Source: a virus. From it: DNA of 43,038 nucleotides. The stretch is from IMG/VR virus record IMGVR_UViG_3300028920_000129, positions 1 to 43,038 of that record. One strand, given 5' to 3'. Below the pieces are notes generated by a model, which was given only the letters and a program-made list of their open reading frames with translations, was not told where the DNA came from and ran no database searches. This document shows, in pieces, positions 1-43,038 of the stretch (positions are counted from its first letter, which is position 1; each line of letters begins with the position of its first letter). The translations under genes were made by a program, and so were the position numbers.

Positions 1-145
1 GCTTACCGACTAGCCTGACATATTCATCAAAGTCATAGTAGCCTTGTTTTCTGATGGCGGTTTTAATACCCCAACTTGTAAAACTTTGTCCTATAACAAC
101 GCCGGTAAGCATAAGCCCAAAAGCTATTAATATTGTTATCAACAT
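1..145 (-). CDS. Small membrane protein, cut by window edge
   Basis: Only the first 48 residues are present; the 3' end lies outside the window. ATG at 145-143 has a good Shine-Dalgarno site (AAAGGAG) and follows the structured RNA at 162-342. Residues 3-20 form a hydrophobic segment (MLITILIAFGLMLTGVVIG), which makes an N-terminal membrane anchor likely, followed by a basic, Tyr-rich stretch. This general shape is common for small phage membrane proteins. I do not recognise a function. It is the most distal early-operon gene visible here. Confidence 0.6.
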   Translation of the reverse strand, partial: MLITILIAFGLMLTGVVIGQSFTSWGIKTAIRKQGYYDFDEYVRLVGK

Positions 146-161
146 CACTCCTTTAATAAGG

Positions 162-342
162 TGGGCGGAGCAGAGGACTTTCACCCCTGCATTATATACT
201 ATGTAGGTATTTTCTACATTCCGGCTTGCATTCTCCGCTAAAAGAACGGCTTATATAGTCCCGCAAAATGTTTCTGTATACACCCATCATATTATTTCTT
301 ATATAAAATAATATGTCAGCGTCTATATCCGCCATCCGCCCA
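162..342 (-). ncRNA. Large structured RNA leader (long form)
   Basis: The 181 bases between the gene ending at 365 and the gene starting at 145 are closed by an 8-base perfect stem (UGGGCGGA with UCCGCCCA) placed just upstream of a Shine-Dalgarno site. Inside are a 10-bp hairpin (288-297 with 306-315), a hairpin UGUAG/CUACA with a 7-base loop, and a 7-bp hairpin GCAGGGG/CCUCUGC with loop UGAAAGU. A short form with the same closing stem and the same GUGYAUACAGAA and CGGGACWAUAU blocks lies at 2475-2533. It is probably a cis-acting RNA such as a regulator, a processing site or a stable non-coding RNA. I cannot assign it to a known family. Confidence 0.55.
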
Positions 343-364
343 TATATCAACAACACTTGACGTG

Positions 365-529
365 CTATTGGCTTTTAATATTTTTTGTAATATCTTTACC
401 GCAATCAATACAAGTTCCAACTGTAGGACTGCCTTTTCTAGTATCCCAACAATGTCCATTCCATATTGTACCTGTTAAAAGTGATATAATTGATCTCAAT
501 TTACATATAATATATTTATGTATTATCAT
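365..529 (-). CDS. 54-residue Cys/His mini-protein
   Basis: ATG at 529-527 lies inside the last codons of the upstream gene (stop at 516) and follows the GAGGGGAG stretch, giving translational coupling. A longer reading from 559 has no site of its own. The C-terminal half carries His/Cys residues (GHCWD, then TCIDCGKD), including a CxxC that could bind zinc with the preceding Cys/His. Function unknown. It is followed by about 200 bases of structured RNA. Confidence 0.5.
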   Translation of the reverse strand: MIIHKYIICKLRSIISLLTGTIWNGHCWDTRKGSPTVGTCIDCGKDITKNIKSQ

Positions 530-707
530 TCTCCCCTCTGTGCTTCTTGAGCCAGTCACGTGCTTTTTGACCTACATCAAGATTATATTTACTGCAATAA
601 AATTTCTCATACCATGCTATAACATCAATAGCTGATTGCAGTTCGGCTTCAAGTTCCTTGATATATTCCTTTAACTCAAACCGCTCCATGGTGTCAAGGT
701 CTTTCAT
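516..707 (-). CDS. Small coiled-coil protein (63 residues)
   Basis: Residues 8-30 are a heptad-like Leu/Glu/Lys helix (FELKEYIKELEAELQSAID), followed by a Tyr/Trp-containing segment and a basic C-terminus. The start at 707 follows AAGGA and directly abuts the DUF3102-like gene. Probably a small helical accessory protein; function unknown. Confidence 0.6.
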   Translation of the reverse strand: MKDLDTMERFELKEYIKELEAELQSAIDVIAWYEKFYCSKYNLDVGQKARDWLKKHRGENDNT

Positions 708-1364
708 TCAACAATCCTTAATTGAATTCTGTTGATATTTAACAGCTATTCGCTTACAATATTTAATCATATTTTGTAAAGCCTCTAAACGTTCATTATC
801 AGATTTTAATTCACCCAGGTAATTATCAATAATTTGAAAAAATGTATTTTGATATTTATTGCCTTCATTAATTTTAGTAGTAAATTGTTTTTGATCTTCA
901 TTCTGTTTTTTCATTTCATTAATAATATCATCTGTAAGACTGTCGCTGATATATTCCTTTTTATTTTTTTGTTTAATATCTTGCCATTCTTTATCATTAT
1001 TATATTCCTGTTGCTTTTCCTTAGCCTTTTTGAAAGCTTCCTGTCTATGTTTAATTTCATCCATATGATTTTTTTCATATTCTATCTGCTGAATAACTTT
1101 ATAAGCTGTTGATAAATCGGAAACAGTTTCCGTTTTGCTTTTATATTCATATAATTTTATATAATTTCGTGCTGTTCTATCAGTAAAACCACAATTACTA
1201 TTAATCCATTCGGTAAATTCACCATGCTGTAATTCCTTTTTAACATCTATTAATATATTACCAATTTTTATACCTATTTCGACACTATTTTTTAAATGCC
1301 CTATAAGTTGTCTATGATATTTATTTATTTCTTGTTTATAACTATTTATCTGTATTGAGTTCAT
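708..1364 (-). CDS. DUF3102-like protein
   Basis: The N-terminal 90 residues contain GNILIDVKKELQHGEFTEWI followed by GFTDRTARNYIKLYE, the pattern of DUF3102-like and ParB-linked phage proteins in which an RTA-type helix-turn-helix follows an HGxFxxWI motif. The remainder (about 110-218) is a long charged Lys/Glu/Gln-rich helix, probably a coiled coil. I prefer the ATG at 1364, 8 bases after GGAG; a TTG one codon upstream is the alternative. It overlaps the KilAC gene by 23 bases. A DNA-binding or regulatory role is inferred; partners are unknown. Confidence 0.65.
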   Translation of the reverse strand: MNSIQINSYKQEINKYHRQLIGHLKNSVEIGIKIGNILIDVKKELQHGEFTEWINSNCGFTDRTARNYIKLYEYKSKTETVSDLSTAYKVIQQIEYEKNHMDEIKHRQEAFKKAKEKQQEYNNDKEWQDIKQKNKKEYISDSLTDDIINEMKKQNEDQKQFTTKINEGNKYQNTFFQIIDNYLGELKSDNERLEALQNMIKYCKRIAVKYQQNSIKDC

Positions 1365-1752
1365 CAAGTATTCTCCTTATAAAATCTATTCCTTTACCAC
1401 TTATTATGGTTACATTTACAGCACCTATACATTTATCAGTAACTATTACTTTAAAATAACCCCTATCTACATAAGTTTGATATGGTTCATTATTTGACAT
1501 TAATATTTTATTATCTCGTAGGATACTGAATATTGTATTCCTCCCAAATGTTTTATATTTTTTATCTTTTTTAATTAATAGTTTAGCAACCTCACTCATT
1601 TTAAACCATTCATTATCATTTGATATTCTATCCCATGTTTCAAGATTTTGATTTTTTTCATTAATTTCATTTTTTAATGATAAAATTAATTCAGTAGATT
1701 GTTCTTTAGTAAGATTTAATAATTGATTTTTTAATTCTTGTAAATCATTCAT
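1342..1752 (-). CDS. KilAC-domain antirepressor-like protein
   Basis: Residues 50-135 match the KilA C-terminal (KilAC) domain of phage antirepressors: FKMSEVAKLL, then a GRNTIFSILRDNKILM segment, then PYQTYVDRGYFKV and a terminal ISGKGIDFI. The N-terminal 45 residues are a charged helix instead of the usual Bro-N or Rha domain, so the protein is short at 136 residues. Such proteins bind DNA or phage repressors. It has its own promoter (1840-1868) and a structured leader, so it is probably regulated separately from the genes upstream. ATG at 1752 follows AAGGAG with a 6-base gap. Confidence 0.8.
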   Translation of the reverse strand: MNDLQELKNQLLNLTKEQSTELILSLKNEINEKNQNLETWDRISNDNEWFKMSEVAKLLIKKDKKYKTFGRNTIFSILRDNKILMSNNEPYQTYVDRGYFKVIVTDKCIGAVNVTIISGKGIDFIRRILDELNTDK

Positions 1753-1762
1753 TGATGACTCC

Positions 1763-1828
1763 TTACAGGTTTATTCTCTTTACAGATTTGACAGGGGAGC
1801 CAGTGCCCCGGCATCCCCCACCTGTAAA
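1763..1828 (-). promoter_or_regulatory. Structured leader with two alternative pairings
   Basis: On the minus strand the segment UUUACAG (1828-1822) can pair with CUGUAAA (1785-1779). The overlapping segment UUACAGG (1827-1821) can instead pair with CCUGUAA (1769-1763), which includes the first two bases of the AAGGAG ribosome site of the KilAC gene. Between them is a strong GC-rich stem-loop (GGGGA-U-GCC with GGC-UCCCC). The two long pairings exclude each other and one touches the ribosome site, so a translation switch is plausible. No known riboswitch family is recognised. Confidence 0.45.
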
Positions 1829-1839
1829 AAGTTATTAAT

Positions 1840-1868
1840 AGTATACCACATTTTTTAAGTATTATCAA
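1840..1868 (-). promoter_or_regulatory. Sigma70-type promoter for KilAC operon
   Basis: Minus-strand TTGATA at 1868-1863, a 17-base spacer, then TATACT at 1845-1840. The -35 box overlaps the last codons of the upstream gene. Transcription would start near 1833 and run through the structured leader into the KilAC gene. Confidence 0.7.
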
Positions 1869-2214
1869 GATACCGATTGATTGACTGCAATCCATTCATC
1901 TCAGTTTTCACACTATCTATATTGCTAATCAAAGATTTAAAAAGTGCCTCTGATTTATCAGCTTCAAGTTTTTCCTTATAACAAATACCTTTGCAAATCT
2001 TTTCAATAATACTTATGCCTGGATTTTTAACCTTCACTCCGTCAAGTTCAAGTTCTTTACCATTTCGTAAGCGTATCATAGTTATAGCAAGCTGTCTGTC
2101 ATAGTTAGATTGTGCAATAGCTTTCTGCTCAGAACGTGTCCTAATCTCACCACGCATTGTCTCGAGTAAGGCTATCTTACTTTCAATCTGTTTAGCTATT
2201 TTTAATATTTCCAT
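1855..2214 (-). CDS. Conserved early phage protein, SSB neighbour
   Basis: A 119-residue, mostly helical protein with an N-terminal coiled coil (IAKQIESKIALLETMRGEIRTR), a central VKVKNPGISIIEKICKGI block and a C-terminal GLQSINRYLD. I recognise the block order from hypothetical proteins that sit beside phage single-stranded DNA-binding and recombination genes. The exact function is unknown. It follows AAGGAG after an intergenic stretch with an 8-bp stem. A role in recombination or replication is inferred from its position only. Confidence 0.65.
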   Translation of the reverse strand: MEILKIAKQIESKIALLETMRGEIRTRSEQKAIAQSNYDRQLAITMIRLRNGKELELDGVKVKNPGISIIEKICKGICYKEKLEADKSEALFKSLISNIDSVKTEMNGLQSINRYLDNT

Positions 2215-2245
2215 ATTGTCTCCTTAATTAAAATCAATTTTATTT

Positions 2246-2341
2246 CGTACAACGTACTTTATGCGCATTGCATTTTTATTTTTCTACCTTTTTCATTGAG
2301 TGTCTGGTGAGCCTTGCGAACCAGATAACGGCTGTTGTACG
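2246..2341 (-). repeat. 8-bp inverted repeat across gene end and leader
   Basis: CGTACAAC/GTTGTACG arms lie at 2334-2341 and 2246-2253 and enclose an inner CTGGT/ACCAG hairpin (2303-2325). The outer arm lies in the coding end of the 54-residue gene and the inner arm just upstream of the next ribosome site. It may be an mRNA structure that affects stability or coupling. It lacks the U-run of an intrinsic terminator. Confidence 0.35.
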
Positions 2342-2457
2342 ATAGTTGAGAGGCGTTTTATTTCTTCATCAACTATAGCAAAAAGGTAGTGCTCATAACA
2401 AGTTTTACTATGTTCTCCAAAATAATTTCGCAGTAATTTTAAATGTTCTATTTTCAT
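2293..2457 (-). CDS. 54-residue early protein
   Basis: ATG at 2457 follows TAAGGAGACAGA directly after the short structured RNA. The N-terminal 38 residues are amphipathic (MKIEHLKLLRNYFGEH, then YEHYLFAIVDEEIKRL); the last 15 are Ser/Gln/Pro-rich and probably disordered. Its 3' end carries half of an 8-bp inverted repeat (2334-2341 with 2246-2253). Function unknown. Confidence 0.55.
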   Translation of the reverse strand: MKIEHLKLLRNYFGEHSKTCYEHYLFAIVDEEIKRLSTIVQQPLSGSQGSPDTQ

Positions 2458-2474
2458 TCTGTCTCCTTAAAAGG

Positions 2475-2533
2475 TGGGCGGCTCGGAGTACCTTGCGGCA
2501 TATGTCCCGATAGTTCTGTATGCACACCGCCCA
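2475..2533 (-). ncRNA. Structured RNA leader (short form)
   Basis: This 59-base element fills the gap between the ssb stop and the next ribosome site. A 7-bp stem UGGGCGG/CCGCCCA closes it. Inside, GCAUA pairs with UAUGC, and UCGGG in that loop can pair with CUCCGA downstream, an H-type pseudoknot. The blocks GUGCAUACAGAA and CGGGACAUAU, and the 3' end CCGCCCACCUU followed by a ribosome site, recur in the long form at 162-342. Confidence 0.55.
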
Positions 2534-2537
2534 TATA

Positions 2538-3110
2538 TTAGAATGGTACTTCTTTATCAAGTGCATCCGGTGCATCGTCAAAGTCAATATCTTTTGTCGA
2601 TACTTCCTTACCGCTAAATTCCTGCTTTGCTATATCCTCAATGGTGTTATTCTGCATTTTTATAACCCATTCAGGAATTTTTTTATTCTCTGGAATCATT
2701 TCCTTCATGCCTTCCATTAATGGAGTTATACCTACAATGTTAATGTATTCTTTACCGTTCTTACTTTTATTATTTTTTAGAACTAATAAACAATTTTTAC
2801 CAACCAGGCTTTCAATATCAAACTGCTCATTCTCTGCAAACTGTTTATTAATCCAAGAGTTAAGGTCTTTTCCTAGATTAGCATCTGGATGTAGACTAGC
2901 ATTGTATTTTTTTGATACTACAAACCTTTTACCATCAAAATCACCACCATTCATTGTCTGATTAATCTCAAACACTAATATAAGTTGATGTTTTTTACCC
3001 CATGGAGTTTCCTGAAATCCAATGTCTGCCACTGCATAACATACGCCTTGTACTGTCCCAGCTTTTGGCTTTTGAAACTCGGCACCTGAATTTTTTACCA
3101 TGATACTCAT
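2538..3110 (-). CDS. ssb: Single-stranded DNA-binding protein, phage type
   Basis: The order of motifs fits phage SSB-like OB-fold proteins: FQKPKAGTVQGVCYAVADIG, then GKKHQLILVFEI, a KYNASLHPDANL loop with DLNSWINKQF, and GKEYINIVGI. The C-terminal 20 residues are acidic and end in VPF, like the protein-binding tip of bacterial SSBs, which recruits replication and repair partners. At 190 residues it is a normal length. ATG at 3110 follows AAGGAG. It would protect single-stranded DNA during replication by the DnaB/DnaD genes at the other end of the window. Confidence 0.75.
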   Translation of the reverse strand: MSIMVKNSGAEFQKPKAGTVQGVCYAVADIGFQETPWGKKHQLILVFEINQTMNGGDFDGKRFVVSKKYNASLHPDANLGKDLNSWINKQFAENEQFDIESLVGKNCLLVLKNNKSKNGKEYINIVGITPLMEGMKEMIPENKKIPEWVIKMQNNTIEDIAKQEFSGKEVSTKDIDFDDAPDALDKEVPF

Positions 3111-3113
3111 AAT

Positions 3114-3260
3114 TTACTCCTTAATTTCAAAATTTATTAAAGCATACTCAGTATTTATCACGTGCATATTTTCTTGCACAGTCCAGTTAGATACATGCTT
3201 TTGCCATATGTTAACCATACGGGATACTGCCTCTCTTAGTTCTTTACTTGTAATTGTCAT
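3114..3260 (-). CDS. 48-residue early protein
   Basis: ATG at 3260 overlaps the upstream stop through the recurrent GAAGGTGACAAATGA junction. The protein is a short helix-rich chain (TSKELREAVSRMVNIWQKHV) ending in NFEIKE; its last codons include the AAGGAG that serves ssb. Function unknown; tight coupling to ssb suggests co-translation. Confidence 0.55.
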   Translation of the reverse strand: MTITSKELREAVSRMVNIWQKHVSNWTVQENMHVINTEYALINFEIKE

Positions 3261-3721
3261 TTGTCACCTTCCTTTTCGCATACGAATACTTCTTTTTCCT
3301 CAGTTACTTTCTTAAAATGACACTTGCCATTATTAGTAATACCGGCAGGCAAATCACTTTCATTTTCATAATTTACCCAGATTTTAATATTAGACATACT
3401 TGTATGATATCTAACTAATATATATCCGCAAGGAGAATCAACAGAATACATCTCACCAAGTTTGAATTTAGGAAATATTTTTCTTAATTCTTTCAAACAT
3501 ATTTTAAATTGATCCGTTCCCTTTGGTTCTATAGCAAGTCCGAAATCATAAATAATAATTTCATATACAGGCTTTTTATTATATGAATATATTTTTTTTA
3601 CAAGCCGTATAATTTTTTTATGTTTTTTTAAGTTTTCTTTCGCTCGTTTGATATTATTTTTAAGACTATAAAAATCATCTTTTCCTTTTATCAGCTTAAA
3701 TAACTTTTTAATTATTTTCAT
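3257..3721 (-). CDS. Basic 154-residue protein, unknown
   Basis: The first 50 residues are strongly Lys-rich and helical; the middle (YEIIIYDFGLAIEPK) and the later CGYILVRYHT look like beta strands. It ends in EKEGDK, whose codons contain the ribosome site of the next gene. I do not recognise the family. The basic N-terminus might bind nucleic acid. Confidence 0.65.
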   Translation of the reverse strand: MKIIKKLFKLIKGKDDFYSLKNNIKRAKENLKKHKKIIRLVKKIYSYNKKPVYEIIIYDFGLAIEPKGTDQFKICLKELRKIFPKFKLGEMYSVDSPCGYILVRYHTSMSNIKIWVNYENESDLPAGITNNGKCHFKKVTEEKEVFVCEKEGDK

Positions 3722-3930
3722 TTGTCACCCCTATTCATATTAGATTTAACCTGTGTATCTTCCAGCTGCAATACGTGCCTCATAAGTGAGAGAGCATACC
3801 CGACATCATCCCAATCGTTAACAGTAACACTTAGTTTAGGTTTCATGTTTTCAAACTGTGCTGTCGCTATGGTGTGTTCATACTCAATATGTATCTCGTT
3901 ATACTTTTCTTTTACTGTTGTCATACTCAT
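3718..3930 (-). CDS. 70-residue early protein
   Basis: Start at 3930 follows GGAGG with a 5-base gap. The N-terminal half (NEIHIEYEHTIATAQFENMKP) reads as beta strands and the second half (VGYALSLMRHVLQLE) as a helix. It ends in NRGDK, overlapping the next start by ATGA. Function unknown. Confidence 0.6.
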   Translation of the reverse strand: MSMTTVKEKYNEIHIEYEHTIATAQFENMKPKLSVTVNDWDDVGYALSLMRHVLQLEDTQVKSNMNRGDK

Positions 3931-3932
3931 AA

Positions 3933-4214
3933 CTACCTCCTATAATTGTCAAGCCATTTCTGAAGTTCAGGTATGACTTGTTCTTCAATATCATCCATTA
4001 TCCGTTCAGAAGGTTTAACTGCTTTATGGTTATGCGGATTAATCAAATACACGTTGTCAACATACTCTTTATCATAACTGTTGTAATCCGGTCCGTAAGC
4101 AGAACCACCGCATTCAACATCAATCTCCTCCTCTACGGTATCAAACCCGAAATACAATTCATGCCAGTAAGGTTCCGGTTTTAGTGTGAATTTTCTATCA
4201 GGTGCGTATGTCAT
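3933..4214 (-). CDS. Acidic 93-residue protein
   Basis: An acidic, Tyr-rich chain with a Gly-rich centre (CGGSAYGPDYNSYD) and a C-terminal helix (MDDIEEQVIPELQKWLDN). Start at 4214 overlaps the end of the zinc mini-protein and follows GGAGACAGT. Acidic small early proteins can act as DNA mimics or host inhibitors, but nothing here proves that. Confidence 0.6.
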   Translation of the reverse strand: MTYAPDRKFTLKPEPYWHELYFGFDTVEEEIDVECGGSAYGPDYNSYDKEYVDNVYLINPHNHKAVKPSERIMDDIEEQVIPELQKWLDNYRR

Positions 4215-4402
4215 ACTGTCTCCTTTAATAGTTTTTTATGTGTTTTTAAAAACTGTATATTATTTTTCAGTTCAGTCTCACATACCTTACAGCCGAATAG
4301 CTTAACGGTTATTAAGTTTTCATGCAGGCTTTTCAGTACCTCTCTGTACTTCCCCTCAGCGACATCATAATCATAACTGCATACCGGACATTTGATATTC
4401 AT
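4211..4402 (-). CDS. Four-cysteine zinc mini-protein
   Basis: A CPVC pair near residue 5 and a CKVC pair near residue 38 flank a helical stretch, so one zinc site is likely in 63 residues. Start at 4402 overlaps the Ala-rich gene by ATGA and follows TTGGAGGTAGC. Function unknown. Confidence 0.6.
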   Translation of the reverse strand: MNIKCPVCSYDYDVAEGKYREVLKSLHENLITVKLFGCKVCETELKNNIQFLKTHKKLLKETV

Positions 4403-5058
4403 GCTACCTCCAATAATTTAATTCCATGATTTAATATTTTAAGTTTCATTTTATTTTTAGCAACATTAGCAGCAGCATAAGCAACAGCATCACTAGCAGC
4501 AGCATAAGCAGCAGCACTAGCAGCATAAGCAACAGCATCACTAGCATAATCAACAACAGCACTAGCATAAACAACAGCAGCAGCAGTAACACTAGCAGCA
4601 GCATAATCAGCAGCAACACTAGCATAATCAATAGTAGCACTAGCATAAACAACAGCAGCAGCAGCAGCATAATCAGCAGCATAATCAGCAGCAACACTAG
4701 CATAATCAATAGTAGCACTAGCATAAACAACAGCAGCAGCAGCAGCATTTTTATTTTTTCTAGTAGGATTCTTTAAACATTTTTTTGCTGCTCTTATCGC
4801 TTCCCGTGGACGATTATCATCAGGATATTTTTTTTCATAAATATCAATCACTTGCTCAACCCCATAAATCGCATACGCAACATATTGTTTATATTTCATA
4901 ATTCGTACTATCAGCCAATTAGCCCAACCAAGTTTTTTAAATTTTATCAAATCTTTTACAAGTTTAATTCCATCAATTGATTTATAATTTTCTACAAACC
5001 AATCTATGCCATCATAACATGCTTCTTTTTTTTGTAACCACCGTTTAGTTATATTCAT
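4399..5058 (-). CDS. Ala/Tyr-rich repeat protein
   Basis: Residues 1-100 form a compact N-terminal domain (RWLQKKEACYDGIDWF, WANWLIVR, EKKYPDDNRPREAIRAAKKCL). The block PDDxRPREAI followed by an Ala-rich helical tail is familiar from many phage and prophage hypothetical proteins. Residues 104-205 are almost entirely Ala, Val, Tyr, Ser and Asp in units such as VVYASATIDYASVAADYAA, which occurs twice exactly. The tail should form long Ala-packed helices. The nucleotide repeats make its length prone to slippage. A scaffold- or immunity-like binding role is possible but not shown. Confidence 0.7.
   Translation of the reverse strand: MNITKRWLQKKEACYDGIDWFVENYKSIDGIKLVKDLIKFKKLGWANWLIVRIMKYKQYVAYAIYGVEQVIDIYEKKYPDDNRPREAIRAAKKCLKNPTRKNKNAAAAAVVYASATIDYASVAADYAADYAAAAAVVYASATIDYASVAADYAAASVTAAAVVYASAVVDYASDAVAYAASAAAYAAASDAVAYAAANVAKNKMKLKILNHGIKLLEVA
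4470..4746 (-). repeat. Degenerate codon repeats in Ala-rich gene
   Basis: The plus strand shows runs of agcagcagca and repeated blocks (actagcataatcaatagta, agcataaacaacagcagc) at two main positions about 80 bases apart. They encode the Ala/Tyr tail. The same run read out of frame gives an apparent Leu-rich reading with no independent support. Confidence 0.75.
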
Positions 5059-5059
5059 G

Positions 5060-5377
5060 CTATCTCCGTGCCTCTATTTCATCCATGTCAATATCTTCAT
5101 CTTCATCATCTTCAATAAGTGAATTCCAGTCAATACGGTCAGGTGCTATATTATGATTTCCTATTGTTATGTCAACTCCCTTTATACTACTAATCTTTTC
5201 ACTGAATATTTCTTTTGCAATATCTCTTAAATGCTCAATCTTTTTTTTATCTGTCCAGTCACAAATATTAACAAGGTTATATCCGTCATGCTCTTGTATT
5301 TCGTCCGCAGTCACCCATACTTCAACCCGGGCATCACAATCAAATCGCATATCGTTACCCACAGGTAAATCGTTCAT
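5060..5377 (-). CDS. Acidic 105-residue protein
   Basis: Residues 1-80 look globular, with beta segments (ARVEVWVTADEI, GVDITIGN) and a helix (KKKIEHLRDIAKEIF). Residues 88-102 are a strongly acidic tail (EDDEDEDIDMDE). Start at 5377 is coupled to the upstream stop through TGGAGTGACAAATGA. Function unknown. Confidence 0.6.
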   Translation of the reverse strand: MNDLPVGNDMRFDCDARVEVWVTADEIQEHDGYNLVNICDWTDKKKIEHLRDIAKEIFSEKISSIKGVDITIGNHNIAPDRIDWNSLIEDDEDEDIDMDEIEARR

Positions 5378-5550
5378 TTGTCACTCCATATAATGTCTAT
5401 TAACCAAGGTAATAAATTCATAAATAGTGTAGTCACAATAAATCCAATAGCCACATACATTAAACCATGTAAGTCCCAAGGTAAACACTTTCCTATAATT
5501 ATTGCTACAATTAAACCTATCACCCATCCTATTATATGCCATTTACTCAT
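5374..5550 (-). CDS. Two-helix membrane mini-protein (58 residues)
   Basis: Two hydrophobic segments (IIGWVIGLIVAIIIG, then YVAIGFIVTTLFMNLLPW) are separated by a short loop CLPWDLHG. ATG at 5550 overlaps the upstream stop by ATGA with the shared GAAGGTGAC ribosome site. A small inner-membrane protein of unknown role; position in the early operon argues against a lysis holin. Confidence 0.6.
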   Translation of the reverse strand: MSKWHIIGWVIGLIVAIIIGKCLPWDLHGLMYVAIGFIVTTLFMNLLPWLIDIIWSDK

Positions 5551-6059
5551 TTGTCACCTTCCTTTATTTTACCAAGATTAGATAAATAATAAATCATTAT
5601 GTTCCTATCATTTTCAGGAATTACTTTTTTTCCTTCCCTATAATCTTGTTTTAATCCAATACTAAATACAACCGAACCATGCCTTGGACCATAGCCATAT
5701 TCACAATCGACTCCTTGACACGTCCATCTGTCATAATTTTTACATCCATAATATCCTTCGAATAAACTTAAATAATTATTCCCCTTTCCTCCTGCTGCGA
5801 TAGCATTTATTGCTTTATGGAAAGTAGTGTAAGTCTCGCCCTTTCCATAATATTTTTCATATCCATCCACATAAATCATAGTTTCCGCTTTCTTAATTAT
5901 TTCACTATCAAGATTATTGTTTTCTACATATATCAGTTTTTTTAGCTCATTTATCTCATCAAGAAGATTATTTTTAGCAGAACTAAACTCCTCCTCTAAT
6001 TTTTCTAATTTCTTAATTTTATTATTTTTTTCATTAATTAGTTTAAATAAGTTTTTCAT
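5547..6059 (-). CDS. Coiled-coil protein, 170 residues
   Basis: Residues 5-55 are a Lys/Glu/Leu coiled coil. Residues 75-130 are Gly/Tyr/Cys-rich (GYYGCKNYDRW, CQGVDCEYGYG), with three Cys that might pair or bind metal. It ends in IKEGDK with the shared junction. I do not recognise it. Confidence 0.6.
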   Translation of the reverse strand: MKNLFKLINEKNNKIKKLEKLEEEFSSAKNNLLDEINELKKLIYVENNNLDSEIIKKAETMIYVDGYEKYYGKGETYTTFHKAINAIAAGGKGNNYLSLFEGYYGCKNYDRWTCQGVDCEYGYGPRHGSVVFSIGLKQDYREGKKVIPENDRNIMIYYLSNLGKIKEGDK

Positions 6060-6241
6060 TTGTCACCTTCCTTTACGAAAATAGTTTCATATGATACTGG
6101 TATATTTTTTTGAATATAACCATTTTCAATCATAAGTTTATTTTTCTTATGTTTATAAGAACACACATTGTAGGTTATAAAGCAAATAGTAAATGCAATC
6201 ATTATTATAAGCCCTAATATAGCTTTTTCTTCTGTATTCAT
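6056..6241 (-). CDS. Single-span membrane protein (61 residues)
   Basis: A hydrophobic segment at about 8-26 (ILGLIIMIAFTICFITY) is followed by a basic region (KHKKNK), so the C-terminus is likely cytoplasmic. Start and stop both use the GAAGGTGACAAATGA junction. Function unknown. Confidence 0.6.
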   Translation of the reverse strand: MNTEEKAILGLIIMIAFTICFITYNVCSYKHKKNKLMIENGYIQKNIPVSYETIFVKEGDK

Positions 6242-6384
6242 TTGTCACCTTCCTTTTGTTTAAATGCCTGCTCTACAATAATATCAAGTACATCATAAAT
6301 TTTTCTACGTTCACGATCAGCAATCTTGTCAAGCAGTTCCTTAGTACTTTTTAAAATATGTACTGTTGTAAATTTTTCATCCAT
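6238..6384 (-). CDS. Ribbon-helix-helix-like small protein
   Basis: A 48-residue chain with one strand-like segment (FTTVHILKS) followed by two helices (TKELLDKIADRERR, YDVLDIIVEQAFKQ). The size and order fit the Arc/CopG ribbon-helix-helix fold, which binds DNA as a dimer. The fit is from pattern only. It is the second gene after the 6.6-kb promoter, a sensible place for an early regulator. ATG at 6384 follows GGAGTAAACT. Confidence 0.5.
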   Translation of the reverse strand: MDEKFTTVHILKSTKELLDKIADRERRKIYDVLDIIVEQAFKQKEGDK

Positions 6385-6397
6385 AGTTTACTCCTTC

Positions 6398-6586
6398 TTA
6401 ATTAACTATAATATCTGGATTGTTTTTTAAAATAACAATATTATTACTACCACAAAAAGGACAATATTCAGGAAGTTCTCCTAAATTGTTATATACAACA
6501 TTATATTCCATACTACAATTTTTACATTTCATATCTTGTGGATTTTGGTTCTTTTTGCCATATCTAACAATTATTCTATTTTCCAT
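6398..6586 (-). CDS. Zinc-ribbon mini-protein
   Basis: Two pairs, CKNC and CPFC, about 20 residues apart form a rubredoxin-like zinc ribbon within 62 residues. ATG at 6586 lies 6 bases after AAGGAG; an upstream TTG at 6592 would sit directly against the ribosome site and is rejected. It is the first gene after the strong promoter at 6618-6646. Confidence 0.65.
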   Translation of the reverse strand: MENRIIVRYGKKNQNPQDMKCKNCSMEYNVVYNNLGELPEYCPFCGSNNIVILKNNPDIIVN

Positions 6587-6617
6587 TGTCAACTCCTTCT
6601 TAATTACTTACATTAAT

Positions 6618-6646
6618 AGTATACTACATTTATTATACTTTGTCAA
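6618..6646 (-). promoter_or_regulatory. Strong sigma70-type early promoter
   Basis: Minus-strand TTGACA (6646-6641), 17-base spacer, TATACT (6623-6618). A T8A6 tract just upstream resembles an UP element. Transcription should start near 6611 and drive the early operon toward position 1. Confidence 0.85.
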
Positions 6647-6879
6647 GCCTTTTTTAAAAAAAATGCAAATAAAATAAAAAAAGTGATAACAGTCAAAAAC
6701 GGCTTCTAAGGCTCTTCTAAACAATAAAAGCAGAATATATACCTTTTCCGCTATAACTCGTCTCTACGTGGCTATAAACACCACTCACGGGGCTGTCAGA
6801 GGCAAGAAAGAAGGGAGCCAGTAACCAGCTGACTCCCGGAGACAAATTGAAAGGGGGAATATGTGTGAAGATAATTGAA
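6647..6879 (-). other. Non-coding gap between lysis and early genes
   Basis: About 230 bases without a supportable gene separate the end of the lysozyme gene from the early promoter. It holds a hairpin at 6814-6838 (GGGAG and CAG arms, 7-base loop) followed by TTCTTTCTT, an imperfect terminator. Further on are a direct repeat (TTAGAAGAGCC/TTAGAAGCC) and the AT tract upstream of the promoter. It most likely ends the late transcript and separates it from the early one. Confidence 0.6.
6814..6838 (-). terminator. Possible late-operon terminator
   Basis: Arms GGGAG..CAG and CTG..CTCCC enclose a 7-base loop with one mismatch. On the minus strand it is followed by a pyrimidine run broken by two C. 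Its position 42 bases after the lysozyme stop supports a terminator; the weak U-run lowers confidence. Confidence 0.4.
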
Positions 6880-7314
6880 TTACTTTTTTATTTCGTATAA
6901 ATCTTTTCTGAATTGCTCTGCCATAGTCTGTGCTCTTTTTCCTACCTGAACAGCCCATTCACTATCCAACATTTCATATGCAGCTACCGTCCAGTCTTTT
7001 CTTTCGATTGCTTCGATCATCTTTTTAAACTTTTTCAACCCTGCAAATCCAATATTAAAACACAATTCTATTATAACACATTTACGTGTATCGGATAATT
7101 CACTATACCAGTTAAGATCCCGGCAGCTTTTTTCACATTCCTGTAGATCATTATCAAGCAAATAAAATGCTTCATCTTTTGTTATTCCATTATCATCAAT
7201 GTTTCTACCAATACCAATAGTTAATTTACCAGCTGGACATTTATAAGGTTTTAGTCTTAATCCTTCGTGGAGTTCAATCTGTTTTTTGAGAAGTGAATTA
7301 TATATTTGTTTCAT
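6880..7314 (-). CDS. Endolysin, GH24 T4-type lysozyme
   Basis: Cleaves the MurNAc-GlcNAc bonds of peptidoglycan at lysis. The N-terminal HEGLRLKPYKCPAGKLTIGIG motif carries the GH24 catalytic Glu (17) and Thr (32). The position of T4 Asp20 is Cys26, a substitution found in many GH24 enzymes. The later LSDTRKCVIIELCFNIGF and DSEWAVQVGKRA are family motifs. At 144 residues it is near the usual length. ATG at 7314 follows AAAAGGAGAAGC; a start 33 bases upstream lacks a site. No signal sequence is visible, so a holin is needed for export. Confidence 0.9.
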   Translation of the reverse strand: MKQIYNSLLKKQIELHEGLRLKPYKCPAGKLTIGIGRNIDDNGITKDEAFYLLDNDLQECEKSCRDLNWYSELSDTRKCVIIELCFNIGFAGLKKFKKMIEAIERKDWTVAAYEMLDSEWAVQVGKRAQTMAEQFRKDLYEIKK

Positions 7315-7343
7315 GCTTCTCCTTTTCCAAAAAAAGCTAAAAA

Positions 7344-7697
7344 TCATTTAACAGCATTCTCTATTAATTTAAATATTATATACACACCGATAACACCCAG
7401 AGTTCCTTTACAGATACGGTTCTCCCATTTCAGCTTGACAATCTTATTTTCCTGCTGTTCAAATATATCTGTCAAGTTATTACACTGCTCTGTCTTGTCC
7501 TCTGCTATACTATCAAGCATCCAAATTTGGTTACTCATTTCAGTTATCATTACCATAAGATTAGGATATTTCAGTAACCGTTTTTTAGCTTCTAACTCTT
7601 GCCCATCCGGTACGTATATCTGCCCACTATTTAAAAGACTTGTCAATATCAGCGTCACTAATATCAGTCGCATTATCAACCGTTTTAAGTTTTTCAT
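7344..7697 (-). CDS. Lysis accessory protein, possible spanin partner
   Basis: The start lies inside the preceding coiled-coil gene in another frame, a 71-base overlap of the Rz/Rz1 type. It has an N-terminal hydrophobic segment (LILVTLILTSLLNSG), a central helical region with QEL..KK and EQQENKIVKLKWE, and a C-terminal membrane segment (GVIGVYIIFKLI). There is no lipobox Cys, so it is not a classical outer-membrane spanin. Two membrane anchors flanking a helix would suit a spanin-like or envelope-spanning role, but this is inference. Confidence 0.55.
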   Translation of the reverse strand: MKNLKRLIMRLILVTLILTSLLNSGQIYVPDGQELEAKKRLLKYPNLMVMITEMSNQIWMLDSIAEDKTEQCNNLTDIFEQQENKIVKLKWENRICKGTLGVIGVYIIFKLIENAVK

Positions 7698-7890
7698 GTA
7701 ATGTATTTATCCTCTCACTCCCTTTCGCAATTTCCTTTTCCATTTTCTTGATCTTCTTTTCCAGATTGAAATTCTCCTGCTTGTACATCTCTATCAAGTC
7801 CGGATCGTCTTTGTGTTGTTTCCGTTTCCAAATCTGGAAACCTATCCAGGCTATTAAGCCAGTCAATAAACCTGCTATAAAGCCTTTCAT
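7627..7890 (-). CDS. Rz-like inner-membrane spanin candidate
   Basis: A membrane segment at 4-20 (FIAGLLTGLIAWIGFQIW) is followed by a Lys/Glu coiled coil (residues 35-75), the layout of an inner-membrane spanin. These join with an outer-membrane partner to fuse membranes after the wall is cut. It overlaps the holin-like gene by ATGA and hosts the start of the next gene. The call rests on topology and position, not on conserved residues. Confidence 0.55.
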   Translation of the reverse strand: MKGFIAGLLTGLIAWIGFQIWKRKQHKDDPDLIEMYKQENFNLEKKIKKMEKEIAKGSERINTLHEKLKTVDNATDISDADIDKSFK

Positions 7891-8075
7891 TTCTTTGCGT
7901 CTGCGTATCCTTGTATGCCAACATAGGCAGCCGTTATAGTTCCGGCAAAGGTTATAATATTACCCATGTATGTAATGTCCTTTTTAAGAACCACAGTGAC
8001 AATAAACCCAAAAACTACAAACAAGTTCCATGCTGCCACGAACCACAATTTCCTACTCTTTAATTTTTTATTCAT
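7887..8075 (-). CDS. Holin-like two-span membrane protein
   Basis: Sixty-two residues with two hydrophobic segments (WFVAAWNLFVVFGFIVTVVL and IITFAGTITAAYVGIQGY), a basic N-terminus (MNKKLKSRK) and a charged C-terminus, typical of class II/III holins. It sits three genes upstream of the lysozyme. It probably forms membrane holes that release the endolysin. Confidence 0.65.
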   Translation of the reverse strand: MNKKLKSRKLWFVAAWNLFVVFGFIVTVVLKKDITYMGNIITFAGTITAAYVGIQGYADAKK

Positions 8076-8266
8076 TTCTTACTCCTTAACATTAAATATA
8101 ATAATACTGCTTGTAAAAAGAATATCCCAAACTGCGATAAGCGTACTAACCATTTCCCAACGTTATCCGGTTGCTTCTGTAAACTCTCAATCTTATAGCT
8201 TATACCCTCAAGTTCACCTTTAATCCATAACCACAATTCACGTACTGTTTTTGGCTCACCGTTCAT
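8072..8266 (-). CDS. Small membrane protein, XhlA-like shape
   Basis: A charged amphipathic N-terminal half (KTVRELWLWIKGELEGISYKI) is followed by one C-terminal membrane segment (FGIFFLQAVLLYLML) and a basic tail. This layout resembles XhlA-type holin partners. It overlaps the holin-like gene by ATGA. A role in lysis is inferred from position. Confidence 0.55.
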   Translation of the reverse strand: MNGEPKTVRELWLWIKGELEGISYKIESLQKQPDNVGKWLVRLSQFGIFFLQAVLLYLMLRSKK

Positions 8267-8270
8267 AGCT

Positions 8271-8474
8271 TCATCCTTTAGTAATTTTTATTTTATCTGT
8301 CTCTACCTTAATTTCATTGTCTATTGTCAGGTTAAGATTATCAAAATCCTGTTGACGTTCACTTTTTATAAGTAATCCATATTCACTTTTAATAAAATCC
8401 ATAACCTTTGTTTCAATTTCCTGCTCACCTATTGTATTTATAATTGCATCCGGTATATCAAATGTTTTTATCAT
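8271..8474 (-). CDS. 67-residue protein between fibre and lysis genes
   Basis: Short charged protein with no membrane segment (KTFDIPDAIINTI, then IKSEYGLLIKSERQQ). ATG at 8474 follows GAGGATAAT. Function unknown; it may be a small tail or fibre-associated product given its place after the fibre gene. Confidence 0.55.
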   Translation of the reverse strand: MIKTFDIPDAIINTIGEQEIETKVMDFIKSEYGLLIKSERQQDFDNLNLTIDNEIKVETDKIKITKG

Positions 8475-8475
8475 A

Positions 8476-9255
8476 TTATCCTCGCTTTATAAATGCCCAG
8501 TTTTTTTGACTACCGCTTAATAACTGCTTAGCAGCTCCACCGCCTATATTTATATATATTCCAAAATCTATAAAGTCAGTAGTGAGTAAGTATTGTCTAT
8601 CACTTAAATACCAACCGCAATTATTCCCTGTTGGGCCCGCCGCAAATGTGCTATTTTGTGCTATATTAGCACCTGCGTTTTTCCGTATTCTTAAAAAAAA
8701 ATTAGTTTGAAATGTTAAAGCACCCATTTGAGCACTACAATACATAGTATAATAATCATCAAACTTCGGAGTAAATCTATAAGTTGCTGTATCCCATTCC
8801 CCAAGCCTATCCCAATTCTCTGCATTATATTGTATAACAGTCCATACGGCATTCGGTATATTTTGGTTACCATTCCTATAACACCTTATTTCTGTATACC
8901 AGAAATTTGTACCTAATACTTTCCAATCACTTACACCGTCACTTTTTAATCTTATCCACCAATATTTTTCTTCCATTAACGGATCAAGTATACTGCCATT
9001 CATTGTATCTGTTCCTACCGGGGCTATAGTTACATCAGCATTGGAAATATTTACAAACTCTAGTATTTTATCAGCACAATCAACAGCAGCAGGAAGTGTT
9101 ACAGTGAAATTACCGTTACAATAATATGTTTTTATTTCAGCATTTGCAGGTATAGTTTTAGCTCCTGTTAATGTCTCACTAGTAAACCAATCTTTTCGTT
9201 GTATCTGTTTAAAAGCATTTTTAAAATCAGTCTGGTCATAACCCTGTATGTTCAT
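8476..9255 (-). CDS. Tail fibre / receptor-binding protein, C1q-like
   Basis: Residues 1-115 carry strand-rich repeats (GNFTVTLPAAVDCADKILEF, NADVTIAPVGTDTMNG) usual in phage fibres. Residues 123-259 match the C1q/TNF jelly-roll pattern (CYRNGNQNIPN, NAENWDRLGEWD, DDYYTMYCSAQM, LRIRKNG). Such trimeric heads usually bind the host surface. It follows the hub gene with a 4-base overlap, the normal place for a short fibre. Target unknown. Confidence 0.75.
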   Translation of the reverse strand: MNIQGYDQTDFKNAFKQIQRKDWFTSETLTGAKTIPANAEIKTYYCNGNFTVTLPAAVDCADKILEFVNISNADVTIAPVGTDTMNGSILDPLMEEKYWWIRLKSDGVSDWKVLGTNFWYTEIRCYRNGNQNIPNAVWTVIQYNAENWDRLGEWDTATYRFTPKFDDYYTMYCSAQMGALTFQTNFFLRIRKNAGANIAQNSTFAAGPTGNNCGWYLSDRQYLLTTDFIDFGIYINIGGGAAKQLLSGSQKNWAFIKRG

Positions 9256-10355
9256 ACGTCAACCTCAACACCTGTAATTAACTGCATGTTTTTATTTTCA
9301 TTATACGTTATTCCGTACACTTCAAATAGTTTTTCAGTCCATGTCATATCAGAAAAGTTTAATTTAAAATAGCTTTCCATATCAACCCAATCCTGACCTA
9401 ACATCTTTATATCAAATGTAATCTGTTTCAACGGTAACGGATTTCTATTGGCTACCGTGATATACTTATGTGTACGTTTTTGGTACTGGTTCCCGACATA
9501 CACCGCCGATGTATTATCTTTGAAAACAATCTGTTTATTTATTCCGCTGTCAAAAGTACCAAGGCTTTTAGTCTTATATAAACCCCTGCTCACACTTCCC
9601 AAATTATCATTCAGTGCATCTGTAGCCGGAGTACCGTCACTATCGTAATAATCTATACTATAATCATTAATTATTTCACTCATTAAAGATACACATTTCA
9701 AGTTATATATATTCTTTTCTTCTAGTATTATCTTATTACCGCCTGAATACTCCTGCCAATGTTTAAACTGTAATTGATTCCTTGACATATACGCATCACT
9801 GGCACTAAATTCAGCTAACTTTTCTATGGCATTTTTTAAAGTCATGCCATCGCTTTTGAGTATATTACACATTACATAACAGCTATTAGCGTCAAGTAAA
9901 TCATGTGCCTGTGTTATAATAGATTCACTGTAATTCTCAAAAGAATAGTTATCTAAAATATTCTTTGCAGATTCAGCAGCCGTTTCCCATGTACTTGATT
10001 CATACTCTATAGTAGTGTCCATGTACTCAGTCAGTATTGATTTAGTTACAAACTTAACCGTTTTATTTTCAAAATCCGGCTGTATATCTTCAACCACTCC
10101 ATCCCATATCAGCTCTTCATTTGAATTATAAACCTTTACTGTACCATATCGCCAATCATTTCCGTGTAATATAGATACCGGATTGTCCTCACTAAACATA
10201 TTGTCATAATTTTTTACTGTAAATGTATATTGGTTATCAATTAATTTATCACGTCTAAAAGTTTTCAATTCTGATATTTGTTTAAGATTATCAATCTTCC
10301 CATCAGCAACTAAATCTATTGAATCACCAAAAATTAATACTCTCGGATTAGCCAT
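9252..10355 (-). CDS. Tail hub / baseplate protein
   Basis: A 367-residue protein located between the distal tail protein and the fibre. The beta-rich N-terminus (TVKNYDNMFSEDNP, WRYGTVKVYNSNEELIWDG, VVEDIQPDFENKTVKF) is typical of gp27/Tal-like hub domains, and the C-terminus (KQITFDIKMLGQDWVDMESYFKL, VYGITYNENKNMQLITG) fits the same group. It would form the ring at the tail tip through which DNA passes. No peptidase or lysozyme domain is visible. Confidence 0.7.
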   Translation of the reverse strand: MANPRVLIFGDSIDLVADGKIDNLKQISELKTFRRDKLIDNQYTFTVKNYDNMFSEDNPVSILHGNDWRYGTVKVYNSNEELIWDGVVEDIQPDFENKTVKFVTKSILTEYMDTTIEYESSTWETAAESAKNILDNYSFENYSESIITQAHDLLDANSCYVMCNILKSDGMTLKNAIEKLAEFSASDAYMSRNQLQFKHWQEYSGGNKIILEEKNIYNLKCVSLMSEIINDYSIDYYDSDGTPATDALNDNLGSVSRGLYKTKSLGTFDSGINKQIVFKDNTSAVYVGNQYQKRTHKYITVANRNPLPLKQITFDIKMLGQDWVDMESYFKLNFSDMTWTEKLFEVYGITYNENKNMQLITGVEVDV

Positions 10356-10356
10356 A

Positions 10357-13300
10357 TTATTCCTGCTGTAATTTAAGTGTTATTCCGGTTTTCCAGTTCT
10401 CTTGCTGTCTATAATATCGGGGCTGCTTATATCCCATGCGTGTAGAGTCAACTCTTGTCCTGATAAAATCTATGTCATAATCATACGTACCGCTGACAAG
10501 TTCACCGTCATCGTCATTAAGATTTAACACTGTTTCTGCATTACTCTCGATTAAAAAACTTTTAGTTATCGCCCATCCTGCCTCAGTTTCATTTGTTAGA
10601 TATTCATTTCCATCACTTAACATTAATGCCGTCGGGGCACTATCTTTAACGAAGAAATAATACCTGGTTGAATTAAGGTATGTGCAAAGATAATATCCTA
10701 TCCAATCATCAGCCGTCCAGGTCTCACTTGCCATTACAGCCATATTGTTTGTAGCATCAAGAAACATTATATTTCCGTCAAATACATAAACTTCATCACA
10801 ATAAAAATTCCCTGAAGTACCAGCATCAACACCACTCACCATTCCTACTCTAATCCCATCAATAAGCCCATAATAATCATAATTATCTATTCCTGTTTGT
10901 GATTCACAAAATGCACCATTAAGATATAAATCACCTCTGCCGTCACTCGCAACTGCTGTACTAGCTCTTTGAGATACAATTACAACATGATTATCTCCAG
11001 CTTCTAAATCATATCTTGCGGTTGAATGTGGAGCAGAGGCATCATCAATAAACGATACAAGAATAGCATATTTTTCAGTAGCCGCAGTATAATTTAATTG
11101 TCCATCCCAAATAAAATCAGGGGCAGAATTATCAAATAATATAAAATGAAATTCCTCAGCATTTGCCATAGTTAGACTATCAACATTAATATATAAACTT
11201 ACTCCAAATGAATTTTCAGCTATTGTAACAGCTTTCTCTGTATATGCTCTTCTACCAGCTCCAGCTACTAATATTTCACAATCTATTGTACCGACTGTAC
11301 TATTAAGTCCCGGTGTACTTCTTGTACAGGTTGCATTTGCTTCTGTTTGACTATCCCATTCAGACATATCAACTTCTTGCCCTGCATAGAAAATCTCACT
11401 CCCTGTTCCGTCACCTTCATCAAACTTTACATTGCAGTTAAACCCTTTCTGTTCGTCCTCTACCCATGCCTTAGTCGTATCTGTTATAGTCTTTGCAGTA
11501 GCCGATACAACCCCGCTAGTCCCTGTATCCTCATACTGGTATGGCAAAAAATGTGCCCTGAGTATTGTTTCTTCTTCACTCAATCCATTCTCTCTAGTCT
11601 GTATTAGAGTAAGGAAATAGAAAAACTTTTTACGGTCAGTTTCATCCATGTACTGCATACTGTCGTAATTCAAATCAAACGTTCTTTTAAAAACCTTACC
11701 CCATCTATCAATACTACCGAGTATATTTTCAAATACCTTTATACCCTTACCGAGTAAATTCTCCGGTACTTGTTTCGGATTATAAGTGAATACGTGAGTT
11801 TTCCATTGATCTTCAGCAACCGAACGTGCTACATCATACGCCCCTATATCTGGAAAAGTTGTATCATCAGAAGCATCTTTACATAGTGAATTATAACCGT
11901 AACCGAATTCATACGTTTTAATATTAAAATTCTCACTGCCTATTGTGGTATTTATAAACAAGGGATTATCTATTATATTACTATCATCTGTTATATCAAC
12001 ATTTGTAGTTACATTACCTGATAAACAACAATAAGTTATTGTTAAATTTATCTCAGAATAAATATCATAAAAACTATTTTGTGAAAATATACAATTTTTT
12101 ATTGATGTACTACCCCCGTTTGATCCAATATATAAAGCAGTCAAATTATTATAAAATACACAATGCTTAAATGTATACCCTGTATAATCACAATATATTC
12201 CATATCTAGAATTATTATAAACAATATTTTCTTCAAATATATTTGTTCCATAAGGTGTATAGCATCCCACACCATTATTATACATTTTAGTATTTGAAAC
12301 TGTTGCATCTAAAGCAGTATCATTATCATATAAATCAATAGATATTCCTTGAAAATCAAATATACTACACCACAAAATTTCAGCTCCGGTATGATTTGCA
12401 ACATCAACAATATATATTGCATTATTATATTGCAAATTACCGTCTATTTGTATACCATTAATTTCAATATCACTTTCATTGATTTCTATTAATCTTAAAT
12501 TAACACCCACATCATCACCACCTGAACCAGTTCGATAACATGAAGACCCAATATTTAAACCAAACTTTTCAGGACTTGTTATTTCACAGAATAAAGGATC
12601 AGTTGTTATAACATTATTTTTAGTAAGTACACCTGCTCCTGTACTATCTGCCGTATTAAGATAAAAACAACAATAATCAGATGTAACATTATTAGTTATA
12701 AGAAATGCTGACGTAGTGCTATTATAAAATATATCATTATCAAATTGTGCATTCACTGTTATGGTAGCAAATCCGTAATCATTTATTTCTACACAATAAC
12801 TATTTTTATAACACGTGTTATTATCTATATCTCCATTTATTGTTAACGTATTTGCCGCTGTTGCATCTCTAATACACATACCTATTGTATTAGCATTAAA
12901 TATACAATCAGTTATAGTCAATGTTAATACCCAATTTGCAGCAGTAGTTTTATAAAAATAATATCCATAACTACAATTTTTAAATATATTTTTATCTATT
13001 GTATATGTATGTCCACCAACATCATAATTAAATATACCATAATTACAATTTTCAAAATAACAATTTTTATATAAATCAGATGTAGACCCAGGATTTACAT
13101 CTATTCCTTTATCAAGATTTAAAAAAGTACAATTATATATTGTACTAACATTTGTTGTAGTATAAGCACCTATATTTTTACCTTCACCATCAAATGTAAA
13201 TCCAAATATACTACTTCCTCCTGCACCAGAGCCATCTTGATATATGTTTCCACTAGCACCACTTTTTTTAAGTATAGGCGTATATCCGTATTCAGGTTCA

Positions 13301-14292
13301 AAAGTACCACCATTAACAGTAATAGTAAATGTTGCTGCTGATTCTATCGTAGGTGATAAAGTTGCTCCTGTCCCACCATATATTACTAACGTTACACCTT
13401 TTGCTACAGCTGCTGTCACTGCATTTACAGTCGTGCCATATGGATCATGCCAGGTGTCCTCATAGCCTGTTGCCGCTGTATCCACATTAGTACCGTTCTC
13501 ATTCCAAAATATAGCAGTTTCATTATTAAAAAGCCCAGATACTTCCCTTTCACTATCAGCACCTATAATACTTTTTATTTTTGGATTCTGTCCATCAGTT
13601 GAATACAAATAACAAGGTGTCACACTTATAGGAAGTTCATAACGCCATGTCCCGCCATCATCTTTATATGGAAAACTATATGTTTCACTATCAAGGATCT
13701 CTATACCGTCATCATTACCCCATGCCCCATCATTTAATGGATCATATGGATGAAAAAATGGTAATAATGGATCACCAACAGCAGGATTATGTCTACCGCC
13801 TCCCAAAGTTAATTCAATATTATAATAGGTGCTTTCTGTCTGACTTAAATAAAGTCTTAATGTATTACCATCATAAATAGTTTCATCAGGAATTATAAAA
13901 GCATAAGCTACACCTCCTATTGTTGAACTATAAACTGCACCGAATGTGTTTAATCTTACATCTCCACCACTCGCTACTATATCAAAATAACAACCTTGTG
14001 CTGTTGATGCATCTGTACCCGCTGTAAAAACACCACCACCAACACGGCTTGCTAGTAAAGTACCGTCATAAGCATAACAATTAAAAGTACAATTAACATC
14101 AATAGGATCTTCTAAAGTAGTACAAGTCGTTGCAAAAAGTGCTATCCCATGTTTGCGTACATAATAAATTTGTGCTCCCGGAGTTGGTATAGTACGTAAT
14201 CCTGTATCTGTTCCAGCACCAACTTGATTTTCAGCTGTGTTATTATATTCAGTATTATGCAAATAATCTATTTGTATTTTTTCATTTGTCAT
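10357..14292 (-). CDS. Giant tail protein with beta-helix and LamG-like parts
   Basis: 1311 residues. About 1-300 is a beta-rich head; 300-830 holds two runs of parallel beta-helix repeats with Asn/Cys ladders (NCTFLNLDKGI, NCYFENCNYGIF, then NTKMYNNGVGCYT, HCVFYNNLTALYI). About 855-950 (TYNPKQVPENLLGKGIKVFEN, FFYFLTLIQTRENGLSEEE) resembles a baseplate or Dit-type attachment region. About 960-1200 looks LamG/concanavalin-like, and the end is beta-rich. It follows the tape measure directly. Beta-helices in tail proteins often degrade or bind host polysaccharide; no catalytic residues can be named. Confidence 0.75.
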   Translation of the reverse strand: MTNEKIQIDYLHNTEYNNTAENQVGAGTDTGLRTIPTPGAQIYYVRKHGIALFATTCTTLEDPIDVNCTFNCYAYDGTLLASRVGGGVFTAGTDASTAQGCYFDIVASGGDVRLNTFGAVYSSTIGGVAYAFIIPDETIYDGNTLRLYLSQTESTYYNIELTLGGGRHNPAVGDPLLPFFHPYDPLNDGAWGNDDGIEILDSETYSFPYKDDGGTWRYELPISVTPCYLYSTDGQNPKIKSIIGADSEREVSGLFNNETAIFWNENGTNVDTAATGYEDTWHDPYGTTVNAVTAAVAKGVTLVIYGGTGATLSPTIESAATFTITVNGGTFEPEYGYTPILKKSGASGNIYQDGSGAGGSSIFGFTFDGEGKNIGAYTTTNVSTIYNCTFLNLDKGIDVNPGSTSDLYKNCYFENCNYGIFNYDVGGHTYTIDKNIFKNCSYGYYFYKTTAANWVLTLTITDCIFNANTIGMCIRDATAANTLTINGDIDNNTCYKNSYCVEINDYGFATITVNAQFDNDIFYNSTTSAFLITNNVTSDYCCFYLNTADSTGAGVLTKNNVITTDPLFCEITSPEKFGLNIGSSCYRTGSGGDDVGVNLRLIEINESDIEINGIQIDGNLQYNNAIYIVDVANHTGAEILWCSIFDFQGISIDLYDNDTALDATVSNTKMYNNGVGCYTPYGTNIFEENIVYNNSRYGIYCDYTGYTFKHCVFYNNLTALYIGSNGGSTSIKNCIFSQNSFYDIYSEINLTITYCCLSGNVTTNVDITDDSNIIDNPLFINTTIGSENFNIKTYEFGYGYNSLCKDASDDTTFPDIGAYDVARSVAEDQWKTHVFTYNPKQVPENLLGKGIKVFENILGSIDRWGKVFKRTFDLNYDSMQYMDETDRKKFFYFLTLIQTRENGLSEEETILRAHFLPYQYEDTGTSGVVSATAKTITDTTKAWVEDEQKGFNCNVKFDEGDGTGSEIFYAGQEVDMSEWDSQTEANATCTRSTPGLNSTVGTIDCEILVAGAGRRAYTEKAVTIAENSFGVSLYINVDSLTMANAEEFHFILFDNSAPDFIWDGQLNYTAATEKYAILVSFIDDASAPHSTARYDLEAGDNHVVIVSQRASTAVASDGRGDLYLNGAFCESQTGIDNYDYYGLIDGIRVGMVSGVDAGTSGNFYCDEVYVFDGNIMFLDATNNMAVMASETWTADDWIGYYLCTYLNSTRYYFFVKDSAPTALMLSDGNEYLTNETEAGWAITKSFLIESNAETVLNLNDDDGELVSGTYDYDIDFIRTRVDSTRMGYKQPRYYRQQENWKTGITLKLQQE

Positions 14293-14295
14293 ATT

Positions 14296-16329
14296 CTACC
14301 TCGTAGCTAGTCTCACTCCCATCTGCTCAAACTCAGCAATAACTTTTTCTGCTATGCTTTCTTCACTAACATTTAGATTTTCAATATATATTGTAGGTTC
14401 TCTTTCTTCCCCTTCAGGTGTTATGTCAACTCGCTCTTTACCGGACGGATTATCACCAACCTGTATAAGCTGTGGACCATCCGTAACAAAAGAACCACCC
14501 TCAGCAAATGAAGGGAAAGTCCATGCTTGTATTAATCCTTTTAATTTATGATATTTATCCATTGCCTTAGTCAAAGCTTCTTTTTCATCTTTACTTACAA
14601 ACAACCCGAACGATTTTCGCATATTTGCTTCAGCCTCTATTTTTGCAGCATCAACATTAATCAGTGCCATTTGTTTGTTAATTTCCCATTCCGTTTTTTT
14701 TGCAGCATTCAACGCATCTTCATATGAAGCCCTAACATCTGATTTTTCTTTTTCATATGCTTTTTCCAAGTCCATTTTTCTTTTAGTTAGTTCATCAGCT
14801 GCATCATATTCTTTTTGATATTCTGCTTCTTTTATTTTTCTGAGTTCTATAGCGTTTAAACTAGACAACTCCAATGCTTCTAATTCTTTATTCATTACTG
14901 CTTCAATATTTTTAACACGTTCTGAGGCTATTTGCTTCTCTACGTTTAAAGCATCTTTTGCAGCTTGCTTTCTTGCTTTGCTAACTTCAACTATTTTCTT
15001 TAACGCAAAACTAGCCATCCCTAAAATGCCATTTTTCATAGCTCCAACCATATCACCAAATGTGCCTATGGCATTACCCATCTCACCGCCTATAGCTTCC
15101 CCGGCATTTTTCATAAGGTTAGTAATCTCACCTATGTTTTTTATAATATCATCTTTTGCCATTCCTATAGCTTTTACAGCTACTGCTTCAATTTTATTAA
15201 AAGCAGTATCCCATGAATTAAATATTTCCGTTGTTGTTTCTACTGTTGTTTTTTTAGCAACCGTGCCATTCTCTTTCCATAGCTTCTGCATTTTATTAAA
15301 CCATTTAACACCGCTATCAGCTATTTCACCAAAACTTTTTGTAGTTATATTTTTTATTTCTTTAGATTGAACTTTAACTATCTGTTTATATATTTTCCAT
15401 TTCTCACCTACTGATAAAGTTTCATCACCTAACAATTGCATTGTGGCGGCTATCCCTTTCCCATTTTGGGAAATAATCTTAACCATTAAAGATATACCTT
15501 TTATCACAATAGATATTGCAGTAGCTACGGTAAGCAGTACAGTAGCTAAACCCCTGAATGCATTTTGCATTGTTTTTATACCCTCTTCGGTTTCTAAAAA
15601 CTTTTTCATGTCTACTATAATAGGCTGCAAAATATCTATTAACATTTTACCGCCTTTTTCAGCAATATCACCCATAGTATTTTTGAGTTGTTTCATAGCA
15701 CCGTCAAACGTTTTAGTCTCAGCTTGTGCAGCACCACCAAATATCTTTGCTATATTTTGTACTGCCGTCTCTGCTCTCGCTGTACTACCGGCGGCACCTT
15801 CAACTGTTATACCGTATCTAGTCAAGGCATTCGTTGTACTACCAACAGTCTTTGCTACTAAATCAGCGGCACTCCTCAAATCCATCCCTTTTGCTGCCGC
15901 TAAATCAAGTGTTGATTTTGTTAACTTGTCAAGCACTTCACCTTCCATACCAAAGTTAGTTAACATTTTTTGTACACCAAGTATAGCTTCATCTCCATAC
16001 GTTGTCATTTTCTGGAGAGATTGTGCGTATTTTAAATTGTGTTGAAACGCCTGATCAGTAAAAGTTCCGGCTTGTTTCATAGCTTCCGCAAGCGTAATCT
16101 CTGCACGTTCTTGTACAGCCGCCGCATCCGTGAGTTTTTTCATTACTGCGATTGTAGCACCTATAGCAATAGTAGCCTGTACCCATCCCTTGCGAAGTAA
16201 TCCGGTTGAAGTTTTAACTTTTTTATTTTGGGCATCAGAACCTTTTAACTTTTTATTTAATTTATCTACTGCCGCCTGTGCATCTTTTGATGTTCCCTTG
16301 ATAGTGATAATTACATCATTCTTACCCAC
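14296..16329 (-). CDS. Tail tape measure protein
   Basis: At 677 residues it sets tail length and is ejected with the DNA. The N-terminal part is helical and Lys/Ala-rich, with a membrane-like stretch at 52-64. Hydrophobic segments near 255-290 and a Gly/Ala/Met-rich stretch (GEAIGGEMGNAIGTFGDMVGAM) at about 415-440 precede a long coiled coil (about 450-580). A GTG start at 16329 overlaps the end of the chaperone T reading by 8 bases. By the usual rule a 677-residue protein implies a tail of roughly 100 nm. Confidence 0.9.
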   Translation of the reverse strand: MGKNDVIITIKGTSKDAQAAVDKLNKKLKGSDAQNKKVKTSTGLLRKGWVQATIAIGATIAVMKKLTDAAAVQERAEITLAEAMKQAGTFTDQAFQHNLKYAQSLQKMTTYGDEAILGVQKMLTNFGMEGEVLDKLTKSTLDLAAAKGMDLRSAADLVAKTVGSTTNALTRYGITVEGAAGSTARAETAVQNIAKIFGGAAQAETKTFDGAMKQLKNTMGDIAEKGGKMLIDILQPIIVDMKKFLETEEGIKTMQNAFRGLATVLLTVATAISIVIKGISLMVKIISQNGKGIAATMQLLGDETLSVGEKWKIYKQIVKVQSKEIKNITTKSFGEIADSGVKWFNKMQKLWKENGTVAKKTTVETTTEIFNSWDTAFNKIEAVAVKAIGMAKDDIIKNIGEITNLMKNAGEAIGGEMGNAIGTFGDMVGAMKNGILGMASFALKKIVEVSKARKQAAKDALNVEKQIASERVKNIEAVMNKELEALELSSLNAIELRKIKEAEYQKEYDAADELTKRKMDLEKAYEKEKSDVRASYEDALNAAKKTEWEINKQMALINVDAAKIEAEANMRKSFGLFVSKDEKEALTKAMDKYHKLKGLIQAWTFPSFAEGGSFVTDGPQLIQVGDNPSGKERVDITPEGEEREPTIYIENLNVSEESIAEKVIAEFEQMGVRLATR

Positions 16330-16513
16330 GGTTACCCTTCATTTTTGAAATAATACTCTGTGCTTTATTTCTTGACACTTGCTTATTTTCACCCCTACGC
16401 TTTTTATTAATAGCTTCTATGACTACCTGTTCAAGTATGATACCACCCTCCAACACATCACGTAAAGTTACTGCTCCGTTTAGTTCCCGGAGTCCTTCAA
16501 CCAAATCAACTAT
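16322..16513 (-). CDS. Tail chaperone T extension (-1 frameshift product)
   Basis: This frame has no credible start of its own; it begins in phase when the ribosome slips back one base on the eleven A at 16523-16513. It then adds 63 residues (IVDLVEGLRELNGAV and onward) to the G protein, giving a GT fusion of about 171 residues. In lambda-like phages G and GT coat and assemble the tape measure before tail tube addition. The T part is basic and helical, ends 8 bases inside the tape measure gene and is followed by it, the standard order. Confidence 0.75.
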   Translation of the reverse strand: MVDLVEGLRELNGAVTLRDVLEGGIILEQVVIEAINKKRRGENKQVSRNKAQSIISKMKGNRG

Positions 16514-16836
16514 TTTTTTTTTTCTTCGCTTTGCATAACTTCTTGTACATATAAGTTATACCAATTGCTTATTTTTATAAGTGCCGTATACCCTATTGAT
16601 TTTATAAGCCTGTCAACCTTCTCTTTATCGTTCCGTAAATAAAACATATCTTTTAAATACTGCTCAATACTATCAGTTGCTTTTTCTACATCATCATCAA
16701 GGTCTTTCATTTCACTGAATTTTTTAATAAACTCTCTCGGTAAATCTACCGTTACAAAAAGTTTTTCTGTTTTCTCACCTGATCCGAAAATTACATAATC
16801 ATCATCAGGTAGTTCTTTTGTTAAATCTAAAGGCAT
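16510..16836 (-). CDS. Tail assembly chaperone G
   Basis: An acidic 108-residue helical protein (ELPDDDYVIFGSGEKTEKLFVTVDLPREFIKKF) ending in a Lys run encoded by the slippery A tract. It lies between the second tail tube gene and the tape measure, and the downstream open frame fits a -1 fusion. It is not part of the finished virion in related phages. Start at 16836 follows AAGGAGGGCAAC. Confidence 0.75.
   Translation of the reverse strand: MPLDLTKELPDDDYVIFGSGEKTEKLFVTVDLPREFIKKFSEMKDLDDDVEKATDSIEQYLKDMFYLRNDKEKVDRLIKSIGYTALIKISNWYNLYVQEVMQSEEKKK
16513..16523 (-). promoter_or_regulatory. Programmed -1 frameshift site (A11)
   Basis: Eleven A in a row directly precede the TAG stop of the G gene (16512-16510). 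A one-base backward slip avoids the stop and enters the downstream open frame. The place between tail tube and tape measure is where tail-chaperone frameshifts occur in most long-tailed phages. Confidence 0.75.
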
Positions 16837-16846
16837 GTTGCCCTCC

Positions 16847-17803
16847 TTAAATTATTGTTGTTGCTATGTTATTCATACACGTTATAGTCGCAAGTTCAGT
16901 TGTAGCTTGTTTTTCAGCTACCCCGGCTACCTCTTCACGCATCGTGTTAACCGCTCCACTCAAATTCAATCCCAACGGTTGATACTTAATTAACGGTATA
17001 GTCACTTTAACCTGTCTGGTAGAAGTCTGCGGATACCAACAATTTAACTCAAACGCTGCCGTATACACATTCTCACTCGGGATCGTAGTACCATAATAAT
17101 TAATATTCTTCCAACGTGTCGTATCCTCAGTTATAAACCCGGCACTCATTTCAATATCGTAATCCAAATCAAGTAAATCAACTACCTGAAAAGTATCATC
17201 TGTTAAACCGCCTCCACTGACACTAAAAGAAATATTAAACGAATTGATTAACCTATCAACTGTAGTAGCAAACTTAAACCGTCCTATGCCGTTATAAAAC
17301 ATAAAAGGATTCCTATCTTCATAACTCTCTGTTCTCTCAGTAGCAATTATAGTTACATTACATGCTTGCCCGGCGATACTCATACTAATAGGCTGTCCGG
17401 CTTCACCGGATAAAGTCAACGATTCTATTTTAGCGTCATACAATCTCTGTACCACGCTTGTATCTAGTTTACGTTCTAACGTCAACCAGGCACGATCACT
17501 TTTTGTCATAACATGCGTATACGGATCAGCACCGCCGGTTACTGCATCATCACCTAAAAACCATCCAAACATATAAGCTAACTGGTTAGGACGTGGATAT
17601 AATGTATAACTAAAATTTTCTGTATGCATCATTTTCACATTACTTTTTTTATAGTTATTATCCTGTCCTTCGGTTAAAATACTAACACTATGATCCGTGC
17701 TAAACCCTTCACTCTGAAATGGTATACTTAGTGTCGGTGTAGTCGCTGTACCCTTCGCTGTTTGCTTGCCTATTATAAGATAACCGCGGTTAGCTTGTAT
17801 CAT
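16847..17803 (-). CDS. Tail tube protein, second copy
   Basis: 318 residues from the ATG at 17803, one base after the stop of the paralog upstream; a longer reading from 17845 lies inside that gene and is not supported. It shares with the 364-residue neighbour the motifs SLTLSGEAGQP and NPFMFYNGIGRF, the TLYPRPNQL region and the overall order. No clear ribosome site is seen, so reinitiation after the first tail tube gene is likely. It probably forms or modifies the tail tube. Confidence 0.65.
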   Translation of the reverse strand: MIQANRGYLIIGKQTAKGTATTPTLSIPFQSEGFSTDHSVSILTEGQDNNYKKSNVKMMHTENFSYTLYPRPNQLAYMFGWFLGDDAVTGGADPYTHVMTKSDRAWLTLERKLDTSVVQRLYDAKIESLTLSGEAGQPISMSIAGQACNVTIIATERTESYEDRNPFMFYNGIGRFKFATTVDRLINSFNISFSVSGGGLTDDTFQVVDLLDLDYDIEMSAGFITEDTTRWKNINYYGTTIPSENVYTAAFELNCWYPQTSTRQVKVTIPLIKYQPLGLNLSGAVNTMREEVAGVAEKQATTELATITCMNNIATTII

Positions 17804-17804
17804 T

Positions 17805-18899
17805 TTAAGTCGGTAAAGTAGTTGTATAAGGTAATGAGCATTCAATATCCCAAAGCTGAGTAGTGGTGTTCTTCTTTAATGCTATACCGGATAATTCCTC
17901 AATCATAGTCTCAGGTGCGTTGTTCATATTCAAATTATGAGGCATTAGTTTCATCTTTGTTATACGTAACTTATACCGACGTAAATTAGAAGTCATAGCC
18001 GTTGCGACTGCTCCAGTACCACCATAGGCTAAATCAATCTCTAAAGCACCCTCAGATTCATGGTATGACGTGCTAATAGCTCCGGTGCTTGATGTAGTCA
18101 AACCGTACTTACTACGTACATAATTCCAGTAATCAGTGAAGTATAAACCAACCGTCACTTCAGCACTTAATGTCTGTTGTACAATATCCCTGTTAGTAAA
18201 CTCATCTGTCTGTACCTCTTCATCATTATTAAAATTAAGTTTTACATTGAAAGATTTAACATCAAATGATTTAGTAGCAAAACTGGATGTAGTCATTCCA
18301 ACTACGTATTTTCCATTACCGTTAAAAAACATAAAAGGATTATTAGCTTCATAAGTGTCTGTTCTAGCTGTCGTATGAATAGATACATCACGTCCAATCC
18401 CATCCATTGTAATTTTAACCGGCTGACCTGCTTCACCTTCAAGAGTCAAACTCCTGAACTTCACGCCGTAGTACCGTTCAACAAATATCGTGGATGTTGG
18501 TGCCGCTGACATACGTAACGATTTCTCAATAGTCATCCACTTTTGACGTGGAGTAGTAAGTTGGTCTTGCGTTGCTACAAATCCCATTGTGTGTACATTA
18601 ACTGTAGTAGGAAGTGAAGCCGTAAAGGTTGATCTACCCATAAAAGCCGCTGTGAGTTCCGCTCCGGTACGTGGATATAAATACTGTGAGAAATTAACAT
18701 CACAATACTTTTTTGTTTTCATCCACTTTGTGTTACCCTGATAAAGCCCTTGTCCGCATTCATCAAGGTGAATTTCGTTATACATAGGATTAGTATTTTC
18801 TTCAAGGATTGGCAGATAACAAGTCGGAGTTGTTATCGCTGTTGTCCTTTGCTTTTTTCCTATTCCCATATACCCTAAATTAGTTTGATAGTAAGGCAT
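17805..18899 (-). CDS. Tail tube protein, first copy
   Basis: 364 residues, beta-rich, with SLTLEGEAGQP and NPFMFFNGNGKY shared with the next gene. It lies between the neck genes and the tail chaperone, the place of the major tail protein. Having two diverged copies in a row is unusual; one could be the main tube protein and the other a terminal ring or decorated form. Start at 18899 overlaps no gene and follows GAGGGATAAA. Confidence 0.7.
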   Translation of the reverse strand: MPYYQTNLGYMGIGKKQRTTAITTPTCYLPILEENTNPMYNEIHLDECGQGLYQGNTKWMKTKKYCDVNFSQYLYPRTGAELTAAFMGRSTFTASLPTTVNVHTMGFVATQDQLTTPRQKWMTIEKSLRMSAAPTSTIFVERYYGVKFRSLTLEGEAGQPVKITMDGIGRDVSIHTTARTDTYEANNPFMFFNGNGKYVVGMTTSSFATKSFDVKSFNVKLNFNNDEEVQTDEFTNRDIVQQTLSAEVTVGLYFTDYWNYVRSKYGLTTSSTGAISTSYHESEGALEIDLAYGGTGAVATAMTSNLRRYKLRITKMKLMPHNLNMNNAPETMIEELSGIALKKNTTTQLWDIECSLPYTTTLPT

Positions 18900-18900
18900 T

Positions 18901-19101
18901 TTATCCCTCCTCTATAATATCAATATCTTTTTTATGTTTCTTTTCCTTTTTAACTTCATCATAAACAGGCTCAAAATCCGCCCTGCCTATAGCTTCCTGT
19001 TCAGGCATACTTTTTAAAATATCACCTTTCCGTAATATTCTAGAGCCGCCTCTTCCAACCGTTACCGGCTGACCTGCAATGTATCTTGCTCCAATGTACA
19101 T
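18901..19101 (-). CDS. 66-residue neck/tail protein
   Basis: A Gly/Arg-rich N-terminus (GARYIAGQPVTVGRGGSRIL) is followed by a charged Lys/Glu tail. ATG at 19101 follows AAGGAGGACTT. The N-terminal pattern resembles very small proteins found before the tail tube gene in Mu-like tail modules; function not established. Confidence 0.55.
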   Translation of the reverse strand: MYIGARYIAGQPVTVGRGGSRILRKGDILKSMPEQEAIGRADFEPVYDEVKKEKKHKKDIDIIEEG

Positions 19102-19110
19102 AAGTCCTCC

Positions 19111-19599
19111 TTAAATCCTTTCTTCTGCCTTAACCGTTACGTGTACCCAGACCTCACCTTTTAAAGTATTATTATCCTGCATCATTGGTTTATAGTCTAT
19201 ATTAGTACACCAAATCTCAAGTCCGGTTAAAGTCCTATCACTTGTTATTAATCTCCATATAGCTTCAGCAAATCTATACGCACGCTTTGCACAATAATCA
19301 TTTCTACCTCTATATTCAGGTACATGCGATATAATAATTATTTTATGATCCATTATATCGTGTTGTAATCCCATTTCAGGTACATCACTATTATCCGGGA
19401 GAATTTCAATAAACGGTAACTGGTCTATCGCTCCCAATTCATATATAGAATAAGACTCTTTCCCTGCTGTTGTCCGTGGAGCCGTTAACACAATATCATC
19501 CGCATAAGCCGCTTGTAATGCTGCAAGCTCTGCCGCAAGGTTAGCCTTCAAATAAGTCTCAATAGCAGTCATATAATATTCAATTAGTTTATTAGCCAT
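19111..19599 (-). CDS. Tail terminator / completion-like protein
   Basis: 162 residues: an N-terminal helical part (IEYYMTAIETYLKANLAAELAALQ), then strands (LPFIEILPDNSD, DHKIIIISHV) and a helix (YCAKRAYRFAEAIWRLI). This order and the place directly before the tail tube fit phage tail terminators, which cap the tube at the neck. The family name is uncertain. Confidence 0.6.
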   Translation of the reverse strand: MANKLIEYYMTAIETYLKANLAAELAALQAAYADDIVLTAPRTTAGKESYSIYELGAIDQLPFIEILPDNSDVPEMGLQHDIMDHKIIIISHVPEYRGRNDYCAKRAYRFAEAIWRLITSDRTLTGLEIWCTNIDYKPMMQDNNTLKGEVWVHVTVKAEERI

Positions 19600-20081
19600 T
19601 AATCAATCAACCCTAATATTTTACCTAAATGCCATACTTTCTCATGTACTATTTTCATCCAACGTGTCTTATCTTTACTCGATAAATCAATCGGTCTGCG
19701 TACAGGTAAATCACCCGATCCTTTGTAATGCCATTCAGCAGTCTTTGCAGATGTACCTATTACCATTTGTTTAGGAGTTTGCACATTCACACTATCACCA
19801 TGTCTTTTAGATACAAGGCTTCCTTTCAAATCACCTTTTAAAACTAATATAGGTCTACCGGGATAATTCTTGCTTTTCCATGCTGCATACTCTTTCGATA
19901 ACGGAGTCCATTTGCCTTGACTTCCGGTCCTACCCTGACTATTAAATAAAGTTTTCTCTGTTCTATAAAAATCCTCTGATAACTCTTTCCATACCGGTCT
20001 AAAATCTTTTATATCATCTATAAATCTTGACAGTTTAGCATATAGCTGTTTAGTTCCATACCAGTTGAATTTTATATCCAT
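19599..20081 (-). CDS. Virion morphogenesis protein, Mu gpG-like
   Basis: Contains GKWTPLSKEYAAWKSKNYPG, ILVLKGDLKGSLVS, MVIGTSAKTAEWHYKG and VRRPIDLS, the motif order of the phage virion morphogenesis family (tail completion, PF05069-like). It works at the head-tail junction. One-base stop/start overlaps with both neighbours show tight coupling. Confidence 0.75.
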   Translation of the reverse strand: MDIKFNWYGTKQLYAKLSRFIDDIKDFRPVWKELSEDFYRTEKTLFNSQGRTGSQGKWTPLSKEYAAWKSKNYPGRPILVLKGDLKGSLVSKRHGDSVNVQTPKQMVIGTSAKTAEWHYKGSGDLPVRRPIDLSSKDKTRWMKIVHEKVWHLGKILGLID

Positions 20082-20542
20082 TACCAGTTATCTCTACCTC
20101 TCATTACAGGAATTTCACTATCAGTACGTCTTTCACCTGAATTAGAATACTCATATGAATTCATTGTCGCTCCCTGCGTACCGTTTATTAAAGCAGAAAG
20201 CATAGAAGGATTATCAACTATCCTATTCAACGCATCGTAATACCTATCGAGTAAACTCATGGAATGCTCTGACTCATTTTTATTACCACCCATAAAAGCG
20301 GCACCCTCTGCCTCTCCTGCCGCTCCCCAGGCACATATCAGCTTAACATAGAGGTACGCAGGATGTGTAGCACTAGTCGTGATCGGTACAGTAATCCCTG
20401 CACCGGAAAAATATGCATCCATTTCTCCGCTTTTAGCAGGAATATAAGAGGCTACCTGTGCCAATGTCGGACGTGATGTTGTATCATAAACACGTTGAGG
20501 ATTAAAGGTCCGTATAAATGTAGTCGTTACATAATTAGCGAT
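20081..20542 (-). CDS. Head-tail adaptor, probable ATC start
   Basis: The region from RPTLAQVASYIPAKSGEMDAYF onward fits small head-tail connector adaptors (gp6/DUF1320 type). The first accepted start codon is a TTG at 20464 with no ribosome site. The same frame runs open back to ATC at 20542, one base after the upstream stop and 4 bases after AAGGGGGTG. From there it reads IANYVTTTFIRTFNPQRVYD, a natural N-terminus for this family. I therefore choose ATC, giving 153 residues. A sequencing change from ATG to ATC is the alternative. Confidence 0.65.
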   Translation of the reverse strand: MANYVTTTFIRTFNPQRVYDTTSRPTLAQVASYIPAKSGEMDAYFSGAGITVPITTSATHPAYLYVKLICAWGAAGEAEGAAFMGGNKNESEHSMSLLDRYYDALNRIVDNPSMLSALINGTQGATMNSYEYSNSGERRTDSEIPVMRGRDNW

Positions 20543-20543
20543 A

Positions 20544-20699
20544 TTACACCCCCTTTGCCTTGATATACTTCTCTAGTTCTTTATTTATTTTGGTTACTTC
20601 CAGTATTGCGTTTTTAGTTTTAAGTAATATATGTGAACTTCCATAGTCCATAAAATTAATACCTAAATATCTTAATAAATCTTTTATATCTATACTCAT
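20544..20699 (-). CDS. 51-residue protein after methyltransferase
   Basis: ATG at 20699 overlaps the methyltransferase stop by ATGA after GGGGTGTGAT. The chain (DIKDLLRYLGINFMDYGS, ILEVTKINKELEKYIK) looks like a short globular helix-strand-helix. Its last codons hold the ribosome site for the adaptor gene. Function unknown. Confidence 0.55.
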   Translation of the reverse strand: MSIDIKDLLRYLGINFMDYGSSHILLKTKNAILEVTKINKELEKYIKAKGV

Positions 20700-21271
20700 T
20701 TTATCACACCCCAACATAATATAAATTGTCCTATCTGTATATTACATTTCAAATCAATATGTTTTTTAAACCGTTCCTTGATACTATCGTGTGAATATTC
20801 CCTTAAATGAGCTATATCCATTCTCTCTTTTTTATAAGGTACAGTGAAAAATATCTTTGTTCCTTTCGGTAATAGTTTAACTAACCTGAGATCATCAATA
20901 TGCTCCATGACTTCCATAGCTACAAATATATCATAACCTATATAATCATAAGTGTATAAATCAGCTACTTCAAACTTTATCGAAGGGTATAACCGTTTAG
21001 CATGGAAGCCTATAGCCTTATCACTAAAATCTATTCCCTTAATATTCTTACTGATATTAAAAAATAAATAGTCAGTAAACCAACCAACACCACATCCTAT
21101 ATCAAGTATCTTTTGATTTTTTAATCCTAATACCTGCATATAGCTGATCATTTCTTCTGCTAACTTTGCATAGGCGGACCATTCATATCCGAACTTATAC
21201 CGGTCGTTATAAAATCCAAATCCTTTTTCAGTGTTTATTGGTATTTCAGTTGTTATTGTTTCTGTTATCAT
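20696..21271 (-). CDS. Class I SAM-dependent methyltransferase
   Basis: Motif I is clear (KILDIGCGVGWFTDYLF), then IKGIDFSDKAI for the acidic ribose-binding residue, and FVAMEVMEHIDDL for the post-I/IV region, as in small-molecule or sugar methyltransferases of the UbiG/Methyltransf_11 type. At 191 residues it has only the core fold. It follows a glycosyltransferase by 10 bases. A joint role in sugar modification of a virion or host surface is inferred; the acceptor is unknown. It is not a DNA methyltransferase by motif. Confidence 0.8.
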   Translation of the reverse strand: MITETITTEIPINTEKGFGFYNDRYKFGYEWSAYAKLAEEMISYMQVLGLKNQKILDIGCGVGWFTDYLFFNISKNIKGIDFSDKAIGFHAKRLYPSIKFEVADLYTYDYIGYDIFVAMEVMEHIDDLRLVKLLPKGTKIFFTVPYKKERMDIAHLREYSHDSIKERFKKHIDLKCNIQIGQFILCWGVIK

Positions 21272-21281
21272 TTTATTCTCC

Positions 21282-22409
21282 TTATATCCCTATTATATCA
21301 AAAGCCTTACGGACTTCCTTCTCGGCTGTATATTCATATCTGATTTTACGTACATTTCTACGTTTTATTTCCCAGAACATCGCATCATGCCAGGGTACTT
21401 TTGATAGTGCTTCCATTCCCTGTACATCAATACCTATATTATTAGTAACACAGAATTTAGCACTTTCACTTGAATTAAGATTAATCAACGGTATTCCGGC
21501 TGCTATACAATCCCATAACTTGTTAGGCATGCATACTTGTATCTGTGTACAGTCTAATGAGGACCCGACAAATCCATAATCGTATCGTGTGTATTGGTGT
21601 ATAGCGTGATACATTCTTAGCACTCCGTACGTGGACGCTCCGGCTATAGTATACGGCATTAAGTCCGCACTCGGTGTGGTATGATATATGTGTGTCGGTA
21701 TTCCTAACTGTGTTAGATATTGAAACATAGGCACAAGGTTACGATAAGGCAATTGACTTTTCATAGAAGGTACATTCACTTGACCACAATATAACATTCC
21801 GTTTACTCGCGGTAAATCAGTATCAGGAAAGAATATCGAAGGCGGGCAGCTATTAACCTGTAATACTTTCTTGTCATCACCGTATTTTTCATGTATAATA
21901 TCAATATATTTAGAAGTAGGCACAAATACATAATCAGCCTGACTACAAGCTATCTCTTCCTGTTTAGAAAATTGCTTTTCCATGCGTTCAGTCTTAGTGA
22001 CTTTACAAGTCGGGCATGTCGTTGTTTTAGTATGTAGTGTGGGGAGATCATGACAATCATGTATTATTATTCGCTTACCCTTATAAAGATCAACACATAA
22101 CTCTACTAATAAATCCGGTTCATTATGACACCAGAATATATCAGCATTGCTTTCTCTTATCTGTGCGTATAACTGATTAGCAGTGTCGTAAAACCGTATA
22201 CCATTATTATATATATGTGCGAATTGTAACTCATTCATTAACCCAAACCCCTGATGTTTAGTTATGAGTTCAAGATCATAACCTTCTAAATGAGCACCTA
22301 TCGCAAGTTTAACATTTCTTAAACAATGAAACCATGTAACAATACAAATCTTCGGTTTCTTTTTTGGTTTTACTTCATGCTTAATATTAGTTTTTGTTTT
22401 TGTTCTCAT
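21282..22409 (-). CDS. GT-B glycosyltransferase
   Basis: 375 residues, two-domain GT-B layout. The N-terminal half has KICIVTWFHCLRNVKLAIGAH and the acceptor-side SNADIFWCHNEPD; a CPTC pair near 137 is unusual. The C-terminal half carries MPNKLWDCIAAGIPLINLN, the nucleotide-sugar binding motif of GT4-like enzymes. A basic, Lys-rich N-terminus precedes it. It sits within virion genes next to a methyltransferase, so glycosylation of capsid, tail or host glycan is possible. Start at 22409 follows AAGGGAG. Confidence 0.75.
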   Translation of the reverse strand: MRTKTKTNIKHEVKPKKKPKICIVTWFHCLRNVKLAIGAHLEGYDLELITKHQGFGLMNELQFAHIYNNGIRFYDTANQLYAQIRESNADIFWCHNEPDLLVELCVDLYKGKRIIIHDCHDLPTLHTKTTTCPTCKVTKTERMEKQFSKQEEIACSQADYVFVPTSKYIDIIHEKYGDDKKVLQVNSCPPSIFFPDTDLPRVNGMLYCGQVNVPSMKSQLPYRNLVPMFQYLTQLGIPTHIYHTTPSADLMPYTIAGASTYGVLRMYHAIHQYTRYDYGFVGSSLDCTQIQVCMPNKLWDCIAAGIPLINLNSSESAKFCVTNNIGIDVQGMEALSKVPWHDAMFWEIKRRNVRKIRYEYTAEKEVRKAFDIIGI

Positions 22410-22421
22410 TCAATTACTCCC

Positions 22422-22760
22422 TTACTGTACAAATTCTTCTTTAGCATTAACTGTTCTGATACTTTCTTTGATTTTATCAGTTTCTATTTTTATCTTTGCC
22501 ATATCATCAGCTGTAGCCATTTTTGGAACTTCAATTTTTTTGCTGCTTTCTTTTTCTACAAACTTTTTTACTTTAGTCCCAGGTGTAACTTCAATTTGAT
22601 ACATTTCAATCCTCGATTCTTTTTTACAATGTGTACACTGTGTAATTTCATTCTGATTAAATAATAAATTAACCATACTTCCACAATCGCATTTAGTCCT
22701 GAAAAATCCTGCCCCTAAATACTCAATCTTTTGTTTTTTTTCTTGTTTTTCCTGTTTCAT
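22422..22760 (-). CDS. Zinc-ribbon protein with charged tail
   Basis: CDC near residue 25 and CTHC near 43 make a zinc ribbon; a Lys/Glu-rich region (KFVEKESSKKIEVPK) follows. ATG at 22760 follows AAGGAGTAA. It lies between capsid accessory genes and the glycosyltransferase. Function unknown. Confidence 0.6.
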   Translation of the reverse strand: MKQEKQEKKQKIEYLGAGFFRTKCDCGSMVNLLFNQNEITQCTHCKKESRIEMYQIEVTPGTKVKKFVEKESSKKIEVPKMATADDMAKIKIETDKIKESIRTVNAKEEFVQ

Positions 22761-22763
22761 TAT

Positions 22764-22979
22764 TTACTCCTTAATATAATTTTTAATAGCATCTAAAAAG
22801 GTATCCTTATCAAATGCTAAACACAAACCTAAATTCTTTGTCTGTCGGCAATATATTGTTATCATATTATTGTATTCCTGTATTTTTTCAATACATAAAG
22901 GATCACCATAACTGGTAACTTTCTCACCCATTAAAGCAAAATCAAGATATTTTTTAGCATCCGCTTCAACTTTATTCAT
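22764..22979 (-). CDS. 71-residue structural-region protein
   Basis: Helix-strand pattern (VEADAKKYLDFALMGEKV, NMITIYCRQTK, DTFLDAIKNYIKE) with two Cys. Start at 22979 overlaps the Lys-rich gene by ATGA. Function unknown. Confidence 0.6.
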   Translation of the reverse strand: MNKVEADAKKYLDFALMGEKVTSYGDPLCIEKIQEYNNMITIYCRQTKNLGLCLAFDKDTFLDAIKNYIKE

Positions 22980-23119
22980 CTATCTTTTACCGGTTGAAAA
23001 CTTTTAATAAACTCAGGTACTTCTACAATATCAGATTTCACATTTTCTTTAACTTTCTTTTCAATAGGCTTACTAACCTTTTTTGAAACTTTCTTTTTAG
23101 TAACTTTTTTCTTTGCCAT
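22976..23119 (-). CDS. Lys-rich basic mini-protein (47 residues)
   Basis: ATG at 23119 overlaps the stop of the preceding A' paralog (TGATG). The first 25 residues are mostly Lys, Val and Ser (MAKKKVTKKKVSKKVSKP); the end is SDIVEVPEFIKSFQPV. It might bind DNA or acidic capsid surfaces, as histone-like tails do; this is a guess from composition. Confidence 0.55.
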   Translation of the reverse strand: MAKKKVTKKKVSKKVSKPIEKKVKENVKSDIVEVPEFIKSFQPVKDR

Positions 23120-23499
23120 CATTCTACTCCTTTTAATTTTGCTATACATCTAAACGAAGTTATGAAAGATGTTGTAGCTTCCGAAGCAATCCTTAATCTT
23201 AAATAATCACCATGAAACCAAACCTCTTCCATTTTATTATTAGCTGTAGTCGTGAAGTCTGGATGTATTGTTGCAAATGGAACCCATGTAGTAGTATCAA
23301 GCCTTTGTTCTAAAGTTAACATCGGTGCTGCTCGAACATTCGATACAATAGATGTTTGAAATATTCCAAATCCCCATCCAGAGCAGTCAACTTCCGTACC
23401 AACATAATCAACACCCGCAGCAACAGTATTAGCTGCAAGCCCTCGGGCCCTAAAGACTTTATTTATCGTCTGAATTCCGCTTATAAAACCTGTTCCCAT
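23119..23499 (-). CDS. Capsid-associated paralog A'
   Basis: 126 residues, beta-rich. It shares YVGTEVDCSGWGFG, the stretch FATIHPDFTTTANN, GDYLR and the C-terminal AKLKGV with paralog A at 24316-24720. It comes after a clear intrinsic terminator, so its expression may be lower than that of its paralogs. Probably a head decoration, head-fibre or spike protein; no family name can be given. Confidence 0.65.
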   Translation of the reverse strand: MGTGFISGIQTINKVFRARGLAANTVAAGVDYVGTEVDCSGWGFGIFQTSIVSNVRAAPMLTLEQRLDTTTWVPFATIHPDFTTTANNKMEEVWFHGDYLRLRIASEATTSFITSFRCIAKLKGVE

Positions 23500-23512
23500 T
23501 TTATTCTCCTTT

Positions 23513-23539
23513 AAAAAAAGGGAGAGTTTCCCCTCCCTT
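23513..23539 (-). terminator. Intrinsic terminator inside paralog array
   Basis: On the minus strand a 7-bp stem AAGGGAG/CTCCCTT with an 8-base loop is followed by seven T. It lies in the 52-base gap between paralogs B' and A'. It would reduce read-through from the capsid genes into those downstream. The A' ribosome site (AAAGGAG) follows directly. Confidence 0.75.
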
Positions 23540-23551
23540 ATAATTTTATAC

Positions 23552-23929
23552 TTATGTCTTTAATAACACAAAAGCACTTGCCGCAACTGTAGCAGAAGCC
23601 CCCGCATTAATCATCCTGAACCGGATTCTCAAATGCGTTCCTAAATTATCTACTGCTTCATTTGTCGGTAGTGTACTTGCTGCCGTAGTAACATGGAAAT
23701 AATTTAATGTTGCTATCTGTCCCCAGGTAACAGCTTTATCGCATGATACATCAGCATATACTACTACACTTGTCTGACTGCAAGTTGTCATCTGAGTATG
23801 AATATTTGCTGTCTTATATCCATAAGTCTCAATTACAGCAGTTGATAAATCTGGTGAAGTTGTACTTATTTGAGTTGTAGCAAGTGGTCGTGCTATTATA
23901 ACTCCGTAATTAGTTTTATTTCCCTGCAT
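23552..23929 (-). CDS. Capsid-associated paralog B'
   Basis: 125 residues. It shares the GNKT N-terminus, ETYGYKTA, VVYADVS, NYFHVTTAA and NLGTHLRIR with paralog B upstream. Predicted all-beta, with no signal or membrane segment. It is the last gene before the terminator at 23513-23539, so it should be expressed with the capsid protein. Probably a decoration protein by position. Confidence 0.65.
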   Translation of the reverse strand: MQGNKTNYGVIIARPLATTQISTTSPDLSTAVIETYGYKTANIHTQMTTCSQTSVVVYADVSCDKAVTWGQIATLNYFHVTTAASTLPTNEAVDNLGTHLRIRFRMINAGASATVAASAFVLLKT

Positions 23930-23939
23930 ACATCCCCCC

Positions 23940-24314
23940 TTACGGTTTCAAAAGCACCTGAGTAACATGAGCAACAGTGCAAGATGTATTCTGTATTTCT
24001 CTTGAACGTATCCTTAGATGTGTCCCAAGATTAGTTAAAGCATAAGCCCTTGCCCTTGTTGTTGCTGCTGTAGTAACTGCATAATAATTAATCGTTGCAG
24101 CCAATCCGTAAGTAAGTCCCGTATCAGTTGATATATCTGCATATACTACTATACCGGACGTATTACAAGTACCCATTGCATTTGTAAACAATGCTGTTTT
24201 ATATCCGTAAGTTTCATATACATCACTAACTACATCGCCGGTTGTTGTTGAAATAACTGTTGTTGTTAGAGTGATAGTCTGCATCGCTCCAAAAGTTGTC
24301 TTGTTTCCTTTCAT
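23940..24314 (-). CDS. Capsid-associated paralog B
   Basis: 124 residues, starting MKGNKTTFG. It is similar throughout to B' (VYETYGYKTA, VVYADIS, NYYAVTTAA, NLGTHLRIR). Paralog A ends one base upstream. All-beta and Thr-rich. Function unknown; a virion surface role is inferred from place and composition. Confidence 0.65.
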   Translation of the reverse strand: MKGNKTTFGAMQTITLTTTVISTTTGDVVSDVYETYGYKTALFTNAMGTCNTSGIVVYADISTDTGLTYGLAATINYYAVTTAATTRARAYALTNLGTHLRIRSREIQNTSCTVAHVTQVLLKP

Positions 24315-24315
24315 G

Positions 24316-24720
24316 TTATACCCCCTTTAGTTTGGCATAACACATAAAAGAACAAATCACACTACTTGTAACTTCCCCTGCTGGAATCATTGTGCGTAAA
24401 TAATCGCCTTCAAATTCAACAGTTTCAATCCTATTATTTGCTGTAGTTGTAAAATCAGGATGTATTGTGGCAAAAGTAATCCAGTTAGTTGTATCAAACC
24501 TTTGCTGTAAATACAAAGCCTGATTATCCTGTGGATTAACTCCTGCTGAAGCATTACTGGTAACTTGCGTAAAAAATACACCTGACCCGAAACCAGAACA
24601 ATCTACTTCTGTCCCAAGATATGACGTTGTTGCAGCTGTAGTTAACCCAGGAGCAAGATAATTTGAAAATGTCCGATCCATAGTTCGGAAATGTCTAATG
24701 AAATCTAAATTTAATGGCAT
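24316..24720 (-). CDS. Capsid-associated paralog A
   Basis: 134 residues directly after the major capsid gene. It shares YLGTEVDCSGFGSG, FATIHPDFTTTANN, GDYLR and CYAKLKGV with A'. Its LR-containing strand pattern also recalls the B family, so all four may share a fold. A decoration or fibre-base protein is most likely. Confidence 0.65.
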   Translation of the reverse strand: MPLNLDFIRHFRTMDRTFSNYLAPGLTTAATTSYLGTEVDCSGFGSGVFFTQVTSNASAGVNPQDNQALYLQQRFDTTNWITFATIHPDFTTTANNRIETVEFEGDYLRTMIPAGEVTSSVICSFMCYAKLKGV

Positions 24721-24730
24721 ATCACACCTC

Positions 24731-25651
24731 CTATACTACATTAGTGAGCAAGAAAGCAGTATCAATTGAACATACTTCCGCATCTTCATTAATCCTGGCT
24801 CTTACTACATCAGAATCAGATTGCACCTCATAATAAGATTCAGCCCTGAAACCTTCACTCTGAATTAAATACCCGGCTGACGGTTCCATTAAACTCGGTG
24901 ATGTTGGTACAACTCCAAGCCATACAGAATCATTCATACAAGGTGTTCCAACCACTGCCTGTCCTTCCTGTGCTGAATTATAAATAGCTCTGCAAATCAA
25001 TACTTTAGGTATATCAAATAACTGTGCTAAAATGCTTTCTGATAATATCTGAGTATTGGTTGTTGCTAACCTTGCGATTATTGCAGGATTAGTCATCAAA
25101 GCTAAATAAACTTCTAACGGCATAACCATTACATTAGGTACACGTCCGCAACCATTCCTGATTGTAAGTTTACGTGTATTGACTTCTGCAATCGGATCAC
25201 TATTAGCATTATTCCACATCGTAATACCTGCTAACGCTGCTGTATTCGTAAATACTGCTGCATTAGTAATCATAGCCGAAACAAGTCTTTCCCGCCTTAG
25301 CAGTATGACATCTTTTACTGTCTGTGCTGCATACTTAAAAGGATCAAAAGGATCAAGTGCTGTTTTCTGTATTCTTTTATCAATTGGTATTTCCTGACCT
25401 TCTTCATGTGTCTGGTAATTACCTGTTGCAGGTTGTACATTCATCCTTGCAAACTTTGCACCAGGTGCTCTGCGTGTATGTGTCTCAAGCCATTTTTCTT
25501 TTCCTGTCATTGTGTAATAAGTACCAGCTTCAACCGCTACTTTTACCGTAGGAAATACTTTGTCCATAACAAATTCTAAATTAGAATAATCGTTCATGAA
25601 CGCTGTCAATACCGGATCTACCGGTTGTACATTATGTTTACCCATTGGCAT
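24731..25651 (-). CDS. Major capsid protein
   Basis: 306 residues. Place after protease/scaffold and a small decoration gene, plus features such as FMNDYSNLEFVMDKVFP, the ARMNVQPATGNYQTHEEGQEIPIDKR loop and the C-terminal SDSDVVRARINEDAEVCSIDTAFLL, fit the HK97-fold major capsid proteins of Mu-like and related phages. A strong ribosome site (AAGGAGGGACACC) fits high expression. ATG at 25651; an in-frame Met two codons later is less likely. Confidence 0.8.
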   Translation of the reverse strand: MPMGKHNVQPVDPVLTAFMNDYSNLEFVMDKVFPTVKVAVEAGTYYTMTGKEKWLETHTRRAPGAKFARMNVQPATGNYQTHEEGQEIPIDKRIQKTALDPFDPFKYAAQTVKDVILLRRERLVSAMITNAAVFTNTAALAGITMWNNANSDPIAEVNTRKLTIRNGCGRVPNVMVMPLEVYLALMTNPAIIARLATTNTQILSESILAQLFDIPKVLICRAIYNSAQEGQAVVGTPCMNDSVWLGVVPTSPSLMEPSAGYLIQSEGFRAESYYEVQSDSDVVRARINEDAEVCSIDTAFLLTNVV

Positions 25652-25662
25652 GGTGTCCCTCC

Positions 25663-26079
25663 TTAATTAAATGCCCTGCGTACAGGGTATAGCTCTACTG
25701 CTATAATATCACTTGCTGCCCATGTAGAAAGAGCACGTCCACCAACCCAACAGGTTGAAGTAGTCGCCCTTACACCAAGGCTACCAGCATTCGCACATAT
25801 CATAACAGGAGTTGATGTTAATTCCCTTGATGTATAGCCAGTACTACCCATCTTAAGCCTGGAGATAGAACCAGTTGCACATGGGCAAACAGCACCTTCA
25901 TCTCCGGGATTAATATCAACCTGAGTTACGCCGTACATAGGCACGGTAGCTCTGGTAGTTATATTAAAGCAAGTATTATCAGTTGTTGTTAAACGTATAA
26001 AACGATATTCTTGTATCGTAGTTGTACTATCGTTTATCATTGTCCGGGTACGTATGTCCCATTCGAAAGTTTTTTCCAT
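25663..26079 (-). CDS. Capsid cement protein, DUF2190-like
   Basis: 138 residues, Thr-rich and beta-rich. YRFIRLTTTDNT, GVTQVDINPGDEGAVCP, and later a WVGGRALSTWAASDIIAVEL segment resemble the pattern of small cement proteins found between protease and capsid genes. It probably binds the outside of the shell. The family fit is from pattern only. Confidence 0.6.
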   Translation of the reverse strand: MEKTFEWDIRTRTMINDSTTTIQEYRFIRLTTTDNTCFNITTRATVPMYGVTQVDINPGDEGAVCPCATGSISRLKMGSTGYTSRELTSTPVMICANAGSLGVRATTSTCWVGGRALSTWAASDIIAVELYPVRRAFN

Positions 26080-26089
26080 TGTTTACTCC

Positions 26090-27424
26090 TTAAAATTTAT
26101 CTACACTATACTTAGTTTCAGATAAATATTTTTTAGCATATTCTTTACCAAGTTCAGGATATTTTTCCCTGACTTTGATAATACAATCTGAAAGTTTAGC
26201 TTCTTTATCGCCACTATCTACTTTTTTTTCATACATTTCTCTGGCTTCATCCATTAGCTTACATTCACTCATTTCTGTTTCTCCTTCACTACCGGCATAT
26301 CCTTTCTCAGAAAAATCTACTATTTTCTGAAGATGATCAATTATATCAGTAGTTCCTTCTGGATCAGACATAAACTTTTCCTGCCAGTATTTCTTTTCTT
26401 TTACTATAATTTTACCGTCACTTAATGCTTTATCAATTACTTTTTCCATACGCATTTCAGTCAACTGTTTTTCTGTTTTATTTAGTTTTTCAGATAGTTC
26501 TTTATTTTCTTTCCCTTCTTCATCACCCTCTTCGTCTTTTTTGAGCTCTTCATTTTCTTTCTTCAGCTCTTCGTTTTCCTTTTTAAGTTTTTCAGCATCA
26601 GACACTTCCGCTTTTTCAGCGGCTTCTTCTATCTGTTCGTCTGTTGCTTCTTCATCAAGTTTGTATTGCTTGATTAACAATTTACGTAATTTTTCATTCA
26701 TACGTTTCTCCTTTATATTTTTATCATCTCCACTCTTGCCTGATTTCTGTGACTTCCCGGCTTCATCGGCATTACCTCCACCAGCATCACTATCAGATTG
26801 ACCTTCGATGTATAAGTCTGATAATTTCAGTTCAATATATTCACTATCATTTGCTTGTATGTCATCACTAATCGGCGGCATTGTTTTAAGAAAAGGTATG
26901 TTAGTTGCAGCACCGCCTTTAAAAACATTCTTGTATTCCTTACCTGTTTGAGGATCTTTATATGTTCCCCACCAGGGAGAGAAATACATATATTCCTTTT
27001 CACTTACTTTCTTAGTACCTACGGGAGTCCAATCAGGTTTAGCAAACAGCCCTTTCCCTGGACGTATATAAGGTACAGTATTAAACCAACCAAATGCGTT
27101 ATCTTCTTCATGTCCTTTATCAAGAAAGGGTTTAGTACCTAAAACATTATTTTCATAATTCTCTATAATCTCTGCAAAGAATTTATTATTAAAATGCAAC
27201 GTGCCGTATGTGGGATGTTTCCAGTCACCATACGGAAACAACATTATCTCTTCACGTGGTTCGGCATTCTGTGCAAGTAAATATCCTTCTATCATCTCAG
27301 TAGCACCTATACCAGGTCTCTCCGCTCTCCTCATTTCTCCACCGCATTTAGGGCACTTTATATCCTTACAATGTTTGTCACTTGACATCTTATGTCCACA
27401 TTCAAGGCATTCGCATTTATACAT
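26090..27424 (-). CDS. Prohead protease with scaffold domain and zinc ribbon
   Basis: Residues 1-36 hold a zinc ribbon (CECLECGHKM, CPKCGGEMRR). Residues 45-195 match Mu gpI-like prohead proteases (IMLFPYGDWKHPTYG, FLDKGHEEDNAFGWF with a likely catalytic His, GGAATNIPFLKTMPP). Residues 235-345 are a long Glu/Lys coiled coil suited to a scaffold core, ending in a helical tail. As in Mu gpI/Z, protease and scaffold are made together; the scaffold is usually removed by self-cleavage. 444 residues; ATG follows a G-rich site (TAGGGGGGG). Confidence 0.8.
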   Translation of the reverse strand: MYKCECLECGHKMSSDKHCKDIKCPKCGGEMRRAERPGIGATEMIEGYLLAQNAEPREEIMLFPYGDWKHPTYGTLHFNNKFFAEIIENYENNVLGTKPFLDKGHEEDNAFGWFNTVPYIRPGKGLFAKPDWTPVGTKKVSEKEYMYFSPWWGTYKDPQTGKEYKNVFKGGAATNIPFLKTMPPISDDIQANDSEYIELKLSDLYIEGQSDSDAGGGNADEAGKSQKSGKSGDDKNIKEKRMNEKLRKLLIKQYKLDEEATDEQIEEAAEKAEVSDAEKLKKENEELKKENEELKKDEEGDEEGKENKELSEKLNKTEKQLTEMRMEKVIDKALSDGKIIVKEKKYWQEKFMSDPEGTTDIIDHLQKIVDFSEKGYAGSEGETEMSECKLMDEAREMYEKKVDSGDKEAKLSDCIIKVREKYPELGKEYAKKYLSETKYSVDKF

Positions 27425-27434
27425 ATATCCCCCC

Positions 27435-28355
27435 CTATGTTAAATTACAAAATCTGCACGCATAGCAATCTACAACATCACGTACAATATCGCTGCCGCC
27501 AATATTAAAAATATATTTAGCATCATCTGACATATTTTCACTTTCAATAAGTTCGAAACTCCAAATACCATTACTGTCCGGTGTATCTGTTTCTAAACTA
27601 TTAACTATCCTGACTTCACTTTTATAACAAACAGAATTTCTATTTAATTTAACCGTAACCGGAGTTGTATCTACATCCCCGTCAACACCTTTAGTCTTAC
27701 CCCATACAACACAAGTATCTTCTATCGGATCATAAAGAGGATCACCACTCCACCTTACAGTATCATATACAAGAAAATATCCTATCGAACCAGCTTGAAA
27801 AACACTGCCGGCATTATAACCAGCTCCAATAAAAAAGTTATCCATGTTCTGATCACGTGTTCCAGTACTTGCATCAGTCAATATCCTTATATTATCTATC
27901 CATACAGAACTAACACCGGTTGTAACATCAACAGCAACTTTAAAAACATAACTTGTTCCGGAAACAGGAAGCCATGCAGCTGATTGTACATTTATAATCG
28001 CCGCACCTGCTGAACTATTAACTTCTAATCCTATATTACCAGTACCCGTAAGGTGTCGTAATTGTATAAGGTTTTTTGAAGAAGCGGTGTTTTCCGAACC
28101 GCCAAAAAATACTTTTGTTGCTCCCGGTATCCCCGTGTAAGTAGGTATAATCTCAAACTGTATTGAAAATGTTTGTATCATCCCATCAAAATTTTTAGTA
28201 CCATGATACCGGATATATTCCCCTGCTCCAGCCATAACAAGTCTATTAGCTGTAATTGTGGCAGTGTTTGATATTGGAACCATTACACCATCGTTTCGAG
28301 TAAAACTTAAATCCTCAGTAGCAAATTCTGTACAACATAATATTTCTGCTGCCAT
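27435..28355 (-). CDS. LamG-like virion protein
   Basis: 306 residues. The middle part (IQTFSIQFEIIPTYTG, TKVFFGG, YVFKVAVDVTTGVSSVWIDN, MDNFFIGAGYNAGSVFQAGS) follows the concanavalin/LamG jelly-roll pattern. The C-terminus has CYACRFC. It sits between portal and protease, overlapping the portal stop by one base. It could be a head-surface glycan-binding protein; placement here is uncommon. Confidence 0.6.
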   Translation of the reverse strand: MAAEILCCTEFATEDLSFTRNDGVMVPISNTATITANRLVMAGAGEYIRYHGTKNFDGMIQTFSIQFEIIPTYTGIPGATKVFFGGSENTASSKNLIQLRHLTGTGNIGLEVNSSAGAAIINVQSAAWLPVSGTSYVFKVAVDVTTGVSSVWIDNIRILTDASTGTRDQNMDNFFIGAGYNAGSVFQAGSIGYFLVYDTVRWSGDPLYDPIEDTCVVWGKTKGVDGDVDTTPVTVKLNRNSVCYKSEVRIVNSLETDTPDSNGIWSFELIESENMSDDAKYIFNIGGSDIVRDVVDCYACRFCNLT

Positions 28356-30601
28356 TACTTCAACCCTACATCTTTTCTGCGTTTTTCAAAATCAACAAAT
28401 TCATCTTTCTTTTTAATTTCAGCATATTCTTTTTTACTTACCGTTTCAAACTCACCTTCCATATAAATACTCTTTTGAATATTCACACATCGACACCGAT
28501 CCCCACCTAAACAATGATTAGTGTTAGGTGCTACAAAGTCAGGATCACCTATATCATGCCTCACTCCGTCCCTCGGTAAGCAGTCCTGACAAGCATGGCT
28601 ATCGAGTATACAACTATACACTTCATATTCAATCTCATTCTTCTGATCATATGCCTGAAGTTCACGTCCTATTCCATAAGCCTTATTGATAGACGCATTA
28701 GCAATATTATTAATTTCTCTAACACCGACAACCTTTATAGCCGATTCAATCTCTGCTATGAGTTCGTGTTGAGTCATTTTAGTAGCGTCAATATGATAAA
28801 AGGAATATATAGCACTATTAGATAGACTATTAGCTATACGAACCGCATCTCCATGAGCTTTACTTTTAAGGTACGCTACCGCATCCGCTTCACTTTCAAA
28901 AGTCTGTACAGTTTCAACTATAGGCTTTTTTGCAGCAAGTTGTTTTTCAGCGTGCTTCTTTTGATAGGCGATGTCCTCTTTAACATGAGATTTACCTTTT
29001 TTCAATACCTTCATCATTTCATCAAATAACCTGTCAGTCATTTTACCGATAAAAGGTACTTGTATATCCTCCGGTTGTTTCTTGACTACCTGTTTCGATA
29101 CCGCCTCAACCTGTTGCTTGCGTACCCGCTTAACCTGTGATTCAAACTTCTCTACACCATCATCTAACGTCATTTCTATTTTATCAAAATCAGCTGCCTT
29201 GTTTTCCAGTGTAGTTAATTTCCTACTACGTTTATATACTTTTAGTTTCATCCCATTAGGATAATCAGTCAATTCTTCTTCTTCTTCTTTTATTTTACTT
29301 TTTTCTATACTCTTTTGAATATTATTCTGTATTTGCTTTTTCTGTTCCTGCTCTTCCTCATACTCTTCCTCACTCTTTTCCGGTAATCCTAACAAATCCC
29401 TGGTATGATTCTCAATCTTTAAATCAGCCGATATTATACCGGCATTCTTAACACCCGTTAAACTCTCAATCCATTTATTTACTTTAAGATTAATATTACC
29501 AAACTTTAATTTTGGATATTCTTTAACATTCCAGTTATAATCAACCATTTGCGGGATAACATACTTATTATTCATATCAGCAACATAACCGGCTACGGCG
29601 TGAAGTGACATTATAAACATCTCTTCAAACGATTCACCTAACGCCCTGCTGCCTGTTGCTGTAGTACCCAAACTAATAAATTGTGCAAGTACATTTTTGG
29701 CTATACCTTCATCGTGATGCTGTATAGATTTCATAAGCCCGATATTAGTACCTTGTTTCTCAAACATATTCATTTCGTATCCATGCGGTAGTAACACCCA
29801 TGACTTTGTACGTGAATGAAGGTTTTCAAGGATAGTTTCAATTCGTGCCGTGTCCGCAGGATTAGTTGTCTCAGGTTCAGTTACAACAGGTATACCAGAC
29901 GCCCATCTGTCATGCCCTATAGCATCGATTTCATAAAGCATGTCTTTAAGTTTCCAATGCTTATACGCAGATCGTAATACAGACGTTCCCTCAAAATTAC
30001 TACCGTCCTGATCGTTAACAAACAAGACAAGCCTGTCAACAGGAATATCATAGTATTGTGTTTTGCCTTCGTTATTCTGTGCAAACTGTTGTATACCACC
30101 TAACCCACCATGTTCATCCCTGATCCATTTGTGCAGTGTCTTTTGCAGCCTCGGTGCTAGTTTACGGTACTGTATTAATCCATCTTTAAACTCAAAGACT
30201 TTTTCAAACGTAGAAAACCCCATCCATAAAAAAGAAAGTGCTTGCCTAAGGTAATCATCCCATGTAATTGACATACCATTAAAAAGATTGTTTTGTACTT
30301 TCTCTGCTATTTCAATATCTTCCGGTTTATCACTTGCAGGATCAATATACCATTTAGCTTGACGTATAGGTAGTGTGATAGAAAGGAGAGTGGCTTTGAT
30401 CTGAGCATCAGACCGTTTCATTTTGTCGTATTCAGCTACACGACCGGATAAAGAGCTTAATTCAGTAAGATACTCCTCACCTGTAATCATTCCGTTATAT
30501 ATCTGGACACCGGTGGTGCCTATCTCTTTTGTAGGTATGGATTTTTGTGGTTTATTTGTGGCTAACTTGAAAGCATTTTGAAGTGACGTCAATAATCCCA
30601 A
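28355..30601 (-). CDS. Portal protein fused to MuF-like head protein
   Basis: Residues about 20-430 match the Mu gp29-like DUF935 portal family (GRVAEYDKMKRSDAQIKA, FLWMGFSTFEKVFE, HGYEMNMFEKQGTNIG, LGTTATGSRALGESFEEMF). Residues about 590-715 match the MuF/SPP1 gp7 head morphogenesis domain (CILDSHACQDCLPRDG, NTNHCLGGDRCRCVN). The linker is helical. The two are separate genes in Mu. The portal is the DNA channel; MuF-like proteins are minor head proteins. Start is a TTG at 30601 with a weak site, inside the transcript of the promoter at 30682-30710. Confidence 0.9.
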   Translation of the reverse strand: MGLLTSLQNAFKLATNKPQKSIPTKEIGTTGVQIYNGMITGEEYLTELSSLSGRVAEYDKMKRSDAQIKATLLSITLPIRQAKWYIDPASDKPEDIEIAEKVQNNLFNGMSITWDDYLRQALSFLWMGFSTFEKVFEFKDGLIQYRKLAPRLQKTLHKWIRDEHGGLGGIQQFAQNNEGKTQYYDIPVDRLVLFVNDQDGSNFEGTSVLRSAYKHWKLKDMLYEIDAIGHDRWASGIPVVTEPETTNPADTARIETILENLHSRTKSWVLLPHGYEMNMFEKQGTNIGLMKSIQHHDEGIAKNVLAQFISLGTTATGSRALGESFEEMFIMSLHAVAGYVADMNNKYVIPQMVDYNWNVKEYPKLKFGNINLKVNKWIESLTGVKNAGIISADLKIENHTRDLLGLPEKSEEEYEEEQEQKKQIQNNIQKSIEKSKIKEEEEELTDYPNGMKLKVYKRSRKLTTLENKAADFDKIEMTLDDGVEKFESQVKRVRKQQVEAVSKQVVKKQPEDIQVPFIGKMTDRLFDEMMKVLKKGKSHVKEDIAYQKKHAEKQLAAKKPIVETVQTFESEADAVAYLKSKAHGDAVRIANSLSNSAIYSFYHIDATKMTQHELIAEIESAIKVVGVREINNIANASINKAYGIGRELQAYDQKNEIEYEVYSCILDSHACQDCLPRDGVRHDIGDPDFVAPNTNHCLGGDRCRCVNIQKSIYMEGEFETVSKKEYAEIKKKDEFVDFEKRRKDVGLK

Positions 30602-30625
30602 TATATAACCTATGGAATGGATTAA

Positions 30626-30656
30626 CCTAACCGGGGTGACGTCTACCCCAATTAGG
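30626..30656 (-). promoter_or_regulatory. Hairpin in portal mRNA leader
   Basis: Arms CCTAA + GGGGT and ACCCC + TTAGG pair around a 7-base loop with a 2x2 internal loop. It lies between the promoter at 30682-30710 and the portal start, with no U-run. Likely an mRNA stabilising or regulatory hairpin. Confidence 0.5.
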
Positions 30657-30681
30657 AAGGTATATTTCTATACTTTTATGT

Positions 30682-30710
30682 ATTATACTACAAATTTATT
30701 CTATTGTCAA
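30682..30710 (-). promoter_or_regulatory. Consensus sigma70-type promoter for head genes
   Basis: TTGACA (30710-30705), 17-base spacer, TATAAT (30687-30682): a perfect match to both boxes. It begins right after the stop of the upstream gene. The start site should be near 30675, giving a 75-base leader before the portal gene. Confidence 0.9.
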
Positions 30711-30713
30711 GAA

Positions 30714-30905
30714 CTATATCTGAAAAAACTCTTCCAGTTCTTTAATCTTCCGCTTCAACATAACATAAGTTAACGCCGGATCAAGGTTACCCCACATAGT
30801 GACTTGCCCTTTATCGGCTGCATGGACTAAATAAAAATCCTTAATACCTACCTTGTTTAACGCTTCACTAATCTTTAACTGTTCTTTTGTCGCTTGATTT
30901 TTCAT
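30714..30905 (-). CDS. 63-residue protein before portal promoter
   Basis: Short protein with an N-terminal helix (TKEQLKISEALNKVGI), a middle strand (DFYLVHAADKGQVTMWG) and a C-terminal helix (LKRKIKELEEFF). Start at 30905 follows AGGAGGATAAT. It is a compact alpha-beta mini-protein of unknown function. Confidence 0.6.
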   Translation of the reverse strand: MKNQATKEQLKISEALNKVGIKDFYLVHAADKGQVTMWGNLDPALTYVMLKRKIKELEEFFQI

Positions 30906-30906
30906 A

Positions 30907-31158
30907 TTATCCTCCTATTATTTTTCTTGAAATAAACAAACCTATCAAACACCCTATTGTTGCACCTATTGCATAACAAAGACGTGTCCATATATTACCA
31001 TCCGCTATACGCTTCACATGAAAAGAAGATGTCATACTAATACTAAAAGCTGTAAATATTAATCCTATATAAAAACTTTTACTAATAAAATAAGTATGAC
31101 ATGATGTTAAACATGCTCCTACAATAGCAGTTAATATTAAAATTTTATTATTTTTCAT
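30907..31158 (-). CDS. Small multi-span membrane protein
   Basis: 83 residues with about three hydrophobic segments (ILILTAIVGACLTSC, YIGLIFTAFSISMT, LCYAIGATIGCLIGLFI). ATG at 31158 overlaps the upstream stop. Function unknown. Confidence 0.6.
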   Translation of the reverse strand: MKNNKILILTAIVGACLTSCHTYFISKSFYIGLIFTAFSISMTSSFHVKRIADGNIWTRLCYAIGATIGCLIGLFISRKIIGG

Positions 31159-31523
31159 TTTTTCTTCTTTGCTTTCTTTTTAACTTTCTTTTTTTTCTTA
31201 TTAAACTCATTATTTAATTTATTCAAATCATCAACTTTATAAAACGTTAAGTTATTCTGCAATACCGTATATGATACAAAATGAGAATGTGCTAGTATCA
31301 TACCTTTCTTATTCTTTATATCTTCATCCTTATATGTATCAATATCAAGTAAAGCATGTTGAAAAGAAGGATTCTCTATACCTATACCAATAGCATCCTT
31401 ACCGGTAAATACAGCACTATGCCAATTAATATACTTACCTTTTGATTTACCACATTCACACTTGCGTAACTTATACGCAAGTAAAAACATACTTTTACAA
31501 TTCTTACAATATACTGCTTTCAT
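31155..31523 (-). CDS. Zinc-ribbon protein with Lys tail
   Basis: CKNC (6-9) and CEC (28-30) form a likely zinc site. The body includes GKDAIGIGIENPSFQHAL and AHSHFVSYTVLQ. The C-terminal 16 residues are nearly all Lys, Val and Ala, which suggests nucleic acid binding. Starts at the stop of the neighbouring gene. Function unknown. Confidence 0.6.
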   Translation of the reverse strand: MKAVYCKNCKSMFLLAYKLRKCECGKSKGKYINWHSAVFTGKDAIGIGIENPSFQHALLDIDTYKDEDIKNKKGMILAHSHFVSYTVLQNNLTFYKVDDLNKLNNEFNKKKKKVKKKAKKKK

Positions 31524-31777
31524 TAATAGCCTCCCATACTCGGTTTATATGATTTATTTTTTTGTCTTATTTTCTCTGCTTTACCATGTAATTCTTTTTC
31601 CACTTTTATTGGTGAAAAATCCTCACAACCAATACTAAATCTATCTCTACTAAATAATCCACCTGTTGAAATAAACTTACCACAATAATTACAATATGGT
31701 GAGCTATTACCATCCAGCACATCCCATGACGTTTGATAATTCCAACCTAAATGTTTACAATTACTACAATTTTTCAT
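31523..31777 (-). CDS. Cys-rich protein, 84 residues
   Basis: CSNC at 4-7, then CNYCG at 29-33 and a single Cys in GCEDF: a zinc ribbon like those of other phage mini-proteins. Start at 31777 uses the local GGAGTTAAAGAATGA junction. Function unknown. Confidence 0.6.
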   Translation of the reverse strand: MKNCSNCKHLGWNYQTSWDVLDGNSSPYCNYCGKFISTGGLFSRDRFSIGCEDFSPIKVEKELHGKAEKIRQKNKSYKPSMGGY

Positions 31778-31953
31778 TCTTTAACTCCTAAAGCTTTTTT
31801 AAAAATTTTTATTGTTTTTTCATCATTTTCAATCTCAATTTTATACTGTTGTACTTTTCTTAAAAAATCATCTAAACCTTTTTTTTGGTTTTTGTTTTTA
31901 CTTTCATAGTATTCTAATTTTTCCTTTAACACCATTCTTATAATTTTATTCAT
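31774..31953 (-). CDS. Coiled-coil mini-protein (59 residues)
   Basis: Lys/Glu-rich heptad helix (LKEKLEYYESKNKNQKKG, DDFLRKVQQYKIEIEN). It ends in LGVKE; these codons contain GGAG and overlap the next ATG. The preceding gene also ends in LGVKE. Function unknown. Confidence 0.55.
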   Translation of the reverse strand: MNKIIRMVLKEKLEYYESKNKNQKKGLDDFLRKVQQYKIEIENDEKTIKIFKKALGVKE

Positions 31954-32207
31954 TCTTTAACTCCTAATGTTTTAGCTTTATCATAACATTTCTTTTCTTC
32001 ACACATAAAAGTATTTAATACTTCAAATTTAAATTTATCCAAATTGACCATAATGCTTTTACAATTTCCAGCCATTTCTTCTAAAGAAATATGATTACCC
32101 TTGTTTTTTTCTTTCCCTGCTATTTTTATAAATAAACAATCAAGATCATCTATTCTACTTAATGCATCATTCACTTCGTCACATACTTGTTTAAATTCCT
32201 TTTTCAT
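31950..32207 (-). CDS. Helical 85-residue protein
   Basis: Helical, charged (EFKQVCDEVNDALSRIDD, LDKFKFEVLNTFMCEEKK) with four Cys. Start at 32207 follows AAGGAGTTAAAGA and its end repeats the same site. Function unknown. Confidence 0.6.
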   Translation of the reverse strand: MKKEFKQVCDEVNDALSRIDDLDCLFIKIAGKEKNKGNHISLEEMAGNCKSIMVNLDKFKFEVLNTFMCEEKKCYDKAKTLGVKE

Positions 32208-32218
32208 TCTTTAACTCC

Positions 32219-32377
32219 TTAATTATTTTTAGTTAGTAATAAATATTCTTCACTATTTATCATTCTTATAAATCCACATATAGGACATTCAACACACAGC
32301 CTCCCATATGCTAGAAATATATCTAACCTCTTACATTTTACCAAATCAAGTTTACATATACATTCAAATTTTACCAT
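32219..32377 (-). CDS. Cys-rich mini-protein (52 residues)
   Basis: ATG at 32377 follows TAAGGAGTAAGATT. The chain has CIC (6-8), Cys15, then CVECPIC (28-34), enough for a zinc ribbon. Ends in a hydrophobic/polar segment (EEYLLLTKNN). Function unknown. Confidence 0.55.
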   Translation of the reverse strand: MVKFECICKLDLVKCKRLDIFLAYGRLCVECPICGFIRMINSEEYLLLTKNN

Positions 32378-32392
32378 AATCTTACTCCTTAA

Positions 32393-32584
32393 TTACAAAA
32401 TATTATGATACCCATCATCGTCTAACATTATATAGTCACCTTCATCCTTCCATTCACCACACCAGTTAGTCTTTGGCACTATCCTGTTTTTCATCACACC
32501 AGCCGGATACCGTCTGCAAGTATACGTATCTTCGTTTTCATCATGCAGTACGTATTTACAGTTTCCGCAACATTCATTTACCAT
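32393..32584 (-). CDS. Phage Cys-rich mini-protein (CGNCKY type)
   Basis: ECCGNCKYVLHDENEDTYTC, RRYPAG and NWCGEWKDEG form a pattern common in short phage and prophage proteins, with four or five Cys likely binding zinc. It overlaps the terminase nuclease stop. Function unknown in all cases I know. Confidence 0.7.
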   Translation of the reverse strand: MVNECCGNCKYVLHDENEDTYTCRRYPAGVMKNRIVPKTNWCGEWKDEGDYIMLDDDGYHNIL

Positions 32585-33312
32585 TGTTTCCCCCTCAGTC
32601 CAGCAGTAATACCCGGACTAGCTTTCTGTTCCTTCACTCCCCTTCTAACTCCATACATCTTGTAGGCTCTCTCAGCAAACCACAAAGCCATAACACAATC
32701 AGTTGTCACACATCCGGGATGTTGGCTTACTTCCCTTTCAAACTGACACCACGGACATCTACACCCTGCTTGATGATCCGGTAAATAGAACCGCCAGTTA
32801 TTCTGTTCAAACTGTACATCCAATGAAGGTAACCCTATATCACTATCGCTCTTTTGCTTACCAGTGGTAAAAGCCTTTAACGGAATAGTTCCATAACCTT
32901 TTTCACGCATCCACTCAAGTATTGAATTCTGATATGCGTTATTTTCGACATGCACCACAATAGGCTTGTATATCTCATTCACTTCCTTAATCTGATCCGC
33001 TGTCTGTGGACTAGTCCATTCTCCTGTACGTATATCAATCGGGTACTTATACCCATCGTTATTAACAGCTATAGTTATTATAACATTACCTTTTCGTTTC
33101 TCACCGGACAAATCCACTCCTGTAAAAGTGTACTGCCACATCGGAGGTGATTCACCTTTACGAACACATTTAGTGAAGTTAGGAAAAGTAAGTTCATCCG
33201 CTGTTATAGCTTTCTGTCTAAATCCCCTGTCAAACGCACGTGTGCCTATCTCCTGACACCGTTGTATTAACTTGTCTTTAGACCAGAAGGAGCATAACTC
33301 AATTATTTTCAT
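32578..33312 (-). CDS. terL: Large terminase, nuclease half
   Basis: 244 residues. Residues 9-35 (FWSKDKLIQRCQEIGTRAF, DRGFRQ) match the linker that follows the ATPase domain in one-chain terminases. The RNase H-like nuclease has Asp67 (FTGVDLSG), Glu123 (HVENNAYQ) and Asp205 (TTDCVMALWF), the expected metal-binding acidic residues. It cuts concatemeric DNA during packaging. The matching ATPase is a separate gene at 33817-34581 and two small genes lie between. ATG overlaps the upstream stop (AAATGA). Confidence 0.85.
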   Translation of the reverse strand: MKIIELCSFWSKDKLIQRCQEIGTRAFDRGFRQKAITADELTFPNFTKCVRKGESPPMWQYTFTGVDLSGEKRKGNVIITIAVNNDGYKYPIDIRTGEWTSPQTADQIKEVNEIYKPIVVHVENNAYQNSILEWMREKGYGTIPLKAFTTGKQKSDSDIGLPSLDVQFEQNNWRFYLPDHQAGCRCPWCQFEREVSQHPGCVTTDCVMALWFAERAYKMYGVRRGVKEQKASPGITAGLRGKQW

Positions 33313-33539
33313 TTATTTAATTCAATAATTTTACATCTTAAATTACTATACACCAATTTTAAACTATTAGTTGAAAATATCTCGATATTACTCCCACCGT
33401 ACATGATAATATCAAATTGATACCCAAGAGGTTCAACAGTTCGTATAATTTCTGTCAAACCTATTATCTTTTCTAGTATAATCTCATATGTTTTAAATTC
33501 TGTTTCAATTGTTATAAGTGTTACTTTTTCGCTTTTCAT
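33309..33539 (-). CDS. Intercalated small gene 2 within split terminase
   Basis: 76 residues, mostly strands and helices (KVTLITIETEFKTYEIIL, FDIIMYGGSNIEIF). It ends KIIELNK; the nuclease gene begins MKIIELC, so the junction repeats the same codons. ATG follows GAGGAGATAATAG. Not a homing nuclease or intein by motif. Function unknown. Confidence 0.65.
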   Translation of the reverse strand: MKSEKVTLITIETEFKTYEIILEKIIGLTEIIRTVEPLGYQFDIIMYGGSNIEIFSTNSLKLVYSNLRCKIIELNK

Positions 33540-33820
33540 TCTATTATCTCCTCCTCTTTGTGTGCCTGTGCTATAGTAGCCTTATTGATAATATCCTCAA
33601 GCACCTCCTCCTTACCTGTTTTCATCATAGCTTCACCAAGTTTAATCATCGCTTCACCATCCACCACAATAGGTGGTTTACTATGAAATTTCTTATACCA
33701 ATTCAATTCTTCTTTTGTTGCTTGCTTTTTAAAATATCTATCTATTATCCTTGACTCTTCAATAGTCACCATTCCTGTTGTAGTCATATTTAGTTTACAT
33801 GCACATTCATATCCATTCAT
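33536..33820 (-). CDS. Intercalated small gene 1 within split terminase
   Basis: 94 residues, helical. A motif VTIEESRIIDRYFKKQATKEELNWYKK resembles small helical bundles; the C-terminus is HKEEEIIE. Starts in the GAGGAGGTAATAGAATGA junction at the end of the ATPase gene. It could be a subunit bridging the two halves of the terminase. No conserved domain recognised. Confidence 0.65.
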   Translation of the reverse strand: MNGYECACKLNMTTTGMVTIEESRIIDRYFKKQATKEELNWYKKFHSKPPIVVDGEAMIKLGEAMMKTGKEEVLEDIINKATIAQAHKEEEIIE

Positions 33821-34581
33821 TCTATTACCTCCTCCTCTATATATTCAAAGTCCTCACTAATCCTCTGTATAAGCACGCTAAATCTCTTTGACTCTATAAT
33901 CGTCTTAGTCAAGTCATCCTCATGCCATCGGGTACAAATGTAATACACAAAGCCATCATCTACAAGCCTCGGCATCCAAGCCACTTTATATTGCTGCCGT
34001 ATATTATCCCTAATAAGTTGACTATTTATACTCTTTTCATCTACTGGATCATCAAATATAATAACGTCTGCTCTGCCACCTACACCAGTTGACATTATCC
34101 CTCTGGCTTCAATAGTCGGATCAATAGCATGCCCTTTACGTTTAAGATATATTCTATGGTTAGTCCATTCCTGATCTATATCTCTCTCTATACCGGGGAA
34201 TACTTGTTTATATTCTTTATCGAATTGTATATATGTTCGAATAGCCTTTACTCTATCAGTAGCATATGTATCACTTGAATTGACTATCTTAACACGTAAT
34301 GCCGGATTAGGACCTATTATCCAAAGTGTTTCCGCTATGGCTATCTGTATGCTCTTCCCGTGTCCCCACGGTGCCAGTATAGCACAATGTTTGCCTATGT
34401 TCTTACAGTGCTGTATATGCTTTATCCATGATTTATGTATATTATTTTGAATTATAGGCAATCCAGTCCTGTCATCTTTTATAACATATTCACGGAAAAC
34501 GTTTGGATCGTTTCTGGATAGTTCTATTTGCTGTTTGCGTTCAATTGCCGTTTTTATCAGTTTTTGTTTTATTGTTGTCAT
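33817..34581 (-). CDS. terL: Large terminase, ATPase half
   Basis: 254 residues. Walker A is APWGHGKS (70-77), Walker B is VIIFDDP (173-179), and the coupling motif is YICTRWHEDD (about 214-223). This is the motor that drives DNA into the prohead. It stops at the normal ATPase/nuclease boundary (SEDFEYIEEEVIE), so it lacks the nuclease, which is encoded at 32578-33312. Together the halves total about 498 residues, a usual full length. It overlaps the small-subunit-like gene by 41 bases. Confidence 0.9.
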   Translation of the reverse strand: MTTIKQKLIKTAIERKQQIELSRNDPNVFREYVIKDDRTGLPIIQNNIHKSWIKHIQHCKNIGKHCAILAPWGHGKSIQIAIAETLWIIGPNPALRVKIVNSSDTYATDRVKAIRTYIQFDKEYKQVFPGIERDIDQEWTNHRIYLKRKGHAIDPTIEARGIMSTGVGGRADVIIFDDPVDEKSINSQLIRDNIRQQYKVAWMPRLVDDGFVYYICTRWHEDDLTKTIIESKRFSVLIQRISEDFEYIEEEVIE

Positions 34582-34867
34582 TTAATAGTTCTAATAATTC
34601 ATCCATTGTGTATTTTGTTATTAGTTCGTCAAGCAATTCTTTTGGTGACTTAGTTAGTGTTATATTCATATCTTTTGGCATAACCTTTGCTATATAGCTT
34701 AATACCGTATCTGGTTTGCACTTCATTATAATATTCTCAATGCCTACTTCTTTTTGTATAGCTACAATTATCTTTTCATGCAGCTCTTTCATATCACGTG
34801 TTATCTTGTTTACAGCACCTTTTGGCTTACCATTTGGATTACCTGACTCGCCTTTCTTATATCTCAT
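34541..34867 (-). CDS. Small terminase-like protein, DUF5681 start
   Basis: 108 residues. The N-terminus RYKKGESGNPNGKPKGAVN is the DUF5681 motif seen in proteins encoded before large terminases. A helical middle (TRDMKELHEKIIVAIQKEVG) and a C-terminal helix (PKELLDELITKYTMDELLELL) follow. It may recognise the packaging site. First gene after the promoter at 34916-34944. Confidence 0.75.
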   Translation of the reverse strand: MRYKKGESGNPNGKPKGAVNKITRDMKELHEKIIVAIQKEVGIENIIMKCKPDTVLSYIAKVMPKDMNITLTKSPKELLDELITKYTMDELLELLNDNNKTKTDKNGN

Positions 34868-34915
34868 CTTCCCTGTATATTCCTGTATTTTTTAGATGTA
34901 AATCTTTACACATAT

Positions 34916-34944
34916 ATTATACTACTTTTCTTTATCCTTTGCAA
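34916..34944 (-). promoter_or_regulatory. Promoter for terminase genes
   Basis: TTGCAA (34944-34939), 17-base spacer, TATAAT (34921-34916). It overlaps the 3' end of the 44-residue gene. The short leader holds a TGTAA/TTACA hairpin before the first start at 34867. Confidence 0.7.
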
Positions 34945-35056
34945 TTTTTTCCCTGATCTTATATTTAAACTTTTTAAGCTCTTTTGCATCGTCAGTACAT
35001 TTCATATCAACCCACTTTTTGTGTAGTTTACTAAAATACTGTAAGTTCTCATTCAT
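34922..35056 (-). CDS. 44-residue basic helical mini-protein
   Basis: ATG at 35056 follows AAGGGTAGAA. The chain is Lys-rich (YFSKLHKKWVDMKC, DDAKELKKFKYKIREKIAKD). Its end overlaps the terminase promoter. Function unknown. Confidence 0.5.
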   Translation of the reverse strand: MNENLQYFSKLHKKWVDMKCTDDAKELKKFKYKIREKIAKDKEK

Positions 35057-35065
35057 TTTCTACCC

Positions 35066-35314
35066 TTATTTCCCCATGTCTACCATTTCATTTAATAGAG
35101 TATGTTTTAAACAATCACATAACCCAATATTTCCGTAATTACTTCCACTTATAAAATCATAAGTTTTAGTTCCTTCTACTCCTTTTTCGATTACATTAAT
35201 TGCTATAATCATATTGTTTACTTTATCTGCTCGATTAACAATATTCATAGCGTCTTGTATAATATGATGTACGTCTATATGATCTCCATATTCTTCCATG
35301 ATTTTACTCCTCAT
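35066..35314 (-). CDS. 82-residue protein
   Basis: Helix-strand pattern (HHIIQDAMNIVNRADKVNNM, IAINVIEKGVEGTKTYDF) ending CLKHTLLNEMVDMGK. Start at 35314 follows GAGGAGTAAA; the preceding gene stops 4 bases upstream. Function unknown. Confidence 0.6.
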   Translation of the reverse strand: MRSKIMEEYGDHIDVHHIIQDAMNIVNRADKVNNMIIAINVIEKGVEGTKTYDFISGSNYGNIGLCDCLKHTLLNEMVDMGK

Positions 35315-35317
35315 TAG

Positions 35318-35563
35318 TTATTTTATCCATTTACTGCCCTTTCCCCATGTCCATTTTTCATTAATCTTTGCAAGCCGTTTAACAAATTCAGCCTTTTCCC
35401 TATACACCTTAATAAGTCGGCATATATCACAATAGAAAGTCTCAGTACATTTACAAAACCTTTTGAGTTTAGAAGGTGGTTGTTTTTCATAAATAATCCG
35501 CATAATAGCTTTACATTCATTTTTAGTATATCCTCTATCAAACCATAAGTTCTTTTTAGGCAT
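35318..35563 (-). CDS. Cys-rich basic protein (81 residues)
   Basis: CKCTE and CDIC (residues about 37-50) make a compact Cys cluster in a basic chain ending WTWGKGSKWIK. TAATG overlap with the transglycosylase stop. A nucleic-acid-binding zinc protein is possible; function unknown. Confidence 0.6.
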   Translation of the reverse strand: MPKKNLWFDRGYTKNECKAIMRIIYEKQPPSKLKRFCKCTETFYCDICRLIKVYREKAEFVKRLAKINEKWTWGKGSKWIK

Positions 35564-36174
35564 TAGCCATTCTGTATCCTTAACAGTTGATCTATCACAT
35601 CCCTAACATAAAGTAAATTATATTTCTTATTATTCACGCCCATGTTGTAGGCAGATAAAGCCTTTATATAATTACCTTTGAATATCTTTAAACATCTAGC
35701 ATACTCCCAACATCCGATTAGTATATTCCAGCGTTCCTGTTTGAGGTATATACGGTAAAAAATATCAGGATATTTAGTATAAGGCAATAAGGCAATTTTT
35801 CTTTTAGGATCATCTGTATTCTTGATTTTCCATTTAAAATAATTCCTTGCTGTCTCAGGCATGACCTGCATAACTCCGATTGCTCCTTTAGAGCTATAAG
35901 CTAGTCTTTTACCGTCACTTTCAACACGACTCATAGCATATGGAATACGGTGATCTATACCGAACTTTTCTGAATATTTATGTATCCAGTATATACTGTC
36001 ACCATAGCAGTTATCAGAAAACATAGCGAATAACAATATGACTATTATTACAATACACGGATATACAAGCAGATTAAATGATATATCAAATCGGCGGTGA
36101 AACTTGACTTTTTTGACCTTATGCTTATTAAACATATGTAGTATTATTTTATTATACTTTGTGTTCTTTGTCAA
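35563..36174 (-). CDS. Lytic transglycosylase (SLT family) with membrane anchor
   Basis: A basic N-terminus is followed by a membrane segment (LVYPCIVIIVILLFAMF, about 32-48). Then comes the SLT domain: IPYAMSRVESDGKRLAYSSK with the catalytic Glu in the SRVES motif, GAIGVMQVMPETAR, and KALSAYNMG. It cleaves peptidoglycan without hydrolysis. It lies in the packaging/replication region, far from the lysozyme, so a role in DNA entry or infection is possible. A TTG start at 36174 follows GGTGAGGAATAAGT; an ATG 13 codons later lacks a site. Confidence 0.8.
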   Translation of the reverse strand: MTKNTKYNKIILHMFNKHKVKKVKFHRRFDISFNLLVYPCIVIIVILLFAMFSDNCYGDSIYWIHKYSEKFGIDHRIPYAMSRVESDGKRLAYSSKGAIGVMQVMPETARNYFKWKIKNTDDPKRKIALLPYTKYPDIFYRIYLKQERWNILIGCWEYARCLKIFKGNYIKALSAYNMGVNNKKYNLLYVRDVIDQLLRIQNG

Positions 36175-36183
36175 ACTTATTCC

Positions 36184-36510
36184 TCACCTATACTTTTCAT
36201 AATACTTCAATACCTTCTCTCCCTGCTCTATCACAAACTGCCGCTCCCAATCCGTCCAGTTCTTTTCAGCTGTATTCTTTACTATCCTGCGTAGTTCGTA
36301 ATAATCTAATCCAAGAATAACGAATAAATCTTTATTAGCCGCTGTATTATGCTGTGCTATTTCATGGCATTCATGGCAAATAAAAGCCTGTAGATGATAC
36401 CTGATACTTATTTGCTTTACACCCCTACCAAAAATCAATTCGTGTAATTCAGTCTCGGTGTTATTACAGGTAAGACATTTTACTGGTTGTTTAAAGTCAC
36501 TCTTTTTCAT
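36184..36510 (-). CDS. HNH-like / RecA-dependent nuclease-like protein
   Basis: 108 residues. CLTCNN (12-17), LHELIFGRGVKQISIRYHL, and FICHECHEIAQHN fit a compact HNH-like group seen in phage recombination regions, with Cys pairs binding zinc and the last His/Asn near the catalytic site. It lies near a RusA-like resolvase. The central His of HEL is consistent with a nuclease, but activity is not certain. Confidence 0.65.
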   Translation of the reverse strand: MKKSDFKQPVKCLTCNNTETELHELIFGRGVKQISIRYHLQAFICHECHEIAQHNTAANKDLFVILGLDYYELRRIVKNTAEKNWTDWERQFVIEQGEKVLKYYEKYR

Positions 36511-36513
36511 TTT

Positions 36514-36678
36514 TTATATCATTTTCCTAGCTTTATTTAACATTTTTTTTATTTCTTTAAACACTAATTTTGCATCATCATATTTTTCTCCAAATTTATT
36601 ACCCCAATTTATAAATATTACTTCATTGTCTTTAACACCTATTTTAATAACATAGTCAGGATTTTCTATTATTCGCAT
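36514..36678 (-). CDS. 54-residue mini-protein
   Basis: ATG at 36678 follows the GGAGGGG in the last codons of the zinc mini-protein. Strand-rich start (YVIKIGVKDNEVIFINWG) and a Lys-rich helix at the end (AKLVFKEIKKMLNKA). Function unknown. Confidence 0.55.
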   Translation of the reverse strand: MRIIENPDYVIKIGVKDNEVIFINWGNKFGEKYDDAKLVFKEIKKMLNKARKMI

Positions 36679-36681
36679 CAA

Positions 36682-36819
36682 TCATCCCCTCCGCTTTTTA
36701 TTTTTCATTTTAACTTCCCTATAATCATCATGAAAAATTTCATAACATTCAATACAGAACCAAATCCCATCTTCTTCGTGTTCTTCTGTTTTTAAACTAC
36801 CGCAAAATGGACACATCAT
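36682..36819 (-). CDS. Zinc-ribbon mini-protein (45 residues)
   Basis: CPFC (3-6) and CIEC (22-25) flank an acidic loop; a basic tail (KMKNKKRRG) follows and contains the next ribosome site. ATG at 36819 lies 6 bases after GGAG. Function unknown. Confidence 0.6.
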   Translation of the reverse strand: MMCPFCGSLKTEEHEEDGIWFCIECYEIFHDDYREVKMKNKKRRG

Positions 36820-36822
36820 ATC

Positions 36823-36987
36823 CTACTCCTTTACTATTTTATTTACTTCGTCATTCTCTAGCTCATATACCAGAAAGTCATTATCATCCGGTATAAATAA
36901 CAAGGCTTTATCATTTCCCATACGCTGTTTAATCTGTTTAGCAAGTTCCCAGAGAGCAGCACTATTACTATGTGTTATACATTTCAT
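36823..36987 (-). CDS. 54-residue acidic mini-protein
   Basis: ATG at 36987 follows AGGAGTTTTT. N-terminal helix (SAALWELAKQIKQRM), then a hydrophobic strand (ALLFIPDDNDFLVYEL) and a charged end. Its last codons (AAGGAG) supply the next ribosome site. Function unknown. Confidence 0.55.
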   Translation of the reverse strand: MKCITHSNSAALWELAKQIKQRMGNDKALLFIPDDNDFLVYELENDEVNKIVKE

Positions 36988-37036
36988 AAAAACTCCTGTT
37001 GTCCTATTTTTTTTAATTTATTTTCCCTGCGTTTTT

Positions 37037-37411
37037 TCATATGATATCTTTACTTATTTCGTATATCCTTATTTTCACTTTATCAAGTTGACCACGTTTA
37101 ATCTTATGCTTAGTAGCATATACCTGGACTATGTCCCTGTCATTCTTTATAATTTTAAGCTGCTCTAAAACATCAAATATCGGTTTGATTATATTATCTA
37201 TATCCTTATAAGTCCAAACTTCAAGCTCAATAGTTACATCACCTTCAAGCATTCTATCACGAATACAAAGGCAGTTCTTAAAACAAAAAAACATAATTAC
37301 CTGGCTATTAGTATAATCGGGATTCTTTATCATGCGTGTACGCTGCTTGTTAAAAATCAATCGTTTGTTCTCACCTACTAGATTAAAATTATCAGCTTTA
37401 AGTTCAATCAT
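37037..37411 (-). CDS. RusA-like Holliday junction resolvase
   Basis: The RusA pattern is clear: a strand with KDIDNIIKPIFDVLEQLKII followed by NDRDIVQVYATK and the C-terminal KVKIRIYEI. The conserved Asp residues (DIDN and NDRD) bind the metal needed to cut four-way junctions. About 124 residues, the normal length. I prefer the ATG at 37411, which overlaps the upstream stop by 8 bases and follows GGGAG. The longer form from 37441 lacks a site. It would resolve branched DNA before packaging. Confidence 0.8.
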   Translation of the reverse strand: MIELKADNFNLVGENKRLIFNKQRTRMIKNPDYTNSQVIMFFCFKNCLCIRDRMLEGDVTIELEVWTYKDIDNIIKPIFDVLEQLKIIKNDRDIVQVYATKHKIKRGQLDKVKIRIYEISKDII

Positions 37412-37664
37412 TTCTATATGCTCCCATACATGCCATCCCAATCATACCAGTTTTAATAGTCAAAATAGGATTAACAGTGCATGGTAAATCTTGTAAATTA
37501 CACCATGCATTCTCTTTATCTAATTGATCACATCCCTTACATACTGTGATATCTGTCCAGTATTCAAACATTTCTTTATCATTATTTTCAGCCAAAAAAC
37601 ACCATGCTAGCCAATTCTCTTTTGATTGACAAATATTTTTCCAACTATCATCTAAATTAATCAC
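37404..37664 (-). CDS. Cys-rich 86-residue protein
   Basis: Contains CKGCDQ, CNLQDLPC and further Cys, with several Trp near the start (WKNICQSKENWLAWCF). Similar Cys patterns occur in short phage proteins of unknown function beside resolvase genes. Start at 37664. Confidence 0.6.
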   Translation of the reverse strand: MINLDDSWKNICQSKENWLAWCFLAENNDKEMFEYWTDITVCKGCDQLDKENAWCNLQDLPCTVNPILTIKTGMIGMACMGAYRND

Positions 37665-37697
37665 TTCTTTTCCAACTCCTTTACTTTCTTATGGTAT

Positions 37698-38321
37698 TTA
37701 GTCATTCAATAAATCCATTTGTATATTTTTAAAAGCACAGTTGAATATATGTAGTCCAAGTTTAGAATCAACACAATTACGTAATATTTTATCACGTCGA
37801 CCTATATTTTTATATTTACTAATATCAAACCCTGTATTTTTTTGTAAACTTTCCATTGTTTCCGAAATAATAATATTACTTTTAAATTTAAATTTAGTAA
37901 TAAAAAAATTACTCCAAAAATAATGCCTTCCTATTTCTTGCGGTTTTATTAATGGTTCATAATAAGAAAAAACATTTTCAATACAAAATAATGCCCTTCC
38001 AAAATTACTTAAAAATATTATTTCTTCATATAATCTCATGTCTGGATATACTGCTTTATTTTGACCCTTATAAACTCCACATCGTCTTATATTTGAATGT
38101 GTAGGACACGGAGGACTTGACCAGATAAAATCATATTCTTTATAATAATCTAATAAATATTGATGAGCATCACCCACTATCATTTTGTCGTTAGGAAAAA
38201 AGTCCTGATATATTTTAGCTATGTTTTCATTCTGCTCAACCGCTGTGACTTCTATTTCCTTGTCGGACCACAAACGTCTATTCCCGCCTATGCCTGCATA
38301 AAGATTAAGTATCTTAATCAC
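37698..38321 (-). CDS. C5 cytosine DNA methyltransferase, small
   Basis: Motif I is LNLYAGIGGNRR, motif IV is SSPPCPTHS with catalytic Cys72, motif VI is CIENV, and the end (KILRNCVDSKLGLHIF) matches motif X. It transfers a methyl group from SAM to the C5 of cytosine. At 207 residues the target-recognition domain must be very small. Methylation of phage DNA to avoid restriction is the likely role. It overlaps the coiled-coil gene by 4 bases. Confidence 0.85.
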   Translation of the reverse strand: MIKILNLYAGIGGNRRLWSDKEIEVTAVEQNENIAKIYQDFFPNDKMIVGDAHQYLLDYYKEYDFIWSSPPCPTHSNIRRCGVYKGQNKAVYPDMRLYEEIIFLSNFGRALFCIENVFSYYEPLIKPQEIGRHYFWSNFFITKFKFKSNIIISETMESLQKNTGFDISKYKNIGRRDKILRNCVDSKLGLHIFNCAFKNIQMDLLND

Positions 38322-38542
38322 TTCTTTTCCAGCTCCTTTACTTTATTTTCAAGCTCTATAACATGATCTTCTAACTTCTTGACACGTGTTTTATATAAAC
38401 CTATTAAATTTCTAAATTTTTGTAAAAACTCAGATTGTTTGCTACTAGCCATAGACATATAATCAGCAAGTAATATTTCAGAACATTCGCACTCATTAAA
38501 AGCAGTACGTGTTTGATCTTCTATGCTTTTAGTTATTCGCAT
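38318..38542 (-). CDS. Coiled-coil protein (74 residues)
   Basis: N-terminal Cys/Glu region (NECECSEILLADYMSM) and a C-terminal leucine-heptad helix (VKKLEDHVIELENKVKELEKK). Its last codons precede the methyltransferase start. Function unknown. Confidence 0.6.
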   Translation of the reverse strand: MRITKSIEDQTRTAFNECECSEILLADYMSMASSKQSEFLQKFRNLIGLYKTRVKKLEDHVIELENKVKELEKK

Positions 38543-38744
38543 TCTCTATTTCCTTTTTTAACTCTTTTATTTCCTTTTTAAGTTTTCTATTCTCTCTGAA
38601 CATTTGCCAATTATCAATTATAACCTTGCCTATTTTCCTGTCAGTATCATATGGTTCTCTCTCAGGACAACATGAAACATAAGGATGAAAATCATGTGCA
38701 AGTCTATCAGTCATACGTCCGCAATTTTTACAAATAAAACTCAT
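38529..38744 (-). CDS. Zinc protein with C-terminal coiled coil
   Basis: CKNC (5-8), His and two Cys (SCCPE) in the first 30 residues make a zinc site; a helix (MFRENRKLKKEIKELKKEIENA) follows. Overlaps neighbours on both sides. Function unknown. Confidence 0.6.
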   Translation of the reverse strand: MSFICKNCGRMTDRLAHDFHPYVSCCPEREPYDTDRKIGKVIIDNWQMFRENRKLKKEIKELKKEIENANN

Positions 38745-38890
38745 TTCATCATCTCCTGTGCCGTGTCAAGCTGTTTAAGTGTTTCCCAGTAATCTTTTTG
38801 TAACTTGTTATACTGTTTTTGTAACCGCTTATAACTTTTCTGTATGCTTTCAACTAACGTAAGTAATCTGTTTAAAGTAGTGTCTATCAT
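38741..38890 (-). CDS. 49-residue coiled-coil mini-protein
   Basis: ATG at 38890 follows GGGAGGGGAT. A single long amphipathic helix (LLTLVESIQKSYKRLQKQYN) ending EMMK with ATGA overlap to the zinc protein. Function unknown. Confidence 0.6.
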   Translation of the reverse strand: MIDTTLNRLLTLVESIQKSYKRLQKQYNKLQKDYWETLKQLDTAQEMMK

Positions 38891-39171
38891 ATCCCCTCCC
38901 TTTCAATTATTTTCTCTATACCATCCATGCATTCATTCACCCGGTCCCTGTGTTCTTTATCATCGAATACGTAGTTAATATGGTGTAGTTCTTCATCGTC
39001 ATCATTCAAATAAATACTAGTCCATTTATACTCAGTGTCAGCCAGTACACTTTCAAGTTCGTTATCATTCCCCTGATATTTAATTAATATTTCCTGTAGT
39101 TTATTTTCCGGAAACTTCATAGCCTTTAACAACTTAATATAATTATTAATTATTTTTTTCTTCATATTCAC
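38887..39171 (-). CDS. 94-residue acidic protein after helicase
   Basis: Helical and acidic, with YKWTSIYLNDDDEELHHINYV in the middle. Overlaps the helicase end by 26 bases. By position it might load or regulate the helicase, but no motif shows this. Confidence 0.6.
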   Translation of the reverse strand: MNMKKKIINNYIKLLKAMKFPENKLQEILIKYQGNDNELESVLADTEYKWTSIYLNDDDEELHHINYVFDDKEHRDRVNECMDGIEKIIEREGI

Positions 39172-40381
39172 TCAACTCTTCAATTCTTTGATTCTTTAAA
39201 CTAAATTTAATATTAAATTTTTTACTACCTGCAAAAGTATTTTTGCCATGCTTACAATATCTTAAATTGCTTTTTTCTTCACCCCACATAAATATAGCCT
39301 GCCTTGCTTTCTCACCCAGTGCCTTACACCATTTGCAGCTATTCAAATTAGGTTCTGATCCATTCTCCTCAGTTACCTGACTTAGACAAATAACAGGGAT
39401 ATTGTGATCTTTACGAATATTAACAAACTCTCTTGCAAAATCTTCTAACGAATCCGCTTTTGTTTTTCCTTTCTCTACAATAAATTCCTGAAAATAGTCT
39501 ATCGCTATCCACCGTATATTGTGCATGTTTACATGCTTGTCAACTAACTCTCTAAACTTAATCAATGTACATGGTTTTTCAACAACCCATATTCTATTTT
39601 TATACCCAACTTCCCTAATTATTTTTGGATATTCTGCACAAATAAAATTATTATTAATAACCCTTTCGGTATGTATGTCATATTTCATTGCCAAATATTT
39701 AGCCCGAAAAGTGTCAATAGTATCTTCAAAACTAAATATCAACCCCGGTAATTTTTGTTTATCTATATCCATTATCAAATCAATAAGCAAACTAGTTTTA
39801 TGTCTGGTAGGAGCAGCCCCTATAACTACAGGCCACGGACGTAATTTTTTACCAAATAAAGGTATCAACGCTTCATTCTCTAATGGTATACTATTCTTAG
39901 TAAATAAATCCGCTTCACCTGTTTCTAATAATTTCAAATACTCCTGAATATTATCACGTAAATTTATACTATCAGTAACAAAACTATTATCATTTATCTG
40001 TTTATGTATCTCTTGAAATAAAGCGTACTTGCTTTCAAATGTGCTATCCTTGCCTATATGATGATTATAGTATTTTTCGAGCATTGTTTCAACATAATAA
40101 TTTTGAAACACCCTTACAAAATTAGCCGGATATTCACAAAACATATTAACAATTTCATTTAACCGAGATAATAATTTTTGTTTAGTATATTCATTTTTTA
40201 TGTTTTCATGTAAATGGGTTTTTAATAGCGTATCCGTCAGAGCGTCTTTTTCTTTAAGACACATAAGGCTATTTTTATATAACTCAGAATTTATATCATC
40301 AAGAAACCATTTAGGACTAACACGTGCCAGTAACTCAAATTTATTAGATACTATTAATGCGTGTAATGCTACTTTTTCCAT
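39146..40381 (-). CDS. Replicative DNA helicase, DnaB-like
   Basis: 411 residues. An N-terminal helical domain (about 1-160) is followed by a RecA-like core: GAAPTRHKTS Walker A (about 188-197), IFSFED, IRWIAIDYFQEF with the Walker B Asp, and PVICLSQVTEENG as motif H3. It would unwind DNA at the phage fork. It starts at the stop of the replisome organizer (shared base). The C-terminal Arg/Lys region (LRYCKHGKNTFAGSKKFNIKF) fits DnaB motif H4. Confidence 0.85.
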   Translation of the reverse strand: MEKVALHALIVSNKFELLARVSPKWFLDDINSELYKNSLMCLKEKDALTDTLLKTHLHENIKNEYTKQKLLSRLNEIVNMFCEYPANFVRVFQNYYVETMLEKYYNHHIGKDSTFESKYALFQEIHKQINDNSFVTDSINLRDNIQEYLKLLETGEADLFTKNSIPLENEALIPLFGKKLRPWPVVIGAAPTRHKTSLLIDLIMDIDKQKLPGLIFSFEDTIDTFRAKYLAMKYDIHTERVINNNFICAEYPKIIREVGYKNRIWVVEKPCTLIKFRELVDKHVNMHNIRWIAIDYFQEFIVEKGKTKADSLEDFAREFVNIRKDHNIPVICLSQVTEENGSEPNLNSCKWCKALGEKARQAIFMWGEEKSNLRYCKHGKNTFAGSKKFNIKFSLKNQRIEELSEYEEKNN

Positions 40382-41121
40382 TATGTTCTCTCATATACCT
40401 TGACTATTTTTTGCTCCGGTTCTATTTTTTTAATTTCCCCTTTTTCTTCCGCACGCCTGAACCAATTCCGCAACGCCGCCGCATGGTCCTTATATTTCTT
40501 TTTATACTTTTGGTAGTCACTCATTTTATCGAGCATAGTTTCAACTATAGGTTTGGAATAGTTGTTTATGAAAAAAGAGTATTCTTTTTCAGTAAGTGAT
40601 ACATTATCACGATATTTTATTTTATCCGGTTGTTTACTCTTATCTCCTTTTATCTTATCTACTCTAATCTTATCTAATCTTATCTTATCTGTTTCGTTAC
40701 TAACGCGTTTGTTACGCGTAACATCATGCCCTAATTGTTTGTTTTTATCCCTAAATCGCTGCATTCTTATTCTAGCTTGTTCACGTTCATGCTCTATTTT
40801 ATCAATACTTTGACGTTCTCTAAACCCTAAAATTTCAATTTCATTATATTTTCCAAGTTCTATCATGCCAAATCTTGCAAATAATTCAAGTCCCATCTTA
40901 ACAGTTTTAATAGGTATTTCAAGTATATTTGATAAATCGTCTGGAGTATAAGGAGCACCTGTACAAATAAGTATGTGCCCTGGTATATCGCTTCTCATTG
41001 CTAAACATAACAGCCCAACCCATAATACAAATAAACTATCCCCATCTGGATATTTTCTTAATAATTTTATTTTACTATTATCTAAAATATTTACATCTAA
41101 TTTTAACCAATTAATATTCAT
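40381..41121 (-). CDS. Replisome organizer, DnaD-like N-terminal domain
   Basis: Residues 1-100 match the phage replisome organizer winged-helix domain (INWLKLDVNILDNSKIKLLR, LCLAMRSDIPGHI, YTPDDLSNIL, LELFARFGMIEL). The middle is basic and repetitive with KIRLDKIRVDKIKGDKSKQP. The C-terminus (SFFINNYSKPIVETMLDKM, AALRNWFRRAEEKGEI) resembles primosome helicase-loader tails. It probably binds the origin and loads the helicase encoded next. 246 residues, a usual length. Confidence 0.85.
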   Translation of the reverse strand: MNINWLKLDVNILDNSKIKLLRKYPDGDSLFVLWVGLLCLAMRSDIPGHILICTGAPYTPDDLSNILEIPIKTVKMGLELFARFGMIELGKYNEIEILGFRERQSIDKIEHEREQARIRMQRFRDKNKQLGHDVTRNKRVSNETDKIRLDKIRVDKIKGDKSKQPDKIKYRDNVSLTEKEYSFFINNYSKPIVETMLDKMSDYQKYKKKYKDHAAALRNWFRRAEEKGEIKKIEPEQKIVKVYERT

Positions 41122-41233
41122 TAATTACCTCTTTTAAAGAAAGCACAAACCAGGAGGATAACAGGTAGCCACTACGAAACCTATTATCTGTTTGGCTCAT
41201 GCCTTCATTAAAAAATATAATTTGATTTTTCAT
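41111..41233 (-). CDS. Possible 40-residue leader peptide
   Basis: ATG at 41233 opens a frame that ends 11 bases into the replisome organizer gene. A hairpin lies within it. Its ribosome site is poor (AGGAG is 15 bases away), so translation is uncertain. If translated, it could control initiation of the organizer by coupling. Confidence 0.3.
   Translation of the reverse strand: MKNQIIFFNEGMSQTDNRFRSGYLLSSWFVLSLKEVINEY
41157..41188 (-). promoter_or_regulatory. Hairpin in replication-operon leader
   Basis: A 10-bp inverted repeat (41157-41166 with 41179-41188, one G-U pair in RNA) encloses a 12-base loop between the promoter and the organizer gene. No U-run follows, so it is more likely an mRNA regulatory hairpin or an operator than a terminator. 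Confidence 0.45.
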
Positions 41234-41259
41234 AGTGACTTTCGTTTTCTCCTGCCAAT

Positions 41260-41288
41260 AGTATACTATATTTTTATAAAGATTGCAA
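41260..41288 (-). promoter_or_regulatory. Promoter for replication genes
   Basis: TTGCAA (41288-41283), 17-base spacer, TATACT (41265-41260). It lies between the secreted protein gene and the replisome organizer, giving the replication genes their own transcript. Confidence 0.75.
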
Positions 41289-41303
41289 GCATTATACCCT
41301 CAC

Positions 41304-41780
41304 TTATAAAACAGGGAATTTAAACTTTAATGAAATACCAGTTTTTATATCTTTATCAAGGTTAACTCTGATAAAAGGCTCAATTCCAAATACCTCAATA
41401 TTTAGCTGAATACCATAATCAATATCATTAAATCTATGATTAGATAATAACATTTTAAAAAATATATAATCATAATATATTGATATCCCGGCATGTATAT
41501 TTTTATATCCGTTTAGATAATTATTAAATAAACATATATTTTTTGATAGTGAATACATAACACCAAAGCTAAAACCTAAACTCCTATAGTATAGTAATTC
41601 ATAATTTTCAATATGCATACATCCTGAATATGAGATGAATCTGATATTGAATGGTTTAATAATTTTTTCAAACATGCCTATTTGCCCGATATCATTTTTA
41701 ATAAAAATAGTACCTATGCTTGCGGAAAAATTACAATACAAGCTAGTTAGTAAAGAAATCATAATAATAATTTTTTTCAT
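41304..41780 (-). CDS. Secreted beta-rich protein (possible outer membrane)
   Basis: 158 residues. A signal peptide is clear (MKKIIIMISLLTSLYCNFSA). After it, alternating hydrophobic/polar strands (FIKNDIGQIGMF, GISIYYDYIFFKMLL, GIQLNIEVFGIEPFIRVNL, TGISLKFKFPVL) and a terminal aromatic/hydrophobic end suggest a small beta-barrel. Secretion in the early region could change the host surface, for example to block superinfection. That role is inference. ATG at 41780 follows TGAGGTGAAGT. Confidence 0.55.
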   Translation of the reverse strand: MKKIIIMISLLTSLYCNFSASIGTIFIKNDIGQIGMFEKIIKPFNIRFISYSGCMHIENYELLYYRSLGFSFGVMYSLSKNICLFNNYLNGYKNIHAGISIYYDYIFFKMLLSNHRFNDIDYGIQLNIEVFGIEPFIRVNLDKDIKTGISLKFKFPVL

Positions 41781-41796
41781 ACTTCACCTCACTGTG

Positions 41797-41901
41797 TTAT
41801 TTTCTAAATTCATTTAATATATTTATAATATGATGAAAAATTCTATCGATAATGAATAATATTAATAGCATTATAAATAACCAAAATAATAATATTTTCA
41901 T
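41797..41901 (-). CDS. 34-residue membrane mini-protein
   Basis: ATG at 41901 follows the shared TGAGGTGAAGT site. Nearly the whole chain is one hydrophobic helix (ILLFWLFIMLLILFIID) with a basic end. Function unknown; the ribosome site is the main support. Confidence 0.5.
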   Translation of the reverse strand: MKILLFWLFIMLLILFIIDRIFHHIINILNEFRK

Positions 41902-41923
41902 ACTTCACCTCACATATTAGATT

Positions 41924-42034
41924 TTATTTTTTAGATATATTATTAATCTTAAATGCTATAAATAATAATAAAAATGATATAAATGCAAGTTGAACACTAA
42001 GCAAAAGAATACACCCTGTAATTAATCCTTCCAT
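41924..42034 (-). CDS. 36-residue membrane mini-protein
   Basis: ATG at 42034 follows TGAGGTGAAGT. One hydrophobic segment (LITGCILLLSVQLAFISFLL) and a Lys-rich C-terminus. Function unknown. Confidence 0.5.
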   Translation of the reverse strand: MEGLITGCILLLSVQLAFISFLLLFIAFKINNISKK

Positions 42035-42042
42035 ACTTCACC

Positions 42043-42237
42043 TCACTTCCTTTTTTTTAGTTCACATAAAATATTATCTAAATACCATATAATCCATAAT
42101 CCACATGTAAGTAAAAAAGGCATATTATTTTTTATTGTAAGAGATATATAATATGTTATAACAGTAATTATTATTATAATAATATATTTTCTCTTAATCA
42201 TTACGGTAGTTTGTTTTTCTTTATTCATATTATTCAT
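42043..42237 (-). CDS. Membrane protein (64 residues)
   Basis: A basic N-terminal part is followed by two hydrophobic segments (YIIIIIITVITYYISLTI and FLLTCGLWIIWYL). ATG at 42237 follows TGAGGTGAAGT; a second Met lies three codons in. Function unknown. Confidence 0.55.
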   Translation of the reverse strand: MNNMNKEKQTTVMIKRKYIIIIIITVITYYISLTIKNNMPFLLTCGLWIIWYLDNILCELKKRK

Positions 42238-42265
42238 ACTTCACCTCAATTATATATAGCTGTAG

Positions 42266-42319
42266 TCAATTCAAACTTCCCAATTTAGGGCATTTAGGTG
42301 TGTCTCTCATTACTGCCAT
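42266..42319 (-). CDS. Possible 17-residue micro-ORF
   Basis: ATG at 42319 has the same AAGGAGTGAGAGT site as the three genes upstream. The product would be 17 residues (MAVMRDTPKCPKLGSLN). It may be a remnant of a duplicated gene that kept only its ribosome site. Coding is unproven. Confidence 0.3.
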   Translation of the reverse strand: MAVMRDTPKCPKLGSLN

Positions 42320-42323
42320 ACTC

Positions 42324-42551
42324 TCACTCCTTATGCTCTTTAGCTCTCTTTAATGCCCTTATTAATATATCTACACTTGAAGGCCACCAACCGTCTAGAA
42401 TAGCCTTATAATATCCAGCACTTTCACTTTCATGCATTGCCTGACTGAACATTCTATTTATAAACATTTTATGAACTTTTGTAAACTTATATTTTTTCTG
42501 TATTTCTTCTAACATAGTATAATCTCTACAAAATTGACAATCACAACCCAT
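42324..42551 (-). CDS. 75-residue protein with N-terminal Cys cluster
   Basis: CDCQFC at 3-8 is followed by a helical body (YTMLEEIQKKYKFTKVHKMF, GYYKAILDGWWPSS, ILIRALKRAKEHKE). ATG follows AAAGGAGTGAGAGT. Function unknown. Confidence 0.6.
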   Translation of the reverse strand: MGCDCQFCRDYTMLEEIQKKYKFTKVHKMFINRMFSQAMHESESAGYYKAILDGWWPSSVDILIRALKRAKEHKE

Positions 42552-42563
42552 ACTCTCACTCCT

Positions 42564-42779
42564 TTATGCTTCCCACATATATATATCAATTTCATTATCA
42601 CATTCAACACATTTTATTGAAACTTCACCCCATGAACCCGACAATTCTGAAAAACCTACATTAGAATCAATATAAGTATTTTCACTATTACATTTATCAC
42701 AAATTATTTTGAATCCTTGATGTGACTTTTTTAACAATTCAAAATTCTTTAATTCATCATCAGTATACCATGATTTCAT
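42564..42779 (-). CDS. Zinc-ribbon protein, tandem copy 1
   Basis: 71 residues. CDKC (28-31) and CVEC (56-59) bind one zinc. The next copy upstream is nearly identical at DNA level; this one differs by one substitution (Glu for Ala) and a 6-base insertion near the end (IYMWEA). Function unknown. Confidence 0.65.
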   Translation of the reverse strand: MKSWYTDDELKNFELLKKSHQGFKIICDKCNSENTYIDSNVGFSELSGSWGEVSIKCVECDNEIDIYMWEA

Positions 42780-42791
42780 ACTCTCACTCCT

Positions 42792-43001
42792 TTATGCTTC
42801 CCATATATCAATTTCATTATCACATTCAACACATTTTATTGAAACTGCACCCCATGAACCCGACAATTCTGAAAAACCTACATTAGAATCAATATAAGTA
42901 TTTTCACTATTACATTTATCACAAATTATTTTGAATCCTTGATGTGACTTTTTTAACAATTCAAAATTCTTTAATTCATCATCAGTATACCATGATTTCA
43001 T
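42792..43001 (-). CDS. Zinc-ribbon protein, tandem copy 2
   Basis: 69 residues with the same CDKC and CVEC pairs. It begins MKSWYTDDELKNFELLKKSH like copy 1. The near-identity points to a recent duplication. Function unknown. Confidence 0.65.
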   Translation of the reverse strand: MKSWYTDDELKNFELLKKSHQGFKIICDKCNSENTYIDSNVGFSELSGSWGAVSIKCVECDNEIDIWEA

Positions 43002-43013
43002 ACTCTCACTCCT

Positions 43014-43038
43014 TTATGCTTCCCATATATCAATTTCA
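43014..43038 (-). CDS. Zinc-ribbon protein, third copy, cut by window end
   Basis: The last 25 bases encode the end of a further copy (EIDIWEA and stop), matching copy 2 exactly as far as visible. Whether more copies follow cannot be seen. Confidence 0.55.

Follow-up and report, generated by a model that had tools for sequence, protein, structure and literature searches.

Packaging models assume that the large terminase (TerL) is a single chain linking an engine (the ATPase), a transmission (the lid) and a nuclease domain that grips the DNA. In the T4 model the core serves as the engine, NsubII as the transmission and the C domain as the wheel, and when T4 gp17 was cut at the linker, the ATPase and nuclease activities were kept while translocation was abolished (PMC3012670). 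In the structure of the D6E TerL the core is followed by the lid and then by a 12-residue linker into the nuclease (PMC5727402). Genes for TerL in pieces are known already through introns, for example in the Jug phages (PMC12363816) and in the Bastillevirinae (PMC11878797), in both of which terL is interrupted by an intron. What appears to be new is an intron-free TerL made from two genes, since no intron-free two-chain TerL was found described in the open-access literature, subscription journals being outside the search. SEA-PHAGES annotation lists hold separate names for the TerL ATPase domain and the TerL nuclease domain, and isolated precedents may therefore exist.

Herein we analyse a contig of 43,038 bases from IMG/VR, which belongs to an uncultured phage and comes from a metagenome assembly; the window below means this whole stretch of DNA. 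Like the one-chain TerLs of T4 gp17, T7 gp19, PhiV-1 and D6E, its terminase keeps the order of core, lid and nuclease together with the catalytic residues, and like them it adjoins TerS and the portal. Unlike them, its chain is cut between core and lid, at about the place of T4 gp17 residue 310.

Gene order at the terminase locus

On the minus strand the genes follow one another as a TerS-like gene, the TerL N half, an ORF of 94 aa, an ORF of 76 aa and the TerL C half, and the last four lie where the initial annotation had placed them. The features needed for what follows are these:

34541..34867, minus strand: probable small terminase (TerS-like, 108 aa) with a DUF5681 match (PF18932, E 1.4e-7), directly upstream of TerL and overlapping the start of the N half
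33817..34581, minus strand: TerL N half, ATPase core (ASCE / NsubI), 254 aa, assigned by phrog_38, AlphaFold2 and Foldseek; Walker A at P71-S77, Walker B at D177 and D178, coupling motif at T217-D223
33816..33838, minus strand: 23-nt direct repeat, copy 1, containing the start codon of the 94-aa gene together with its ribosome-binding site
33817..33820, minus strand: ATGA stop-start overlap from the N half to the 94-aa gene
33536..33820, minus strand: 94-aa ORF between the TerL halves, with a strong Shine-Dalgarno site, matching no known family
33535..33557, minus strand: 23-nt direct repeat, copy 2, at the start of the 76-aa gene
33536..33539, minus strand: ATGA stop-start overlap from the 94-aa to the 76-aa gene
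33309..33539, minus strand: 76-aa ORF between the TerL halves, with a strong Shine-Dalgarno site, matching no known family
33309..33312, minus strand: ATGA stop-start overlap from the 76-aa gene to the C half
32578..33312, minus strand: TerL C half, 244 aa, with lid helix 12-31, linker and RNase H-like nuclease (D67, E123, D205)
28355..30601, minus strand: portal protein of the Mu/P23-45 type with a Mu-F-like C-terminal part (PF06074, E 2.6e-48), downstream of the packaging genes

The rest of the head module appears intact, with portal, protease and major capsid protein. The contig ends are classed as linear and show no terminal repeat, so that the 43,038-base contig may be incomplete. The stretch separating the portal gene from the TerL C half holds about eight small ORFs (52-122 aa, 30714-32584), an unusual number for this place. 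One N half and one C half are present in the contig and no second TerL was found in its 43,038 bases, so that the intact copy which the initial annotation had named as counting against a split did not appear there.

The initial annotation had also assigned ribosome sites and overlaps to all four genes. The overlaps hold throughout, but clear Shine-Dalgarno sites are seen only at the 94- and 76-aa genes (GAGGAGGAG), and none is recognisable for the N half or the C half. The ATG of the C half is preceded by an in-frame TAA codon and overlaps the stop codon of the 76-aa gene as ATGA. Because the C half has no Shine-Dalgarno site of its own, it is likely, from its sequence, to be translated by coupled re-initiation at this ATGA.

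The two halves and the position of the cut

In a TerL profile search the N half matched positions 256-473 of phrog_38 (E 2e-34) and the C half positions 492-706 (E 1.4e-14). These being neighbouring stretches of one profile, the halves together cover adjacent parts of one TerL. When 60 relatives of the N half were aligned, P71, H74 and K76 of Walker A, D177 and D178 of Walker B, and T217, W219 and D223 of the coupling motif proved to be invariant and G75 of Walker A at least nearly so; in an alignment of 63 relatives of the C half the nuclease triad D67, E123 and D205 is invariant. The AlphaFold2 model of the N half has a mean pLDDT of 94, up to the last residues, and by Foldseek it resembles the solved TerL ATPases of PhiV-1 (8dgc), T4 gp17, T7 gp19, HK97 and P74-26; the model of the C half (pLDDT 83) resembles the TerL nuclease domains of P22, RB49, G20c and T4. 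The motifs first read from the sequence, namely Walker A, Walker B and coupling motif in one gene and the acidic triad in the other, are thus borne out by the alignments and, for both halves, by the structure matches. Neither half has internal stops and, judged from alignments and models, neither carries signs of decay, the catalytic residues being all intact.

Two hallmarks of TerL are therefore present, in the N half an ATPase of the ASCE kind bearing both Walker motifs and the coupling motif, and in the C half an RNase H-like nuclease with a D/E/D triad, but they do not share a single polypeptide: they lie on two ORFs with stops and two genes between them. The ATPase and nuclease likewise lie on separate ORFs in the related loci L258, L259, L260, L263 and L264, which are described below.

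As to the position of the cut, a long helix spanning residues 12-31 opens the model of the C half; a linker comes next, and the first RNase H strand begins only at residue 61. When the joined halves were aligned by profile with T4 gp17, the alignment as a whole was weak (E 8e-4, probability 24%), but it pairs Walker A, Walker B and the coupling motif, as well as D401, E458 and D542, and sets the cut at about T4 gp17 residue 310. The lid of T4, NsubII, we take to consist of residues 314-360 plus the N-terminal 58. A lid after the coupling motif, as usual in TerL, is recognised in the opening helix (12-31) of the C half, by the same weak T4 gp17 alignment in which the catalytic residues are paired. 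Because the C half opens with a helix and a linker, and the cut lies near T4 residue 310 with the lid beginning from 314, both alignment and model place the cut between the ATPase core and the lid ('transmission') subdomain, the lid remaining with the nuclease. This differs from the first reading, in which the ATPase gene stopped at the normal domain boundary and the nuclease gene began at the usual linker: the cut lies upstream of the ATPase/nuclease hinge, and the C half carries the lid helix before the linker.

Like the T4 gp17 split in the laboratory, the terminase of the window consists of two polypeptides with a catalytic site in each, those of the window being known from sequence and models. 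Unlike it, where the cut lay between NsubII and the nuclease, the natural cut lies between NsubI and NsubII and leaves lid and nuclease in one chain. Moreover, two TerL families, PHROG 4758 and PHROG 5573, have profiles of 243 and 250 residues, which is the length of half a TerL, and the N half aligns to positions 4-224 of the 243 in phrog_4758. These families may represent additional split TerLs, intron-split genes or fragments.

Relatives and the genes between the halves

Relatives were found by a scan of viral contigs with a four-sequence alignment and by two follow-up scans. Single-protein scans of the viral contigs with the N half, the portal, the 94-aa protein and the major capsid protein gave no relative, nor did a scan of genome contigs with the N half, and a scan with the C half alone gave only one-chain TerLs at 24-33% identity. 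The relatives of the clade are:

L258/L259 (contigs 3300031999_000178 and 3300031952_000041): split, four genes between the halves
L263 (contig 3300036766_000655): split, four genes between the halves
L264 (contig 3300035701_000423): split, four genes between the halves
L260 (contig 3300010391_001709): split, no gene between the halves, ATGA overlap
L175, L255, L256, L257 and L271: one-chain TerL, 511-533 aa

L258 and L259 come from two samples and two metagenome assemblies and are 99.7% identical over 10.1 kb. The splits of the clade occur at the same point as in the window. The window shares with its clade relatives roughly 34-43% identity in the N half and 27-38% in the C half. A TerL match was present at 273 of the loci retrieved, several of which may lie on one contig; at 253 of them TerL lies in one ORF, and among the 273 an intact two-ORF TerL cut between core and lid is found only in the clade of the window, plus the doubtful L189. 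In L189 (636-2106), a distant TerL, two frames overlap by 26 nt at the same core-lid point, which is either a real split or a frameshift. Two other candidates, L131 and L213, were rejected as further splits, since they continue in several frames and are broken or erroneous. L261 (7881-8684, contig 3300021090_000121), which is of the L260 type, has the N half, and the C half was not found within its 21-kb fragment. In L129 (5818-7230), a prophage of a Denitrovibrio MAG, one in-frame stop interrupts TerL near the beginning of the ATPase domain, the frame being intact elsewhere. All twelve GenBank phages examined for their similarity to the N half have a one-chain TerL, and a search for prophages with the clade N profile, run without a positive control, gave no clade member in 398 genomes of one phylum-level group and 395 of a second.

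In a tree of 19 TerLs the split state requires at least two changes. The nearest relatives of the window by tree path are one-chain, which implies either more than one gain of the split or one loss: it arose twice independently, or it arose once and was undone by a re-fusion that gave rise to the one-chain subclade. Grouping all split forms in a single clade is marginally rejected (p-AU 0.043). The starts of the C halves look alike (MKI..IE in the window, MKINTIEIPLW in L264), and this likeness favours a shared split for the lineages of the window and L264. Among L258, L263 and L264 the pairwise identity is 72-81% for the N halves, 70-80% for the C halves and 29-61% for the intervening genes. 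For the same three loci dN/dS (Nei-Gojobori, Jukes-Cantor) is about 0.10-0.11 in the N half, where dS is near saturation, 0.18-0.27 in the C half, and 0.3-0.6 in two intervening genes. Judged from these rates, where they are measurable, namely in the L258/L263/L264 lineage, both halves are under purifying selection and maintained as separate genes.

The 94- and 76-aa proteins have no convincing family match in Pfam, PHROGs, NCBIfam or PADLOC and occur in no clade relative, split phages included; for the 94-aa protein no relative was found in viral contigs or GenBank phages. The four-gene order that was to be sought in related contigs is thus found only in part: the split recurs at the same site, and the two small genes do not. 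The four genes between the halves of L258 and L263 (about 129, 135, 128 and 150 aa) are partly conserved in L264, have no family match and are absent near one-chain relatives. These families of proteins of about 130 aa (L258:2209-3911, L263:6637-8266, L264:4371-6137) keep a largely conserved order, and some of them resemble distant paralogues of one another.

The two copies of the 23-nt direct repeat that bounds the 94-aa gene match at 22 of 23 positions, and none of 200 dinucleotide shuffles reached 22 (the best reached 20). A nearly identical ribosome-binding site and start (AAAGGAAGGTGACAAATGA) is found at four minus-strand small-gene starts (3260, 5550, 6059 and 6241), and other families of start-associated repeats are seen at 31777/31953/32207, 33539/33820 and 42551/42779. 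In concept such repeats are akin to the start-associated sequences known in cluster K mycobacteriophages. The opening 36 nt of the 94-aa gene (33785-33820) resemble the start of a 52-aa gene (32342-32377) at 25 of 36 positions, borderline against shuffles, and the N-termini compare as MNGYECACKL and MVKFECICKL. The base composition of the intervening DNA is that of the other small genes of the window. Because the repeats sit at the starts of the 94- and 76-aa genes and of other small genes, the sequence suggests that the small genes were gained as cassettes, and the 94-aa gene resembles an inserted one. The 76-aa gene ends, and the C half begins, with a similar 'KIIEL'; this likeness was considered as an insertion scar and set aside because it is too short to carry weight. 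Since L258, L263 and L264 begin their C halves in a way resembling the MKI..IE of the window, the likeness may be older.

It could be that in a true multi-component motor the halves are bridged structurally by the 94- and 76-aa proteins, as their genes lie between the halves and are tightly overlapped, and as the largely conserved order of the four-gene set in L258, L263 and L264 indicates that genes in this place can persist. We regard this as unlikely, however, because neither protein has a relative in any other split phage, the 94-aa protein has none in the phage and viral collections, L260 has no such genes, and the repeats point to cassette gain. The gap holds none, two or four different genes, and therefore none of them is a general requirement of the split motor. 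More probably the 94- and 76-aa genes are passengers of the late operon, inserted at or after the split, rather than parts of the motor. Of the proposed multi-subunit packaging motor, the two-gene TerL is thus retained, whereas the two small proteins as its parts are not.

Splicing, decay and the case for a two-chain motor

Another explanation is that the intervening stretch is removed at the RNA level, by an unrecognised self-splicing intron or by ribosome bypassing, giving a one-chain TerL. Known split terL genes are mostly due to group I introns, as in the Jug phages (PMC12363816) and the Bastillevirinae (PMC11878797), which like the window have two ORFs with sequence between them, and the N and C halves of the window happen to be in frame with each other, 34581 and 33312 differing by a multiple of 3. 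Still, at the gathering score Rfam detected no family in the window, L175, L176, L177, L260, L263 or L264, and no intron appeared in 32560-34600 at E up to 5, while in Twort, the positive control, three group I introns were detected at 64-101 bits. The catalytic RNA core that lies between the exons of a group I intron-split gene was accordingly not seen here, and the 94- and 76-aa ORFs match no homing endonuclease family. Unlike the intron-split terL genes, in which splicing restores one chain, the window has no detected intron or endonuclease gene, and its relatives carry no genes or other genes between the halves: L260 has no intervening stretch but just an ATGA overlap, and the gap of L258, L263 and L264 consists of four coding genes that are largely conserved. 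As the four genes of the window are moreover joined by 4-nt overlaps, we consider removal at the RNA level quite improbable.

An intein is likewise not indicated. Intein-containing TerLs such as L274 have, as the window does, extra sequence inside terL, but they form one open frame that is spliced at the protein level, whereas in the window each TerL half has a start and a stop of its own and neither carries a Hint domain. In L274 itself (5769-8492) a single ORF of 907 aa encodes TerL, and an intein with Hint splicing and LAGLIDADG domains sits within the ATPase part. The early impression that the locus has no splice-like structure is in line with the Rfam search with its Twort control and by the lack of a Hint domain.

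A decaying terL, with TerL supplied by a helper, a host prophage or an unseen gene, would draw on the unproven completeness of the contig (no terminal repeat, linear ends), but with all active-site residues kept, no internal stops, purifying selection on both halves in relatives, and a complete-looking head module with protease and major capsid protein, it is very unlikely. An assembly or sequencing error, which had been named as able to overturn the split and which a metagenome assembly might suggest, is hardly credible, for the split recurs in contigs assembled independently, among them one phage that was assembled twice from different samples, and the intervening DNA has the composition of other small genes and strong Shine-Dalgarno sites.

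Altogether a genuine two-gene TerL is supported by the recurrence of the split in distant relatives with 0, 2 or 4 genes between the halves, and by the lack of a detected intron together with the purifying selection on the halves where this is measurable. We hold it very probable that this is a real two-chain TerL from one late operon, whose halves dock non-covalently. TerL would be made as two polypeptides from that operon, chain 1 being the ATPase core ('engine') and chain 2 the lid ('transmission') with the RNase H-like nuclease and DNA-gripping domain ('wheel'). Each would be translated from its own gene, the two lying near each other, with stop-start coupling the probable route for the C half; the halves would then dock across the core-lid cleft, restoring the usual TerL fold at the portal, where a ring of rebuilt TerL would pump and cut DNA. 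Here we infer the physical association of the halves, their stoichiometry, the packaging activity and the coupled translation. Against such a motor counts the finding that translocation was abolished in T4 gp17 split at the linker, so that function is not to be expected by default (PMC3012670). A further step, which we put forward only as a doubtful possibility, is a naturally heteromeric motor. Its core and lid-nuclease would be separate subunits, each with a stoichiometry of its own and perhaps exchangeable, and some of the intervening proteins, of which the L258/L263/L264 lineage has four, would be further components of the motor or portal.

If the two-chain TerL is real, annotation pipelines that expect one TerL ORF can miss or misread such phages, and split TerLs would offer ready-made separable subunits for reconstituting and re-pairing the packaging motor. 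The natural cut keeps transmission and wheel together and breaks only the link between engine and transmission. Since it spares the lid-nuclease link, while the linker cut in T4 was fatal to translocation, the prediction follows that the lid-nuclease link must be covalent. A phage clade living with a cut one step earlier in the chain would show which covalent link is needed and which can be dispensed with.
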